Assembly: GCA_947478405.1 (NCBI GenBank) | Contig: CANJVX010000009.1 | Coordinates: 1 to 64,000, forward strand | DNA length: 64,000 bases | Direction: 5' to 3' | Source: Beijerinckiaceae bacterium | GTDB lineage: Bacteria > Pseudomonadota > Alphaproteobacteria > Rhizobiales > Beijerinckiaceae | Part shown: positions 1 to 64,000 of the stretch, one piece after another | Layout of the letters: each line of letters begins with the position of its first letter | Position numbering within the stretch: position 1 is the first letter of the stretch | The notes under the pieces: generated by a model | Seen by the model: the letters and a program-made list of their open reading frames with translations, nothing else | Told to the model about the DNA's origin: nothing | The model's database searches: none | Made by a program: the position numbers and the translations under genes

Positions 1-498
1 GGAAAAGGCTTTTTCCCGCTTCCGGAGCCTCTCATTCAAGGTCCCGCGACGCGCGTGATGAGCCTGCGAGATGGTTCAAAGAAAATGTCCAAGTCGGACC
101 CTTCCGACAATTCGCGCATCAATTTGTCGGATGATGCTGACACGATTGCACAGAAAATCCGCAAGGCCAAAACTGATCCGGATGCTTTGCCAAGCTCCAT
201 TGAGGGCCTCGGGCCTCGTCCGGAAGCTGATAATCTGGTTGGAATTTATGCCGCTCTGACGGGAGGCACCAAGGCGGACGTCTTGCAGCAATTTGGGGGC
301 GGTAATTTTTCGACCTTCAAATCGGCACTTGTCGACTTGACGGTGGAGAAGCTTGCCCCGATTGGTGCGGAAATGCGTCGCCTGCAAGCGGATACGGCCT
401 ATATCGACGCCGTTCTGCGTGATGGCTCGAACCGGGCGCGGGAGCGCGCAGTCAAAACTATGGCTGCCGTTCGAGACATTGTGGGTTTCGTGCGCTGA
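1..498 (+). CDS. trpS: Tryptophanyl-tRNA synthetase, C-terminal part (5' end outside window)
   Basis: Class I aminoacyl-tRNA synthetase that charges tRNA-Trp in the cytoplasm. The frame is open from base 1 (reading [14 protein letters not shown]...) to the TGA at 496-498, so the gene starts upstream of the window and about 165 C-terminal residues are visible. The class I signature KMSKS lies at bases 82-96 within [15 protein letters not shown], which is typical of bacterial TrpS and fixes the identity. The remainder is the helical C-terminal domain. GTG 55 and ATG 58 are internal codons, not starts. A 97-base gap separates it from nfuA. Confidence 0.95.
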
Positions 499-595
499 CC
501 AAGCACACAATTGCCATTGATCTTGACGAGGTTCACGCCTTATCTGGGTGCTGTGATCCGTCGCCGGCCTTGAACCGGACGCCGTGGAGAAAGCC

Positions 596-1159
596 ATGTT
601 TATCCAAACCGAAGCCACGCCTAACCCCGCCACCCTGAAATTCTTGCCTGGGCGGACCGTCCTGCCCTCCGGAACGCTTGAAATGCGTGATTCCGACAGC
701 GCGGCCCGCTCGCCCCTTGCAAAAGCGCTGTTTGCTATTCCGGGGGTCTCGACCGTTTTCTTTGGGTCGGATTTCGTTTCTGTGAGCAAGTCTGATGGCG
801 AATGGCAGCATCTGAGGCCCGCCGTCCTTGGCGCTATCATGGAGCATTTCGTGTCGGGCGTTCCCTTGCTCGTCGAGGGCGGAGAGCACGACACCCCCGA
901 GGATGGCGAGGAATTTTTTGCCCCCGAGGATGCGCAGACGGTGGCCACCATAAAGGAGCTGCTGGAAACCCGTATTCGTCCGGCAGTTGCCAGTGACGGC
1001 GGAGACATTACGTTCAGAGGCTTCCGTGACGGGATTGTTTATCTCGCGATGAAGGGCGCATGCTCTGGATGCCCCTCCTCTACCGCGACCCTAAAAAGCG
1101 GAATTCAGAACCTTCTCAAGCACTTTCTTCCAGAGGTGCAATCGGTCGAGCAGCTCTGA
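596..1159 (+). CDS. nfuA: Fe-S cluster carrier protein, NfuA/NifU-C type
   Basis: Carries and delivers Fe-S clusters to apoproteins. It has the alphaproteobacterial two-domain layout: an N-terminal Nfu domain (about residues 1-90, beginning MFIQTEATPNPATLKFLPG) and a C-terminal NifU-like domain (about 110-187) with the cluster-binding CSGC pair at residues 156 and 159. I chose ATG 596 rather than the in-frame GTG 584, because MFIQTEATPNP is the usual family start and GGAG (586-589) sits just before it as a ribosome-binding site. 187 residues is normal. The stop is 5 bases before the tsaB ATG, so the two are probably cotranscribed. Confidence 0.93.
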   Translation: MFIQTEATPNPATLKFLPGRTVLPSGTLEMRDSDSAARSPLAKALFAIPGVSTVFFGSDFVSVSKSDGEWQHLRPAVLGAIMEHFVSGVPLLVEGGEHDTPEDGEEFFAPEDAQTVATIKELLETRIRPAVASDGGDITFRGFRDGIVYLAMKGACSGCPSSTATLKSGIQNLLKHFLPEVQSVEQL

Positions 1160-1164
1160 CGCCG

Positions 1165-1848
1165 ATGAAGATTCTCGCCATTGACACCTCACAGGCGGCG
1201 GTTTCCGTCTGTATTATGGGCGATGAAGGGACCCTTTTGGCCAGTGAAACGGCTTCCATGCTGCGCGGTCATTCGGAGGCACTCCTACCGCTCGTGGAGC
1301 GCGTCTCCAAAGCTGCGGGCTTGTCGCTGATGCAGGTTGATCGTGTGGCGGTTGTGGTCGGACCGGGCTCTTTCACGGGCATTCGGATCGGGATCGCAGC
1401 GGGCCGCGCGATTGGCATGGCTGCCGGAGTTCCGGTTGTGGGGGTTTCTTCTCTGGCTGCATTTGCCGCGCCCCTGATAGGCCGTGAAACATCGGGCGTT
1501 GTTGCTGCCGCCGTCGATGCCAAGCATGGGCAGGTCTATGTTCAGGGTTTCACAGCCAAGGGTCAGCCTCTCGCTGCCCCCAGATTGGCGAAGGTTCGCG
1601 ACGCAGTTCGCGGGCTCGGTGCCGGTCCCTTGAGATTTGCTGGTTCAGGCGCGACGATGATGGCAATTGAGGCCTGGTCGATGGGCGCAGAAGCGGAGGT
1701 CGTCGGTCAGGCCATCTCTCCGGATATCGCTTTCGTGGCCCGGCTGGGCGCGTTGGCAGATCCCGCTCAAGCGCTGGCGCGTCCCTATTATTTGAAAGCA
1801 CCCGACGCCAAGCTGCAGTCGAATGCCGCCATCGCGCGCTCGGCATGA
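1165..1848 (+). CDS. tsaB: tRNA threonylcarbamoyladenosine biosynthesis protein TsaB
   Basis: Non-catalytic partner of TsaD in making t6A37 on ANN-decoding tRNAs. The protein (227 residues) opens with MKILAIDTSQAAVSV, the ASKHA-fold phosphate-binding strand, and carries the GPGSFTGIRIGIAAGRAIG motif near residue 66, characteristic of TsaB/YeaZ. ATG 1165 is taken because the longer frame, open from 1060, would run back through the end of nfuA and add unrelated sequence. The stop overlaps the rimI start in an ATGA quartet, the usual tsaB-rimI arrangement. tsaD and tsaE are not in the window. Confidence 0.92.
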   Translation: MKILAIDTSQAAVSVCIMGDEGTLLASETASMLRGHSEALLPLVERVSKAAGLSLMQVDRVAVVVGPGSFTGIRIGIAAGRAIGMAAGVPVVGVSSLAAFAAPLIGRETSGVVAAAVDAKHGQVYVQGFTAKGQPLAAPRLAKVRDAVRGLGAGPLRFAGSGATMMAIEAWSMGAEAEVVGQAISPDIAFVARLGALADPAQALARPYYLKAPDAKLQSNAAIARSA

Positions 1849-2336
1849 AGTTGCCCTGGCCTTTTTCCCCGCGGGCTTTAGATCCTGTTATTCGCGCGCT
1901 TCAGGATAGGTGGTTGCACAAGGCGGCCCAAATTCATTCAGCCTTCTTCGCTCGTGCTTGGGGCCCCGCCGACTTTACCGAACTTCTGGTTGACCAAAGT
2001 GTCGTCGCTGACGGTCTTTTTGATGGTACCGGGCAAAAGTTGCTTGGATTTGCCCTTTCTCGAAAAGTCGCGCCAGAAGCCGAGCTTCTCTCTATTGCGA
2101 TAGATAGCGGTCAGCAGGGGAGGGGGCTTGGAAAAAGCCTGCTCAGGGCACATTTGTCGCGTCTCGCCTCGCAGGAGATTCAGGAGATTTTTCTGGAAGT
2201 TGAGCAAGAAAATGTTTCAGCGATCAGTCTCTACCGATCCTTTGGCTTTGTCACTGTCGGTGAACGCACCGGATATTATCAGAAAAAAGACGGCAGTCGC
2301 GCCACAGCCTTGGTCATGCGGGCGAGCTTGACTTGA
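1845..2336 (+). CDS. rimI: Ribosomal-protein-alanine N-acetyltransferase, RimI-like
   Basis: GNAT-family acetyltransferase; RimI acetylates the N-terminal alanine of ribosomal protein S18 using acetyl-CoA. The acetyl-CoA pyrophosphate-binding loop is seen as QQGRGLGKSLL at residues 90-100, followed by the GNAT motif B region VEQENVSAISLYRSFGFVTVGERTGYY. 163 residues is the usual size. It is translationally coupled to tsaB (ATGA at 1845-1848). The N-terminal 25 residues, rich in Pro/Trp, are poorly conserved. The S18 substrate is inferred from gene context; many GNATs look alike. Confidence 0.85.
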   Translation: MKLPWPFSPRALDPVIRALQDRWLHKAAQIHSAFFARAWGPADFTELLVDQSVVADGLFDGTGQKLLGFALSRKVAPEAELLSIAIDSGQQGRGLGKSLLRAHLSRLASQEIQEIFLEVEQENVSAISLYRSFGFVTVGERTGYYQKKDGSRATALVMRASLT

Positions 2337-2441
2337 AGACTTTTGTTCTCAAAACCGACTGATGGCACTAGAACGTCATAAAACTTCGCCTATCCTGCAG
2401 GTGTGGTCGAAGCACAATCCCCGAGCCGAGGTGAAACCCGC

Positions 2442-3830
2442 TTGAGTACGCCAACATCCGTTCAGACAGACCAGAAAACTGAACGCAGAAAATTGTTCAT
2501 CAAGTCTTACGGCTGTCAGATGAACGCTTATGACGCCACACGCATGGCGGATGTTCTTGCGCCTGAAGGCTATGAAGAGACGACTGATGTCGCGGAAGCT
2601 GATCTGGTCGTTCTGAACACGTGTCACATTCGCGAACGGGCTGCTGAGAAAGTTTTCTCCGAGCTTGGTAAAGTGCGCGTTCTGAAGGAAGAGCGTGCCG
2701 CGCGCGGGCTAGATATGAAGATAGCTGTTGCCGGCTGCGTCGCTCAGGCAGAGGGCGCCGAGATTTTTCGTCGACAAAAAGCTGTTGATCTTGTTCTGGG
2801 TCCTCAGAGCTACCACCGCTTGCCTGACATGTTACGGAATTTGAGCAATGGATCGCGCATCGAGACTGAATTTCCCGCCGAGGATAAATTCGATCACCTT
2901 GCCGCCCCTAGCCGCGAGAAAGTAGCAAGCCGGGGCCTGTCTGCCTTTCTTACGATTCAGGAAGGATGCGACAAGTTCTGCACATTTTGCGTTGTTCCTT
3001 ATACGCGCGGGGCAGAAACATCACGTCCGATTGAGAAAATTTTGGGTGAAGCGCGCCATCTGGTTTCGGCGGGTGTGCGAGAACTGACCCTGCTTGGGCA
3101 AAACGTTAATGCGTTTCATGGTCTAGATGAGAAAGGGAATACGATCTCCCTGGCTCAGCTTACAGCGCGTATGGCAGACATACCCGGGCTCTTGCGCATT
3201 CGATACATGACCAGCCATCCGAATGACATGGGGCAGGATTTAATTGATGCGCATGCGCATCAACCAGCTCTGATGCCGTTTTTGCATTTGCCAGTGCAGT
3301 CGGGCTCTGACCGCATTTTGCGGGATATGAACCGCAAACACACCGCCCGAGATTATCTTAATCTGATCAAGCGTGTTCGCAGAGCCCGTCCGGACATTGC
3401 TTTGTCATCAGATTTTATTGTGGGGTTCCCTGGTGAAACGGAAGAAGACTTTCAGGGCACCCTCGACTTGATTGCGGCGGTGAATTTCTCAAGTAGCTAT
3501 TTCTTCAAATATTCTATGCGCCCAGGAACCCCTGGAGCGGAGATGGAAGAGCAGGTGCCTGAAGAAATCAAGAGTGAACGATTGAGGCGGTTGCAGGATC
3601 TCGTTGACGGGCAGCGTCATGCCTATAACGATGCATCTATTGGTAAAGTGGTGCCTATTTTGTTTGAGAAGAAGGGTCGTGACCCAGGACAAATTGCTGG
3701 AAAATCGCCCTATCTTCAGGCTGTGCAGGTTCAAGGGCCTGATTTGCTGATTGGACGCGTAGCTGATGTATTGATTACGGAAGCCCTCACCAATTCACTC
3801 CGAGGTACTCTCGTGGGAGAGCAATCGTGA
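2442..3830 (+). CDS. miaB: tRNA-2-methylthio-N6-dimethylallyladenosine synthase MiaB
   Basis: Radical-SAM methylthiotransferase that converts i6A37 to ms2i6A37 in tRNA. All features are visible: N-terminal UPF0004 domain with three cluster cysteines at residues 25, 61 and 99, the radical-SAM CxxxCxxC at 176/180/183 (CDKFCTFC), and a C-terminal TRAM domain from about residue 380. TTG 2442 is chosen because GAGGTGA lies 7 bases upstream; an in-frame GTG at 2403 would give 475 residues but has a weaker site. Protein length from TTG is 462. There is a 105-base gap after rimI. In several rhizobia I recall a fur/mur gene here; none is present. Confidence 0.93.
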
Positions 3831-3852
3831 GAATGCAAGGGGAGATTCTTGC

Positions 3853-4917
3853 TTGAGACCATCCGAAAAGACTGGCGTATTAGCGTCTGTACATGCGGCG
3901 ACAGGCGGTTCCGGCGCCGCGGATTTAAGCTCCTCAGAAAAGACTGAGATCACGATAGCGTTCGATGACAATCGACACGCGTCCTTATTGCTCGGTCATT
4001 ATGATCAGAATCTTGCAAGAGTGGAGCGTCGCCTAGGGGTCGCTGCTAATGCGAACGGGAATCACGTTACTTTGAAGGGAACGCCTGAAGCTTGCGATCA
4101 GGCGCGACGTGTCCTTGAATTCCTTTATGCTAGGGTCAAGACCGGACAAACGATTTCTCTTGGTGATGTCGATGGCGCGGTGCAGGAAGGCGCATTGCAA
4201 GGTAATTTATTTCCCAAGGAAGACGCTAACCGAACGAGTTTTGAAAGTGTGAACACGCGCAAGCGTGGCGGTGTGCGAGCACGCAACGCAGCCCAGGATC
4301 TTTATCTTCGCGCCCTCAAACGAAATGAACTTGTTTTTGCGGAAGGCCCGGCCGGCACTGGAAAGACATGGCTGGCTGTTGGCCATGCAGTCTCTTTGCT
4401 TGAACAAGGGGCTGTTGAAAAGATCATTCTTTCGCGCCCAGCAGTCGAAGCAGGTGAGCGGCTTGGTTTTTTGCCCGGTGACATGCGTGAGAAAGTTGAC
4501 CCTTATCTGCGCCCCATTTACGACGCCCTTTATGACTTTATGGACGGACGCATGGTTGAGCGTGGATTGCAGACCGGCATGATTGAAGTTGCGCCGCTTG
4601 CTTTTATGCGTGGTAGAACACTGACATCGGCATGTGTCCTGCTCGACGAAGCCCAAAATGCGACATCTATGCAGATGAAAATGTTTTTGACCCGCCTTGG
4701 AGAAGGGTCGCGTATGATCATCACGGGCGATCCAACACAGACCGATCTTCCATTGGGGCAAAAATCAGGCCTGAGTGAAGCCGTGAATCTTTTGTCCGGT
4801 CTCGAAGGAATTGGCCATGTCCGGTTCCGAGATGTTGATGTCGTTCGTCATGACCTCGTGCGCCGGATTGTTAGCGCATATGAATCTGCTCATGCCGCTG
4901 CTCAGGGTAAAAAATGA
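3853..4917 (+). CDS. phoH: PhoH-like ATPase (YbeZ)
   Basis: Cytoplasmic P-loop ATPase of the PhoH family, linked in E. coli (YbeZ) to the endoribonuclease YbeY and to rRNA maturation. 354 residues: a divergent N-terminal region with a KH-like segment (about 30-110), then the ATPase domain with Walker A GPAGTGKT at 165-172 and Walker B VLLDEAQN with the acidic pair at 265-266. The start is TTG 3853, supported by AAGGGGAGA at 3838-3846; no ATG fits. The stop overlaps the ybeY start (ATGA at 4914), so PhoH and YbeY are translationally coupled, matching their known partnership. Confidence 0.93.
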   Translation: MRPSEKTGVLASVHAATGGSGAADLSSSEKTEITIAFDDNRHASLLLGHYDQNLARVERRLGVAANANGNHVTLKGTPEACDQARRVLEFLYARVKTGQTISLGDVDGAVQEGALQGNLFPKEDANRTSFESVNTRKRGGVRARNAAQDLYLRALKRNELVFAEGPAGTGKTWLAVGHAVSLLEQGAVEKIILSRPAVEAGERLGFLPGDMREKVDPYLRPIYDALYDFMDGRMVERGLQTGMIEVAPLAFMRGRTLTSACVLLDEAQNATSMQMKMFLTRLGEGSRMIITGDPTQTDLPLGQKSGLSEAVNLLSGLEGIGHVRFRDVDVVRHDLVRRIVSAYESAHAAAQGKK

Positions 4918-5414
4918 TTCTTGAAGCAGACATTTCGATGGAATGTGAGAGTTGGTCCTTGCTCGATAGTTTGGAAGCGCTTGTCGATAAAGCTTTGCAA
5001 GTGACCGTTCAGGTGGCAAATAAGAAACTTCTTGAAAAAGCAGAGATTAGTTTTCTTTTTTGCGATGATGAACGAATTCGGGAACTTAATCGTGAGTGGC
5101 GCATGATAGATAAGCCAACAAATGTCTTATCTTTCCCCGCAAGCACTCCAGAGCGTCTTGCAACGGCGCGACTACTTGGTGATATAGCAATTTCCTATGA
5201 GACCGTTGTTCGAGAGTGTCAGGATGAAGAGAAGACTCTAAGCAATCATACTTGTCACATGGTTATCCATGGGTTCCTTCATTTGCTTGGATATGATCAC
5301 GAAACAGATGAAGAAGCTGAGGAAATGGAAGCGCTCGAACGGCTAGCGCTTGCACGTATGGGCATTGCCGACCCATATCTTGCAACTGAACCTCTACCCG
5401 GGAATACATCATGA
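4914..5414 (+). CDS. ybeY: Endoribonuclease YbeY
   Basis: Zinc-dependent single-strand endoribonuclease acting in 16S rRNA 3'-end maturation and late 70S quality control. The metal-binding signature HGFLHLLGYDH is present with histidines 119, 123 and 129, and the conserved N-terminal motif LNREWRMIDKPTNVLSF precedes it. 166 residues, normal for alphaproteobacteria. It lies between phoH and corC with ATGA overlaps on both sides (4914 and 5411), the widely conserved ybeZYX cluster. Confidence 0.94.
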   Translation: MILEADISMECESWSLLDSLEALVDKALQVTVQVANKKLLEKAEISFLFCDDERIRELNREWRMIDKPTNVLSFPASTPERLATARLLGDIAISYETVVRECQDEEKTLSNHTCHMVIHGFLHLLGYDHETDEEAEEMEALERLALARMGIADPYLATEPLPGNTS

Positions 5415-6394
5415 GTATGCCAGACTCGTCTCAGGGAGAAAAAGAGCGCTCAAGCCTCATTGATCGGGTGCGCGCACTCTTTGGATTGAGCCATGCTTCG
5501 ATGCGAGACGATATTGAAGACGCTCTTGAAGATAATTCTCTTCAGAACGACTTCACAGCCCAAGAACGGACGATGCTGAAGAATGTTCTGGGCTTGCATG
5601 AATTGCGAGTTCAGGATGTGATGGTTCCACGCGCTGATATTATAGCAGTTTGCATCGATGATACTCTGGCTGATGTACTCTCTGTCTTCAGGACAGCCGG
5701 CCATTCGAGGCTTCCTGTTCACGGTGATTCTCTCGATGATCCACGCGGTATGGTTCACATTCGGGACTTCGTTGATTACATAGCAACTGCCGCCGAGAGT
5801 TTCTGGAAAATACCGGCGGGGAAAAATGATGAGCGCCTTTCCAAGCGCGACATCGCTTTGCGCCTGCGCGGTCTTGGCGAACTTGATTTGTCACTTCCGC
5901 TTTCAAAGGTAGGTGTGATTCGCCCAGTCTTGTTTGTTCCACCATCCATGCCAACCCTCGACCTTTTGGTGAAGATGCAAGCGACGCGAACTCATATGGC
6001 GCTTGTCATAGATGAATATGGCGGCACTGATGGTCTTGCCTCTATTGAGGACATTGTCGAGATGATTGTCGGCGATATTGAGGACGAACATGATGAAGAC
6101 GACAGCCCCCGAATAGATCAACAAGCTGATAGAACTTGGTTGGTTGATGCACGCGCCAGTCTCGATGATCTAAATCAAGAGATAGGTTTTGATTTCACTG
6201 CAATCAGTGGTGAGGAAAAGGTTGACACATTGGGTGGCCTTGTGACGAATTTAGCCGGTCGCGTCTTGTCGCGTGGTGAACGATTCGAAATTGATAGTAA
6301 AGTCCGTTTCGATGTGCTTGAAGCGGATCGTCGCCGTTTGAAGCGGATCCGGATTACCTTGGCCTCTCAGCCTGAGCCCGCCAAGGGCGAATGA
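5411..6394 (+). CDS. corC: CBS-domain protein CorC/YbeX-like (hemolysin C family)
   Basis: Soluble member of the CorC/HlyC family: a CBS-domain pair (about residues 70-200, beginning LRVQDVMVPRADIIAV and containing DEYGGTDGLASIEDIVEMIVGDI) followed by a C-terminal CorC_HlyC transporter-associated domain (about 235-320). There is no N-terminal membrane DUF21 domain, so this is the short YbeX type. In E. coli YbeX has been tied to Mg2+/Co2+ efflux and to ribosome metabolism; the exact role is unsettled. It is coupled to ybeY by ATGA and precedes lnt by 16 bases, as in E. coli ybeZYX-lnt. Confidence 0.9.
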   Translation: MSMPDSSQGEKERSSLIDRVRALFGLSHASMRDDIEDALEDNSLQNDFTAQERTMLKNVLGLHELRVQDVMVPRADIIAVCIDDTLADVLSVFRTAGHSRLPVHGDSLDDPRGMVHIRDFVDYIATAAESFWKIPAGKNDERLSKRDIALRLRGLGELDLSLPLSKVGVIRPVLFVPPSMPTLDLLVKMQATRTHMALVIDEYGGTDGLASIEDIVEMIVGDIEDEHDEDDSPRIDQQADRTWLVDARASLDDLNQEIGFDFTAISGEEKVDTLGGLVTNLAGRVLSRGERFEIDSKVRFDVLEADRRRLKRIRITLASQPEPAKGE

Positions 6395-6410
6395 GCATGA
6401 TTGGAGCGAT

Positions 6411-8036
6411 ATGATTTCGCTAATTCATGCTATAACGATATCCTTTGGCTGGCGACGAAATCTCATTGCATTTTTTGCAGGCGTCACAGGTGCGCTTTCG
6501 CTCGCACCGATCCATTTTTTTCCTGCAATTATAATTCCGCTCACTGTTTCAGTCTGGCTTTTGGACGGGCTTTTGCCTGTAAAAAATTTGCAAAACCGGT
6601 TTATTCAGATTGATCCGGTGGCAATCAAAGAAGCAGCCGTTATCGGTTGGTGTCTGGGCTTTGGTTATTTTGTTGCAGGGCTGTGGTGGCTTGGTGCAGC
6701 CTTTCTTGTCGAAGCGGAGGAGTTTGCCTGGGCCTTGCCATTTGGCGTAGTCGGACTTCCTGCTGTCTTGGCCTGTTTCACGGCTTTGGGCTTCGTTTTC
6801 GCGCGTTTGTTTTGGTCTGAAGGTGCAACCCGGCTTTTTGCCTTGTCATTTACGCTCGGCCTTTCGGAATGGCTGCGTGGTTTCCTTTTCACGGGCTTTC
6901 CATGGAACACATTCGGAATGGCTCTGGGTGGGAATCTTGTACTTGCCCAAATCACCAGTCTTGTTGGTCTTCATGGATTGGCCTTTATTGCTGTTTTTGT
7001 CTTTGCAAGCCCCGCGGTCTTATATGATCGCATGCCAAAGGGGCGCACATCTTTAGCCTTTGTGTCTGCTTGCGGCCTCTTTGTTGCGATTACGCTCTTT
7101 GGGGCATTGCGCCTATGGGCGGCTCCAGAGGAATTTCATCCAGCGGCGCGTATTCGTATCATGCAGCCCAACACACTTCAGGATGACAAATTCAATGTCG
7201 CGAACAAGGATAGCATTCTGAGCCATTATATTGCTTTGTCGGGTCGCAAGAGTTCCTTCGCACCCAATGGGCTAGCAGATATCACCCATCTGATATGGCC
7301 CGAATCGCCATTCCCGTTTATTCTGTCGCGAGATCCGGAATCTTTATCGCGGATAGCTCAATCTCTGGGTCCGACCACACTCATTACGGGCTCAGCGCGC
7401 GCTGAAACTCTCGGCTCGGCATATCGAGGTGAGATTCGAAGCGTTTCTTATTTCAACGCCATTCAGGTGATAAATTCATCAGCAAGCATTATCGACACCT
7501 ATGACAAAGTGCATCTGGTTCCGTTTGGTGAATATTTGCCGTGGTCGAATTTTCTTGAGAAGATGGGCATTCGCCAATTTGTTCATATTCCTGGCGGCTT
7601 CGAGCCCGGCGTGACGCGCAAACTTTTGCGTATTCCTGACCTTCCACAAGCTTTTCCACTGGTGTGTTACGAGGCTATTTTCCCTGAATCGTTGAGTTCT
7701 GATCTACGAGGAGATGCGGGTTTCATCGTCAATGTTACAAATGACGGGTGGTTTGGTCCAACCTTCGGTCCCTACCAACATTTGGCGCAGGCTCGCCTGC
7801 GTAGCATTGAAAGCGGGCTCCCATTTTTTCGGGCAGCCAACACTGGAATCTCAGCTGTGATCGATAGTTATGGTCGCATTGTCGATCAATTAGCACTGGG
7901 AGCCGAGGGAGTTCTGGATGCGCGTTTACCGGTTGCTATCACTCCGCCCTTGGCTATTCGTTATCCGTTTTTAGCGCCCTTTTCTGTGACGCTCGTAACG
8001 CTCGGCCTTCTCATTGCGACGCGTCGGCGCCGTTAA
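6411..8036 (+). CDS. lnt: Apolipoprotein N-acyltransferase Lnt
   Basis: Inner-membrane enzyme that adds the third acyl chain to lipoproteins, needed for Lol export to the outer membrane. 541 residues: multiple hydrophobic segments in residues 15-230, then a periplasmic nitrilase domain (about 245-500) and a C-terminal membrane segment. The catalytic triad can be placed at E298 (WPES), K366 (YDKVHLVPFGEYLP) and C419 (VCYEAIFPE), equivalent to E267-K335-C387 in E. coli. ATG 6411 has GGAG at 6403-6406. It closes the phoH-ybeY-corC-lnt operon. Confidence 0.95.
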   Translation: MISLIHAITISFGWRRNLIAFFAGVTGALSLAPIHFFPAIIIPLTVSVWLLDGLLPVKNLQNRFIQIDPVAIKEAAVIGWCLGFGYFVAGLWWLGAAFLVEAEEFAWALPFGVVGLPAVLACFTALGFVFARLFWSEGATRLFALSFTLGLSEWLRGFLFTGFPWNTFGMALGGNLVLAQITSLVGLHGLAFIAVFVFASPAVLYDRMPKGRTSLAFVSACGLFVAITLFGALRLWAAPEEFHPAARIRIMQPNTLQDDKFNVANKDSILSHYIALSGRKSSFAPNGLADITHLIWPESPFPFILSRDPESLSRIAQSLGPTTLITGSARAETLGSAYRGEIRSVSYFNAIQVINSSASIIDTYDKVHLVPFGEYLPWSNFLEKMGIRQFVHIPGGFEPGVTRKLLRIPDLPQAFPLVCYEAIFPESLSSDLRGDAGFIVNVTNDGWFGPTFGPYQHLAQARLRSIESGLPFFRAANTGISAVIDSYGRIVDQLALGAEGVLDARLPVAITPPLAIRYPFLAPFSVTLVTLGLLIATRRRR

Positions 8037-8171
8037 GCAAATGCGCAACTTGCCTGCGATCTCTCTTGCCGTCTGCGTTGCCGGAGCGTTACAAGAATAC
8101 GTTGATTTTTTGATTGTTTAAGTTTGAACGGAAGCGGCGCCGTTCAGGTTTCGATCGTGGAGACATTGCGA

Positions 8172-8606
8172 GTGACCAAACAGCCGAATCCCATTGACCA
8201 GCACGTTGGTAGCCGCGTCCGGGTGCGTCGCGCCGTTTTAGGACTGACGCAGGAAAAGCTCGGGCTTGCGCTGGGACTGACGTTCCAGCAGGTCCAGAAA
8301 TACGAAAAGGGCACGAACCGCATTGGCGCGAGTCGCTTGCAAGCAATCTCCAAAGTGCTCGAAGTTCCGCCCTCTTATTTTTTTGAAGGGGCGACGGAAA
8401 TATTGGGTGACACGCCAGGCTTTGCCGATGGATCCCGAACCTTTGTTCCCGATCTTGTGACTACAGCTGAGGGGCTTGCGCTCAATCGGGCCTTTGCACG
8501 CATTATCGATCCCAAAGTGCGCAAACGCCTCGTGGATCTTGTGATCCAGATTGCGGAAAGCCAAGCTGACGGTATTTCCGATACTGCCACGCAGAGCTCC
8601 GTCTGA
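8172..8606 (+). CDS. XRE-family transcriptional regulator upstream of metK
   Basis: Small DNA-binding protein (144 residues). An XRE/cro helix-turn-helix spans about residues 14-68 ([20 protein letters not shown]... [19 protein letters not shown]), followed by a mostly helical C-terminal tail. I prefer GTG 8172: it gives the family-typical opening [17 protein letters not shown] and has GGAGA 9-13 bases upstream; the longer TTG 8124 start adds an unconserved stretch. Proteins of this type sit directly before metK across rhizobia. Regulation of methionine/SAM genes is an inference from position only. Confidence 0.82.
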
Positions 8607-8751
8607 GCGTTCTTTAAAAAGAACGAAATGTCCCGCCTGGCTTGACCTGACGAACGGCCAATGGCAGAAGATTCAGCGCGTCAATGGCGTTGAATCGAAC
8701 CTTTCTGCATGTCCGGTTCGACTGTTGGTTTCTTGCATATGTCCAGCGGAG
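8607..8751 (+). other. metK 5' leader with two inverted repeats
   Basis: 145-base gap between the XRE gene and metK. It holds GTTCTT/AAGAAC (8609-8614 and 8619-8624, 4-base loop) right after the XRE stop, with no T-run, and a second 7-bp repeat TCGAACC/GGTTCGA (8695-8701 and 8715-8721, 13-base loop) about 30 bases before the metK start. I could not match it to a known SAM riboswitch class by eye. Confidence 0.35.
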
Positions 8752-9945
8752 ATGAGTGTGACCAGACAGAATTATTTGTTCACGAGCGAGTCAGTTTCTG
8801 AAGGTCATCCGGACAAGGTCTGTGACCGCATTTCGGACGAAGTGGTAGACCTCTTTTTTCGTGAGGGTGCCAAAGCTGGCGTGAACCCTTACGACATTCG
8901 TGTTGCCTGTGAGACCCTTGCCACAACCAATCGCGTTGTGATTGCAGGTGAAGTGCGCGGCCCCGTCTTCACGGAAGACACGATCATTCATCTGGCGCGC
9001 CAGGCCATTCGGGACATCGGATACGAGCAGGACGGCTTCCACTGGGAGCGGGCGAAGATCGAAGTGCTGTTGCATGCACAGTCAGTTGATATTGCTCAGG
9101 GTGTTGATTCAGCCAGCAATAAGGATGAAGGCGCAGGCGACCAGGGTATTATGTTTGGTTATGCCTGCCGCGAAACCCCGGAGCTGATGCCAGCACCGGT
9201 CCACTATTCGCACAAGATCCTGCATGCCCTGTCCGAAGCGCGTCGCTCAGGCCTCGAAAAGCATCTGGGCCCTGACGCAAAAAGCCAGGTGACGATTCGC
9301 TACGAAAACGGCAAGCCTGTTGAAGCAACGCAGATTGTTGTCTCGCACCAGCATGTGAAAGAAGATCTCACCTCAAATCAGATTTCTGACATTGTGCGTC
9401 CTTATGTCGAGAAGGCGCTGCCCGCAGGCTGGATCACAAAAAATACACAATGGCATATTAATCCAACCGGCAAGTTTTTCATCGGCGGCCCCGATGGCGA
9501 CACTGGTTTGACTGGGCGCAAGATTATTGTCGACACGTATGGCGGCGCCGCGCCGCATGGCGGCGGTGCTTTCTCTGGTAAGGATCCCACCAAAGTGGAT
9601 CGTTCGGCTGCCTATGCTGCCCGCTATCTTGCCAAGAATATTGTTGCCGCCGGTCTTGCTGATCGCTGCAGCATCCAGCTGTCTTATGCCATTGGCGTTG
9701 CCGAGCCCTTGTCGATCTATGCCGATCTCTATGAGACCGGGAAGGTTGATCCGGCGAAGCTGGAGCAAGTTTTACGTGATGTGATGCGGCTGACGCCACG
9801 TGGCATTCGCGAGCACCTGCAGCTTAACCGTCCGATTTATGCTCGCACATCCGCCTATGGTCATTTTGGCCGCGCGCCGGATGCTGACGGTGGTTTCTCA
9901 TGGGAGAAGACGAATCTCGTCGACGCTCTCAAGAGCCATTTTTGA
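8752..9945 (+). CDS. metK: S-adenosylmethionine synthetase
   Basis: Makes S-adenosylmethionine from methionine and ATP; the methyl donor for TrmB, UbiE and other enzymes in this window. 397 residues with the family landmarks: [20 protein letters not shown] at the N terminus, [12 protein letters not shown] (ATP-binding), and [21 protein letters not shown] (phosphate-binding). The open frame extends back to 8551 but that part lacks similarity. ATG 8752 is reported; GTG 8758 is an equally good start because GGAG (8748-8751) has proper spacing only to the latter. 23 bases separate it from trmB. Confidence 0.96.
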
Positions 9946-9968
9946 GCCGTTAAGTTACGAGGCGAAAC

Positions 9969-10679
9969 ATGTGTGCGGATGAGGCTGCCGGTTCGACTGG
10001 CCCAATCAACCGCACACTTTATGGCCGCCGCAAGGGTAAGAAGCTTCGCTCGTACCAGGCAGGCCTTGTTTCAGGAACGCTGCCGCAGCTTTCCATTGAT
10101 TGTTCTCAGACAATCCAACTAGCCTCCCTCTTTCCTGATCCCTGCGACGAATTTCGCATGGAAATCGGCTTTGGTGGAGCAGAGCATCTCGTTCACGAAG
10201 CCGAAGGGCATCGTGAAGTTGGCTATATCGGCTGCGAACCCTTCATCAACGGCGTTGCTAAACTTCTGACGCAAGTCGACGATAAGCGCTTCAAAAATAT
10301 TCGCTTGCATCATGGGGATGCTCGCGATGTTTTGCTACGGCTGCCTGATAGTAGTCTGTCGCGCGTCGATGTGCTTTATCCTGACCCATGGCCTAAATGG
10401 CGCCAACGCAAGCGTCGGTTTCTTTCAGAGCAAAATATTTCTGAAATTGCTCGTGTGCTGAAACCAGGTTCGTGTTTCCGCTTTGCAACTGATATTGATG
10501 ATTATGCGGGTTGGGTTCTTACACGCATATTGAAAATGAATATCTGGACCTGGCAAGAGGCTCAACATGGTGCGCGTGCATGGCAGCAGTCATGGAATGA
10601 TTGGCCAAGTACACGCTATGAGGCAAAAGCCTTTCGCGAAGGTCGCCCCCCCGTCTATCTGACGTTCATTCGCAATTAA
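9969..10679 (+). CDS. trmB: tRNA (guanine-N7-)-methyltransferase
   Basis: Forms m7G46 in the tRNA variable loop using SAM. 236 residues with the SAM-binding loop IGFGGAEHL and the later motif LYPDPWPKWRQRKRR(F)L, diagnostic of TrmB, and a conserved Asp-rich C-terminal region. ATG 9969 has GAGGCG 5-10 bases upstream. It follows metK in the conserved metK-trmB pair. Its TAA overlaps the stop codon of the convergent metallopeptidase gene by four bases (10676-10679). Confidence 0.94.
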   Translation: MCADEAAGSTGPINRTLYGRRKGKKLRSYQAGLVSGTLPQLSIDCSQTIQLASLFPDPCDEFRMEIGFGGAEHLVHEAEGHREVGYIGCEPFINGVAKLLTQVDDKRFKNIRLHHGDARDVLLRLPDSSLSRVDVLYPDPWPKWRQRKRRFLSEQNISEIARVLKPGSCFRFATDIDDYAGWVLTRILKMNIWTWQEAQHGARAWQQSWNDWPSTRYEAKAFREGRPPVYLTFIRN

Positions 10680-11425
10680 GAGCTCGCTCCAAAGCGATGC
10701 AGTTTTGAGCCATGGGCAAAAAGCCATGCCTCTGCATGGTCTGTGTGCGGCGCAAGTTTTTTTGCAACAGTCCAAAATTCCTCTGAATGGTTCATGTGAA
10801 CCAGATGAGCGACCTCGTGAGCTGCGAGGTAATCCAGCACGGAGGGCGGGGCCATGATCAGGCGCCAAGAAAAATTTAGCGCGCCACTGGCTGAACAAGA
10901 CCCCCACCGACTTGTCGTGTCTCGAACTGTAACTTTGCGTGGTGCAAAGCCGAGGGTTGTACAATGTCGGCGGACCGCACCCTCCAATTCCCTTTGTGCT
11001 TCCTGTTTTAGATAGTCGTGGATGCGACGAGACAGATGCTGCCGGTTACATGACACTTTAAACAGACGTTCTTCTACAACGACCTCGATTCCACCGCGCA
11101 ATTTTTCGATATGTGTGATCGTGATTTCCTCGCCACGCAAAGGAAATACTGCGCCGGGCTCGAAGGGGACGGCTTGTGGAAGACGATGCAGACGAGCAGC
11201 GATCCAGGCAGCGTGACGTTGGGCAAAATCGCGCGCCGACACGATGGATCCCCGTTTTGGCATGGTAATCACGATATCGCGCGTTGCATTTCTTACGCGT
11301 AACGTGAAACGGCGCGCTGTTGGAACACGCTTGAGGAGGACGCGATAACACGCGCCCTCGTGGACCACATCGATATGATCCGAGCTCACATTTGGGGACG
11401 GTTCACGTCGGAAAAGTCGAAACAT
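10676..11425 (-). CDS. YgjP-like / SprT-like metallopeptidase domain protein
   Basis: 249-residue cytoplasmic protein of the YgjP/DUF45 family of predicted zinc peptidases. The gluzincin-type motif HEVAHLVHMNHSEEFW supplies HExxH plus the downstream histidine typical of the family; TSRWGSCSASGALNFSWRL is the other signature, and the N-terminal half has the usual VRNATRDIVITMP strand region. Substrate is unknown. ATG at 11423-11425. It lies 52 bases downstream of the PHB depolymerase gene on the same strand and may be cotranscribed with it. Confidence 0.85.
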   Translation of the reverse strand: MFRLFRREPSPNVSSDHIDVVHEGACYRVLLKRVPTARRFTLRVRNATRDIVITMPKRGSIVSARDFAQRHAAWIAARLHRLPQAVPFEPGAVFPLRGEEITITHIEKLRGGIEVVVEERLFKVSCNRQHLSRRIHDYLKQEAQRELEGAVRRHCTTLGFAPRKVTVRDTTSRWGSCSASGALNFSWRLIMAPPSVLDYLAAHEVAHLVHMNHSEEFWTVAKKLAPHTDHAEAWLFAHGSKLHRFGASS

Positions 11426-11477
11426 ATTCGGGAAGTCTAACCGATTCTCGTGACTTTCTACCAGAGGGGTCCATCGA

Positions 11478-12782
11478 TCAATCGTTGGATGCCGCCAATT
11501 TCAAGCGGGATGGCGTCATTCCGCGAGCAGCGTCTTGTTCAAGATTAGAAATGAAATCGCGAATGCGCGGCGCAATCTCCGAGCGATAGCGCGAGCCATT
11601 GAAGACACCATAATGGCCAACGCCATTTTGGAGGTAGTGCACTTTGCGGCTCTCGGGAATGTTCACGCATAGTTCCTGCGCGGCATAGGTCTGGCCGACA
11701 CCCGAAATATCGTCTTTTTCACCTTCGACCGTCATCAAGCCAGCCCGACGGATGGCGGTGAGATCGACAGGCTGACCGCGATGCTTCATTTCGCCTTTGG
11801 GTAACGAATGAAGAACAAAAACATTCTCGATCGTCTGCATATAGTAATCTGCAGATAGATCCATCACAGCCATGTACTCATCATAGAATTCGCGATGCTT
11901 CTCGGCAGAATCGCCGTCACCTTTGACGAGATGTTTGAACATGTCGACGTGAGCATTGACATGTCGATCAAGGTTCATGGCCATGAATCCTGACAATTGC
12001 AGGAAGCCTGGATAGACCTTGCGACCAAATCCCGGGTAGGGGAATGGCACGCTGAAGATGCAATTGCGCCGGAACCATTCTGTCCCGCGCTCTTGCGCAA
12101 GTGCGTTGACGGCCGTCGGGCTGCGACGCGTATCGATGGGGCCGCCCATAAGTGTCATGGATGCTGGAGAAAGCGGATTGTTTTCAGCTTCCATCCGCGC
12201 GATAGCTGCAATCAGGGGGACGGACGGCTGGCAGACACCAAGCGTGTGAAGCCCAGCGCCTTGAATATTCGGCCCGAGTGCTTGAAAGATTTCCATCAGA
12301 TAATCGATGTAATCATCCAGATCAAAGGAGCCGGTTGCCAACGGCACCATGCGGGCGTCCGTCCAATCCGTGATGTAAACCTCGTAATGTGGAAGGAAAG
12401 CTTCCACCGTGCCGCGAAGCAGGGTTGCATAGTGTCCTGAAAGCGGCGCCACAATCAGCAGACTGGGCTGTGGTTTGGCCGCCTTTGCGGATCGCGCGAA
12501 ATGGATGACGCGGCAAAATGGTTTTTCCCAGACGACATTCTCTGTGATCTCGACACGTTGCCCATTAAGGCTCGTGGTCTCAAACCCGAAGTTAGGCTTT
12601 CCATAGCGTCGCGTCAGCCGCTCGAATAATTCCGCTGATGCGGCCACATTCCGTCCAAAGGGCGTATGAGCAAATGGGTTGACGGGGCTCTTGAAAAAAA
12701 ACCTTGTCGCATCAGAGACCGCGCGTGCAGGAGCCAGAGCGGCATGGGCCATCTCGTACATGTGATAGGAGTAGCGGTTCAT
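11478..12782 (-). CDS. phaZ: Intracellular polyhydroxyalkanoate depolymerase PhaZ
   Basis: Mobilises stored poly-3-hydroxybutyrate granules. 434 residues; begins MNRYSYHMYEMAHAALAPAR as in rhizobial PhaZ, has the alpha/beta hydrolase core (LLIVAPLSGHYATLLRGTV) and the nucleophile elbow GVCQPS, in which cysteine replaces the serine of a normal lipase box, a hallmark of the intracellular class. C-terminal VGHYGVFNGSRYR carries the catalytic histidine. It implies that the organism makes PHB. No phaC or phasin gene is in the window. It is divergent from regB, with a 202-base shared upstream region. Confidence 0.92.
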   Translation of the reverse strand: MNRYSYHMYEMAHAALAPARAVSDATRFFFKSPVNPFAHTPFGRNVAASAELFERLTRRYGKPNFGFETTSLNGQRVEITENVVWEKPFCRVIHFARSAKAAKPQPSLLIVAPLSGHYATLLRGTVEAFLPHYEVYITDWTDARMVPLATGSFDLDDYIDYLMEIFQALGPNIQGAGLHTLGVCQPSVPLIAAIARMEAENNPLSPASMTLMGGPIDTRRSPTAVNALAQERGTEWFRRNCIFSVPFPYPGFGRKVYPGFLQLSGFMAMNLDRHVNAHVDMFKHLVKGDGDSAEKHREFYDEYMAVMDLSADYYMQTIENVFVLHSLPKGEMKHRGQPVDLTAIRRAGLMTVEGEKDDISGVGQTYAAQELCVNIPESRKVHYLQNGVGHYGVFNGSRYRSEIAPRIRDFISNLEQDAARGMTPSRLKLAASND

Positions 12783-12984
12783 CCTAAAACCTTAGAAACG
12801 AGGAGGGGCGGGCGCAACGTCCTGACGGCGTTCCTTTATGCTCCGAAAAGTCCGTTTGCACCATAAGCGTGTCGGCTTTCCGCGCAAGTGCGCCAAAAGC
12901 ATAATTCATTTTAGGCTGGATCATTTGGTCGCGGTTTCGTGAGCTGGGTAGTCCTGCGGCAGGTTCAGCGCTAGTTTCCTCAGT

Positions 12985-14360
12985 ATGAGAGATCTGGCTG
13001 ACTTGGACCTTGGCGGCCGCGCCCGCCGTCTCAGGGTCGATACAATTTAAGATTACGATGGCTTGCGGTCGCAGGGCAGTCTCTAGCGATCCTCACCACC
13101 TATTGGGCGCTGGGTTTTTCACTTCCACTAGGCCTCTGTTTTCTCGTCATTTCAGCCTCTGCTTGGCTCAATATTGGGCTACGGTTGCGATTTTCGGCCA
13201 GTCACCGCTTGGCCGACCGGCTGGCTCTTCTCCTACTTTGTTATGACGTGTTGCAGCTGTCAGGCCTTTTGTATCTGACGGGGGGCCTTCAAAATCCGTT
13301 TGCCATGTTATTTCTGGCACCCGTGATGATAGCTGCTGTGTCGCTGACCGGGACAGCGACGCTTCTCCTTGGAATGCTGGTCGTGGCAATGGCGAGCCTT
13401 CTCACCATTTTCCACTATCCTTTGCCCTGGCTATTCGGTCAGCCTCTCGCGCTGCCGGTGCTATATGTCGCAGGCATTTGGATTGCCATCGTCCTCGGCA
13501 CGGCCTTCATTGGCATTTATGCAGCGCGTGTGGCTGATGAAGCGCGGCGGCTCTCTGACGCGTTGGCGGCAACAGAACTTGTCCTTGCCCGTGAGCAGCA
13601 TCTCACGCAGCTTGACGGACTAGCCGCCGCTGCTGCTCACGAGCTTGGTACGCCCTTGGCGACGATCACACTCGTGGTCAAGGATTTGGCAAAGCTACTA
13701 CCCAGCGACAGAGAGGCGGCTGCTGATGTCGCCTTGCTCACGCAGGAAGTCCAGCGTTGCCGAACTATTCTCAGCAAGCTTGCGTCGCTGGGTGACGGGG
13801 GCGGCAGCATGTTTGACCGTATGACATTGTTGCACCTCGTTGAGGAAGTAGTCGCACCACAACGTGATTTTGGTGTGATTATAGATATTGAAAAGTCCGG
13901 TGATGGACCTGAGCCTATTTGTGAACGCAATCCAGGCATCCTTTACGGACTTGGTAATCTCGTCGAAAACGCCATCGATTTTGCTATTTCTGATGTCTGC
14001 ATCGTGATCCGTTGGGGGGCCGAACAGGTGCGCTTGACGATTGAGGATGACGGACCAGGATTTACACCAGAAGTTTTGGCGCGCATGGGAGACCCCTATA
14101 TTTCTACCAAAGGTCAGGATAGGCGGGCAAAGTCAGAAGAAGGCGGCCTTGGTCTTGGCCTTTTCATTGCAAAAACTTTACTTGAGAGGTCGGGCGCAAG
14201 CGTCGCTATTTCCAATCGTCCGTTACCTACCACTGGTGCACGCGTCACTGTCGTTTGGCCACGCGATTTTTTCGAGCATACGCAAATAAATGAGGCCTCT
14301 GCTGATGGAAACACCCTGATACAGGCCTATATTCAGGGGAAGGCAAGGACCGAACAATGA
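12985..14360 (+). CDS. regB: Redox sensor histidine kinase RegB/ActS, with apparent -1 frameshift near 13047
   Basis: Membrane kinase that senses aerobic redox state and phosphorylates RegA. The C-terminal frame (from 13053 to 14360) contains the quinone-site loop GGLQNPF, the H-box AHELGTPLATI (His codon 13638), the redox cysteine in QRCRTILSKL (Cys codon 13758), N-box NLVENAIDFA and G-boxes DDGPGF/GGLGLGLF. The N-terminal segment MRDLADLDLGGRARRLRVDTI reads from ATG 12985 but ends at TAA 13048; the continuation LRLRWLAVAGQSLAILTTYW lies in the neighbouring frame. One extra T in the run at 13046-13048 would restore a 458-residue protein. As written, a shortened protein could only begin at TTG 13185. 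The gene is coupled to regA by ATGA. Confidence 0.88.
13045..13050 (+). other. Frameshift site in regB
   Basis: The bases 13042-13050 read ACA ATT TAA in the N-terminal frame, giving a stop. Restoring one T (ATT TTA AGA) joins the N-terminal RVDTI to LRLRWLAVAGQ without loss. The upstream frame is open from 12985 to 13047 and the downstream frame from at least 13053, and both read as RegB. There is no canonical slippery heptamer, so programmed frameshifting is not favoured; a true deletion or an assembly error is more likely. Confidence 0.8.
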
Positions 14361-14932
14361 GCGACAGCACCAAGACGGCGGAAGTAAGTATTGATCTCGC
14401 AGGCATGGAAGATCAGTCCTTGCTTCTTGCGGATGATGACCGGCCTTTTTTGACGCGCCTTACACGTGCAATGGAAAGCCGTGGTTTTCAGGTCACGGCT
14501 GTTGACACGGTGGCTGAGGGCCTTGCGACCATTCGCCGTGTTGCGCCCGCTTTCGCAGTTGTCGATATGCGGCTGGGAGATGGGAACGGGCTCGACATTA
14601 TTTCCGAACTCAAAGCCCTTCGTCCCGATTCACGCGGTATCATTCTCACAGGTTATGGCAATATTGCTACTGCGGTCACGGCTGTGAAGCTTGGCGCTTT
14701 TGACTATTTGGCCAAGCCCGCTGATGCTGATGAAATTTATAATGCCTTGATGGCTCTTCAGCACGACAAGGCTGAGTTACCAGAAAATCCCATGTCGGCT
14801 GATCGTGTGCGGTGGGAACACATTCAGCGCATTTATGAATTGTGTGGCCGCAATGTTTCCGAAACGGCAAGGCGCCTCAATATGCATAGGCGCACGCTCC
14901 AGCGCATTCTCGCTAAGCGCGCGCCGCGCTGA
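14357..14932 (+). CDS. regA: Response regulator RegA/ActR
   Basis: Global redox response regulator, partner of RegB, controlling electron-transport, carbon and nitrogen metabolism genes in alphaproteobacteria. 191 residues: receiver domain about 22-135 with acidic pair LADDDR, phosphoacceptor in VVDMRLGDGNGL, Thr in ILTGYGNIATAV and Lys in LAKPADADEI; a proline-containing linker; and a Fis-type helix-turn-helix at the C terminus (NVSETARRLNMHRRTLQRILAK), nearly invariant in the family. Translationally coupled to regB (ATGA 14357-14360). No senC/prrC or hvrA gene lies beside it. Confidence 0.95.
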   Translation: MSDSTKTAEVSIDLAGMEDQSLLLADDDRPFLTRLTRAMESRGFQVTAVDTVAEGLATIRRVAPAFAVVDMRLGDGNGLDIISELKALRPDSRGIILTGYGNIATAVTAVKLGAFDYLAKPADADEIYNALMALQHDKAELPENPMSADRVRWEHIQRIYELCGRNVSETARRLNMHRRTLQRILAKRAPR

Positions 14933-15056
14933 TCAGCCCTCAGGTCCCTGATCCAAAGAAGCTGCGGAAGGCGCCTCTTGCACGCGGCGCGCTGTTTCGA
15001 ATTGGCACCCGTCGACAGGCATGACTGGTTCGATCTTGGGAGGCCTGGGGACTTTC

Positions 15057-15101
15057 CTGATCTTCTAGTAGCGCAAAACACATGCTAGGAAACAAGATCA
15101 G
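15057..15101 (+). repeat. Inverted repeat CTGATCTT/AAGATCAG upstream of the aminotransferase
   Basis: Eight-base arms at 15057-15064 and 15094-15101 separated by 29 bases, about 30 bases before ATG 15131. The rest of the 198-base gap after regA shows nothing recognisable. It could be an operator or a weak hairpin; function is unknown. Confidence 0.3.
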
Positions 15102-15130
15102 TCTGGCTTTTAAGGACCACAACAAAGCTG

Positions 15131-16282
15131 ATGAACCCGCTTTTTGCCGATCTCCCCACCACTATTTTCGAGACAATGTCCTCGCTAGCGCGGGACTATC
15201 AGGCCATTAATCTGGGTCAGGGATTTCCAGATGATCCAGGCCCCGAGGATGTTCGCCGCAAGGCCGCTGACGTCACCCTGAACGGCTATAATCAATATCC
15301 CTCCATGATGGGCATCCCTGAATTGCGCAAAGCGATTGCCGCGCATTACGGTCGATTTCATGGCCTGTCTATAGATGCTCAGAGCGAGACTATGGTGACG
15401 TCCGGCGCGACCGAGGCGCTGACAGCGGCCATTCTGGCCACCATCCGGCCTGGCGACGAAGTGGTTCTCTTTCAGCCACTATATGATTCCTATCTGCCCA
15501 TTGTCCGCCTTGCAGGTGGAATTCCTAAGCTTGTCACGCTGAGGCCACCAAACTGGCATTTCACTCAGACCGATCTTGACGGGGTTTTTAGTACGAAGAC
15601 AAAGGCTGTTTTGGTTAATACGCCACTGAACCCGACAGGAACTGTTTTACCGCGGAACCTTCTCGAGATGTTGGCGGCCTATTGCGTCAAATATGATGCC
15701 ATCTGTATCAGCGACGAAGTCTGGGAGCATATTGTCTTTGAATGCCATGAGCATGTGCCGCTGATGACGATTCCTGGTATGCGCGAGCGCACAATCAAGG
15801 TTGGGTCGGCGGGAAAAATTTTCTCACTCACCGGCTGGAAGATTGGCCTTGTCGTTGCTGCACCTCACCTCATGCGCGTGGTCTCTAAAGCACATCAATT
15901 TCTGACTTTCACGACGCCTCCAAACCTGCAAGCCGCCGTGGCCTATGGCCTAATGAAAGAGACGTCTTATTTTCACGAGATGCGCGCAGGCTTTGAGAGA
16001 AGCCGTGATCGCCTCACGCAAGGTTTGCGGACTTTGGGTTTCGATGTCATCCCAAGCCAGGGCACTTATTTTCTTAATATCGATATTTCTGGGTTGGGTG
16101 AGACAGACGACCTCGATTTTTGCAAGCGACTTGTTATCGACTATAAAGTTGCTGCCATTCCGGTGTCAGCTTTTTACGCAGAAAATCCAATCCGCAATGT
16201 CGTGCGTCTGTGCTTTGCTAAGAAAGATGAGACACTGGATGCTGGACTTGAATGTCTTGCCCGCGCGATCAAAAAGACATGA
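15131..16282 (+). CDS. PLP-dependent class I/II aminotransferase (kynurenine/methionine aminotransferase-like)
   Basis: 383 residues, fold type I. Visible signatures are INLGQGFPDDPGPEDV near the N terminus, NTPLNPTGTV, the conserved SDEVWEHIVFE segment and the PLP-lysine motif GSAGKIFSLTGWKIG. The overall wording resembles the YbdL/KAT-II-like group that transaminates methionine, glutamine or kynurenine. The substrate cannot be decided from sequence. Its TGA (16280-16282) is 14 bases before the ATG of the binding-protein gene, so the two may be cotranscribed. Confidence 0.88.
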   Translation: MNPLFADLPTTIFETMSSLARDYQAINLGQGFPDDPGPEDVRRKAADVTLNGYNQYPSMMGIPELRKAIAAHYGRFHGLSIDAQSETMVTSGATEALTAAILATIRPGDEVVLFQPLYDSYLPIVRLAGGIPKLVTLRPPNWHFTQTDLDGVFSTKTKAVLVNTPLNPTGTVLPRNLLEMLAAYCVKYDAICISDEVWEHIVFECHEHVPLMTIPGMRERTIKVGSAGKIFSLTGWKIGLVVAAPHLMRVVSKAHQFLTFTTPPNLQAAVAYGLMKETSYFHEMRAGFERSRDRLTQGLRTLGFDVIPSQGTYFLNIDISGLGETDDLDFCKRLVIDYKVAAIPVSAFYAENPIRNVVRLCFAKKDETLDAGLECLARAIKKT

Positions 16283-16296
16283 GGAGACCCGAGATT

Positions 16297-17385
16297 ATGA
16301 TTTTTTGTTGTTGGGCGGTCTTCGCCGGTCTTGCTAGTCTTGTTCAGCCTATCTTGGCTGAAGAGCGTGTCGTTAATGTCTACAATTGGACAGACTATAT
16401 CGATATTAAACTGCTTGATGAGTTCACGCGCGAGACGGGTATCAAGGTTGTCTATGACACTTATGATTCTAACGAAATGCTGGAAGCCAAGCTACATGCC
16501 GGTAAGACGGGTTACGACGTAGTTGTGCCATCAGGCACGTTTCTTCAGCGGCAGATTCAGGCAGGTGTTTTTCGGCCGCTCGATTATGGACAGATTCCCA
16601 ATGCCAAGGGTCTTTGGCCCGAGGTGGCTGTCCGTTTAGCCGCCTATGACCCGGGCAACAAACACGCTGTGACTTACATGTGGTACACGACGGGCCTGTC
16701 TTACAATGTCGATAAGATCGCGCAACGCCTTGGCAATAAAGCGCTCGACAGCTGGGATGTAGTTTTTAATCCCGAGCTTCTCAAGCGCGTCGCTGATTGC
16801 GGTGTCTATTTTATCGACAGCCCTGAAGATGTTATATCTGTCTCACTTCGATATCTGGGCCTTAATCCGGATTCAAAATGGCCGGACGATATTCGCAAGG
16901 CCGCAAATCTACTCGCTCAAGTGCGCCCTTATGTGAAGAAATTTCATTCATCCGAATATATTAATGCCCTGGCCAATGGAGATATTTGTCTGGCAATCGG
17001 GTGGGCGGGCGATACTTTCCAAGCGCGCAATCGCGCAGAAGAATCCAAGAACGGCATCAAGATTGATTATAAAATTCCCAAAGAAGGTACGTTGGTGACC
17101 TTCGATTCTTTTGCCATTCCAAAAGATGCGCCACATATTGCCGAGGCCTATGCCTTCATCAATTTCATGCTTCGGCCTGAAGTTGCAGCTCGCAACAGTA
17201 GCATCACGAATTACGCAAATGGCGTGATCACATCAAAGCCTTTTGTAGAAAAGAATGTGCTTGAAAATCCTGCGATTTATCCTGATGAGGCAACAATGGC
17301 GAGGCTTTTCACACTCACGTCTTATGATGCGCAAACGCAACGTATTGTCACGCGTGAATGGACGCGGGTAAAAACAGGTAAATAA
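16297..17385 (+). CDS. potF: Spermidine/putrescine-type periplasmic substrate-binding protein
   Basis: Periplasmic solute-binding protein of the PotD/PotF family. A signal peptide is visible (MIFCCWAVFAGLASLVQPILA then EERVVNVYNWTDYID), and the mature part has family phrases VVPSGTFLQRQI, YMWYTTGLSYN, NGDICLAIGWAGDTFQA and EGTLVTFDSFAIPKDA. ATG 16297 is chosen because GAGGAGA (16281-16287) is 9 bases upstream and it gives a clean signal peptide; ATG 16279 is possible. 362 residues. No ABC permease or ATPase genes are adjacent, so it is an orphan or serves a transporter elsewhere. The polyamine ligand is inferred. Confidence 0.88.
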   Translation: MIFCCWAVFAGLASLVQPILAEERVVNVYNWTDYIDIKLLDEFTRETGIKVVYDTYDSNEMLEAKLHAGKTGYDVVVPSGTFLQRQIQAGVFRPLDYGQIPNAKGLWPEVAVRLAAYDPGNKHAVTYMWYTTGLSYNVDKIAQRLGNKALDSWDVVFNPELLKRVADCGVYFIDSPEDVISVSLRYLGLNPDSKWPDDIRKAANLLAQVRPYVKKFHSSEYINALANGDICLAIGWAGDTFQARNRAEESKNGIKIDYKIPKEGTLVTFDSFAIPKDAPHIAEAYAFINFMLRPEVAARNSSITNYANGVITSKPFVEKNVLENPAIYPDEATMARLFTLTSYDAQTQRIVTREWTRVKTGK

Positions 17386-17413
17386 AAAGGGCAGGTTGAA
17401 CCCGCCCTTTCTT
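17386..17413. terminator. Bidirectional terminator between the two convergent binding-protein genes
   Basis: AAAGGGC at 17386-17392 pairs with GCCCTTT at 17404-17410, with an inner GGTT/AACC stem. It is followed by a T-containing tract on the plus strand and preceded by A-rich sequence that serves the minus-strand gene. Confidence 0.8.
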
Positions 17414-18417
17414 TATTCGATGAGGTCGCGTGCTCGCTCAGCAAGATGCTTGGGCGTTGCCAACACTTTTTTGACAATCTCTTGCATGGCAACGCCACGG
17501 ACGGGATCAACGTCAATATTGGCCGCTGTTACTTCCTTCAAAAATTCCGAATCTTTCATGACGGCATCGAAAGAGTCGCGCAGAGCTTTGACACGCTCCG
17601 CCGGTACGCCTGGAGTCGTTGCAAGTGGGCGTCCAAGCAATGTTCCGGATACGAGCAGCTCGACAATCTTGCGGTTATCGGGATCTGGGATTACGTCTTC
17701 AATGGAAGGCACATTCGGCAAATCGGGCGCCTTGGGGCCGGCCTGAACGATCACAGTGATATCTTTGTTGACGAGCCAATTGGGCTTGGTGACCTTCCAA
17801 CTCGACCACGTGTTGTTGCGCGCGCCGACTTCACCGCGTTCCATCGCGAGGTTGACGTCATTCCCGCCTGGATAGCCGGTGACGATCTTGAATTTTGTCC
17901 CTGCAAATTCGTTCAGCATAGCGGGGAACATGTAGGTGATAGCACCGCGTCCGGTTGCGCCGACAACAACCTCCTTGTTGCGCGCATCTTCGATTGATTT
18001 AATGCCCGTCGTCTTCCAGACAGTCATGGTTTCAACCGTCGGGCAGATCGATCCAATCCATTGGAGTTGGTTGGCATCGAACATGACGCCTTTCACCCCC
18101 GCGGCTTGCATGGCGGGGAAAGTGTTGGCAATCATGCCGATATTGGTTCCATCGCGAGCAGCGACTTCATACAGATAATTGGCCATTTTGAGGCCACCTG
18201 CGCCAGTCATGTTTTGGGGTATGACTGCAGGATTTCCCGGGATATATTTGCCGATGTAGCGGGACACGATGCGGGCATGTAGATCGTACTCTCCGCCGAC
18301 AGCCACGCCAATCAGTACATTGACGTTTTTGCCGCGATAAAAATCAGCGACCGCGTCAGCTTGCGCGGATGAGGCCACACAAATGGCTGCGAGCGAGATC
18401 AAGTACGAAAGCTTCAT
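17413..18417 (-). CDS. TctC/Bug-like periplasmic solute-binding protein
   Basis: Looks like the extracytoplasmic receptor of the tripartite tricarboxylate transporter family. 334 residues from ATG 18417, with signal peptide MKLSYLISLAAICVASSAQA and Bug-type motifs: FYRGKNVNVLIGVAVGGEYD, IPGNPAVIPQNMTGAGGLKMANYLY and the C-terminal GVPAERVKALRDSFDAVM. A longer start (18441) is possible, but GGGAGA lies just before ATG 18417. No tctA or tctB membrane genes are nearby, so the transport partner is unknown; many Bug proteins are orphans. Ligand unknown, a carboxylate being most likely. Confidence 0.83.
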   Translation of the reverse strand: MKLSYLISLAAICVASSAQADAVADFYRGKNVNVLIGVAVGGEYDLHARIVSRYIGKYIPGNPAVIPQNMTGAGGLKMANYLYEVAARDGTNIGMIANTFPAMQAAGVKGVMFDANQLQWIGSICPTVETMTVWKTTGIKSIEDARNKEVVVGATGRGAITYMFPAMLNEFAGTKFKIVTGYPGGNDVNLAMERGEVGARNNTWSSWKVTKPNWLVNKDITVIVQAGPKAPDLPNVPSIEDVIPDPDNRKIVELLVSGTLLGRPLATTPGVPAERVKALRDSFDAVMKDSEFLKEVTAANIDVDPVRGVAMQEIVKKVLATPKHLAERARDLIE

Positions 18418-18477
18418 CTTTTTTCTCCCGTTGTTTTTCATTGGCCGGCACCCCAGCGCGTTGTTTTCTGTTTTATC

Positions 18478-19359
18478 TCATTTCTGGCATTTGGGGCAGT
18501 AGAAGGTCGAGCGCCCACTTTGGATGATCCGGCGGATGGTTCCGGGGCAGCTCTGGGTTGGGCAGTCCTCGCCCTCCCGGTCATAAACTCTGAACTGATG
18601 CTGAAAGTACCCCAATGTCCCGTCCGTTTGGCGATGGTCGCGCAAAGAGGAGCCCCCTGAGCGAACAGCCTCCTCGAGGATGATGCGTATATCCTGAGCG
18701 AGCCGCTCGGCACCTTGTGTGGGGGCACCCGTTTTGCGCGCCAGCGTGCCCGCCGCCCTTTTGGGTGACAGTCCTGACCGGTGTAGGCTCTCGCAGACAT
18801 AGATATTGCCGAGGCCTGCAATCAACTTTTGATCGAGGAGCGCGGCTTTTAGGGGCGCCTTTCGGCCTTGGAACAGGCCAGCCAGCCTGTTTCCGTCGAG
18901 TTCATTCCCCAGCGGCTCAATGCCTAAATTGCGGAAGAAGGAGTGGGAAGACAGTTCGGCACGAGCTATCAGGTCCATAAATCCGAACCGGCGGGGGTCA
19001 TTGTAGGTGACCGTTGCGCCGTTTGAGAGGTGGAAGACGACATGATCATGGGCTATCGCGCCCGAGCGCTCGTGATGAAACTCGCCTGGCGTGAGGCTTC
19101 CACCCCACCCTTCTGCCCGGAATGATCCACTCATTCCCAAATGGCAGATTAGGACTAATCCGTTGTCGAGATCTATCAGAAGATATTTGGCTCGCCGGGA
19201 CAGGCCCGTGATCGTTCGCCCCTTCAGGCGGCGGGCAAAATCCTCAGGAAACGGAAAGCGAAGGTCCGGTCGCCGCTGTTCGACCTCGCGGATTTGGGCG
19301 CCCGCCATGGCGGGTTCCAGACCCCTGCGGACGGTCTCGACCTCAGGCAATTCAGGCAT
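18478..19359 (-). CDS. mutM: Formamidopyrimidine-DNA glycosylase
   Basis: Base-excision repair bifunctional glycosylase/AP lyase removing 8-oxoguanine and FapyG. 293 residues with the catalytic N terminus [16 protein letters not shown] (Pro1 nucleophile and Glu2 after Met removal), the helix-two-turn-helix region [19 protein letters not shown], and a C-terminal zinc finger with cysteines in DCPTQSC and FYCPKCQK. Divergent from ubiE with a 97-base gap. mutM beside ubiE-ubiB-coaBC-dut is a familiar rhizobial arrangement. Confidence 0.95.
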
Positions 19360-19456
19360 GGTGCTCCGGGCGCTCTCATAGGCTCTTGCAATGCGATAAT
19401 CCTACATGGCCATTCGACTGCTGTCGCGCTATGGTCCGGCCGCTCCGGAGTAAGTC

Positions 19457-20236
19457 ATGGTTCAAGCTTCTTCTTCCGCCCCTCGTCCTGACGACGAAAC
19501 CCATTTCGGCTTTTCGTCCGTCCGTCTGGGTCAAAAACAGGCGATGGTGGACGACGTCTTCCATAAAGTGGCGGATCGCTACGACCTGATGAACGATTTC
19601 ATGTCAGCCGGTCTCCATCGGGCTTGGAAAGATGTGCTCGTCTCTATGGTCAAGCCGCCGCGCAATCGCCTTTTCCGGCATCTCGATGTTGCAGGCGGGA
19701 CCGGCGACGTGGCTTTCCGAGTTGCAGACGCGGGCGGAGATCAGACGGACGTCACCATTCTCGACATCAACGGCGAAATGCTGCGCGTTGGTGAAGAGCG
19801 TGCCGTTAAGCGCAACTTTCCTGGTCACCTTACCTTTGTCGAAGCCAATGCGGAAGAACTGCCGCTGCCGGACAAAACGTTCGATGCCTATACGATTGCT
19901 TTCGGGATCCGCAATGTGCCTCGGATCGACCGCGCTTTGTCGGAAGCCTATCGCGTGCTCAAGCGCGGCGGCCGTTTCCTCTGTCTGGAATTTTCCAGCG
20001 TTGATATTCCTGGCCTCGACAAGTTTTATGATGCCTATTCATTTACCGTCATTCCGGCCATGGGCAAGGCCGTAACGGGTGACGGCCATCCCTATCGCTA
20101 TCTCGTCGAATCCATCCGCAAATTTCCGCATCCGGAAGTCTTCCGGGATATGATCGAAGAAGCGGGTTTTCGTCGCGCATCCTACACGCGTTTGACGGGC
20201 GGCGTGGTTGCTATTCACTCGGGTTGGAAGCTTTAA
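19457..20236 (+). CDS. ubiE: Ubiquinone/menaquinone biosynthesis C-methyltransferase UbiE
   Basis: SAM-dependent C-methyltransferase of ubiquinone synthesis. 259 residues; family signatures [18 protein letters not shown], the SAM loop [41 protein letters not shown] and [14 protein letters not shown] at the extreme C terminus. ATG 19457 follows GGAG at 19446-19449. It is three bases from ubiB, so ubiquinone genes are grouped; the redox state of this quinone pool is what RegB is known to sense. Confidence 0.95.
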
Positions 20237-20239
20237 GGC

Positions 20240-21814
20240 ATGGCATTCTTCAGCACGGCCGGACATTTCTTGCGTCTCGCGCGTGCGGGTTTTGTGTTGG
20301 CGCGTGAGGGCGTATTCGTCGATGTCGAGCCGGCCTTATTGCCTGCTGCTGCTCGTCTGCCTATGGCATTTGCACGTCTTATCGCGCGTGGCGGAGGCGC
20401 TCTGCATACTGCACGTCTTGCGGTCGCAATTAGCAGACTTGGTCCGTCCTACGTGAAGCTTGGACAGTTCCTCGCCACACGCCCCGACGTCGTTGGCCCA
20501 AAAATCGTGCGTGATCTTGAATTTCTACAAGATCGCATGGAACCTTTTTCTCAGGAAATTGCCGAACAACAGGTTTCAAAAGCTTTTGGTCGGCCCCTTA
20601 CTGATATTTACACGAGTTTTGGGCCATCTGTTGCCGCCGCTTCCATCGCACAGGTGCATCGCGCATGTGTGAGCGATGCGAATGGCGAACGCGATGTCGC
20701 AGTTAAAGTCCTTCGTCCGGGTGTGCAGGTGCGTTTCGCTCGTGATCTATCGGACATGTATGCAGCCGCGCGTTTTGTGCAGGAGCATTTTCCCGGAGCG
20801 GATCGCCTGCGTCCCATCGAAGTAGTCGATACACTTGAACGCTCTGTACGTATGGAGATGGATTTCCGTCTTGAAGCGGCTGCCGCGTCAGAATTTGCCG
20901 AGAATGTTGCGGATGATCCAGACTTCAGAATTCCACAAGTTGACTGGGATCGCACGACCAAGGAAGTTCTGACGCTCGAATGGATCGACGGCATTCCCTT
21001 GACTGATCTTGATGCATTGGAGCGCGCCGGGCATGATCTGCCGCGCCTTGGTCGCATCGTAATTCAGTCTTTTCTCCGTCATGCTCTGCGCGATGGTTTC
21101 TTCCATGCAGATATGCATCAGGGAAACCTTTTTGCTGACCCGCAAGGGCGTCTTGTTGCGGTCGATTTCGGGATCACGGGTCGGCTGGGCCTGAAGGAGC
21201 GTCGCTTCCTCGCCGAAATTCTCTATGGGTTTATCACACGTAACTATCGGCGCGTAGCTGAAGTCCATTTCGAGGCTGGCTATGTCCCTGAGACATTTAG
21301 CGTCGATGATTTTGCGCAGGCCGTCCGTGCCATCGGCGAACCGATCCATTCGCGCACAGCCGATCAGATTTCTATGGCACGGTTATTGACGCTTCTCTTC
21401 GAAATTACGGCGATTTTCGAAATGAAAACGCGTACCGAACTTGTTATGCTTCAAAAGACGATGGTAGTAGTCGAAGGTGTCGGCCGCCGGCTCGATCCCA
21501 AGCTCGATCTCTGGTCAACCGCTGAGCCCGTGGTGCGGTCGTGGATCGAAGAAAATCTCGGTCCACGCGGGAAGATCGAAGATTTTGGCCGTAACCTTTC
21601 GGCCATTGCGCGTTTTGCCAACGATTTTCCCAATGTTCTCCTGCGTGGCGAGCGTTTGGTCGAGAGACTTGAAAAATTATCTGCAGACGGGTTCGATCTT
21701 TCGAGCAAGACAGTGGAGCGGATCGGTCGGGCTGAAGGACAGCGTGCGCGTTTCGGTCATGTCGCGCTCTGGGCAATTGCCATTCTTTTGGCGATTGCCA
21801 TCTGGCTGCGCTGA
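20240..21814 (+). CDS. ubiB: Ubiquinone biosynthesis protein UbiB (ABC1/UbiB atypical kinase)
   Basis: Membrane-anchored atypical kinase-like ATPase needed for ubiquinone synthesis. 524 residues with the KxGQ motif (YVKLGQFLATRPD), the alanine-rich loop AAASIAQVH that replaces the usual glycine loop, catalytic-loop HADMHQGNLFADP and DFG-like AVDFGITGRLG. The C terminus has a transmembrane segment (HVALWAIAILLAIAIWLR). It sits between ubiE and coaBC. Confidence 0.94.
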   Translation: MAFFSTAGHFLRLARAGFVLAREGVFVDVEPALLPAAARLPMAFARLIARGGGALHTARLAVAISRLGPSYVKLGQFLATRPDVVGPKIVRDLEFLQDRMEPFSQEIAEQQVSKAFGRPLTDIYTSFGPSVAAASIAQVHRACVSDANGERDVAVKVLRPGVQVRFARDLSDMYAAARFVQEHFPGADRLRPIEVVDTLERSVRMEMDFRLEAAAASEFAENVADDPDFRIPQVDWDRTTKEVLTLEWIDGIPLTDLDALERAGHDLPRLGRIVIQSFLRHALRDGFFHADMHQGNLFADPQGRLVAVDFGITGRLGLKERRFLAEILYGFITRNYRRVAEVHFEAGYVPETFSVDDFAQAVRAIGEPIHSRTADQISMARLLTLLFEITAIFEMKTRTELVMLQKTMVVVEGVGRRLDPKLDLWSTAEPVVRSWIEENLGPRGKIEDFGRNLSAIARFANDFPNVLLRGERLVERLEKLSADGFDLSSKTVERIGRAEGQRARFGHVALWAIAILLAIAIWLR

Positions 21815-21831
21815 GAGGACGAGGTAGGCGG

Positions 21832-23079
21832 ATGAGCGCGATTGAACGCAGCCTTGATGGAAAGCGTATCCTGCTGATTATAGGCGGCGGGATTGCAGCC
21901 TATAAATCGCTTGATTTGATCCGTCGCCTTCGCGAACGGGGGGCCAGTGTCCGGCCCGTTTTGACAGCGGCCGGAAAGCAGTTTGTCACCGCCTTGTCGG
22001 TAGCCAGTCTTGCTGGGGCCTCGGTCCATGAAGATTTGTTTTCCCTGACCGAAGAAGCAGACATGGGCCATATTGAACTTTCGCGCGCTGCCGACCTCAT
22101 CGTTGTTGCGCCTGCTACAGCTGACCTGTTGGCCAGGGCCGCTAACGGGCTTGCAAATGATTTAGCCTCGACGCTGTTGCTCGCGACCGACAAGAAAGTA
22201 TTAATGGCTCCTGCCATGAATCTTCGCATGTGGCTTCATCCCGCGACATGTCGCAACGTCATGCAATTGCAGTCTGATGGCGTGCTGTTTGCGGGTCCAG
22301 CCGACGGCGAAATGGCGTGCGGCGAATTCGGACCTGGCCGAATGGTTGAGCCCATCGATATTATTGAAGCTATTGAGAGTGCCATTGGCAGTGATACGGC
22401 AATTCTCTTGCCCGGCGCTCCACTGGCGGGTCGCAAGATTGTGATCACGTCCGGCCCCACGCATGAACCGATCGATCCGGTTCGCTACATTGCTAATCGC
22501 TCATCAGGTAGGCAAGGTCATGCTATTGCTAAGGCAGCGATGCGGGCCGGTGCGAAAGTGGTTCTGATCAGCGGACCTGTTTCTATTTCGGATCCTGCTG
22601 GCGTCGAAACAATTCATGTTGAGACAGCACAAGAGATGCTGGAAGCGGTTCGGGCGCATCTACCTGCGGATATTTATGTTGGCGCTGCGGCAGTCGCGGA
22701 CTGGCGTGTTGAAAATGCGGGAGAGCAGAAGATCAAAAAGTCCCCTTCGGGCGGACCCCTTCTTCAGTTTTCTGAAAACCCCGATATTCTGGCACATGTG
22801 GCAAAGGCAGGGAAAAGTCGCCCCGCTCTCGTGGTCGGGTTTGCCGCGGAAACACAAAATGTGATTGCCTATGCGCAAGACAAGTTGGGGCGCAAAAAAT
22901 GCGATCTCATTGTCGCTAATGATGTGAGCGCTGAAATGGGCGTGATGGGTGGAACGCAGAACAGTGTGCATCTGGTTTCAGCGCTGGGCGTCGAGTCTTG
23001 GGATAGGCTTGACAAGGAAGAAGTGGCTCGTCGACTGGTGACTGTCTTCGCTGATCTGCTTGAGAAAGGCGGCCGTTGA
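21832..23079 (+). CDS. coaBC: Bifunctional phosphopantothenoylcysteine decarboxylase / phosphopantothenate-cysteine ligase
   Basis: Two consecutive steps of coenzyme A synthesis. 415 residues: N-terminal FMN-dependent CoaC domain (about 1-185) with [16 protein letters not shown], the active PAMN motif ([10 protein letters not shown]) and the substrate clamp [11 protein letters not shown]-terminal CoaB ligase (about 200-410) with [21 protein letters not shown] and GFAAETQN. The TGA shares its final A with the dut ATG (23077-23081), indicating coupling, as in many bacteria where coaBC is followed by dut. Confidence 0.96.
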
Positions 23080-23555
23080 TGGGCGTCGACATCAACGTGA
23101 AGCGGCTGCCGCATGGCGCTGATTTGCCCTTGCCTGTTTATCAGACATCGTCGGCAGCCGGCTTGGATCTTGTTGCGGCGATTTCTGTCAATGTGCGGTT
23201 AGTGCTCCAGCCTGGCGGCCGTGATCTTATTCCGACTGGCCTGGCGATTGAATTGCCTGAAGGCTTCGAGGCGCAGATCAGGCCGCGCTCGGGTCTGGCC
23301 CTTAAGCACGGTGTCACGCTTGTGAACACGCCGGGCACGATAGATGCGGATTACCGTGGCGAGATTTGTGTGATCGTGATTAACCACGGTTCAGAGCCTT
23401 TTGAGATTGTCCGGGGCGATAGGATTGCCCAGATGATCGTGGCGCCTGTGGTTCAGGCTCGGCTTGTCGAAGTCGATCAGCTGTCTTCGTCTCAACGAGG
23501 CGCTGGGGGGTTCGGCTCGACCGGCGTGTCGCATTCGAAACGGAGTTCCGAATGA
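23079..23555 (+). CDS. dut: Deoxyuridine 5'-triphosphate nucleotidohydrolase
   Basis: Hydrolyses dUTP to dUMP, keeping uracil out of DNA and feeding dTMP synthesis. 158 residues with the five trimeric dUTPase motifs: [38 protein letters not shown] and the C-terminal [13 protein letters not shown] 23079 is used (a TTG at 23076 is in frame). It overlaps coaBC by one base and the following rrf2 gene by ATGA. Confidence 0.95.
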
Positions 23556-24001
23556 TATTACTTTCGCGTCGCAGCCAATTGGCTATTGCTGCCGTTGTCG
23601 ACGTGGCCCTCCATGCTCGGCCTTCACCGGTAGCCGCTAAATCTCTTGCCGCGCGTCATAGCCTTCCCCCGCGCCATTTGGAGACGCTGCTCCAAGCTTT
23701 GGTCAAGGCCGGCATTTTGAAGGGAGTTCGTGGACCACGCGGCGGCTATGAGCTCGCCAAGGAGCGCCGCCGGATTACGGCTGGGGAGATCGTTCGCGCA
23801 GCCATGGCGGACGGTGCTGAGGATATGGACACCGCTCCGAACTCGCGGCTCGTCGAACAGGTCATCCACCCGCTTGTAGAACAGGCTGGTCAGCTTTTCC
23901 TGAATCAACTTGATGCGGTCACCGTAGAGGAACTTTGCCGGAAATCCGGCGAAAAGGATGTTTTCGAGGGAATTGATGTTGGAGCTGATTTTACGATTTG
24001 A
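23552..24001 (+). CDS. Rrf2-family transcriptional regulator
   Basis: 149 residues. The N-terminal winged helix is clear: [62 protein letters not shown]. Unlike IscR, RirA or NsrR it has no three-cysteine Fe-S cluster; only one cysteine is present near the C terminus (ELCRK). It is coupled to dut by ATGA and precedes cysK by 83 bases, so a role in sulfur/cysteine control, as for CymR, is a reasonable inference but not shown. Confidence 0.85.
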
Positions 24002-24084
24002 AATGGCAATAGACAAAATACATCGACTGAATTTGTGAAATAGATTAAAGCTAGGACACATTTTGAAGACGAGGGAGAGCTCTC

Positions 24085-25047
24085 ATGACCGACATTTCTC
24101 GCCCCGGCCGCGGCCGCATCTACGACAATATAACTGCGACGATTGGCGACACGCCGCTGGTGCGCCTTCAGCGCCTAGCCAAAGAGCGTGGCGTCAAAGC
24201 GAACCTGATTGCCAAGCTGGAGTTTTTTAACCCGATTTCCAGTGTTAAAGATCGCATCGGCGTTTCAATGATCGACGCGCTCGAGGCAGCAGGAAAGATC
24301 GACCCCGCGCGCACTGTTCTGATCGAACCGACTTCGGGCAATACAGGCATTGCACTGGCTTTTGTCGCCGCTGCGCGAGGATACAAACTCATTATCGTTA
24401 TGCCAGAGAGCATGTCGATCGAGCGACGCAAGATGCTGGCCTTGCTCGGAGCAGAACTGGTTCTCACCCCCGCCGCACAGGGTATGAAAGGTGCGATTGC
24501 TAAGGCACAGGAGCTCGTCGCGACAACACCCGGTGCTATCATTCCTCAACAATTCGAAAATTCGGCCAATCCTGAAATTCATCGCAAGACTACGGCGGAA
24601 GAAATCTGGAACGATATGAATGGTAATGTTGACGTCTTCATCTCGGGCGTTGGAACGGGCGGCACTATTACTGGTGTCGGGCAAGTTCTGAAGCAGCGCA
24701 AGCCGAGTGTGAAGATCATCGCTGTGGAGCCTGAAGATTCTCCGATCCTATCAGGCGGGCAACCCGGTCCTCACAAGATACAGGGGATTGGCGCGGGTTT
24801 TGTGCCCACAATCCTTGATCGTTCCATTATTGATGAAGTGGTGACCGTTGGTAATCAGACCGCTTTCGACATAGCACGTCAGCTTGCGCGTATTGAAGGT
24901 ATTCCAGTTGGCATATCTTCTGGCGCCGCTGTAGCTGCCGCGCTTGAGGTTGGTGCACGCCCGGAGATGGCCGGGAAAAATATTGTCATTATCATTCCCT
25001 CCTTTGCCGAGCGCTATCTTTCAACAGCGCTTTTTGAAGGGCTTTGA
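24085..25047 (+). CDS. cysK: Cysteine synthase (O-acetylserine sulfhydrylase) A
   Basis: PLP enzyme forming cysteine from O-acetylserine and sulfide. 320 residues with N-terminal [16 protein letters not shown]-lysine loop [11 protein letters not shown], the [10 protein letters not shown] loop binding substrate carboxylate, the phosphate-binding [12 protein letters not shown] and C-terminal [12 protein letters not shown]. The ribosome site GAGGGAGAG lies just before ATG 24085. It has its own strong downstream terminator. Regulation by the adjacent Rrf2 protein is possible. Confidence 0.95.
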
Positions 25048-25066
25048 AACCTCCCGACATATATAT

Positions 25067-25098
25067 GAAAAGGGGCGCCACTTGTGGCGCCCCTTTTC
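25067..25098. terminator. Strong rho-independent terminator after cysK
   Basis: Perfect 15-bp stem GAAAAGGGGCGCCAC/GTGGCGCCCCTTTTC (25067-25081 and 25084-25098) with a two-base TT loop, continuing into ATTTTC. Length and GC content make this a convincing terminator. Confidence 0.9.
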
Positions 25099-25154
25099 AT
25101 TTTCACTATCCTGCATTAGCCATGGCCCTGTAAGATTTTTGAGGATCGTGGCGC

Positions 25155-25925
25155 ATGACTTATAAAACCGTTCTGACCGAAACCCATGGACCCGTACGCC
25201 TCCTTCGTCTCAATAGGCCAGAGGCGCTGAATGCGCTGAACATTCAGCTGATCAAAGATCTCAATGCCGCTCTGGACGACGCTGAGGCGGACCCCGACAT
25301 TCGCAGCATCGTGCTGACCGGGTCGGAAAAGGCGTTTGCAGCTGGGGCTGACGTAAAGGAGATGCAATCTCAATCCTATCTGGACGCCTATCTTAGTGAT
25401 TTCGTTTCTAGCTGGGAGCGTATCACGCGGGTCCGTAAGCCCGTGATTGCAGCGGTCGCAGGTTTTGCGTTGGGTGGCGGCTCTGAGCTAGCAATGATGT
25501 GCGATTTCATCCTAGCGGCCGATACAGCCAAATTCGGTCAACCGGAGATTAAGCTCGGGATCCTGCCAGGGGCCGGGGGCACCCAACGCCTGACCCATCT
25601 CGTCGGCAAGTCCAAGGCCATGGAAATGTGCCTGACTGGGCGGCTCATGGACGCCACAGAGGCAGAGCGGGCCGGATTGGTCTCGCGGGTGGTCCCTGCC
25701 CAAGAGCTAATCCCCGAAGCGATTAAAGTGGCCCAAGCCATCGCCGCCATGTCCCTGCCAGCGGTTATGATGGCTAAAGAATGCGTCAATAGGGCCTATG
25801 AAACGACCCTGAGCGAAGGAATCCGGTTTGAAAGGCGCGTTTTTTACGCAACATTTGCAACGCCCGACCAGCAAGAGGGCATGCAGGCCTTTGTTGAAAA
25901 GCGTCCGCCCGCTTTCAAGAGCTGA
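25155..25925 (+). CDS. Enoyl-CoA hydratase
   Basis: Crotonase-superfamily enzyme that hydrates 2-trans-enoyl-CoA in fatty-acid or related acyl-CoA oxidation. 256 residues; oxyanion-hole glycines in [11 protein letters not shown] and [15 protein letters not shown], with catalytic glutamates placed by SELAMM and [20 protein letters not shown], matching true hydratases. C-terminal [15 protein letters not shown] is typical of the FadB1/PaaF-like group found before rpsT-dnaA in rhizobia. Chain-length preference is unknown. Confidence 0.9.
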
Positions 25926-25962
25926 TTTACCCGAAGCAGCTCAGATTCTCTGCCACATTGCA

Positions 25963-25992
25963 TTGACGACCGGCGAGCTTCCCGTCTATAAG
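25963..25992 (+). promoter_or_regulatory. Sigma-70 type promoter of rpsT
   Basis: TTGACG at 25963-25968 and TATAAG at 25987-25992 with an 18-base spacer, 80 bases before the rpsT start. Both hexamers are close to consensus. Confidence 0.65.
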
Positions 25993-26071
25993 CCGCAATC
26001 TTCTGCGCCCATGTGGTGCGGACAAGAATTTCTCTGGCCCTTACGAGTGGCCAATCCTTCGAGGAACACCA

Positions 26072-26338
26072 ATGGCGAATACCTCCTCGGCCAAGAAGGC
26101 CGTCAGAAAGATCGAGCGCCGCACGGCCGTCAATCGCGCCCGCCGTAGCCAGATGCGTACTTTCGTTCGCAAAGTCGAAGAAGCTCTCGCTTCGGGTGAT
26201 GCGAATGCCGCTCAGGCCGCGCTTGCTGACGCTGAGCCGCTGATGATGCGCGCTGCTCAAAAGGGCATCCTTCACAAGAATACAGCGTCGCGCAAAATCT
26301 CCCGCCTCAGCACCCGCGTTAAAACACTCGCGAAGTAA
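26072..26338 (+). CDS. rpsT: 30S ribosomal protein S20
   Basis: Primary-binding protein of the 30S subunit. 88 residues, highly basic, beginning [26 protein letters not shown], with the conserved [21 protein letters not shown]-terminal helix. ATG 26072 follows GAGGAACACC. The gene has its own promoter and terminator, so it is a monocistronic unit, and it precedes dnaA as in most rhizobia. Confidence 0.97.
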
Positions 26339-26367
26339 GCCTGCTTTAAAAAGAGCGGACTGAATTT

Positions 26368-26394
26368 AAAAAGCTCGGCAATGCCGGGCTTTTT
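26368..26394 (+). terminator. rpsT terminator
   Basis: Stem AAAAAGCTCGGC / GCCGGGCTTTTT (one G-U pair) with an AAT loop at 26380-26382, ending in a run of T bases (26390-26394). Confidence 0.85.
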
Positions 26395-26478
26395 GCATTT
26401 CAAAACGCAAATTGCGAGCGAGGCACACTCTCGACTATTTCTTTTTGCGCGGTCAGGCAGCACAGCTGAAATCCAAGA

Positions 26479-26651
26479 GATTCAATAGGTTGTTGGATAA
26501 GCATTAATGGACTGAAGAATCGTGCCGCTTGACATTCGCAAGACGCCTTCAGCAGTGCCAACTCCCCCGCATTGCACCGATAGAACAGGATCACTCGTGA
26601 GCACTTCGTTGTTCCCAAGAATCAAGCATTTATGCACGTCAATCCAGATTC
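26479..26651 (+). promoter_or_regulatory. Cluster of four GANTC (CcrM methylation) sites upstream of dnaA
   Basis: GATTC at 26479-26483, GAATC at 26517-26521, GAATC at 26619-26623 and GATTC at 26647-26651. Random expectation at equal base use is one per 256 bases. None occurs from there to the dnaA start; the next is at 27218 inside the gene. CcrM methylates GANTC in alphaproteobacteria and is known to influence dnaA transcription in Caulobacter. Confidence 0.45.
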
Positions 26652-26842
26652 TTTTGTTTCTTTCGCAAGTTAACGGCTGTCATCAAAAAACGAATTCGAT
26701 GCATTTTGTTGCGGAGACGGAAGGCGCTGTGTAAGAGTTTGTCCAGAGAGAACGAGCGCGGTGCGGGGTAGAAAAATCTTCCGAAACAAGAAGCGACGCT
26801 CAGGCACCGAGAAATCGGAATAGTGTTGCTCAAAGCGGATCC

Positions 26843-26862
26843 TTATAAGCGGCAGCTTATAA
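26843..26862 (+). repeat. Perfect 8-bp dyad TTATAAGC-N4-GCTTATAA
   Basis: Arms at 26843-26850 and 26855-26862 around GGCA. The symmetry and AT-rich outer parts resemble an operator overlapping a -10 element. It lies about 50 bases before the start of the possible small protein at 26911. Confidence 0.45.
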
Positions 26863-26880
26863 CATTTTGAAGAATTGGAC

Positions 26881-26899
26881 CTGTGGCTCGGAGCCACAG
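26881..26899 (+). repeat. Hairpin CTGTGGCT/AGCCACAG before a ribosome-binding site
   Basis: Perfect 8-bp stem with a three-base CGG loop, ending directly at the AAGGGGG ribosome-binding site of the 26911 frame. It could influence translation of that frame or stabilise the transcript. Confidence 0.4.
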
Positions 26900-26910
26900 A
26901 AGGGGGCATC

Positions 26911-27087
26911 ATGACTTTTACGCCGAACAGGAATTTTATAGCGTTCTGGGATCTGCATGGCTTTAGCCTGTACGGTACGCTCATGTTCAGCGGCGTTGAA
27001 GCGGGTATGAAATTGTCATCTAAAATGGGCCATTTTGGCGCACGGGACTACCTTGCAAAAACGCATATAGCTGATCGCCTAACTTAA
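26911..27087 (+). CDS. Possible small protein (58 aa) upstream of dnaA
   Basis: ATG 26911 to TAA 27085-27087, beginning MTFTPNRNFIAFWDLHGFSLYG and ending KTHIADRLT. I recognise no family. In favour: a strong AAGGGGG ribosome-binding site 5 bases upstream, and a dyad and hairpin just before it. Against: short, no homologue known to me, and it lies in a region that could be purely regulatory. The frame extends upstream to 26875 but the ribosome site supports 26911. Confidence 0.35.
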   Translation: MTFTPNRNFIAFWDLHGFSLYGTLMFSGVEAGMKLSSKMGHFGARDYLAKTHIADRLT

Positions 27088-27090
27088 GAA

Positions 27091-27123
27091 GGCGTCGGTT
27101 ACGCCACTCCGCATATGGAGTGG
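27091..27123 (+). repeat. Two mutually exclusive hairpins in the dnaA leader
   Basis: GGCGT/ACGCC (27091-27095 with 27101-27105) and CCACTCC/GGAGTGG (27104-27110 with 27117-27123). They share bases 27104-27105, so only one can form fully. They lie about 60 bases before the likely dnaA start. Confidence 0.4.
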
Positions 27124-27181
27124 ATCAGCTTGCGTTGTCACGCATTGTGGCTTCCGTTCGGGGTAGTTGCCTCGACGTTTG

Positions 27182-28723
27182 ATGATTGAGAATAAATCAA
27201 TGCTGAAACCCGGTCTCGATTCTGTTCAGGCTGCGTCGATCGTCCCTGAAAAATCTGACGGCTCCGTCGCCATGGATCATTCTGAGGCATGGCAGCGCGT
27301 CTGCCGCCGTTTGCGCGCTGAAGTTGGAGAGGACGTTTTCAATTCCTGGTTTGGTCGCCTTGAGTTGGATGAAGTTCATGACGATGTCGCGCGCCTCTCA
27401 GTCCCAACAAAATTTCTCAAAAGCTGGATCCAGTCCCACTATACAGACCGTATTGTGGCGGCTCTGGGCTCTGAGCTGCCGGGCATAGCGTCTTTGGCGA
27501 TTGCCGTGCGCACATCCGGCCGCATTGCCCAGCAGCGCCCCATCGAAACTCCCTCAGCTCGCATGGATGAGAACTCCGCCCGGATTGCTACCAATATTTT
27601 TGCGCCGGCCAGCGCGGTGACGCCACGTCGCGACCATGAAATTTCGGCTCGTGATGCCAAACATATCGAGAGTGAAGCGCTTGGGGGTTCTCCCCTCGAC
27701 CGGCGATTGACCTTTTCGAGCTTCTTGGTTGGCAAATCAAACCAGCTGGCTCATGCCGCAGCTCAGCGTATCGCCCAGGCACCCGCCTCCGAGACGCCGA
27801 TTTATAATCCACTCTATATCCATGCCTCTGTCGGCCTAGGGAAGACCCATCTCATCCAGGCCGTTGCCCATTGCGCGAGCGAAGCAGGTCGCCGGGTCAT
27901 TTATCTGACCGCCGAAAAGTTTATGTATGGCTTTGTGTCGGCGCTCAAGGCGCAGACGGCAATTGCCTTTAAGGAAAAACTGCGTGCGATTGACGTCCTC
28001 GTCATCGACGACGTGCAATTCCTGCAGGGCAAGTCGATACAGCAGGAATTCTGTCACACGCTCAATGCGCTGATTGATGCTGGACGCCAGGTCGTGATCG
28101 CAGCTGATCGTCCGCCATCTGACCTTGAAAGCCTTGAAGAACGCGTCCGCTCCCGTCTTGCCGGCGGCCTTTGCGTCGAAATGGGCTCGCTTGATGAAGC
28201 TCTTCGGGTGAAAATTCTGGAAACGCGCATCGCGGCCGCCCGCATTGCTCAGCCGACGTTCGAAGTGCCTAGCGCAGTCGTGACGCTTGTTGCGCGCTCT
28301 ATTCAGACGAATGGGCGCGACCTTGATGGTGCGGTCAATCGCCTGCTCGCCCATGTCACGTTAACTGGCGCGCCGCTTACGGTTGAGACGGCGGAGATTG
28401 CGATACGCGACCTTGTTCGTACGCGTGAGCCTAAGCGCGTGAAGATTGAAGACATCCAAAAGCTCGTTGCTACACATTTCAATGTCAGCCGTGCCGATAT
28501 TTTGTCTTCACGTCGCACAGCAACTGTCGTGCGGCCGCGTCAGATCGCCATGTATTTGGCAAAAGTTTTAACGCTCCGTTCGTTGCCAGAAATAGGCCGT
28601 CGTTTTGGTGGCCGCGATCACACAACAGTGCTTCATGCCGTGCGCAAGATCGAAGGTCTGGCCAATAATGATGGCCAGCTCAATGAAGAGCTGGAGCTCT
28701 TGAAGCGGATGCTGATGGATTGA
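27182..28723 (+). CDS. dnaA: Chromosomal replication initiator protein DnaA
   Basis: AAA+ initiator that binds oriC and opens DNA. Domain I (about 35-105; [25 protein letters not shown]), a variable linker domain II, domain III AAA+ core with Walker [11 protein letters not shown] and Walker [14 protein letters not shown], and domain IV with the DnaA signature [20 protein letters not shown]. The start is uncertain: ATG 27182 is reported; TTG 27167, ATG 27200 and ATG 27272 (just before domain I) are alternatives, and none has a strong ribosome site. About 513 residues from ATG 27182. Confidence 0.94.
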
Positions 28724-28744
28724 TCCTATCGACGTTCATTCGAA

Positions 28745-28774
28745 AAAAAGGCCGCTCTTAAGAGCGGCCTTTTT
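28745..28774. terminator. Bidirectional terminator between dnaA and typA
   Basis: GGCCGCTCTTAAGAGCGGCC palindrome at 28750-28769 flanked by A5 (28745-28749) and T5 (28770-28774), serving both convergent genes. Confidence 0.92.
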
Positions 28775-28794
28775 AATTCCTAATCTGACAAATA

Positions 28795-30618
28795 TCAGAC
28801 CGAACCATCCTTGGCACGCTCAGCACGCTTACGATCATTGGGATCTAGAAACCCTTTGCGCAAACGAACCGACTTCGGCGTTACCTCGACGCGCTCATCG
28901 TCTTCGATATAGGCCAAAGCCTTTTCGAGGGTCATGCGGATCGGAGGCGTCAAGCGGACTGCTTCGTCCTTGCTCTGCGTACGAATGTTGGTGAGCTGCT
29001 TGCCCTTGAGAACGTTGATCTCAAGATCATTTTCACGAGTGTGTTCGCCAACGATCATGCCACGATAGACTTTCCAGCCCGGCTCAATCATCATTGGGCC
29101 ACGGTCTTCAAGCTTCCACATTGCATAAGCAACAGCTTCGCCCTGATCGTTGGAAATCAAAACACCATTACGACGCCCCTGAATTTCGCCCTTATGCGCC
29201 GCATATTCAAAGAACAAACGATTCATGATCGCCGTGCCTTTGGTGTCGGTCAGCAATTCACCCTGATAACCGATCAGTCCGCGCGTCGGAGCATGAAAAA
29301 CAAGACGTAGACGATTGCCGCCTGAGGGTCGCATTTCAAGCAGATCTGCCTTTCGTTCAGCCATTTTCTGCACGACGACGCCCGAATGTTCTTCATCTAC
29401 GTCGATGACGACTTCTTCAATTGGCTCGAGAATGGTGCCGTCGTCCGTACGCTTAAAGACAACGCGCGGACGCGAAATGCTCAGCTCGAAACCCTCACGA
29501 CGCATGGTCTCGATCAGAATACCAAGCTGTAATTCGCCGCGACCCGAGACGATGAAGTTGTCACCGCTAGGCGAATCCTCAACACGCAAGGCAACATTAC
29601 CTTCGGCTTCTTTGTAAAGACGGGCGCGGATCATGCGGCTCGTCACCTTGTCGCCTTCTGTTCCAGCCAGCGGGCTGTCATTGACCATAAAAGTCATCGA
29701 CAAAGTCGGGGGATCAATCGGTTGCGCCTGCAAAGGTTCTGTCACATCCATCGCGCAAAGCGTATCGGCGACATTGAATTTTTCGAGACCCGCGATAGCA
29801 ACAATGTCACCCGCTTCTGCTTCATCAATGGGCTGACGCTCTATGCCGCGGAAAGCTAGGATCTTTGAAATGCGGCCTTGTTCGACGATTTTTCCTTCAC
29901 GGTCCAAAACTTTGACCTGCTGGTTTGGCTTCACAGAGCCAGCAAATACCCGGCCTGTAACCACGCGACCGAGATAGGGGTTTGCTTCGAGAAGTGTGCC
30001 GAGCAGACGGAAGGAGCCAGCTTCAATTTTAGGTTCGGCAACATGTTTAAGCACGATGTCGAATAGCGGAGCCATGCCTTGATCCTGAGGACCGTCCGGA
30101 GAATTGGAAACCCAGCCTTGTTTGGCTGAACCGTAAATGATGGGAAAATCGAGCTGCTCGTCGGTTGCGTCGAGTGCGGCGAAAAGATCGAAGACCTCGT
30201 TCACGACTTCTGTCACGCGCGCGTCCGGACGATCAACCTTGTTGATGCAGACAATTGGCTTGAGACCGATCTTCAGCGCCTTGCCGACAACGAATTTCGT
30301 CTGCGGCATTGGGCCTTCAGCTGCATCGACGAGGACGATGGCGCTGTCCACCATCGACAGGATGCGTTCCACTTCGCCACCGAAGTCAGCGTGGCCCGGA
30401 GTGTCGACGATGTTGATGCGCACATCTTTCCAGACGACCGAAGTTGCCTTTGCAAGAATGGTGATGCCGCGTTCTTTTTCGAGATCGCTTGAATCCATCA
30501 CGCGCTCGGCTACGCGTTGGTTGTCGCGGAATGCACCGGACTGCTGGAGGAGCTTGTCTACGAGAGTGGTCTTGCCGTGGTCGACGTGGGCAATAATGGC
30601 GATATTTCGCAGTTTCAT
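28795..30618 (-). CDS. typA: Translational GTPase TypA/BipA
   Basis: Ribosome-associated GTPase of the EF-G family involved in 50S assembly and stress adaptation. 607 residues: G domain with AHVDHGKTTLVDKLL (G1), DTPGHADFGGEV (G3) and NKVDRPDAR (G4); domain II; and EF-G-like domains III and V plus the BipA-specific C-terminal region (RENDLEINVLKGKQLTNIRTQSKDEAVRLTPP). Ends in the shared terminator with dnaA. The 243 bases upstream (30619-30861) hold the argG terminator but no promoter I can define for typA. Confidence 0.96.
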   Translation of the reverse strand: MKLRNIAIIAHVDHGKTTLVDKLLQQSGAFRDNQRVAERVMDSSDLEKERGITILAKATSVVWKDVRINIVDTPGHADFGGEVERILSMVDSAIVLVDAAEGPMPQTKFVVGKALKIGLKPIVCINKVDRPDARVTEVVNEVFDLFAALDATDEQLDFPIIYGSAKQGWVSNSPDGPQDQGMAPLFDIVLKHVAEPKIEAGSFRLLGTLLEANPYLGRVVTGRVFAGSVKPNQQVKVLDREGKIVEQGRISKILAFRGIERQPIDEAEAGDIVAIAGLEKFNVADTLCAMDVTEPLQAQPIDPPTLSMTFMVNDSPLAGTEGDKVTSRMIRARLYKEAEGNVALRVEDSPSGDNFIVSGRGELQLGILIETMRREGFELSISRPRVVFKRTDDGTILEPIEEVVIDVDEEHSGVVVQKMAERKADLLEMRPSGGNRLRLVFHAPTRGLIGYQGELLTDTKGTAIMNRLFFEYAAHKGEIQGRRNGVLISNDQGEAVAYAMWKLEDRGPMMIEPGWKVYRGMIVGEHTRENDLEINVLKGKQLTNIRTQSKDEAVRLTPPIRMTLEKALAYIEDDERVEVTPKSVRLRKGFLDPNDRKRAERAKDGSV

Positions 30619-30813
30619 GTGTCAGCCGGTGGTTGGGATCTGCGCCCCGGTCCATCCGGTGCGGTCGTGTCGAGTTCATCGGGCCCATTTTGAAGTGGGG
30701 GTCGCCAACTCGCGATCTCTGGAAATTGCGGCCTTCAGGCCGAACTTGGTGCGGTGCATACACGAAAGTCCCCACTTTGGGAACCCGTGTGCGAACGGGG
30801 TGCAGGGCAAATG

Positions 30814-30839
30814 AAAAGGCCCCGCCATAGGGCGGGGCC
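30814..30839 (-). terminator. argG terminator
   Basis: GGCCCCGCC (30818-30826) and GGCGGGGCC (30831-30839) around a four-base loop; on the minus strand the stem is followed by TTTT (complement of 30814-30817). It lies 22 bases beyond the argG stop. Confidence 0.85.
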
Positions 30840-30861
30840 GGATTATTGGACCGCGCTTGAC

Positions 30862-32094
30862 TTAGCCGCGTTTGTTGCGCTTGCCCAAGGTGCGCAGGCG
30901 CAGAGCGTTGAGCTTGATAAAACCCGCTGCATCGAGGTGGTCATAGGCTACGGCGCCCTCCTCAAAGGTAACCAGATCTTGGTCATAGAGCGAAAACGGC
31001 GACTGACGGCCAACCACCCTGACATTACCCTTGTAGAGCTTCAGGCGGACCGTGCCGGTCACGCGCTCCTGGCTCTTGTCGATCAGGGCCTGCAGCATTT
31101 CGCGTTCGGGTGAGAACCAAAAGCCATTGTAGATCAGTTCGGCATATTTGGGCATTAGCTCATCCTTCAGGTGAGCCGCGCCGCGGTCCAGCGTGATGGA
31201 TTCAATGCCGCGATGGGCTTCGAGTAGGATTGTCCCGCCAGGGGTCTCATAGACACCGCGCGATTTCATGCCGACGAAGCGGTTTTCGACAAGATCAAGA
31301 CGGCCGATGCCATTGGCCCCGCCCAGTTCGTTAAGCTTGGCGAGCAGCGTGGCAGGCGACATTTTCTCGCCGTTAACAGCTACTGCATCGCCTTTTTCGA
31401 AGTCGATGGTTATTTCGGTGACGACATCGGGAGCATCCTCCGGCGCAATCGTCCGCATATGGACATATTCCGGCGGCTCCACCCACGGGTCCTCAAGGAC
31501 TTTGCCTTCGGACGAGGAGTGCAGGAGATTGGCGTCAACCGAGAAAGGCGCTTCGCCCCGCTTGTCTTTGGAAATTGGGATCTGGTTTTCTTCGGCGAAG
31601 GCGATGAGCGCTTCGCGGCTCTTGAAATCCCATTCGCGCCAGGGCGCAATCACCTTGATGTCGGGTTCAAGCGCATAATAGCCGAGCTCGAAGCGGACCT
31701 GATCATTACCCTTGCCAGTCGCGCCATGCGAGACGGCGTCGGCGCCAACTTTGCGCGCGATTTCAATCTGCTTCTTGGCGATCAACGGGCGCGCGATTGA
31801 TGTACCAAGCAGATAAAGCCCTTCATATTGGGCATTGGCGCGGAACATCGGGAAGACATAATCACGCACGAATTCTTCGCGTAGGTCTTCAATAAAGATG
31901 TGTTCTTTCTTGATGCCAAGCAGCTCAGCCTTTTTGCGGGCTGGCTCCAGCTCTTCCCCCTGACCGAGATCGGCTGTGAAGGTCACGACTTCGCAGCCAT
32001 AGGTGGTCTGCAGCCATTTCAGAATGATGGACGTGTCGAGGCCGCCAGAATAGGCGAGGACAACACGTTTGACGTCTTTGATGGGTCGGGACAT
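30862..32094 (-). CDS. argG: Argininosuccinate synthase
   Basis: Condenses citrulline and aspartate with ATP in arginine synthesis. 410 residues beginning [28 protein letters not shown], where SGGLDTS is the N-type ATP pyrophosphatase P-loop; [16 protein letters not shown] and NGFWFSPER are further family motifs. ATG 32094 is chosen over the in-frame upstream start at 32124 because it gives the standard N terminus. Monocistronic by its own terminator; argH is not in the window. Confidence 0.96.
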
Positions 32095-32154
32095 GGAGCG
32101 TCTCTGGTCGCGGAAGGAAGACATGCGGGCAAGGCCCGGCTTGATCGCGGCGGA

Positions 32155-32940
32155 CTATAGAGCCGCGCGTTCATCGCGCAAGTCAGATTCCTTGCTCTTT
32201 GCGCCGAGCAAGAGGCGATAAAGCCCGAGTATGATCAGGATTGTGAGGAGCCCCGCAAAAATAGTGTCGGATAGATAATGCCCACCAAAAGCCACCCGCA
32301 GCAGTCCTGTCGCGGCTCCGAAGACTATCGCCGCTATGATGGCCACCGGACGCACGGTCAGGGGCGTGATCAGAGCTGGCGCGAGCGTCCAGAAGGCGGA
32401 GGCGGTTTCGCCAGAAACAAAGGAGCAGTTACGCTCGCATTGCCCGTCAAACCGATACCAAGGGCGGAACTCCCATTGGCCACCCATGTCCTGCGTCTGG
32501 ACCGGCCGGGGGCGATGGGAATTGTCTTTCAATATGACATTGGTCAGTAGCCCCGGTGCGAGGGCTAGCGTCAGGGCCAGAAAGGTAAGCGCCCGGCCTG
32601 TCGGCAGAAAGGGGTTTTTGCCGCCAAGGCGGCGCATGATCCAGCCTAATGTTGCCCCGCCAGCGATCCAGAAGGGTGCAACATAAAAAATGCTGCGCAG
32701 CATTTCGCCAAATGGGGTCACCCCGATGAAGCCTTGACCCTCCCGCCAAAACAAACGTGCGGCTGCGAGATCCAGCTCTGGAACAAAGCCAAACAGGCTG
32801 CCGCTCAACACTAAGAGCGCAAGAACTATGAATGTGGTGGATCGGATCAAGAGAACCTTTCGGGGTTCAGAAAGCGTGGCCTCCGCCTTTGTAGAGTGCA
32901 AGGAGCCCGGCGAGAAGGGCCTTGCCCTTGCTCTACGCAC
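32155..32940 (-). CDS. PAP2-superfamily membrane phosphatase
   Basis: Integral-membrane lipid phosphatase-like protein, 261 residues with about five or six hydrophobic segments. The acid-phosphatase motifs are seen: KDNSHRPRP (motif 1, with Lys and two Arg), SFVSGETA (motif 2) and RVAFGGHYLSD (motif 3, His and Asp). The family includes undecaprenyl-pyrophosphate phosphatases and lipid A phosphatases (LpxE); the substrate here is undetermined. The N-terminal 30 residues are basic and the true start may be internal. Its 5' end is 23 bases from the divergent moeB-like start. Confidence 0.85.
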   Translation of the reverse strand: MRRARARPFSPGSLHSTKAEATLSEPRKVLLIRSTTFIVLALLVLSGSLFGFVPELDLAAARLFWREGQGFIGVTPFGEMLRSIFYVAPFWIAGGATLGWIMRRLGGKNPFLPTGRALTFLALTLALAPGLLTNVILKDNSHRPRPVQTQDMGGQWEFRPWYRFDGQCERNCSFVSGETASAFWTLAPALITPLTVRPVAIIAAIVFGAATGLLRVAFGGHYLSDTIFAGLLTILIILGLYRLLLGAKSKESDLRDERAAL

Positions 32941-32963
32941 CTTGGCTCCATAGTTTGGCGTCC

Positions 32964-33758
32964 ATGAGCTTGTCGGCGGAAGAAATCGAGCGCTATGCGC
33001 GTCATATTGTGTTGCAGGGCGTTGGCGGCCCCGGTCAACAGCAACTCAAGGCTGCTCGTGTGCTTGTTGTGGGCGCGGGCGGCCTTGGCTCCCCCGTTCT
33101 TCAATATCTAGCAGCGGCTGGAATTGGCACTATAGGCATTGTCGATGACGACGAGGTTTCGCTGTCCAATCTACAGCGGCAGGTGCTGCATGCCACCGAT
33201 GAGCTGGGCCAGCCAAAGGTGGAGAGCGCGTCACGGGCGATTGCTCGCTTGAACCCGCATGTGAGGGTGGTAACCCATCGCTTGCGGATCAATGCCGGGA
33301 ACGCGGCCGCCCTTTTGACCGATTACGACTTCGTCGCGGAGGGTTCCGACAATTTCGAAACTCGATATGCGGTTTCAGATGCCTGTTTTCACGCCCAAAA
33401 GCCACTTGTGACGGGCGCCGTTGGTACATTTGACGCTTCGCTCACGACACTTCGGCCTTTCGAGACCAATGCTGCCGGCGACAAGAACCCCACCTACCGC
33501 TGCCTTTTTCCCGAGCCACCCCCGCCCGGGACGGTACCTGCCTGCGCTGAAGCAGGCGTGTTAGGTGCCTTGACCGGCATGGTGGGGGCCATGATGGCCT
33601 TGGAGGTGATCCGGGAGATTGTAGGCTTTGGCGAAGGCCTCACGGGCCGTATCCTCCTTATCGATAGCCGCTCCATGCGTTTCGAAACAGTGCGCTATCT
33701 TTGGGATCCGGATAACTTGCTGAATGGCAGCAGAGAATCCCGGCGATCTCAAAGGTGA
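32964..33758 (+). CDS. moeB: MoeB/ThiF-family adenylyltransferase
   Basis: E1-like enzyme that adenylates the C-terminal glycine of a ubiquitin-like sulfur carrier (MoaD or ThiS). 264 residues: MSLSAEEIERYARHIVLQGVGGPGQQQL at the start, nucleotide loop VVGAGGLGSPVLQYLAAAG, DDDEVSLSNLQRQ, and the conserved cysteine region PACAEAGVLG. The paired CxxC zinc motifs of E. coli MoeB are not obvious. ATG 32964 is preferred to TTG 32922, which would add an unconserved leader. MoeB versus ThiF cannot be decided without a partner gene nearby. Confidence 0.85.
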   Translation: MSLSAEEIERYARHIVLQGVGGPGQQQLKAARVLVVGAGGLGSPVLQYLAAAGIGTIGIVDDDEVSLSNLQRQVLHATDELGQPKVESASRAIARLNPHVRVVTHRLRINAGNAAALLTDYDFVAEGSDNFETRYAVSDACFHAQKPLVTGAVGTFDASLTTLRPFETNAAGDKNPTYRCLFPEPPPPGTVPACAEAGVLGALTGMVGAMMALEVIREIVGFGEGLTGRILLIDSRSMRFETVRYLWDPDNLLNGSRESRRSQR

Positions 33759-33912
33759 TCCACAGACTTGCGCACAGGTTTGCCAACAGGATCTCCACAT
33801 ACTTTTCCGCAGGTTTGGGGCAAAGATTGGTGCAAATAGCACTTGCTTGAAGCCGGTTGCGCCATGCTTTATTCCTGAAGGTTCAGATTAAGAAAAAAGG
33901 GGAGGGTTCCGC

Positions 33913-34437
33913 ATGTCCTTATCGCTTCATCAGGCTAGTATGCCACTTATGCTGCAGATGCTCGGCAGTCTCGCCGGCATGTGTGACAAGGCCGCCGCCC
34001 ATTGTGCGGACAAGAAAATCGATCCGCAGGTTTTGCTGACGGCCCGGCTATTTCCGAACATGTATGCCTTCCAGAAGCAGGTGCAGGTTGCAACTGATTG
34101 GGCAGGCAATACAGCTGCTATGCTAGCGGGTGTCGACCCTCAGAAATCACCGCATGAAGAGAAGACTTTTGATGAGTTGCGCGCGCGCATTGCCGCGACC
34201 GTTGCTTTCATCAAAGGTATCGACTCTGCCAAAATCGACGCCGCGGACGGTCATGAGATCACTTGGACAACACCGAGCAATACACGCGTGATGATGGGAG
34301 AGGATTTTGCGCTCCATCAGTCTATGCCGCAGTTCTTTTTTCACGTAACCAGCGCCTATAGCATTTTGCGTCACAATGGCGTCGAGCTCGCCAAGCGCGA
34401 TTTCATGGGCGATGTGCCGCGCGTAAAATATATCTGA
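33913..34437 (+). CDS. DUF1993 family protein
   Basis: 174-residue soluble, helical protein that I recognise as DUF1993 (a DinB-like four-helix fold). Typical phrases: MSLSLHQASMPLMLQMLGSL, LLTARLFPNMYAFQKQVQVATDWAG and MPQFFFHVTSAYSILRHNGVELAKRDFMG. No enzymatic activity is established for the family. The 154 bases before it contain nothing definite. It precedes ridA by 27 bases and probably forms an operon with it. Confidence 0.85.
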   Translation: MSLSLHQASMPLMLQMLGSLAGMCDKAAAHCADKKIDPQVLLTARLFPNMYAFQKQVQVATDWAGNTAAMLAGVDPQKSPHEEKTFDELRARIAATVAFIKGIDSAKIDAADGHEITWTTPSNTRVMMGEDFALHQSMPQFFFHVTSAYSILRHNGVELAKRDFMGDVPRVKYI

Positions 34438-34464
34438 AAGCACCAACGAAGAGAGAGAAGGTCA

Positions 34465-34815
34465 ATGTCGATCAAGTGTATCGGTCCCGGCGTCCGCATG
34501 AGCAAGGCCGTCGTTCATGGCAATACGGTCTATACCGCCGGTCAGGTGGCCGATAAGACCGTGGGCCTCAGTGTCGCTGAACAGACGCAGGAAATCGTTG
34601 ATCTGATTGACGCGATCCTCGCAGAAGCAGGTTCAGACAAGACGAAGATCCTGTCGGCTACGATCTATCTCTCCGATATTTCGACCTTCGCTGAGATGAA
34701 CTCGATTTGGGATAAGTGGGTCGTGCAGGGACATACTCCCGCGCGCGCCACACTCGAAGCCAAGCTTGTTGGTCCGCAATACAAGGTCGAGATTGCCGTC
34801 ATCGCGGCCATCTGA
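34465..34815 (+). CDS. RidA family protein (enamine/imine deaminase)
   Basis: 116 residues of the YjgF/YER057c/UK114 family, which hydrolyses reactive 2-aminoacrylate-type imines to ammonia and keto acids. Family motifs: NTVYTAGQVADKT, the DLIDAILAEAGSDKTKILSATIYLSD helix-strand and the C-terminal ARATLEAKLVGPQYKVEIAVIAAI, which contains the substrate arginine. Ribosome site GAGAGAGAAGG precedes ATG 34465. A terminator follows, so the link to the downstream aldolase gene is partial at most. Confidence 0.9.
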   Translation: MSIKCIGPGVRMSKAVVHGNTVYTAGQVADKTVGLSVAEQTQEIVDLIDAILAEAGSDKTKILSATIYLSDISTFAEMNSIWDKWVVQGHTPARATLEAKLVGPQYKVEIAVIAAI

Positions 34816-34826
34816 AACTGATCTTT

Positions 34827-34855
34827 CGCCCCGGGCTTTTGTCCGGGGCGTTTTC
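34827..34855 (+). terminator. Terminator after ridA
   Basis: CGCCCCGG (34827-34834) pairs with CCGGGGCG (34843-34850) across an 8-base loop, followed by TTTT. Confidence 0.85.
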
Positions 34856-34890
34856 AAATCATAAAGCCGAAAAGGCGAAAGGGAGACGAC

Positions 34891-35583
34891 ATGACGCGTG
34901 ATGAAGCCAAGGAACGACTGGTTGCCGGTGGGCATATTCTCGACGCGGCCGGACAGGGTGATTTCACGCGCGGCCACATTTCCGTTCGCGTGCCAGAAGA
35001 TCCGACGAAATTCTATATGAAGCCGCATTCTTTCGGCTTGGATGAGATGACGGTTGATAATGTCGTCACCTGCGATCTCGAAGGCAATAAAGTGGATGGT
35101 TGGGCACCGCGTCACAGTGAAGTCTATATCCATTCTGAAATCTTCAAGATGCGCCCTGACATCAATTCGATCATTCACTCGCATCCCACTTACGCCGTTG
35201 CTTTCTCAGCAATGGGCCGCCGCATGAAGGCGTTGAGCCAGCCAAGCTCGCTCTTTGTCGATAATTTTGGCGTCTATACGGATTCGATCGACCTCATCCG
35301 CTCGAAAGATATGGGCCATGGCGTGGCAAAAGCGCTTGGTAAATTTCCCGTTGTGTTTCTGAAAAACCACGGCGTCGTTGTTTGTGGCCCTACAATCGAA
35401 GATACAGTGATCAGCTGCATCATGCTGGAAAACGCTTGCCAGATTCAGATGATTGCAGATGCTGCTGGTGAAACCGCTGGCGAATTCCCGATGGAAGATG
35501 TGCTGGCGCTACGCAAGAAACTGCTCAGCCCTGAGCAGAATGTTATCAATTTTAATTACCTCATGCGTCGCCTCAAGCGCTGA
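34891..35583 (+). CDS. Class II aldolase/adducin family protein
   Basis: 230 residues, related to L-fuculose-phosphate aldolase and L-ribulose-phosphate 4-epimerase. Zinc ligands are visible in SIIHSHPTYAVAF (HSHP) and in FLKNHGVVVCG; GDFTRGHISVRVP is the usual N-terminal GN/GH-I-S-xR segment. Substrate is unknown and this subgroup often lacks assigned activity. It stands between ridA and an MDR oxidoreductase, which suggests a small catabolic set. Confidence 0.85.
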   Translation: MTRDEAKERLVAGGHILDAAGQGDFTRGHISVRVPEDPTKFYMKPHSFGLDEMTVDNVVTCDLEGNKVDGWAPRHSEVYIHSEIFKMRPDINSIIHSHPTYAVAFSAMGRRMKALSQPSSLFVDNFGVYTDSIDLIRSKDMGHGVAKALGKFPVVFLKNHGVVVCGPTIEDTVISCIMLENACQIQMIADAAGETAGEFPMEDVLALRKKLLSPEQNVINFNYLMRRLKR

Positions 35584-35602
35584 GGCATCATTAAAAATAA
35601 AT

Positions 35603-35626
35603 GGCGGCAGGCTCGATCCTGCCGCC
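35603..35626 (+). repeat. GC-rich hairpin between aldolase and oxidoreductase genes
   Basis: GGCGGCAGG/CCTGCCGCC (35603-35611 and 35618-35626) with a six-base loop, 19 bases after the aldolase stop. No T-run follows on the plus strand, so it may be a processing or stability element rather than a full terminator. Confidence 0.55.
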
Positions 35627-35651
35627 GCAAAAACAATGATGGGAGGATAGC

Positions 35652-36692
35652 ATGAAGGCGATTGTCATTCGTCAATTTGGCGCGCCGGACGTGATGAAAT
35701 ATGAGGATCTTCCAGATCCGCAACCGCGTCATGGCGAAATCCGGATCGCCGTTCATGCAGCCACCGTCAATCGCGTTCTCGATGTTGCCGTGCGGCGCGG
35801 CGAACAGGCCCAGCGCGGCGTCGAACTGCCTCTGATCCCAGGCGTTGACTGCGCAGGCGTGATCGATGCAATAGGGCCTGGCGTCACCAAATTTAAAGTG
35901 GGCGACCGCGTTTGTGCCGCAGGCCGCATGCCACTTGATCCCTGCAATGAAGATGGCACGGGCGGCACCGAGCGTAATGGTATGATGGGCATCAAGCGCC
36001 CCGGTGGCTTTGCAGAAAAAGTTTGCGTGCCAGCTTCAGTGGCTTTTGCTCTTCCTGATCGACTTGGCTTTCATGAAGCCGCTGTCGTCATGCGTCATTG
36101 CCCAACAGCTTGGAACCTGCTCGTGAATGTCGCTGAGCTGAAAGCTGGCGAATGGGTTCTAATCATGGGCGCGAGCGGTAATCTGGGCAGCGTCGGAATT
36201 CAGATAGCGAAACATGTGATCGGGGCCCGCGTCATTACAACGGCCGGATCGCGCGATCGTGCAGATGCTGGTCTCGAACTGGGCGCAGATTATGCCATCG
36301 ATTATTCAACGCAGGATTTGCGTGCTGAAGTGATGCGCATCACCGAAGGCAAAGGCGTTCATGTCCTTTATGATAATATCGCAAATCCGAAAGTCTTGCC
36401 GGAAGCGTTCCTGACGTTGGGTATGAAAGGTCGTCTTGTCACAGCGGGTGCGCATGGTGGCCCGAATGTGATGATCAATTTCTTCCATCTTTACGATCAT
36501 AAGATCACGATCAAAGGCATGCCTGGCGCGCGCGATGCGGATCGGCCGAAATGTTTTAATGCGGCCGCGGATGGCAAAATCAAGGTGCGGATCGCCCACG
36601 TTTTGCCTCTGTCGCAGGCCGTCAAAGCGCATCAGATGATGGAAGCTGATTCCGGCATGGGCAAGATCGTTCTCGACCCGACCATGGGCTAA
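35652..36692 (+). CDS. MDR-family zinc-type alcohol dehydrogenase / quinone oxidoreductase
   Basis: 346 residues, medium-chain dehydrogenase/reductase fold. N-terminal GroES-like domain (MKAIVIRQFGAPDVMKYEDLPDPQPRHGEIRI; PGVDCAGVIDAIGPGVTKFKVGDRV) and NAD(P)-binding Rossmann domain with GASGNLGSVGIQIAKHV. The catalytic-zinc Cys/His pattern of true alcohol dehydrogenases is not evident, which favours the quinone-oxidoreductase type. ATG 35652 is preceded by GGGAGGATAGC. Downstream partner of the aldolase gene; substrate unknown. Confidence 0.87.
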   Translation: MKAIVIRQFGAPDVMKYEDLPDPQPRHGEIRIAVHAATVNRVLDVAVRRGEQAQRGVELPLIPGVDCAGVIDAIGPGVTKFKVGDRVCAAGRMPLDPCNEDGTGGTERNGMMGIKRPGGFAEKVCVPASVAFALPDRLGFHEAAVVMRHCPTAWNLLVNVAELKAGEWVLIMGASGNLGSVGIQIAKHVIGARVITTAGSRDRADAGLELGADYAIDYSTQDLRAEVMRITEGKGVHVLYDNIANPKVLPEAFLTLGMKGRLVTAGAHGGPNVMINFFHLYDHKITIKGMPGARDADRPKCFNAAADGKIKVRIAHVLPLSQAVKAHQMMEADSGMGKIVLDPTMG

Positions 36693-36694
36693 AG

Positions 36695-37330
36695 TCAGGC
36701 GCTCTTGAGCAGGCGGAAAATTTCACTGATCCGCCATGGTTTTGAAATCATCTCGGTATTGGGCGGAAGTTGCCTGTCCATGACGGATGCAGCTCCCGTC
36801 GACAAGACGACCTTGATTGCTGGCCAAGTTTTCATGACGATATTAGCCAGAACCACGCCGTCCATGCCGGGCATCATGACATCGCTAAAGACTGCTGAAA
36901 GATTGAGGGCCTGCTCTTGCAGGATAATCAGTGCTTCTTCGCCGCTCTCAGCTTCGATCACATTGAATCGCAGTTCTTCGAGGATAGAGCGAGCGAGCGA
37001 GGGATCTTTCGTGGAATTGACGACAAGCACGCTTTGGCCGACGACCGCCGCTGCACCCGCGGTTCCGGCAAGGGCGAGGCTGCCAGCCAGATTTTTTTCA
37101 GCCCCTCCGGAGGCATGAAGCCGAACACCCACATTTTTAGCTTCGCCAATGAATTCCACCCCGGCCTTCTGCAGGGCAAGGCGCACGGCCCGGAGTTTTT
37201 CAGGGCTGCCCGAATAGCGGCCCGTTTCAAAATTATGGATCGTATTGCGATGGACGCCCGCCGCTTGCGCCAGCTGGTCTAGAGACCAATTGACCGCGGC
37301 CCGCGCCATGCGGACTTGTGCGGGTGTCAC
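36695..37330 (-). CDS. XRE helix-turn-helix fused to a degenerate receiver domain
   Basis: 211 residues from GTG 37330 (AAGGGA 9-14 bases upstream); ATG 37351 is an alternative. Residues about 1-60 form an XRE domain (ARAAVNWSLDQLAQAAGVHRNTIHNFETGRYSG). Residues about 98-211 are a receiver domain: phosphoacceptor Asp in FSDVMMPGMDG, Thr in LSTGA and Lys in ISKPW are kept, but the acidic pair that binds Mg2+ is replaced by VVNSTKD. DNA-binding first and receiver second reverses the usual order. Phosphorylation is doubtful. No kinase gene is adjacent. Confidence 0.8.
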   Translation of the reverse strand: MTPAQVRMARAAVNWSLDQLAQAAGVHRNTIHNFETGRYSGSPEKLRAVRLALQKAGVEFIGEAKNVGVRLHASGGAEKNLAGSLALAGTAGAAAVVGQSVLVVNSTKDPSLARSILEELRFNVIEAESGEEALIILQEQALNLSAVFSDVMMPGMDGVVLANIVMKTWPAIKVVLSTGAASVMDRQLPPNTEMISKPWRISEIFRLLKSA

Positions 37331-37511
37331 TGTTTCGATCCCTTTTTGCATAATTGTAGGTATAATAGACCAAATCAAATTGCTTAACTAGCGTTTGGCA
37401 GAAATGTCACGGTAGCGCTTTGGTCTCATCCGGTGCGGGTCGCCCGCTTGCTGCCATCGTGGCCGGGGAGTAAGTGACGGAATGAAGAAGCCCAGAGATT
37501 AGGCGATAGAT

Positions 37512-38126
37512 ATGATAATCCGAGTTCATCAAGGGGATCTGCCAGATGCGGCCACTTTTGGCACCAGTGTCGCGATTGATACCGAGACCTTGGGACTCAA
37601 CCCTCATCGTGACCGGCTTTGCGTCGTGCAACTCTCTGCGGGGGATGGGACAGCCGATGTCGTGCAGATTGCCAAAGGTCAGGCGAGCGCACCAAATCTC
37701 CAAAAACTCCTTTCAGATCAGAGCGTGATGAAGATTTTTCACTTTGGTCGGTTCGATATCGCAATGCTCGAAAAGTCCTTTGGAACCCCCGTTTATAATG
37801 TTTATTGCACCAAGATCGCGTCGAAGCTGGTTCGCACCTATACTGACAGGCATGGTCTGAAAGACCTGACACGCGAGCTTTTGGGTGTTGATATGTCCAA
37901 GCAGCAACAATCATCTGACTGGGCTGCCGAGGCCCTCACCGAAGCTCAGCTTGCCTATGCCGCATCTGATGTCCTTCATCTTCACCATTTGCGAGAAAAG
38001 CTCGATGGCATGCTCGCTCGCGAGGGCCGGACTGAATTGGCAGCCTCTTGTTTTGGCTTTCTGCCCACCCGTGCCCGTCTCGACTTGCTGGGCTGGCCGG
38101 AGCAGGACATATTTGCACATCAATAA
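37512..38126 (+). CDS. rnd: Ribonuclease D (short form, no HRDC domain)
   Basis: DEDDy 3'-5' exoribonuclease domain, 204 residues. Exo I is VAIDTETLGL, Exo II HFGRFDIAML and Exo III YAASDVLHLHHL with the tyrosine of the DEDDy subtype. The E. coli enzyme has an additional HRDC domain that is absent here, as is common for this class in alphaproteobacteria. It starts the conserved rnd-lptC-lptA-lptB-rpoN-hpf-ptsN series. Likely role in tRNA or small-RNA 3' trimming. Confidence 0.88.
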   Translation: MIIRVHQGDLPDAATFGTSVAIDTETLGLNPHRDRLCVVQLSAGDGTADVVQIAKGQASAPNLQKLLSDQSVMKIFHFGRFDIAMLEKSFGTPVYNVYCTKIASKLVRTYTDRHGLKDLTRELLGVDMSKQQQSSDWAAEALTEAQLAYAASDVLHLHHLREKLDGMLAREGRTELAASCFGFLPTRARLDLLGWPEQDIFAHQ

Positions 38127-38176
38127 TATGCTTCGAGAAGTTGTGTTGAACTGAATCGCTGGCAGGAACCAAACGC

Positions 38177-38854
38177 GTGTCGATAAATGGTCAGATTTAT
38201 AGAGCGGATGGGCAGGCACGCGCGCAGGGTTTCCGCGCGGCCTCACGCCATTCGTCTCGGGTCACTTTTCTGCGGCGCTTGATTCTTGGCGCGGCTATTT
38301 TTGGGTCAGTGGGCTTTGTTGCCCTGACCTGGTTCAATCCTTTTGCAAAACCCGCAATGAACGTCTCCATTAAAGGCACTAATCTTGATGGAACCCGCGT
38401 CACGATGGAACAACCGCGCCTTGCTGGTTATCGAAAGGATGGAAGGCCCTATGAGGTCAATGCCAATTCGGGTGTGCAGGACGTTCGCCAGCCGAATGTG
38501 ATTGAACTGAATAATCTTGATGCGAAGATTGGTATGATCGACCAGACGACTGTGCGCGTGCTGTCGGCAGCCGGCATTTACGACAGTTTCCGCGAGTTTA
38601 TGGATTTTCATAATGCGGTTCGTATTCGCAGCACCAATTACGATATCGACATGAAGAGCGCCAAAATGGATTTCAAAACCGGGGCTATTGTGACGGACGA
38701 ATCCGTGAAAGTGCTGATCACAGAAGGCGAAATTCTCGCCGACCGAATGAATATGCTCGATAATGGACAAAGTCTTGTTTTTGAGGGAAAAGTTCATTCT
38801 ACATTTTCTTCAGGTAACACGTCTGAAACGATTCCGGGGGGCGTCGCTCAATGA
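38177..38854 (+). CDS. lptC: LPS export ABC transporter periplasmic protein LptC
   Basis: Single-pass inner-membrane component that passes lipopolysaccharide from LptB2FG to LptA. 225 residues: cytoplasmic basic N terminus, one transmembrane helix at about 32-52 (LRRLILGAAIFGSVGFVALTWF), then a periplasmic beta-jellyroll domain with repeated strands such as YEVNANSGVQDV and DFKTGAIVTDESVKVLITEG. GTG 38177 is the start; no nearby ATG. Its stop overlaps the lptA ATG (ATGA 38851). Confidence 0.88.
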   Translation: MSINGQIYRADGQARAQGFRAASRHSSRVTFLRRLILGAAIFGSVGFVALTWFNPFAKPAMNVSIKGTNLDGTRVTMEQPRLAGYRKDGRPYEVNANSGVQDVRQPNVIELNNLDAKIGMIDQTTVRVLSAAGIYDSFREFMDFHNAVRIRSTNYDIDMKSAKMDFKTGAIVTDESVKVLITEGEILADRMNMLDNGQSLVFEGKVHSTFSSGNTSETIPGGVAQ

Positions 38855-39483
38855 ACAAGGCGGCATTTTTTTCCGCAGCATGTCTTGCGACGGCGCTCAT
38901 CTTTGGCGTTGCTGAAGCTGCAGGTCCGACAACAACGCCCGCCCAACAGGTGAAAAAACGCGGATCGAACTCCATTCTTCCTGGTGGCGATTCAAAAGCG
39001 CCAATCACGGTCGACGCGGAGAAGCTTGAATATTTCGACCGCGATCAGACGCTTGTCTATACTGGCAACGTCTTCGTGAAGCAGGGCGATTCGACAATGC
39101 GCGCGGCGGTAATGACCGTCTTTCTGACGAAAGATGAAGGGTTAGCCGCGGCTCAGCAGGCTGTTCAATCGGATTCGTCAGGACGCATTCGTCGTATCGA
39201 AGCCAAAGGTCCTGTGACCGTCACACAGCTCGATCAAGTTGGCACCGGCGACAGCGGTATCTATGACAAGATTGAAAACAAGGTCTATCTCCTTGGAAAT
39301 GTTGTTTTGAGCCAAGGAACGAATGTTACTAAAGGCGAGCGTGATTCGAAGCTCGTCTATGATCTCGACACAGGCTATGCGCAGGTGATTGGTGGCCGGG
39401 TGAATTCAATCTTCACGCCAAACTCCTCTGATGAGGGCAAGCCCTCTACCGCAAAGGGCAACGAGCGCAATCCCGCGCGCTGA
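38851..39483 (+). CDS. lptA: LPS transport periplasmic protein LptA (OstA-like)
   Basis: Periplasmic bridge protein for lipopolysaccharide transport. 210 residues; signal peptide MNKAAFFSAACLATALIFGVAEA, then the OstA domain with ITVDAEKLEYFDRDQTLVYTGNVFVKQGDSTMRA and NKVYLLGNVVLSQGTNVTKGE. The C terminus is hydrophilic and charged. Lies between lptC (4-base overlap) and lptB. Confidence 0.9.
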   Translation: MNKAAFFSAACLATALIFGVAEAAGPTTTPAQQVKKRGSNSILPGGDSKAPITVDAEKLEYFDRDQTLVYTGNVFVKQGDSTMRAAVMTVFLTKDEGLAAAQQAVQSDSSGRIRRIEAKGPVTVTQLDQVGTGDSGIYDKIENKVYLLGNVVLSQGTNVTKGERDSKLVYDLDTGYAQVIGGRVNSIFTPNSSDEGKPSTAKGNERNPAR

Positions 39484-39496
39484 TTGTGAGCTGAAT

Positions 39497-40285
39497 TTGA
39501 CAACGATCTCGCTGACCAAGCCTGCCGTAAAAGAAACGCCCACGTCGAATGAAATAAGGGGCGAAGGGTGGTTGGCAGCCTATGGCCTTGGAAAGACTTA
39601 TGGCGGCCGGCAGGTTGTGCAGGATGTGAGTTTGTCGGTACGACGCGGAGAAGCTGTCGGCCTCCTGGGGCCCAACGGAGCGGGTAAGACCACTGTTTTT
39701 TACATGATCACGGGGCTTGTTCGCCCTGATCGTGGCCGCATCGATCTCGATGGTCATGAGGTTACGCAATTGCCAATGTATCGGCGCGCGCGGCTTGGCA
39801 TCGGCTATCTTCCTCAGGAAGCATCCATCTTTCGGGGGCTGAATGTTGAGGACAATATTCGTGCGGTGCTCGAAAATACAGTGCCCGACAGGGATGAGCG
39901 CGAACAGCAAGTCGAGTCCCTGCTGGAGGAGTTTGATATTAAGCGTCTTCGTAAGGCGCCTTCAATTGCGCTTTCCGGTGGCGAGCGTCGCCGCTGTGAA
40001 ATTGCACGCGCTTTGGCAGGCCAGCCCAGCTTCATGCTGCTCGACGAGCCCTTTGCGGGCATTGATCCCATTGCGGTCGGCGATATTCAGCAGCTGGTGC
40101 GCCACCTCAAACAGCGCGGCATTGGTGTTCTGATCACCGACCATAATGTTCGCGAAACGCTAGGTCTGATCGATCGCGCCTATATTATCCACTCGGGCCA
40201 GGTGCTCACCGAAGGGTCCCCGGAGGATATTGTTGCTAACCCCGACGTGCGCCGCTTTTACTTGGGGCAAGATTTCCGGATGTGA
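39497..40285 (+). CDS. lptB: LPS export ABC transporter ATP-binding protein LptB
   Basis: Cytoplasmic ATPase that powers lipopolysaccharide extraction. 262 residues: Walker A GLLGPNGAGKTTVF, Q-loop in GYLPQEASIF, signature LSGGERRRCEIARAL, Walker B MLLDEPFAGIDP and H-loop ITDHNVRETL. TTG 39497 is the only start downstream of the lptA stop; the frame extends upstream inside lptA but without a plausible start. The first 25 residues are unusually long for LptB. Coupled closely to lptA (13-base gap). Confidence 0.92.
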   Translation: MTTISLTKPAVKETPTSNEIRGEGWLAAYGLGKTYGGRQVVQDVSLSVRRGEAVGLLGPNGAGKTTVFYMITGLVRPDRGRIDLDGHEVTQLPMYRRARLGIGYLPQEASIFRGLNVEDNIRAVLENTVPDRDEREQQVESLLEEFDIKRLRKAPSIALSGGERRRCEIARALAGQPSFMLLDEPFAGIDPIAVGDIQQLVRHLKQRGIGVLITDHNVRETLGLIDRAYIIHSGQVLTEGSPEDIVANPDVRRFYLGQDFRM

Positions 40286-40448
40286 TGTCCCGCCGTCGCA
40301 TTGTGAGACAAAATTAACTAAGTTTGTCAGAGACCTGTCAGCTAAGCCTCTAGTTTGAGGCCTTTACGTAGCTATCGCCTGCCGTTTGGTATATATGCAA
40401 TTTTCGGGCCGGACTTTGAGCCGGCAGGAAAGGGTATCGAGTAGCCAG

Positions 40449-42017
40449 ATGGCGCTTTCGACAAAGCTCATGCTGCGCCAGGGCCAATCCCTGGTGATGA
40501 CGCCGCAGCTTCTGCAGGCGATCAAGCTGCTGCAATTTTCGAATGTCGAGCTTGCCGCCTTTGTAGAGGAAGAACTTGAGCGCAATCCTTTGCTTGAGCG
40601 CGCTGAGGATCGCCCGGACGCTGTGCCTGACGCACCCTCCGACAATGCTGAGCACTGGGATGGCGACGCCGATTATGATCCCGGCGACTCGTCGCGCTCC
40701 GAAGGTGATTGGGCCGCCGAGACCATGGTCACGGAGTCCAGCAGCCTCGAGTCGGATTTGGGAACAGAAATCGGTAATGATTTCGACACCGATCGTGCTC
40801 CAACACCAAACGAAACTCCCTCCGAAAATGAAGGCGCCGGTCTCTCGGCGACCTCATGGACGGGAACCTCTGGCAATGGTGATGGTGAGGCTTCAGACAT
40901 TGAGGCCTATGTAGCGGCTCGGGTCACACTGCCAGATCATCTGGGTGAGCAACTCGCGCTCGCCGTAGCAGATCCCGTCCAGCGGCTGATTGGTCAAGCG
41001 ATTATCGATTCCATCGATGAGGCTGGCTATCTCTCCGAAAGCATCGAGGAGATTGCCGAGCGGCTCGGTGCATCGCTTGTTGTGGCGAGTGCACTTCTGT
41101 CCAAAATCCAGACATTCGATCCAGCTGGTATCGGCGCGCGCAATCTTGCCGAATGTCTTGCGATCCAGCTGCTCGAAAAAAATCGCCTTGATCCGGCCAT
41201 GCAGGCACTTCTCGACAATCTGCCGCTTCTGGCCAAACGTGACTTTGTCACTCTGCGTAAGATTTGTGGTGTTGACGAAGAAGACTTCGCAGAAATGGTT
41301 TCCGAAATCCGTCGGCTTGATCCAAAGCCCGGACGCATTTTCGGTGGCGGGCCGATCCAAACTGTTGTCCCAGATGTGACTGTGCGTGCCGCGTCAGATG
41401 GGTCCTGGCATGTTGAGCTTAATCCTGAGGGTTTGCCGCGTGTTCTGATCAATCAGACCTATGCAACGCGCGTTTCGAAAATAGCAGGAAGCGCTTCTGA
41501 TAAGAGCTTTGTCGCCAATTGTTTGCAAACAGCAAACTGGCTTACTAAATCGCTCGAACAGCGGGCGCGTACGATTTTGAAAGTTTCTGCCGAGATCGTT
41601 CGGCATCAGGATGCTTTTTTCACCAATGGCGTAGAGCATTTACGTCCACTCAATTTGAAAACAATTGCTGATGCAATAGGCATGCATGAATCAACAGTCT
41701 CGCGCGTGACCAGCAACAAATATATGGCGTCCCCGCGGGGCCTTTTTGAACTAAAGTATTTTTTTACTGCATCCATTCCTGCCCGATCAGGCAGTGAATC
41801 CCATTCAGCGGAAGCCGTGCGTTTTCGTATCAAACAATTGATCGATGCCGAAAGCGTTAATGATGTGCTCTCTGATGATGCTATTGTGGCAAAGCTCAAG
41901 GAACAGAACATCGACATTGCCCGACGCACGGTAGCTAAATACCGAGAAAGTCTACGGATTCCTTCATCTGTCGAACGGCGTCGCGAGAAGGTGGCAATGC
42001 AGCAGCGCGACAACTGA
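40449..42017 (+). CDS. rpoN: RNA polymerase sigma-54 factor
   Basis: Alternative sigma factor for enhancer-dependent promoters (nitrogen and other regulons). 522 residues: Gln-rich region I (LRQGQSLVMTPQLLQAIKLLQ), acidic region II (about 45-155), core-binding domain, helix-turn-helix and the C-terminal RpoN box ARRTVAKYRESL. ATG 40449 gives the standard MALSTKLMLRQ start; the open frame begins at 40386. The 163-base gap before it probably holds its own promoter. hpf and ptsN follow, the usual rpoN-operon order. Confidence 0.95.
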   Translation: MALSTKLMLRQGQSLVMTPQLLQAIKLLQFSNVELAAFVEEELERNPLLERAEDRPDAVPDAPSDNAEHWDGDADYDPGDSSRSEGDWAAETMVTESSSLESDLGTEIGNDFDTDRAPTPNETPSENEGAGLSATSWTGTSGNGDGEASDIEAYVAARVTLPDHLGEQLALAVADPVQRLIGQAIIDSIDEAGYLSESIEEIAERLGASLVVASALLSKIQTFDPAGIGARNLAECLAIQLLEKNRLDPAMQALLDNLPLLAKRDFVTLRKICGVDEEDFAEMVSEIRRLDPKPGRIFGGGPIQTVVPDVTVRAASDGSWHVELNPEGLPRVLINQTYATRVSKIAGSASDKSFVANCLQTANWLTKSLEQRARTILKVSAEIVRHQDAFFTNGVEHLRPLNLKTIADAIGMHESTVSRVTSNKYMASPRGLFELKYFFTASIPARSGSESHSAEAVRFRIKQLIDAESVNDVLSDDAIVAKLKEQNIDIARRTVAKYRESLRIPSSVERRREKVAMQQRDN

Positions 42018-42140
42018 ATGTGCATGTCGAGCTGCCCTAACGTTACTGTTCCCTTCTGTACCAGACCAGCCTAGCCTGTGACGCGGCACGATGCATAAGC
42101 ATTTGCCGTGATGATGTGTCATCAACGTGGGGACAATCTC

Positions 42141-42746
42141 ATGGGCCTCCGGGTTTCAGGTAAGAACTTCAATATTGGTGAAGCGTTACGCCAGCATGTT
42201 CTGGGGCGGGTTAATGCTGCGGTGTCGCGTTATATCAATGGCTCAGTCACAGGGCATATCGTTGTTGATCACGAAGGCTCAGGCTATCGCACCGATTGTA
42301 CGCTTCATCTGGCATCTGGCATGACCTTGCATTCAGAAGGCCGGTCTCAAGAGCCTTATGCGAGTTTTGACCAAGCAGCCGAGCGGCTTGAGAGGCGCTT
42401 GTCTCGCTACAAACGTCGCTTGAAAGATCACCATGCTGGTACCCCACCCAACCTATCGGCGCCCTTTGTCGGTGAAATAGTGGCAGATTACGTGCTTCAG
42501 GGGCCCGAGGAGGACGAGGGCGAAACCGAATTCCACCCGGTTGTCGTTGCGGAACGCACCAGCGCCTTGAAGACCTTTAGCGTGTCTGAAGCGGTCATGG
42601 AGCTCGATTTCACAGGCGCCCCGGTCCAAGTTTTCCGAAATGCTGGTCACGGACGTGTGAACATTGTCTACCGGCGCCCCGATGGAAACGTCGGGTGGAT
42701 TGACCTAAGCCCCTCTGATGGGGCATCTGGCGGATCAGGGCACTGA
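42141..42746 (+). CDS. hpf: Ribosome hibernation promoting factor, long form
   Basis: Binds the 30S decoding region and promotes 100S dimers in stationary phase. 201 residues: N-terminal HPF/RaiA domain (MGLRVSGKNFNIGEALRQHV... about 1-100) and a C-terminal dimerisation domain (VVVAERTSALKTFSVSEAVMELDFTGAPVQVFRN...), joined by an acidic linker. ATG 42141 has GGGGA upstream at 42129-42133. The frame is open from 42108 but those residues are not family-like. Confidence 0.93.
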   Translation: MGLRVSGKNFNIGEALRQHVLGRVNAAVSRYINGSVTGHIVVDHEGSGYRTDCTLHLASGMTLHSEGRSQEPYASFDQAAERLERRLSRYKRRLKDHHAGTPPNLSAPFVGEIVADYVLQGPEEDEGETEFHPVVVAERTSALKTFSVSEAVMELDFTGAPVQVFRNAGHGRVNIVYRRPDGNVGWIDLSPSDGASGGSGH

Positions 42747-42823
42747 CCCTTCGTGCCGCAATCACCTTGCGGCACGGTTTTTGCTGTCCAGAAAATGTTC
42801 TCATCAACAGACTGCGGTTTGCC

Positions 42824-43291
42824 ATGTCGCTGAAGGATTTGCTTAACGCCGACGCCATCTTGCCGTCGCTCAAGGTCAATTCCAAAAAGCAAGCGCTTCA
42901 GGAAATCAGCGAGAAGGCAGGACAGGTCTCTGGTATTCCTGCGCGCGAGATTTTCGACGCCTTGCTACAGCGTGAGCGTCTGGGCTCAACAGGCGTGGGT
43001 AATGGTATAGCCATCCCTCATGGCAAGCTCGTAAAGGCGGGGCGTATCTTCGGCGTCTTTGCGCGATTGGAGCGCCCGATTGATTATGAAGCTCTGGATG
43101 GTGGTCCGGTCGATCTCCTCTTCCTTTTGATAGCGCCGGAAACCGCAGGCGCTGATCATTTGAAGGCATTGGCGCGAACGGCGCGCCTGTTCCGTGACCC
43201 GCTGACAACTGCAAAATTGCGCGCAACACGGGACGCTGCGGCGCTTTATACAATGTTGATCCAGCCACCGTCCTCTCAGAACGCAGCCTGA
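42824..43291 (+). CDS. ptsN: PTS IIA-like nitrogen regulatory protein (EIIA-Ntr)
   Basis: Terminal phosphoacceptor of the PTS-Ntr signalling chain, regulating K+ and nitrogen functions. 155 residues starting MSLKDLLNADAILPSLKV; the phosphorylated histidine is in NGIAIPHGKL, and ERPIDYEALDGGPVDLLFLLIAPE is the family's next conserved block. ATG 42824 is chosen over 42767 because it gives the usual N terminus. The partner genes (ptsP, npr) are outside the window. Confidence 0.94.
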   Translation: MSLKDLLNADAILPSLKVNSKKQALQEISEKAGQVSGIPAREIFDALLQRERLGSTGVGNGIAIPHGKLVKAGRIFGVFARLERPIDYEALDGGPVDLLFLLIAPETAGADHLKALARTARLFRDPLTTAKLRATRDAAALYTMLIQPPSSQNAA

Positions 43292-43320
43292 TTCTTAGAA
43301 GCAGACATCATTGGCCATCT

Positions 43321-43513
43321 CAGATGAGTGTCGTGACCCTAAGCTATACTGGGGCCCGGGATCATCAGCGCCCCGAATCGGGCGTGAGGGTCGTGGGGTA
43401 CACCTGCTGGAGCCGTTCCCTGCATTTAGTGCGCCGCGCGGCGGCTGCGCCTCAACATCAATACGGAGAAGCCCAACTGCAAGGTAGGCAGGGGCCATCA
43501 AGACACCAGTCTG
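43321..43513 (+). ncRNA. Possible structured RNA between ptsN and fumarase
   Basis: The 358-base gap 43292-43649 has no recognised gene but is GC-rich and rich in complementary segments. Outer closing pairs: CAGA/TCTG (43321-43324, 43510-43513), GTGTC/GACAC (43328-43332, 43502-43506) and TGA/TCA. A competing 9-bp stem pairs 43332-43340 with 43387-43395 around an inner CGCCC/GGGCG hairpin; CCCTGC/GCAGGG pairs 43418-43423 with 43488-43493. I could not match it to tmRNA, SRP RNA, RNase P RNA or 6S RNA motifs. Strand is assumed. Confidence 0.25.
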
Positions 43514-43649
43514 CATTGGTCATATGCAGGCAGCTACTCGCCGCGGGCCACAAGATGCGCCACATCGAGCGAATGCCTCCTTTCAGTGATCTTGGAAAGC
43601 GCGCGGCAAGGCCCTAGAAAGCATTAGCTCTTTTTTACGGGACCCAAAG

Positions 43650-45266
43650 ATGACTTATCAGCACCGCCCACTTTTCCGCCTCGGTAAGGATACGACCCCC
43701 TATCGCAAATTGACGAGCGAGGGCGTGAAAGTCGAGAAGCTTGGTGACAAGGAAGTCCTCAGCGTCAGCCGCGAAGCTATTCGCTTGCTGGCTGAACAAG
43801 CGATGATCGATATCAATCATCTGCTGCGTCCGGGCCATCTTGCGCAGCTGCGTAAAATTCTCGACGACCCGGAAGCAACCGGCAACGATAAATTTGTGGC
43901 TTTCGATTTGTTGAAGAATGCCAATATCGCCGCTGGCGGCATTTTGCCGATGTGTCAGGACACGGGCACGGCAATTGTCATGGGCAAGAAGGGCCGCTTG
44001 ATCTGGACCGATGGCGAGGATGAAAGCGCTCTGGCTGAAGGCGTGCTGGATGCCTATGAAAAGCGCAATCTGCGTTATTCGCAGCTCGCACCCATCTCCA
44101 TGTTTGTAGAGAAAAATACGAAGAACAATCTGCCGGCCCAGATTGATATCTTCTCGGAAGGCGAAGACGCTTACAAATTCCTGTTCATGGCCAAGGGCGG
44201 CGGCTCGGCTAACAAGACCTATCTGTTTCAGGGCACGCCCTCTTTGCTGACGCATGATCGTTTGATGGCTTTTCTAAAAGAAAAGATTCTGACGCTCGGC
44301 ACATCAGCTTGCCCGCCCTATCATCTGGCCATTGTGATTGGCGGCATGTCGGCTGAGATGAATCTCAAGACCGTGAAGCTGGCGTCTGCACGTTATCTCG
44401 ATGCCCTGCCAACCGAAGGCAGTGAAGACGGTCAAGCCTTCCGCGATCTTGCGATGGAAGAAGAGATTCACAAGCTGACGCAGCAGCTGGGCGTGGGCGC
44501 GCAATTTGGCGGGAAATATTTCTGCCATGACGTGCGCGTGATCCGCCTGCCGCGCCATGGCGCATCCTTGCCTATTGGCATGGGTGTCTCCTGCTCGGCG
44601 GATCGTCAGGCGCTTGGCAAGATCACCGAGGATGGCGTGTTCCTTGAGGAGCTGGAACATAATCCCGCGAAATATTTGCCGGAAGTCGAGGACAAGACCT
44701 TGGGTGGCGCCGTCGTGAAAATCGACCTCAACCACCCGATGAAAGATATTCTGGCGACGCTCTCGCAATATCCGATCAAGACGCGCCTCTCTCTCACAGG
44801 CACGATCATTGTCGCGCGTGATTTGGCGCATGCGAAATTGCGTGAACGTCTAGATGCCGGACAGGGCCTGCCGGACTATTTCAAGAACCATCCGGTTTAC
44901 TACGCAGGGCCTGCCAAAACGCCGGAGGGTTTTGCATCGGGCTCTTTTGGCCCCACGACAGCGGGCCGCATGGATTCCTTTGTCGATCAATTCCAGGCCG
45001 CTGGCGGCTCGATGGTGATGCTCGCCAAGGGCAACCGCTCAAAGGAAGTGCGCGAGGCTTGCGCCAAACACGGCGGCTTCTATCTGGGCTCGATTGGTGG
45101 TCCGGCAGCGCGCCTGGCTCAGGATTGCATCAAGAAGGTCGAAGTTCTGGAATATCCGGAGCTCGGCATGGAAGCGATCTGGAAGATCGAAGTCGAAAAT
45201 TTCCCGGCCTTCATCGTCATTGACGATAAGGGCAATGATTTCTTTAAAGAGCTCAATCTCGGCTGA
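43650..45266 (+). CDS. fumA: Fumarate hydratase, class I (iron-sulfur)
   Basis: TCA-cycle enzyme interconverting fumarate and malate with a [4Fe-4S] cluster. 538 residues, single-polypeptide class I type: N-terminal alpha-subunit domain with [20 protein letters not shown] and [20 protein letters not shown], and C-terminal beta domain with [47 protein letters not shown] and [27 protein letters not shown] 43650 lies after GGGACCCAAAG. Bounded downstream by a strong terminator. Confidence 0.95.
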
Positions 45267-45284
45267 TTGATAGTCATTCGGAAT

Positions 45285-45316
45285 AAAAAGCCCGGGAGAA
45301 ACTCCCGGGCTTTTTT
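45285..45316. terminator. Bidirectional terminator between fumarase and pheT
   Basis: GCCCGGGAG/CTCCCGGGC stem (45290-45298 and 45302-45310) with an AAA loop, A5 before (45285-45289) and T6 after (45311-45316). Confidence 0.93.
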
Positions 45317-45319
45317 GAT

Positions 45320-47752
45320 TTAGCCGCGCAATGTCGCGCCGGTCTTTTTTGTCACTTCAGCGACGATCTTCTGCATGACCGCTTCGATTTCCGTATCGGT
45401 CAGAGTCTTTTCGCGCGGCTGCAAAGTCACGCTGATGGCGACCGACTTTTTGCCCTCGGGAATCCCCGTACCGGAATAGACGTCGAAAACATTTGCGCCT
45501 GTGATTAACGCGCGGTCGGCTGCCAAGGCGCTCTTCAGAATTTCTCCGGCTTGCACCGTCGCATCGACGAGGAAAGCAAAGTCGCGTTCCAGCGGCATGA
45601 GATCTGACAAATCGAGTTTGGCTTTCACCTTCGTCGGCTTGGCCTTGGGCGCAGGAATCGCATCGAGCATGATCTCGAAACCGCAGAGCGGGCCATTCAC
45701 GTCGAGCGCTTCCAAGACGCGCGGATGGAATTCACCAAACCAGCCGATGACGCCCTTGGGTCCGAATTGCAATGTGCCGGAGCGTCCCGGATGCAAGAAA
45801 GAAGGGCCGCCCACCACAATCTGCAAGCCACCTGTGGAAACGCCAAGGGCGGAGAGCAGCGTGAGCGCGTCAGCCTTGGCATCAAAAACATCGACAGGGC
45901 GGGCCGTGCCTGACCAGTGACGGCCTGCACCTGACGCGCGGGCTGTGCCGCGGCGCACGGCTGACGCGGCCATCTTTTGATCATCAGGCTTGTCGCCTTT
46001 GAAAATCTGCCCGACTTCAAACAAAGCCAGATCGCCAATGCCGCGATCCGCATTGCGCTGGGCCGCAGCGAGCAGACCCGGCAAGAGGCTCGGGCGCATA
46101 TCCGAAAGATCAGCAGCAATGGGATTTGCGAGCGACAATTCCTTCGCCCCGCCACCAAAAAGCTCAGCCCGATCCTTCGAAATAAAGGACCAGGTGACCG
46201 CCTCGACCAGCCCTTGAGTGGCAAGCGCACGACGCGCAATGCGTGTGCGCTTCTGCAACAGCGTCAGAATGGGCGCAGGAATGGCCGCATTGTCACGCAG
46301 TAGCGGTGTTGAAGTGATCGCATCAAGGCCGGCAATGCGCACGATTTCTTCGACAAGGTCAGCCTTGCCTTCGACGTCAGCGCGCCAGCTTGGCACTTTC
46401 ACGAAAACGCGGCTTGCATTGGTGGCTTGGCGCAAAACGTCAAAGCCGAGCTTTTCAAGAATGCCCGCCATTTGTGACGGATCAAGCGTGAGGCCCGCAA
46501 GGCGCTGCACTTCATTGAGTGGGAAATCAATCGTGCGGCTCGCAGCTTCAGCACTTCCTGCAACGATAAGTTCGGAGGCTTCACCGCCACAAATCTCTTG
46601 CACGAGATGGGTCGCGAGTTCTGCACCCGGCACGCAGAAGGCGGGATCAACACCGCGCTCGAAACGATAGCGCGCATCCGAGAAAATGCCGAGGTGGCGA
46701 CCAGCGCGTGCAATGGTGAGAGGATCCCAGAGCGCGGATTCAATCAACACATCGGTTGTTGTTTCATCGCAGCCCGCCGCCTCGCCGCCCATAATGCCGG
46801 CAATCGATTCCACACCCTTGTCATCGGCAATGGCGATGATCGATGGGTCGAGCTTGTAGGTCTTGCCATCCAGCGCAACAATCTCTTCGCTCGCCTTGGC
46901 ACGACGCACGACGAGATTTCCGGCGACCTTCTTCGCATCAAAGACATGCAAAGGACGACCGCGATCGAACGTCATGTAATTGGTGATATCGACCAGCGCA
47001 TTGATTGGGCGAAGGCCAATGGAGGTGAGGCGCTTCTGCATCCAGGCAGGTGAAGGACCATTCTTCACGCCGCGCACAAGGCGCAGAGCGAATGCGGGGG
47101 CGAGATGCTCTTGTCCAGATGCAAAGTCGAGCTTGACCGTAACGGGGCACGGGAAAGCCCCTGCAACGGGCTTGATCGCGTGATCTTTCAGACGGCCAAG
47201 ACCAGCCGCTGCAAGATCACGCGCAATGCCATGCACGCCTGTGGCATCGGCACGATTCGGCGTCAGATTGATTTCGATGACGGGGTCACCGAGGCCAGCA
47301 AAATCGACATAGCGCTGACCGGCTGTTGCATTGTCAGCAAGTTCGATAATGCCATCATGATCTTCCGACAATTCAAGCTCGGCTGCAGAGCAGAGCATGC
47401 CGTGCGATTCCACGCCGCGGATGACACCTTTGGCGATGGTGAATTTTTTGGCCGGAATGTAAGTGCCGGGCGACGCGAAAACGGTTTTGAGACCAGTGCG
47501 CGCATTGGGTGCGCCGCAGACGACTTGGATTGGTGCGCCAGCGCCAATATCGACCATGCAGACGCGCAAGCGATCAGCATCGGGATGTTGCTGGGCATCG
47601 AGCACATGACCCACGACGAAATCTTTCAGCGTGTCGGCAGGATCGACAACATGTTCGACTTCAAGACCGATGCGCGTCAGCGTTTCAACGATGTCGTTGA
47701 GCGAAGCGTCGGTGTCGAGATGATCTTTCAGCCAGGAGAGCGTGAACTTCAT
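45320..47752 (-). CDS. pheT: Phenylalanyl-tRNA synthetase beta subunit
   Basis: Beta chain of the heterotetrameric PheRS. 810 residues: [21 protein letters not shown] start, EMAP/tRNA-binding domain (about 40-150), B3/B4 editing domain, B5 and the catalytic-like domain, then the C-terminal FDX-ACB anticodon-binding domain (about 715-810; [17 protein letters not shown]). Normal length. Follows pheS with a 15-base gap on the minus strand. Confidence 0.96.
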
Positions 47753-47767
47753 GTGATGTGCCCTCCT

Positions 47768-48850
47768 TTACGAGCTGAGGCCGCCTGCCAAAGACGGCAG
47801 GTCGAGAGGACGGAAACCGTAATGTGACAACCAGCGCAAATCCGCTTCGAAGAAGGGACGCAAATCCGGCATGCCATATTTCAGCATGGCAATGCGGTCG
47901 ATGCCCATGCCCCAAGCAAAGCCCTGATACTCATCGGGATTAATGCCGCAATTGCGCAGCACATTGGGATGCACCATGCCGCAACCCAAAATTTCCAACC
48001 AATCTTCGCCTTCGCCGAAACGGATTTCGCCGCCTGAGCGCTTGCATTGGATGTCGACTTCCATCGACGGCTCGGTGAAGGGGAAGAAGGACGGGCGGAA
48101 ACGCATTTTCACATTCGGCACTTCGAAGAAGGCTTTGCAGAATTCTTCAAGAATCCATTTCAGATGGCCGAGGTTGGCTGACTTGTCGATGACGAGACCT
48201 TCGACCTGATGGAACATCGGTGTGTGTGTCTGGTCGGAATCACAACGATAGGTGCGGCCGGGGCAGATCACGCGGATCGGCGGCTTTACATTCAGCATGG
48301 TGCGCACCTGCACCGGGCTTGTATGGGTGCGCAGCAATTTGCGTGTGCCGTCTTCCTTCGGGTTGAAGAAGAAGGTGTCGTGCATTTCGCGCGCCGGATG
48401 GCCTTCCGGGAAATTCAGCTTGGTAAAGTTGATGTCGTCTTCCTCGACATCCGGACCTTCAGCGATAGAGAAACCCATGTCGGCGAAAATCGCGGTGAGT
48501 TCATCCATCACTTGGCTGATGGGGTGAATGCGGCCGCTCTCAACGGGGGCCTCACGCACAGGCAGGGTCACATCGACGGTCTCTGAGGCGAGGCGCGCTT
48601 CGAGGGCCGCTTCTTTCAAGACAAGTTTGCGTGCGGCGAGCGCGTCTGTGACTTTGTCTTTCAGCACATTGATTTTGGCGCCCTCGGTCTTACGCTCATC
48701 GGGCGACATTTTGCCAAGCGTGGCGAGCAGCGCGGAAATCGAGCCTTTCTTGCCGAGCGCTGCTACGCGCACATTTTCAAGAGCGGCTTCATCGCTGGCG
48801 GCAGCAATGGCGGCAAGCGTTTCGGTTTCGAGGGCGTTCAGGTCCGACAT
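47768..48850 (-). CDS. pheS: Phenylalanyl-tRNA synthetase alpha subunit
   Basis: Catalytic alpha chain of PheRS, class II. 360 residues: N-terminal coiled-coil (about 1-90), motif 1 [19 protein letters not shown], motif 2 ([25 protein letters not shown]) and motif 3 [20 protein letters not shown] 48850 ([12 protein letters not shown]) is preferred to the in-frame TTG 48868. A terminator lies between rplT and pheS, so the pheST pair may be expressed partly by readthrough or by its own promoter. Confidence 0.95.
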
Positions 48851-48934
48851 TCCGGGTCCCGTTTTCAAGATTGAGAGCTGTTAGCGCGGCTTTTGCCATG
48901 CAGGCCAGTGCTTGTCGAGGTTTGTGGCCCCATG

Positions 48935-48963
48935 AAAAAAGCCCGGCACTGGGCCGGGCTTTT
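48935..48963 (-). terminator. rplT terminator
   Basis: GCCCGGC/GCCGGGC stem (48941-48947, 48953-48959) with a five-base loop; on the minus strand it ends in T6 (complement of 48935-48940). Located 22 bases after the rplT stop and before pheS. Confidence 0.88.
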
Positions 48964-48984
48964 GAAACTTAGAAGCGTTAACCT

Positions 48985-49350
48985 TCAGGCTGTGGTGGGC
49001 AGAGCAGCCTTGGCTTGGTCGACAATCGCCTTGAAAGCTGCCGGCTCATGGATGGCCAGTTCGGAAAGGACCTTGCGGTCGACCGTAATGCCAGCCCGCG
49101 AAAGACCGTCAATGAAGCGGCTGTAGGTCAGCCCGAGTTCACGAACAGCTGCGTTCATCCGCTGGATCCAGAGTGCACGGATTGTGCGCTTCTTGTTCTT
49201 GCGATCGCGGTAGGCGTATTGCATCGACTTGTCGACGGCAGCCTTCGCGGCGCGAATGGTGTTCTTACGACGGCCATAGAAGCCTTTGGCGGCGTCGAGG
49301 GTCTTCTTGTGCTTGGCATGGGCGGTTACACCGCGCTTGACACGTGCCAT
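48985..49350 (-). CDS. rplT: 50S ribosomal protein L20
   Basis: Early-assembly 23S rRNA-binding protein, also a known translational repressor of its own operon in several bacteria. 121 residues, basic, starting [30 protein letters not shown]; conserved [23 protein letters not shown]. It follows rpmI by 47 bases. Confidence 0.97.
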
Positions 49351-49397
49351 GACTGATCTCCTGGAAAAAAAGCTTAATGGGAAGGGGCGGAGAAGTC

Positions 49398-49598
49398 TCA
49401 GCCGTTGGGCAGGAAGAACTTCTTGATGTTGTCACCGTCGGTCTTGAACAGAACGTTGGTGCCGCGCAGGTTCCGGATCTGCTTGTTGGTCCGCTTGATC
49501 ATGCCGTGGCGCTTGCCGCGCTGGGCGTAAAGCACCTTTCCGGTGCCCGTGATCTTAAAGCGCTTCTTAGCGCCTGATTTTGTCTTCAGCTTGGGCAT
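49398..49598 (-). CDS. rpmI: 50S ribosomal protein L35
   Basis: 66-residue basic protein beginning [21 protein letters not shown] and ending [13 protein letters not shown] 49598 is chosen because GGAGAG lies 6 bases upstream; the longer frame from 49694 is spurious. Part of the conserved infC-rpmI-rplT group. Confidence 0.96.
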
Positions 49599-49729
49599 TT
49601 GGCTCTCCATTAGGCGGTGACCCGCCCGGTTAGTCTTGGCCAGACGGGTCGAGACCCATCCAGTTCGCATCACGATGAGCGAAAGAACCGCCACGGCAGC
49701 CCTGATGAGCCGGGCGGTTCGAAGGGGGG

Positions 49730-49759
49730 CTTATAGAGGAGCCGGTGCCGGGCTGGCAA
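49730..49759 (-). promoter_or_regulatory. Putative promoter of rpmI-rplT
   Basis: On the minus strand TTGCCA (49759-49754) and TATAAG (49735-49730) are separated by 18 bases, about 130 bases before the rpmI start and after the infC stop. It would allow L35/L20 expression independent of infC. Confidence 0.5.
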
Positions 49760-49786
49760 GCCCAAAAGCCCGACTCCGCCAATGAT

Positions 49787-50326
49787 TTAGCGGGGAGCCA
49801 GCACCATGATCATCTGCCGGCCCTCCATCGAGGGCTCCAGCTCAACTTTGGCAATGGTTGTGGTTTCTTCCTTCACCCGGGTCAGCAGGCGGTAGCCGAG
49901 GTCCTGATGGGCCATTTCGCGGCCTCGGAAACGCAGGGTCACTTTGACCTTGTCGCCTTCATCAAAGAAGCGCTTCATCGCCTTCATCTTGACCTCATAA
50001 TCATGGTCATCGATGCCAGGGCGCAGTTTAATCTCTTTAACTTCAACGACTTTCTGCTTTTTGCGGGCCTCGGCGGCCTTCTTCTGTTCCGTGAAGCGGA
50101 ACTTGCCATAATCGAGGATCTTGCAAACGGGCGGATTGGCGTTGGGAACGATTTCGACGAGGTCGAGGCCGGCTTCTTCAGCCATCTGGAGTGCCTCAAG
50201 ACTTGCGACGACCCCGCGGTTCTGGCCGTCCTGATCGATTAATTGGACGTCGGGGACGCGAATGTCGCGGTTTGTACGGTGCCCGTCCTTCTGCGGTGTG
50301 GGCGGAGCTTTCATGGGACGACGAAT
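49787..50326 (-). CDS. infC: Translation initiation factor IF-3, probable ATT start
   Basis: Binds 30S and proofreads start codon and initiator tRNA. 179 residues if read from ATT 50326, which lies 8 bases after AAGGAG (50340-50335) and gives the normal N terminus [30 protein letters not shown]. The IF-3 N domain, lysine-rich linker ([29 protein letters not shown]) and C domain ([18 protein letters not shown]) are complete. ATG 50314 is a conventional alternative; GTG/ATG codons further up at 50365 would add an unconserved leader. Non-standard starts in infC are known and underlie IF-3 autoregulation. Confidence 0.93.
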
Positions 50327-50403
50327 GGGGGTCTCTCCTTTTGTGAATAAGCCGGACCCCGACACCCCGCATCTTGTGCGAGGCAGTGTCCGGACCCGCG
50401 GAG

Positions 50404-50432
50404 AAGATCGTTGGAGTGCCTGCCGAAGTCAA
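50404..50432 (-). promoter_or_regulatory. Putative promoter of infC
   Basis: Minus-strand TTGACT (50432-50427) and GATCTT (50409-50404) with 17-base spacing, about 78 bases upstream of the infC start. The -10 element matches consensus poorly. Confidence 0.35.
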
Positions 50433-50480
50433 CTGAACTTCCGGCGAGAGGCCCGCGATTTGTTACAAAGGGCACGCTTC

Positions 50481-51704
50481 CTACCAACGGCCGGCGTGCT
50501 CCATGAGCCGCATATAGATCTCAAGTGTCTGGCCGCACATTTTTTCTAGCCCAAACGCTTGTTCAACATGATTGCGGGCACGCTCCGCCAATGCGTCCCT
50601 GCCGGCAGCGCCCATCGACAGGATGTTTTCGAGAATCTCGGCAAGGGCCTGAGGGTCGTTGGGCGGAATGGTCCAGCCGGTGCGTTGCTCGCGTGTCACC
50701 CGAGGCGGCGTCATGACGGTCTCGGCGACTGCGCCCAGATCAGTCACCACGACCGGCGTGCCCATGGCCTGCGCTTCTACAGCCGAACGTCCAAAGGCCT
50801 CAGGTTCCGTCGAGGGCACTGCGAGTATGTTTGAGGCAGCCAAGGCTGCAGGCATATCGGTGATATGGCCCACGCGCGACACAACACCAGTCAGTCCAGC
50901 CTTCTCAATGGCAGTATCAAGTTCGCGCACATAGGCGGCGCGCCCCTGATCGTCGCCCGCTAGAATATAGCGCACATCCGTGATGCCGCGTTCTGCCAAC
51001 AGACGTGCCGCTTCGATGAGAATTTTTTGACCTTTCCATGCCGTCAAACGCGCGGCGAGCAGCACGACGCGATCTTCCGGGCCGACATTCCAGCTCTTGC
51101 GCATGCGTTGCACACGTCCGATCTCGACGGCCAAGCGCGAGAAGTGCCGTAAATCTGTGCCGCGATGGATGACAGCGGTGTGCTCGCTGGCAAAAGGATA
51201 GGCGCTGGCAATCAGGCCTGCCGTGTAAGCGCTGTTGGCAATTACGACATCGCCACGCGCCATGACTGAATTGTAGATATGCTTCAGAGAAGACTGACCG
51301 GAGTAAGCGCCGTGGTAGGTTGTCACGAAAGGCGTATTGGTTTGTCGTGCAGCACCAAGCGCGACCCAAGCAGGCGCGCGTGAACGTGCATGGATAATGT
51401 CGACATTCTCGCGCACAACAATTTTTGCCAGTCGGCGGGCATTGAGCCACATGAGCAGCGGATTTTTTGTAGAAGCCGGAAAGGGAATCCAGACGCCACC
51501 CTTTGCTTGCAGCTCGCTTACCAAGCGCCCGCCTTCGGTCGCCACCAGCGCGCGCGCCCCCGCTTCGGCAAGAGCTGCCGCAATATCAATGGTGGTCCGC
51601 TCGGCACCGCCGGCGTCAAGGCGGGGGATAATCTGTAGAACTGTGCGCCCGGCGAGAAAACTTCTCCCGCCGGTCTCAAAAGCTCCTCTTGCGATCTGTC
51701 GCAT
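50481..51704 (-). CDS. Glycosyltransferase family 4 (GT-B fold)
   Basis: Probably transfers a sugar to a surface polysaccharide or lipopolysaccharide core. 407 residues from ATG 51704. N-terminal half: GRTVLQIIPRLDAGGAERTTIDIAAAL; C-terminal half carries the GT4 donor motif with EPEAFGRSAVEAQAMGTPVVVTDLGAVAETV (the E-x7-E pattern) and RLTAWKGQKILIEAARLL. The open frame continues to 51815; ATG 51704 leaves a 91-base space to the divergent hydrolase gene. The acceptor is unknown. Confidence 0.87.
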   Translation of the reverse strand: MRQIARGAFETGGRSFLAGRTVLQIIPRLDAGGAERTTIDIAAALAEAGARALVATEGGRLVSELQAKGGVWIPFPASTKNPLLMWLNARRLAKIVVRENVDIIHARSRAPAWVALGAARQTNTPFVTTYHGAYSGQSSLKHIYNSVMARGDVVIANSAYTAGLIASAYPFASEHTAVIHRGTDLRHFSRLAVEIGRVQRMRKSWNVGPEDRVVLLAARLTAWKGQKILIEAARLLAERGITDVRYILAGDDQGRAAYVRELDTAIEKAGLTGVVSRVGHITDMPAALAASNILAVPSTEPEAFGRSAVEAQAMGTPVVVTDLGAVAETVMTPPRVTREQRTGWTIPPNDPQALAEILENILSMGAAGRDALAERARNHVEQAFGLEKMCGQTLEIYMRLMEHAGRW

Positions 51705-51795
51705 GCCCCATCGCCGATATAAACTGTCTACCAGTTCGGAAAGAACTGACGAATCATTGTCTTTCACAATAGCCGTGAGCCGGACGGAACCGCAA

Positions 51796-52584
51796 ATGCC
51801 CGCAGAGACCAGCAATTTTAATCTGCCTCTTACCTTTCAGGATGTTGGTGATCGGCGGCTTGCTTTCCGTAGGCGTGCGTCGGCAGGCGCGGGAAAGCCT
51901 GGCATTGTCTGGCTTGGCGGCTTTCGATCTGACATGTCGTCGACCAAAGCTGCCAAGCTTGATGAATTTGCTGAGTGCGAAAGCCGCGCCTGTTTGCGCT
52001 TCGATTATTCAGGCCATGGCGAGTCCGGTGGCGACTTTGAAGACGGGACCATTTCTTGCTGGCTTGAGGAAAGTCTCGCCATGATCCGTCATCAAACGGA
52101 TGGCCCGCAAATTCTCGTCGGATCATCCATGGGCGGTTGGATTGCCCTGCTCGTTGCGCGCGCCATGGGTGCAGACGAAGCAGCTACGCGTCTGGCTGGT
52201 CTTGTTCTTATTGCGCCAGCCGTTGATTTTACTGAAAGCCTGATTTGGGCGCGCATGTCTGCTGAAGTGAAAAAGCAGATCGAGACAGACGGTGTGTGGA
52301 TGCGGGAAAGCGCTTACTCGCTAGATCCCTATCCGATCACGCGCGGCCTCATTGAAGATGGGCGCAATAATCTTCTGCTTGGTAACACCATCAAAGCACA
52401 TGCGCCTGTGCATATTCTGCAAGGCATGAAAGACCCTGATGTGCCATGGCAGCATAGCATGACACTCGTTGAACATCTGGCTGGCGATAATGTCTCGTTG
52501 ACCCTGATCAAGGATGGCGATCATCGGCTTTCGCGCGCGGAAGATATTGAAACTCTCATCGCAGCCGTTGGAAATATCGCTTAA
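51796..52584 (+). CDS. Alpha/beta hydrolase (ABHD10-like)
   Basis: 262-residue serine hydrolase. Core features: IVWLGGFRSDMSSTKA near the oxyanion region, RFDYSGHGESGGDFEDGTIS, nucleophile elbow GSSMGGW (Ser), acid in ILQGMKDPDVPW and histidine in KDGDHRLSR. The wording resembles the ABHD10/acyl-thioesterase-like group common in rhizobia. Substrate unknown. ATG 51796; the frame is open far upstream (from 51337), but that part lies inside the divergent glycosyltransferase. Its stop overlaps that of the convergent transporter gene (52581-52584). Confidence 0.85.
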   Translation: MPAETSNFNLPLTFQDVGDRRLAFRRRASAGAGKPGIVWLGGFRSDMSSTKAAKLDEFAECESRACLRFDYSGHGESGGDFEDGTISCWLEESLAMIRHQTDGPQILVGSSMGGWIALLVARAMGADEAATRLAGLVLIAPAVDFTESLIWARMSAEVKKQIETDGVWMRESAYSLDPYPITRGLIEDGRNNLLLGNTIKAHAPVHILQGMKDPDVPWQHSMTLVEHLAGDNVSLTLIKDGDHRLSRAEDIETLIAAVGNIA

Positions 52585-53780
52585 TCATTCCCACTGGTGC
52601 GCAGGCTTTTTGTTGTTTGGAAGAGTGCAAGGGCCAAAAGCCCCGACAATGCAGAAGCTGTGACCAAGGGCATGGCGCTGCTTCCCACAAAAGCACCAAC
52701 GATTGCTCCTGTGGCTGAGGCAAAAACCATTTGCACGAAGCCGGCGAGCGATGAGGCAGCACCCGCGCGTTCCGGGAAAGGTGCCATGGCCGCGGCCATG
52801 GCTTGCGGCAACACAAGGCCAATACCGATGAAGAAAATCATCTCTGGAAGTATGATGGCGAGAAGCGCTTTTGGTAGAAATAATGCCACCAGCCATTGCC
52901 CGACCCCGCCGATAGCCAGACAGGCAACGCCAACGCCGATTGTGTGATCAGATCCGCGCTGCGTGACAAGACGCGTCCCTATCAAAGTGCCTGCGACGAA
53001 GCTCACCGAGCAGATCGCAAAGGCAATGCCGAACATGATCTCGTCGAGACCATAGACGTCCTGCAAGATAAAGGAGGAAGCCGAAATGAAGGCGAAGAGT
53101 CCACCGTAACTGAGCGCGAGAAGCGACGCATAGACGCGGTAGGACGGACTTCGCAAAACAATGCCATAAGACGAAAGGATCGCGCGGACCGAGAGGTGGT
53201 CTCGATTGCGATAGCGATTGGTCTCAGGAACTTTCAGTGCCGCCAGAATGGCCAGCACCAGCCCGCCTGCCGCCATGGTCAAAAAGCTCGCCCGCCAGCC
53301 AAAACCAACCTGTAAAAAGGCGCCCAGCACGGGGGCAATGATTGGTGTGATCCCCATAATCGAGCCCATCATGGACATTTCGCGCCCGGCCCGTGCCCCG
53401 CTGTAAAGGTCTCTGACGATGGTCCGCGCCAGAATAATGGGTCCGGCCGCGCCCAAGGCCTGCAGCGCTCGGGCGATGATCAGCACTTCAATCGTTGTGG
53501 CAGCAGCACAGGCCAAGGTGGCCACGACGAACAGGCCAAAGGCAGCAATCAGGATCGGTTTGCGCCCCAAGGCGTCCGAGACAGGACCATAAATGATCTG
53601 ACCCCCTGAAAAACCAATGAGATAGCCGGAAAGAGTGAGCTGGACGGCGGCTGGGCTCGCGCCCAGGCTCGCACCAATATGGGGTAGGGATGGCAAGTAG
53701 AGATCGGTTGCCAGGGGCCCGAGCGCCGTCATGAAGGCCAGCATGATCGTCATGGCCAGCGTGTCAGGTTTCAGGTGCAT
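52581..53780 (-). CDS. Bcr/CflA family multidrug efflux transporter (MFS)
   Basis: Twelve-transmembrane major facilitator, drug:H+ antiporter type, 399 residues. Signatures: GPLATDLYLPSLPHIGASLGASPAAVQLTLSGYLIGFSGGQIIYGPVSDALGRKP (TM1-2 and motif A), LQALGAAGPIILARTIVRDL and the APVLGA motif C region. Substrate not predictable; relatives export bicyclomycin, chloramphenicol or sulfathiazole. Convergent with the hydrolase, overlapping stops. No regulator is adjacent. Confidence 0.9.
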   Translation of the reverse strand: MHLKPDTLAMTIMLAFMTALGPLATDLYLPSLPHIGASLGASPAAVQLTLSGYLIGFSGGQIIYGPVSDALGRKPILIAAFGLFVVATLACAAATTIEVLIIARALQALGAAGPIILARTIVRDLYSGARAGREMSMMGSIMGITPIIAPVLGAFLQVGFGWRASFLTMAAGGLVLAILAALKVPETNRYRNRDHLSVRAILSSYGIVLRSPSYRVYASLLALSYGGLFAFISASSFILQDVYGLDEIMFGIAFAICSVSFVAGTLIGTRLVTQRGSDHTIGVGVACLAIGGVGQWLVALFLPKALLAIILPEMIFFIGIGLVLPQAMAAAMAPFPERAGAASSLAGFVQMVFASATGAIVGAFVGSSAMPLVTASALSGLLALALFQTTKSLRTSGND

Positions 53781-53893
53781 CGGGTCCGATCCAGGGTGCG
53801 AGGGTCACTTGCCGCCGCATTTCAGGCAATTAGGGCGCAGGGTGGCCTTTTGTCTATGGCTGCCCACACATGGATCAGATACCGATCCAATCC

Positions 53894-53922
53894 TTGCCTG
53901 CCAATGTGCAGGGGTGTATAGA
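53894..53922 (+). promoter_or_regulatory. Promoter of the rimP-nusA-infB operon
   Basis: TTGCCT (53894-53899) and TATAGA (53917-53922) with 17-base spacing. An imperfectly centred 5-bp repeat GTGTA/TACAC (53914-53918, 53924-53928) overlaps the -10 element and might be an operator. Start of transcription would fall near 53929. Confidence 0.6.
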
Positions 53923-53947
53923 GTACACATTCACATCTTCGCAGTGT

Positions 53948-54006
53948 GACCATGTTTCATGGTCGATTGTAGAGAGTGGGGCCCGCCCGGGACCCGCTCT
54001 TTTTTG
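53948..54006 (+). promoter_or_regulatory. Hairpin plus intrinsic terminator in the rimP leader (attenuator candidate)
   Basis: GACCATG/CATGGTC (53948-53954, 53958-53964) is a perfect hairpin with a TTT loop. It is followed by AGAGTGGG/CCCGCTCT (53973-53980, 53993-54000; one G-U pair) running into T6 (54000-54005), a typical rho-independent terminator. It lies between the promoter and rimP, so transcription must read through it. Feedback by NusA is plausible but inferred. Confidence 0.65.
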
Positions 54007-54049
54007 TTTCAACTACCGCTTGGCGCGGTCAGAGGCTTGGAGAAGAGGT

Positions 54050-54778
54050 TTGGAGCAGGACAAGAGCAATGCGGCGCCCGTTGAGGTGCCCGAACTGCTC
54101 GACGAGCCGCGTCTCATCGTTGAGACGGGGTTGGCTGCGCGCGTCGCAATGATTGCGGCGCCAGTCCTGCTTGATCTTGGTTACCGTCTGGTGCGCGTGA
54201 AGATTTCGTCAGGTCAGGACACGACCTTGCAGATCATGGCCGACCGGCCTGATGGCACGATGAGCGTCGACGATTGCGAAAAGGCGAGCATCGGATTGTC
54301 GCCGGTTCTCGACCTCGAAGATCCGATCTCCCAGGTCTATCGTTTGGAAATCTCTTCGCCCGGCATTGATCGACCCTTGGTGCGTCTCACCGATTTCCAG
54401 CGCGCCATTTCTCATGAAGCGCGGATTGAGTTGAATATTGGCCTTGATGGCCGTAAGCGCTTTCGTGGCTGGATTGAAGGGACGCAAGGTGAGGGGCGCG
54501 ACGCGCTCTTGCTTCTGCGCCGCACCGATTCAAAGGCGGATGAGCCGGCAGATGTGAAACTGCCCGTGAATGACATTTCGGATGCGCGCCTGATTTTGAC
54601 CGAGGCGCTGATACGTGAAGCGCTTCGCGCCGGTAAGACAGCGCTCGAAGAGCCGCAAAATGAAGAGGATGCGGCTGTTGTTACCCGCGGCCTAGGTCGC
54701 TTCGCAAAACCTAAACCAATTTCTCCCGGCGGAATGGCTGCTCGTCGCAACGCGCAGCCGCTTCGTCCGAAGAGATAG
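54050..54778 (+). CDS. rimP: Ribosome maturation factor RimP
   Basis: Assists 30S subunit maturation. 242 residues: N-terminal domain ([72 protein letters not shown]) and C-terminal SH3-like domain ([21 protein letters not shown]), with an extra basic tail. TTG 54050, shortly after GGAGAAGAGG, is the only reasonable start; earlier in-frame codons run through the terminator. First gene of the rimP-nusA-ylxR-infB-rbfA-truB-rpsO-pnp operon. Confidence 0.92.
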
Positions 54779-54811
54779 ATCTCACTGAAGTCCCTTTGAG
54801 GAGACACGACC

Positions 54812-56395
54812 ATGGCCGTTAGCGCCAACAGGCTTGAACTCTTGCAGATTGCCGACGCGGTTGCCCGCGAAAAGTCTATCTCGCGCGATATTGTGCTCGC
54901 GTCGATGGAAGACGCTTTGCAGAAAGCAGCGCGTTCGCGCTATGGGCAGGAAACGGAGATCCGCGTCGAGATCAATCCGCGCACCGGCGAAGTGCGCACC
55001 TCTCGCCTGATGCTGGTCACCGATCTGGTCGAGAATGATGCGACGCAGATTTCGCTGACCGATGCGCGCAAGCGCAATCCGGCGGCCCAGGTGGGCGACT
55101 GGATTGCTGAAACGCTGCCGCCCTTCGATTTTGGTCGCATCGCCGCGCAGTCGGCCAAGCAGGTAATCGTGCAGAAAGTGCGCGAAGCCGAGCGTGATCG
55201 CCAGTATCAGGAATATAAGGATCGTATCGGCGAGATCGTCAACGGCGTTGTAAAGCGCGTTGAATATGGCAATGTCATTATCGATCTGGGTCGTGGCGAA
55301 GCGATTGTGCGTCGGGATGAGCTGATCCCGCGCGAGACCTTCCGTCCCGGCGACCGCATCCGCGCTTATGTTTACGACGTGCGTCGCGAGCAGCGTGGCC
55401 CGCAGATTTTCCTGTCGCGCACGCATCCGCAATTTATGGCCAAGCTCTTTGGTCAGGAAGTGCCGGAAATTTATGATGGCATCATCGAGGTAAAATCTGT
55501 TGCGCGCGATCCGGGCTCACGCGCGAAAATTGCCGTCATTTCGCGTGATTCCTCGATTGATCCTGTTGGCGCTTGCGTCGGTATGCGCGGTTCGCGTGTT
55601 CAGGCTGTCGTCAATGAATTGCAGGGCGAGAAGATCGACATCATTCCGTGGTCGGCTGATGCCGCCACCTTTATCGTCAACGCGCTTCAGCCGGCGGAAG
55701 TTGTCAAGGTTGTGCTTGATGAAGATTCCGCACGTATTGAAGTCGTCGTCCCTGATGACCAATTATCATTGGCCATTGGCCGCCGCGGCCAAAACGTGCG
55801 CCTGGCTTCGCAGCTGACCGGCTGGGATATCGACATTCTAACGGAAGCTGAAGAATCCGAGCGTCGTCAGAAGGAATTTGTCGAGCGGACGAATACATTC
55901 ATGCAGGCATTGGATGTCGACGAAGTTGTCGGCCAGCTGCTCGCATCTGAAGGCTTCCGTTCCGTTGAAGAACTTGCTTATGTCGAAGCTGCTGAACTCG
56001 CATCGATCGAAGGTTTCGACGAAGAGACAGCGCAAGAAATCCAGAACCGCGCGCGCGAATTTCTGGCTCGCATCGAAGGCGAGCAGGACGCGCGACGTCT
56101 GGAATTGGGTGTTGCCGACGAGCTGCGTGACATTAACAGCATCACGACCGCGATCATGGTCAAGCTTGGCGAGAACGACGTGAAGACGATTGAAGACCTC
56201 GCGGGCTGTGCAACAGACGACCTCGTCGGCTGGAGCGAGCGCAAGGATGGCGAAACGATCAAGAATGCGGGCTTCCTTGATGGCATTGAGCTGTCGCGTG
56301 AAGATGCTGAAGCCATGATCATGGATGCGCGCGTCAAAGCGGGCTGGGTCGAGGCCCCGGTTGAAGAGCCTGTTGAAGACGACGTCCAGGCCTGA
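54812..56395 (+). CDS. nusA: Transcription termination/antitermination protein NusA
   Basis: RNA-polymerase-associated factor controlling pausing, termination and antitermination. 527 residues: N-terminal RNAP-binding domain (about 1-130), S1 ([33 protein letters not shown]), KH1 and KH2 ([46 protein letters not shown]) and C-terminal acidic repeats with two helix-hairpin-helix-like units (about 360-500). ATG 54812 after TGAGGAGA. It may act on the leader terminator of its own operon. Confidence 0.96.
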
Positions 56396-56419
56396 ACCTG
56401 AGGACGAGAGGAGTGACAT

Positions 56420-57226
56420 TTGGCGCAAGCAGGCCGGAAGGCGGAGGCGGAATCGGAGCGCACGTGCATCGTCACGCGCGCGGTCCGCGCACCTTCAGGC
56501 ATGCTGCGTTTCGTGGTTGGTCCTGATGACACTGTTTTTCCCGACCTAAAGCGCAAGCTACCGGGTCGGGGCGTCTGGGTGAGTGCTGAGGCCTTATTGG
56601 TGGCCGAAGCGGTGAAACGCAACCTTTTTGCCAAGGCTTTCAAGGCCAAGGTTCAGGTAAGTGCCCATCTGGTGGAAGAGATTGACGGATTGTTGGAGCG
56701 CGAGGTGCTGCAGTCACTGTCGATTTGCAACAAGGCTGGTCTCGTGACTGCGGGATCGGCCAAGGTCGAAAAAGTCTTGGCTGCCGGCCGTGTGGCGGCT
56801 CTTGTCCACGCCACCGACGGCGGCGCTGACGGGATCCGCAAGATGGGCCAGGCGGTCATGCGCTCGCTCGGCGAGGCCGCAGCCAGAGTGCCGAGGATTG
56901 TTCTCTTCGCCTCCAGCCAATTGGATTTGGCATTGGGGCGGTCAAATGTGATACATGCAGCGCTTAAGAGCGGCGCGGCGAGTGAAGTCTTTCTAGAGCG
57001 GTGCCGCCGCCTCGCGCATTACAGGGGCGGAATTGGGGGCATAAGCTCCCACGGGTGGCCAGGAATTTCGGGATCGGACGCCTCGGGCGACCCGGTCATA
57101 GCAGGAGCGGATGACCGCAATCAGCGGGGCGGCGGCCCGGATCATTGTCATGAAGACCGGCCGGAGCGGGGCTCCGGTGCCAATGTGATGACGAGCGGGC
57201 AAGGCCCTGGGATCGAGACCATATGA
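56420..57226 (+). CDS. ylxR: YlxR/DUF448 family RNA-binding protein with L7Ae-like domain
   Basis: 268 residues. The YlxR (DUF448) domain at about 12-85 has the signature [43 protein letters not shown], followed by an L7Ae/L30e-like domain (about 105-195; [33 protein letters not shown]). The last 65 residues are low in complexity (Gly, Ser, Asp rich) and not family-like. TTG 56420 follows AGAGGAG. It lies between nusA and infB, as in most bacteria, and its end overlaps infB by ATGA (57223). Confidence 0.88.
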
Positions 57227-59892
57227 GTGACACCAAGAATTCTGACGACAAGCCAGTGACCGGAGGAAAGACGCTTTCTTTGAAGCGTCCGGTCGAAGCT
57301 GGCGTCGTCCGTCAAAGCTTCTCGCATGGCCGCACCAAGGCGGTTGTGGTTGAGACTGTGAAGCGTCGCACTATAGGGCCTGGTGCTGCGACGCCAGCAA
57401 CTCCTGCTAAAAGCGCCGCTCCTGTTGTTGAGGCAAAAGCGCAGGCTGCTGCGCCCGTTGCTCCCAAGGCGCCTGTCCCGCCCGCGGCAACACCTGCAGC
57501 ACCCGCTGTTGAGGCAAAAGCGCCCGTCAAGGAAAAGCGTCCCTCACCGAATGCTGGCAAGCCCGCAAGCGGTGTGGTTCTGCGCACACTGAGCGATGAA
57601 GAGCGTGATGCACGAACACGCGCCCTTGCTGGTGCCCGCGAGCGCGAAGAAGAAGATCGTCGCCGCGCCGAAGAAGATGCCAAATTCCGCACCGATCGCG
57701 AAACCAAGGAACTCGCCGAGCGCGAGGCTGCCGAATCGCGCAAGCGCGAGGAGGATGCTCGCCGTCAGCAGGAAGCCGAAGCCAAGCGCCGCTCCGAAGA
57801 AGCGGCCGCACGTCGTCTTGCTGGTGAAGGCCCGCCGCCCGCACCCGCTGCCTCCGCCCGCCGTCCGGCGCCTATCGCCTCAGCAGCGCCCGGGGTCATC
57901 ACTCCGTCAGCACCGGCTGGCGAAATTCGCCGTCCCATTGTGCCCGCGCCGAAACTTGCGCTGCCGGCGGTTCCAAAAACCCCGCGCGCAGGTGAGATGA
58001 AGAGCCGCGGCCGCCTGACCGTTACCAATGCGACCGAGGAGCAAGAGGAGCGCACGCGTTCCGTTGCGGCTTTCCGTCGTCGCGTTCAACGCATGAAGGG
58101 CGGACATCACAACGAGCCGAAGGAAAAGATCGCGCGCGAAGTGATTTTGCCAGAGACGATCACCATTCAGGAACTCGCCAACCGCATGTCGGAACGCGCT
58201 GTCGATGTGATCCGTTTGCTGATGCGCCAAGGCGATATGCGCAAGATCACCGATGTGATTGATGCTGATACGGCACAGCTTGTCGCCGAAGAAATGGGCC
58301 ATACCGTCAAGCGCGTGGCTGAATCAGACGTCGAAGAAGGCCTCTTCGGTACACCTGATGAAGAAGGCGCAACTGAGACGCGTCCTCCCGTCGTCACGAT
58401 CATGGGCCACGTCGATCACGGCAAGACCTCGTTGCTCGATGCGATCCGCAAGGCAAATGTAGTGTCTGGCGAAGCCGGCGGCATCACGCAGCACATCGGC
58501 GCCTATCAGGTTACAGCACCGAATGGTCAGGCAATCACCTTCATTGATACGCCGGGTCATGCGGCCTTCACCGCGATGCGTGCACGTGGCGCGAAAGTCA
58601 CCGACATTGTTGTGCTCGTTGTCGCCGCTGACGATGGTGTCATGCCGCAGACGATTGAAGCCATCAACCATGCGCGCGCTGCTGGCGTTCCGCTGATTGT
58701 TGCAGTCAATAAAATAGACAAGCCCGATGCCAAGCCAGAGCGCGTGCGCACTGAACTCCTTCAGCACGAAGTGCAGGTTGAGACGTTCGGCGGCGATACG
58801 CTTGAAGTGGAAGTGTCTGCAACCAAGCAGATCAATCTCGATAAACTGCTTGATGCAATTGCGCTGCAGTCTGAAGTTCTCGATCTGAAGGCTGATCCGA
58901 ACCGCGCGGCCGAAGGTACGGTCATCGAAGCGCGTCTTGATCGCGGTCGCGGCCCTGTAGCAACCGTTCTCATTCAGCGCGGGACTATAAAGCTTGGCGA
59001 CATTGTTGTTGCTGGCTCGCAATGGGGCCGCGTCCGCGCGCTTCTTGATGACCAGGGTAAGAATGTCCGCGAAGCTGGTCCGTCCTTCCCGGTCGAAGTG
59101 CTCGGCTTCAATGGCGCACCGGAAGCGGGCGACCGCGTCGCGGTTGTCGAAAATGAAGCCCGTGCACGCGAAGTGTCTGAATATCGTGAGCGCCAGAAGC
59201 GTGACAAGCTGGCTGCACGTGGCGGCAGCGCTCGTGCATCGCTTGCTGATATGATGACACAGCTCAAGACAGCGGGCCGCAAAGAATTTCCGCTGCTCGT
59301 CAAGGGCGACGTGCAGGGCTCAGTTGAAGCGATTATCGCGACGCTTGAAAAGCTCAACACGGATGAAGTCGCAGCTCGTGTTATCCACGCGGGTGTCGGC
59401 GGCATCACGGAGTCCGATATCACCTTGGCAGAAGCCTCAGGCTGTGCCGTTATCGGCTTTAATGTTCGTGCGCATAAAGAAGCACGCGAATTGGCTGAGC
59501 GTACAGGCATAGAAATTCGCTACTACAACATCATCTACAATCTTGTAGATGATGTGAAAGGCGCGATGTCGGGTCTGCTTGCGCCGACCCTGCGTGAAGA
59601 AATGCTCGGCAATGCCTCGATCATGGAAGTGTTCAACATTTCCAAAGTTGGCAAGGTTGCCGGTTGCCGCGTCACAGACGGGCGCGTGGAACGTGGCGCC
59701 AGCGTGCGCCTCATCCGCGACAATGTCGTTGTGCACGAAGGCAAATTGTCGACGCTCAAGCGCTTCAAGGACGAGGTCAAGGAAGTGCTCTCTGGTCAGG
59801 AGTGCGGCATGGCTTTCGAAAACTACCAAGACATGCGCGCTGGCGATGTGATCGAATGCTATCGCGTCGAGGAGATCAAGCGTACGCTCTGA
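57223..59892 (+). CDS. infB: Translation initiation factor IF-2
   Basis: GTPase that positions initiator tRNA. 889 residues: a long N-terminal Ala/Pro/Glu/Arg-rich domain (about 1-300, including a coiled-coil [22 protein letters not shown] stretch), IF-2N motif ([34 protein letters not shown]), G domain with [28 protein letters not shown] and NKIDKPDA, then domains II-IV ending [16 protein letters not shown]. Coupled to ylxR by ATGA. Confidence 0.97.
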
Positions 59893-59941
59893 TGAGCGTA
59901 TGTTTCCTCTGAAAGTCAGTCACTGTTATTCATCATCGAGC

Positions 59942-59965
59942 GCATGCGGGCCTTGTCCCGCATGC
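59942..59965 (+). repeat. Perfect hairpin between infB and rbfA
   Basis: GCATGCGGG/CCCGCATGC (59942-59950, 59957-59965), 9 bp with a six-base loop, ending next to the rbfA ribosome site GGAG (59967-59970). No T-run follows, so it is more likely a translation or processing element than a terminator. Confidence 0.55.
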
Positions 59966-59976
59966 CGGAGCTGGCC

Positions 59977-60390
59977 ATGGCACGCACCCATCACGCCTCA
60001 GGCACTGAGCCGTCGCAGCGCATGTTGCGCATTGCGGAATTGATCCGGCACGCCATGTCGGAGTTGCTTTCGCGCGGCGAAATTCTCGACCCAGTTCTCG
60101 AAAAAAACGTTGTGACGGTTCCCTCTGTTCGCATGAGTCCGGATCTGAAGCTTGCCACCATCTACGTCATGCCACTTGGCGGACTGGATAAGGAAGCTGT
60201 CGTGGAAGCGCTTGATCGCAACAAGAAATCCTTGCGCACCGAAATTGCACATCGTGTGAATCTGAAATTCGCCCCTGAATTGCGCTTCCGTCATGATGAA
60301 GGCTTTGATGCATCTGCGCGCATCGACGCGATTCTCAATTCGCCGAAGGTCAAGCAAGACCTGGGGCGCGATGAGGATCACGAGGAATGA
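59977..60390 (+). CDS. rbfA: Ribosome-binding factor A
   Basis: Cold-adaptation and 30S assembly factor with a KH-like fold. 137 residues from ATG 59977 ([36 protein letters not shown]), with [22 protein letters not shown] and the C-terminal [29 protein letters not shown] is 6 bases upstream; the frame starting at 59944 runs through the hairpin and is not used. Coupled to truB by ATGA (60387). Confidence 0.93.
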
Positions 60391-61292
60391 GCGCGCCCCG
60401 TTCGCAACGCGTGGAAGTGAACGGCTGGGTGATCCTCGACAAGCCTGTTGGGATGACGTCGACGCATGCGGTCTCTCGGCTGAAGCGCATCTTTAATGCC
60501 AAGAAAGCTGGCCATGCCGGCACGCTTGATCCTTTGGCCTCGGGCCTGTTGCCGATTGCCTTTGGCGAAGCCACGAAGACTGTGCCTTTCGTTCAGGATG
60601 GCGAAAAAGCCTATCGCTTCACGGTGCGCTGGGGCATCGAGACGGATACAGATGATACTGAGGGCCGTGAGACGCAGACGTCTGATCAGCGCCCCACGAT
60701 TGCCCAGATCGAAGCTGCCTTGCCCCATTTCACCGGCACAATCATGCAGGTGCCGCCGGCTTTTTCGGCGATTAAGGTTAACGGCGAACGCGCCTATGAC
60801 ATGGCCCGTGATGGTGAGGCCGTGGAGCTGGCGGCTCGTCCGATTATCATCCATTCGCTCGAAATTGTTTCCACGTCCCGCGACGAGGCGGTGTTCGAAG
60901 CCCAATGTGGCAAGGGCACCTATGTACGGGCCATTGCTCGCGATCTTGGGCGCCTGCTGGGTTGTTTCGGGCACGTAACATACCTGCGCCGGACGCGGGT
61001 TGGCCCCTTCACCGAGCCTGATTCCTGCCAAATCACTGATTTGGAGGATGCGCCGGGGGCGGCTTTCAGCCTGATGCGACCGGTTGAGGCGGGTCTTCTT
61101 GAGGTGCCTTGCGTGGTTGTGGACCGGGATGGCGCGGCACGTTTGCGCCGGGGCCAGTCATTGATCTTGCGGGGGCGCGATGCGCCTTTCGAGGGCCAGG
61201 CCTATGCTGCTTGCGGCGGGGTGCCAGTGGCTTTTGGCGAGGTCCTGCGCGGCGAGCTTGTGCCAAGCCGTGTCTTCAATCTGGCCATCTGA
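60387..61292 (+). CDS. truB: tRNA pseudouridine(55) synthase
   Basis: Makes pseudouridine 55 in the T-loop of tRNA. 301 residues: [46 protein letters not shown] contains the catalytic Asp in [22 protein letters not shown] and [15 protein letters not shown] are other motifs; the C-terminal part is a PUA-like domain. Overlaps rbfA by four bases. Confidence 0.95.
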
Positions 61293-61327
61293 CAGTCATT
61301 CCCCGGGCGGCGGTCTACCCTATAAAA

Positions 61328-61356
61328 CTGGCCTTATCTTCCCTTTCGTGTATAAG
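61328..61356 (+). promoter_or_regulatory. Possible rpsO promoter
   Basis: TATAAG at 61351-61356 with CTGGCC at 61328-61333, 17-base spacing, in the 177-base gap between truB and rpsO. The -35 element is weak, so confidence is low. Confidence 0.3.
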
Positions 61357-61469
61357 CGCCCCTGTGGAAAGGTCTCCTTTTCACACACTCGCCTATTCGT
61401 GACCGTGCTGGACGACATCCCGGCCCGGCTGCTTGAGCGGGTTTTCCTCTAATCCGAAAGGAAAAGACG

Positions 61470-61739
61470 ATGTCGATCACTGCAGAGCGCAAACAGGCGC
61501 TCATCAAGGACTATGCGACGAAGTCTGGCGACACGGGTTCGCCGGAAGTGCAGGTGGCGATCCTCACGGAACGCATTACGAACCTGACCGAGCATTTCAA
61601 GAGCCACGTGAAGGATAACCATTCTCGTCGTGGTCTTCTGAAGCTCGTTTCGCAGCGTCGCCAGCTTCTCGACTACGTCAAGAAGCACGATGAAGCACGC
61701 TACAAGACGCTCATCGAGCGCCTCGGCATTCGCCGCTAA
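61470..61739 (+). CDS. rpsO: 30S ribosomal protein S15
   Basis: Primary 16S rRNA-binding protein, known to repress its own translation in E. coli. 89 residues, [36 protein letters not shown] and the conserved [42 protein letters not shown] 61470 follows GAAAGGAAAAG. The GC-rich 177-base leader could hold an S15 control structure, but I cannot identify one. Confidence 0.97.
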
Positions 61740-61746
61740 TCTTTGT

Positions 61747-61776
61747 CGGCCGCCGCTCGTTAAAAGGCGGCGGCCG
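61747..61776 (+). repeat. Strong GC hairpin between rpsO and pnp
   Basis: CGGCCGCCG/CGGCGGCCG (61747-61755, 61768-61776) with a 12-base loop, just after the rpsO stop and about 200 bases before pnp. No T-run follows. In E. coli a hairpin in this interval is cut by RNase III and mediates pnp autoregulation; a similar role here is inference. The rest of 61777-61974 shows only an unassigned 42-codon frame. Confidence 0.55.
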
Positions 61777-61974
61777 CAATTGTACGCAAATTGGTGCGCG
61801 TTTCGCGCCGATCCCGAACCGGAGGCATGGGGCTTCCGGATCACGCAGGAAATGGTCGAGCCATGGCAGGATCGCCGGACGCTGTTTTTGAAAGAGTCGA
61901 TGTGACCTCAAAGCAGCTTCTTGCCGTCTTGCTCATGGCCGTTCGCAAATTCCCGCCCATGAAAGACAGACGAC

Positions 61975-64000
61975 ATGTTCGAAATCCATCGTGAAGAACT
62001 CGATTGGGCCGGCCGCAAGCTCGTGCTCGAAACCGGCCGCGTTGCCCGTCAGGCTGACGGCGCCGTTTTGGCCACTTGGGGTGAGACAACTGTTCTCGCA
62101 ACCGTTGTTTCCGCCAAGGCTCCCAAGGCCGGCGTGGACTTCTTCCCCCTCACTGTGAACTATCAAGAAAAGGCTTTCGCAGCTGGCCGCATTCCTGGCG
62201 GTTATTTCAAGCGTGAAGGTCGCCCGTCGGAAAAAGAAACGCTGGTTTCGCGTCTCATTGACCGTCCGATCCGTCCGCTTTTCCCGGAAGGCTATCGCCA
62301 CGACACGCAGGTCGTTGTCACCGTTCTCAGCCACGATCTTGAAAATGATCCGGACGTGCTGTCGATGGTTGCAGCCTCTGCAGCACTCACCATCTCGGGC
62401 ATTCCCTTCATGGGTCCGATTGGCGGCGCGCGCGTCGGCTATATCAAGGGCGAGCTGAAGCTCAACCCGACCATCGATGAAATGAAAGAATCGGCTCTCG
62501 ATCTCGTCGTCGCCGGCACGGTTGACGCCGTGCTCATGGTCGAGTCGGAGGCCAAGGAATTGTCCGAAGCCACCATGCTCGAAGCCGTGATGACCGGTCA
62601 TCGCGGATTCCAGCCCGTGATTGCTGCAATCATTCGCCTGGCTGAAAAAGCTGCGAAGGAACCACGCGATCTCGTCACCATCGACAAGTCGGCTTGCGAG
62701 AAGGCTGTTGCAGAAATCGTCGAAGCTGAACTCCGTCAGGCTTACAAGCACACCGTCAAGCAGCAGCGTTATGCCGCTGTTGACGCGGTGAAGGCGAAGC
62801 TGATGTCAGCGATGTTTCCTGAAGGTCAGGCCGCAAAATTCGATAAGCAGATGGTGGGCGAAGTCTTCCACGACCTGCAGGCGAAGGTTGTTCGCTGGAA
62901 CATTCTCGACACGGGCATTCGTATTGACGGCCGCGATGTGAAGACGGTGCGTCCTATCCTCTCGCAGGTTGGCATTCTGCCGCGCACGCACGGTTCCGCG
63001 CTGTTCACGCGTGGTGAAACGCAGGCGCTGGTTGTTGCCACGCTCGGCACGGGTGAAGACGAGCAGTTCATCGACTCGCTCGAAGGCACCTACAAAGAAC
63101 GCTTCCTGCTGCACTATAACTTCCCTCCCTATTCGGTGGGTGAGACGGGCCGTATGGGTTCACCGGGTCGTCGCGAAATAGGCCATGGAAAGCTCGCTTG
63201 GCGCGCTATTCGTCCGATGCTGCCGACGGCCGCTGAATTCCCCTACACGATCCGCGTCGTGTCGGAGATCACGGAATCGAACGGTTCGTCGTCGATGGCG
63301 ACCGTTTGCGGCGCTTCGCTCTCGCTCATGGATGCGGGCGTTCCGCTGAAAAGCCCGACGGCTGGTATCGCCATGGGCCTTATCCTCGAAGGTGAGCGCT
63401 TTGCGGTTCTCTCCGACATTCTGGGCGATGAAGATCATCTCGGCGATATGGATTTCAAAGTGGCTGGAACGTCGAATGGCGTGACCTCGCTGCAGATGGA
63501 CATCAAGATTGCTGGCATCACTGAAGAAATCATGCGCGTCGCGCTGGATCAGGCGAAGGACGGTCGCCTGCACATTCTCGGTGAGATGAATCTGGCGCTC
63601 TCGGGCGCTCGTTCGGAACTCGGCGAATTTGCTCCGCGCATCGAAACCCTGAAGATCCCGACGGATAAAATCCGCGAAGTGATCGGCACGGGCGGCAAGG
63701 TGATCCGCGAGATCGTCGAAAAGACCGGCGCCAAGATCAACATTGATGATGATGGCACCGTGAAGGTGGCATCCAGCGATGGCGATTCGATCAAGGCTGC
63801 GATCAACTGGATCAAGTCGATTGCGTCCGATCCGGAAGTTGGCCTGATCTACGAAGGCACGGTTGTGAAGACAACAGACTTCGGCGCCTTCGTGAACTTC
63901 TTCGGTGCGAAGGACGGTCTCGTCCATATTTCGCAGCTGTCGAAGCAGCGCGTTGCCAAGACCACGGACGTTGTCAAGGAAGGCGATAAGGTCAAGGTCA
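61975..64000 (+). CDS. pnp: Polyribonucleotide nucleotidyltransferase (PNPase), 3' end outside window
   Basis: Phosphorolytic 3'-5' exoribonuclease of the degradosome type. The frame is open from ATG 61975 to the window end (675 codons). Visible: first RNase PH domain ([45 protein letters not shown]), helical linker, second RNase PH domain with [27 protein letters not shown], the KH domain ([29 protein letters not shown]) and the beginning of the S1 domain ([27 protein letters not shown]). Only the final S1 residues are missing. It closes the operon seen here. Confidence 0.96.

Follow-up and report, generated by a model that had tools for sequence, protein, structure and literature searches.

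In the assembled sequence of a Beijerinckiaceae bacterium, the redox sensor kinase gene regB is broken by a shortfall of one base, and the partner gene regA is intact. The window, a stretch of 64,000 nucleotides, lies on contig C9 of the draft genome G000, which measures 3.03 Mb in 79 contigs at 95.08% completeness. This genome is probably a metagenome assembly, judging from its contig number and from the named relatives whose RegB comes closest, which were metagenome-assembled genomes of Beijerinckiaceae, Hyphomicrobiales and Rhizobiales. The break is real in the sequence yet ordinary. The window would hold a regBA operon of the usual kind for a Beijerinckiaceae-type bacterium, with one base too few in the assembled regB at about codon 22, and we lean towards a residual single-base indel error in the draft as the explanation. 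We infer that the assembly has dropped a base which the organism still has; the living population would then keep an intact six-helix RegB which, by analogy with its family, would sense quinone and the cytosolic redox state and phosphorylate RegA. The features of the region are listed in Table 1.

Table 1. Features of the regBA region (coordinates of the window)
Feature	Position	Strand	Remarks
5' fragment of regB	12985..13050	+	ATG, 21 codons, premature TAA 13048-13050; 20 of 21 residues identical to RegB of G031
Frame-change site at about codon 22, close to where the first predicted membrane helix begins	13046..13052	+	One base short compared with relatives; helix 18-42 in the model of intact G031 RegB
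Remainder of regB in the shifted frame	13050..14360	+	Homologous throughout; frame open from 13002; stop 14358-14360
Longest remaining ORF, TTG start, 391 aa	13185..14360	+	ActS/PrrB/RegB-family kinase without the first 67 residues; NF033792
regA (ActR/PrrA/RegA response regulator), intact	14357..14932	+	NF033791, 314.7 bits (cut-off 250); overlaps the regB stop

The original prediction had described a RegB-like N terminus that opens at ATG 12985 and meets a TAA at 13048, followed in the next frame by the expected continuation without any start before TTG 13185, and both parts agreed with the ORF listing and with the alignment to the intact RegB of genome G031. The 21 sense codons from ATG 12985-12987 read MRDLADLDLGGRARRLRVDTI and are ended by the TAA. 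When the two frames were aligned to the G031 protein with one junction, 20 of 21 residues were identical 5' of the break and 26 of 30 just 3' of it, and since the two frames meet at a single point, the break is not a product of chance. The downstream frame was open for 61 codons upstream of TTG 13185, with no ATG, GTG or TTG among them, and no further stop was found in the downstream ORF. The restored protein of 458 residues was also correct in its arithmetic (67 + 391).

The proposal that one T is missing from the run at 13046-13048 stood only in part: the gene is one base short there, but the T run is not singled out by the relatives. At the affected codon, 41 of the 79 named relatives readable across the site carried Val, 28 carried Leu and the remaining ten another residue (4 Ile, 3 Thr, 2 Ser and 1 Ala), and the six best-ranked of them (L037-L042) all carried Val. 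Because the residue differs among relatives, the missing base cannot be named from the sequence, and a slipped T run may be regarded as one possibility only. The run at the break is only three bases long, and there is no long homopolymer at this place.

The broken gene is a true ActS/PrrB/RegB kinase. The 391-aa ORF scored 511.3 bits on the equivalog model NF033792 (cut-off 350), and the Pfam domain HATPase_c was found with 63.8 bits (cut-off 26.4); HisKA (24.7, cut-off 26.9) and 6TM_PilS (23.7, cut-off 27) were slightly under their thresholds, likewise in the intact protein of G031. The later signature residues, said to be intact, were all recovered. The quinone-site loop GGxxNPF is kept as GGLQNPF at window position 13281, from residue 100, with the columns G100, G101, N104, P105 and F106 invariant in an alignment of 19 sequences, and the downstream ORF keeps HELGTP (13638), the cysteine motif RCR (13755), NAI (13968) and GLGLGL (14145). 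The intact state of regA was likewise confirmed, with 94% identity to the RegA of G031. No second regB was found in G000, in which the six other matches were all at E 4.9e-9 or weaker. What the window regB lacks is an unbroken six-helix membrane domain in one frame: in the protein model of G031 RegB, of moderate quality (mean pLDDT 69.0), the first two helices comprise residues 18-42 and 49-69, which lie across or after the break and, except for the last residues, ahead of the first start codon. In the interval 12780-13200 no promoter-like site was detected, and one terminator-like site was detected at 12816 against 0.7 expected. Rfam gave no match in the window at the gathering threshold.

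Comparison with related genomes had been recommended as a check, and the RegB loci of 80 named relatives were used for this; one of them (L063) begins after the site at a contig end, which left 79 readable. All 79 were unbroken and in frame through the break site, with a start codon further upstream, and by this sequence comparison the lesion is a singleton among the readable named relatives. A related intact gene starting at 13185, which would have argued against loss of function, was not seen among them. Assuming a gapless stretch from each match start to the codon that corresponds to TTG 13185, ATG, GTG or TTG was present there in 7 of the 79 relatives (4 TTG, 2 ATG and 1 GTG), so this TTG is no inherited start, and it was rejected as the natural start of the gene on account of the upstream starts of the 79 in-frame relatives. 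Another reading is a short but functional RegB that starts at TTG 13185 or elsewhere inside the gene, has four membrane helices and senses redox differently; by the same count, TTG 13185 would be an unconserved start for it. The quinone loop, the H box, the cysteine and the ATP-binding boxes are all retained in the ORF, whose NF033792 score still exceeds the cut-off, and the dropping of two whole helices (18-42 and 49-69) would preserve the parity of the topology in the model; however, no Shine-Dalgarno-like sequence was seen by eye ahead of TTG 13185, the codon sits 134 bases from the stop, which is far for simple coupling, and the 65 upstream codons are constrained like the core, which is unexpected if they had long been untranslated. 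We consider such a short sensor highly unlikely. The loss of exactly 67 residues, as originally predicted, presumes that translation restarts at TTG 13185.

The classical slippery heptamer has the form XXXYYYZ. The bases ahead of the regB stop, inspected by eye, form no such heptamer in frame, and the short T run at the site, which might invite programmed frameshifting or transcriptional slippage that restores the regB frame, is just three bases long. As none of the 79 readable relatives changes frame at this site, recoding is judged extremely unlikely.

The selection on regB was then compared on the two sides of the break. Between the window and G031, dN was 0.067 and dS 1.53 over the 65 compared codons before residue 68, and dN was 0.096 over the 365-codon core, where dS was saturated and not estimable. 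Measured to the more distant G002, the N-terminal and core dN values were 0.130 and 0.185 for the window, 0.150 and 0.174 for G031, and 0.097 and 0.163 for G019; the core value of the window is the highest of the three by little, which we take as ordinary scatter. By these results neither part of the gene shows clear decay, and therefore any true mutation would be very young. A long-standing pseudogene was rejected, as constraint was not relaxed in the N-terminal part or in the core and no additional stop was present.

A survey of frameshifts was carried out by frameshift-aware alignment of about 0.83 Mb of G000 and 1.19 Mb of G031, covering ORFs of up to 900 residues and matches of at least 60% identity. 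In the G000 direction it comprised 455 gene comparisons with 145,965 aligned residues and a mean identity of 87%. Before filtering, 85 of the 455 comparisons in G000 were flagged, as were 83 of the 462 made in reverse; the flank filter left 25 and 21 events, respectively, in 18 ORFs each. The 18 ORFs of G000 were sorted by judgement into two clear one-base losses in conserved genes (regB and ccr), six upstream extensions of a true start, seven spurious ORFs that overlap with a longer ORF of better score, one ORF opposite a 291-codon ORF of G000, and two left unclassed (C2:100045-100791 and C9:61332-62033). For the latter, at window positions 61332-62033, a 152-codon ORF of G031 aligned through a -1 and a +1 frame change; the ORF may be spurious, or the frame may be shifted locally. 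The only ccr found in G000 lies outside the window (G000:C1:53924-55197) and is read in two frames with a one-base shortfall by a short single-base run; in G031 the gene is unsplit in one frame, and its protein, crotonyl-CoA carboxylase/reductase, scored 610.9 bits on TIGR01751. In the reverse direction, which was sorted partially, 5 of 18 ORFs were overlapped by a longer, better-scoring ORF. The query C2:13729-14697 could mark a break in G031, a genome in which one or two breaks are possible. Separately, outside the flank filter, a frame change at about 362290-362309 of G031:C3 was observed in the match to G000:C9:76482-78296, a possible lesion of G031.

Two further observations were made on these genomes. 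The longest metK ORF (window 8551-9945) begins well before the region that is conserved with G031, and since its 5' part can be aligned only through a frame change, the true metK start is probably further in. No rpoB match (TIGR02013) was found in G000 or G031, each about 95% complete, perhaps owing to an assembly gap in both.

A residual error is favoured because the regB and ccr breaks both fall in single-copy, well-conserved genes of one assembly and regB is undecayed. Two clear lesions in 455 comparisons are a low rate, so G000 is not error-ridden and a real recent mutation fits too; this rate could arise equally from residual errors or young mutations and cannot separate error from young pseudogenes. 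A genuine and very recent frameshift, fixed or present as a strain variant in the consensus, would inactivate RegB or leave, at best, a kinase that is translated poorly and lacks the first two membrane helices, and RegA would then work unphosphorylated or through other kinases. We regard this as possible, though less probable than an error. The break itself is unambiguous in the sequence, and activity of RegA without its kinase in Rhodobacter capsulatus (PMC9147068) and norC control without RegS in Bradyrhizobium japonicum (PMC4064962), as given in the available text of these papers, would agree with such a mutation; against it, selection on regB showed no relaxation. Of the two alternatives in the original prediction, disruption or assembly error, the one-base shortfall that breaks regB in the sequence held up, while altered redox control was not supported over an error, given the lack of decay and the similar lesion in ccr.

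The distribution of regBA also bears on a recent mutation. A RegA match at E<=1e-30 was present in 54 of the 61 genomes searched. None was found at this threshold in G006, G018, G021 and G023, which belong to the same genus, and their RegB matches were only weak (3.8e-7 to 7.3e-12). These four genomes measure 2.6-2.8 Mb with completeness of 82, 96, 92 and 76%, respectively, two of them thus exceeding 90%. With four members of the genus lacking a strong match to either gene, the pair can probably be lost, and its loss in the window is plausible if the lesion is real. However, these genomes were not the nearest kin of the window in the metK tree (G006 and G018) or the recA tree (G021 and G023), and hence decay shared with them was unsupported. 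That a real lesion with a four-helix RegB from an internal start and changed quinone sensing represents a step in a stepwise loss of RegBA, a loss that seems complete in some members of the genus with small genomes, is considered very unlikely. In other genomes, one in-frame TGA each was observed in the RegB matches of the more distant G041 (C1:320607-321707) and G056 (C9:152309-153445), where a gene end or a lesion is possible; in the match of G026 the two TGA codons come after the end of the conserved part, up to which this locus is free of stops.

Photosynthesis genes are a classical target of RegA. G000 gave neither a Photo_RC match nor a strong NifH-like one; G031 has both, and we take its NifH-like match to be BchL/BchX. 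Both flanks of the photosynthesis gene cluster of G031 end within 170 bases of contig ends of G000 (C31:164 and C38:119), so the missing reaction-centre genes prove no loss and an assembly hole is as likely. Loss of phototrophy as a cause of regB decay was dropped for this reason. RuBisCO, searched as a further RegA target, had no match in 8 genomes.

If the lesion is real and translation restarts at TTG 13185, helices 18-42 and 49-69 of the model would be lost, and the quinone loop, His, Cys and ATP boxes would stay. A real lesion would mean that a global redox sensor was lost naturally and recently while its regulator stayed intact, and would offer a view of RegA acting alone in a wild population. 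At present the regB case is chiefly a warning against drawing physiological conclusions from single-base breaks in draft genomes without the reads.

Compared with known ActS/PrrB/RegB and ActR/PrrA/RegA systems, both window genes scored above the cut-offs of NF033792 and NF033791, and the window shares the GGxxNPF loop, HELGTP, the conserved cysteine, the ATP boxes and a regA directly after regB. It differs in that its regB is one base short at about codon 22, with the first 21 codons in another frame. On the model of Rhodobacter-type RegB (NF045988, cut-off 570), the window ORF scored 363.7 and the intact protein of G031 423.5, both below the cut-off. In the available text on R. capsulatus, RegB has six membrane helices, a quinone site and the redox cysteine Cys265 (PMC9147068, PMC5506826), and about 47 genes are under aerobic RegA regulation (PMC9147068). 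The regS deletion mutant of Bradyrhizobium (PMC4064962) resembles the window as an orthologous system with the sensor gone and the regulator present, although it is an engineered deletion, whereas the window carries a one-base change that is putative in the organism. In the consulted part of that paper, RegR controls norC independently of the sensor RegS in Bradyrhizobium (B. japonicum), so the effect of a real regB lesion could be mild, and by this analogy sensor loss need not silence RegA. Finally, in the excerpt at hand of the GeneTack study (PMC3711429), the authors expect singleton frameshifts validated by homology to stem from sequencing errors and not from genuine indels. The regB break of the window is confirmed by homologues and shared by none of the 79 readable named relatives; on the points given in that excerpt no difference from the singleton class was seen, and the break fits the class which its authors expect to consist of sequencing errors.
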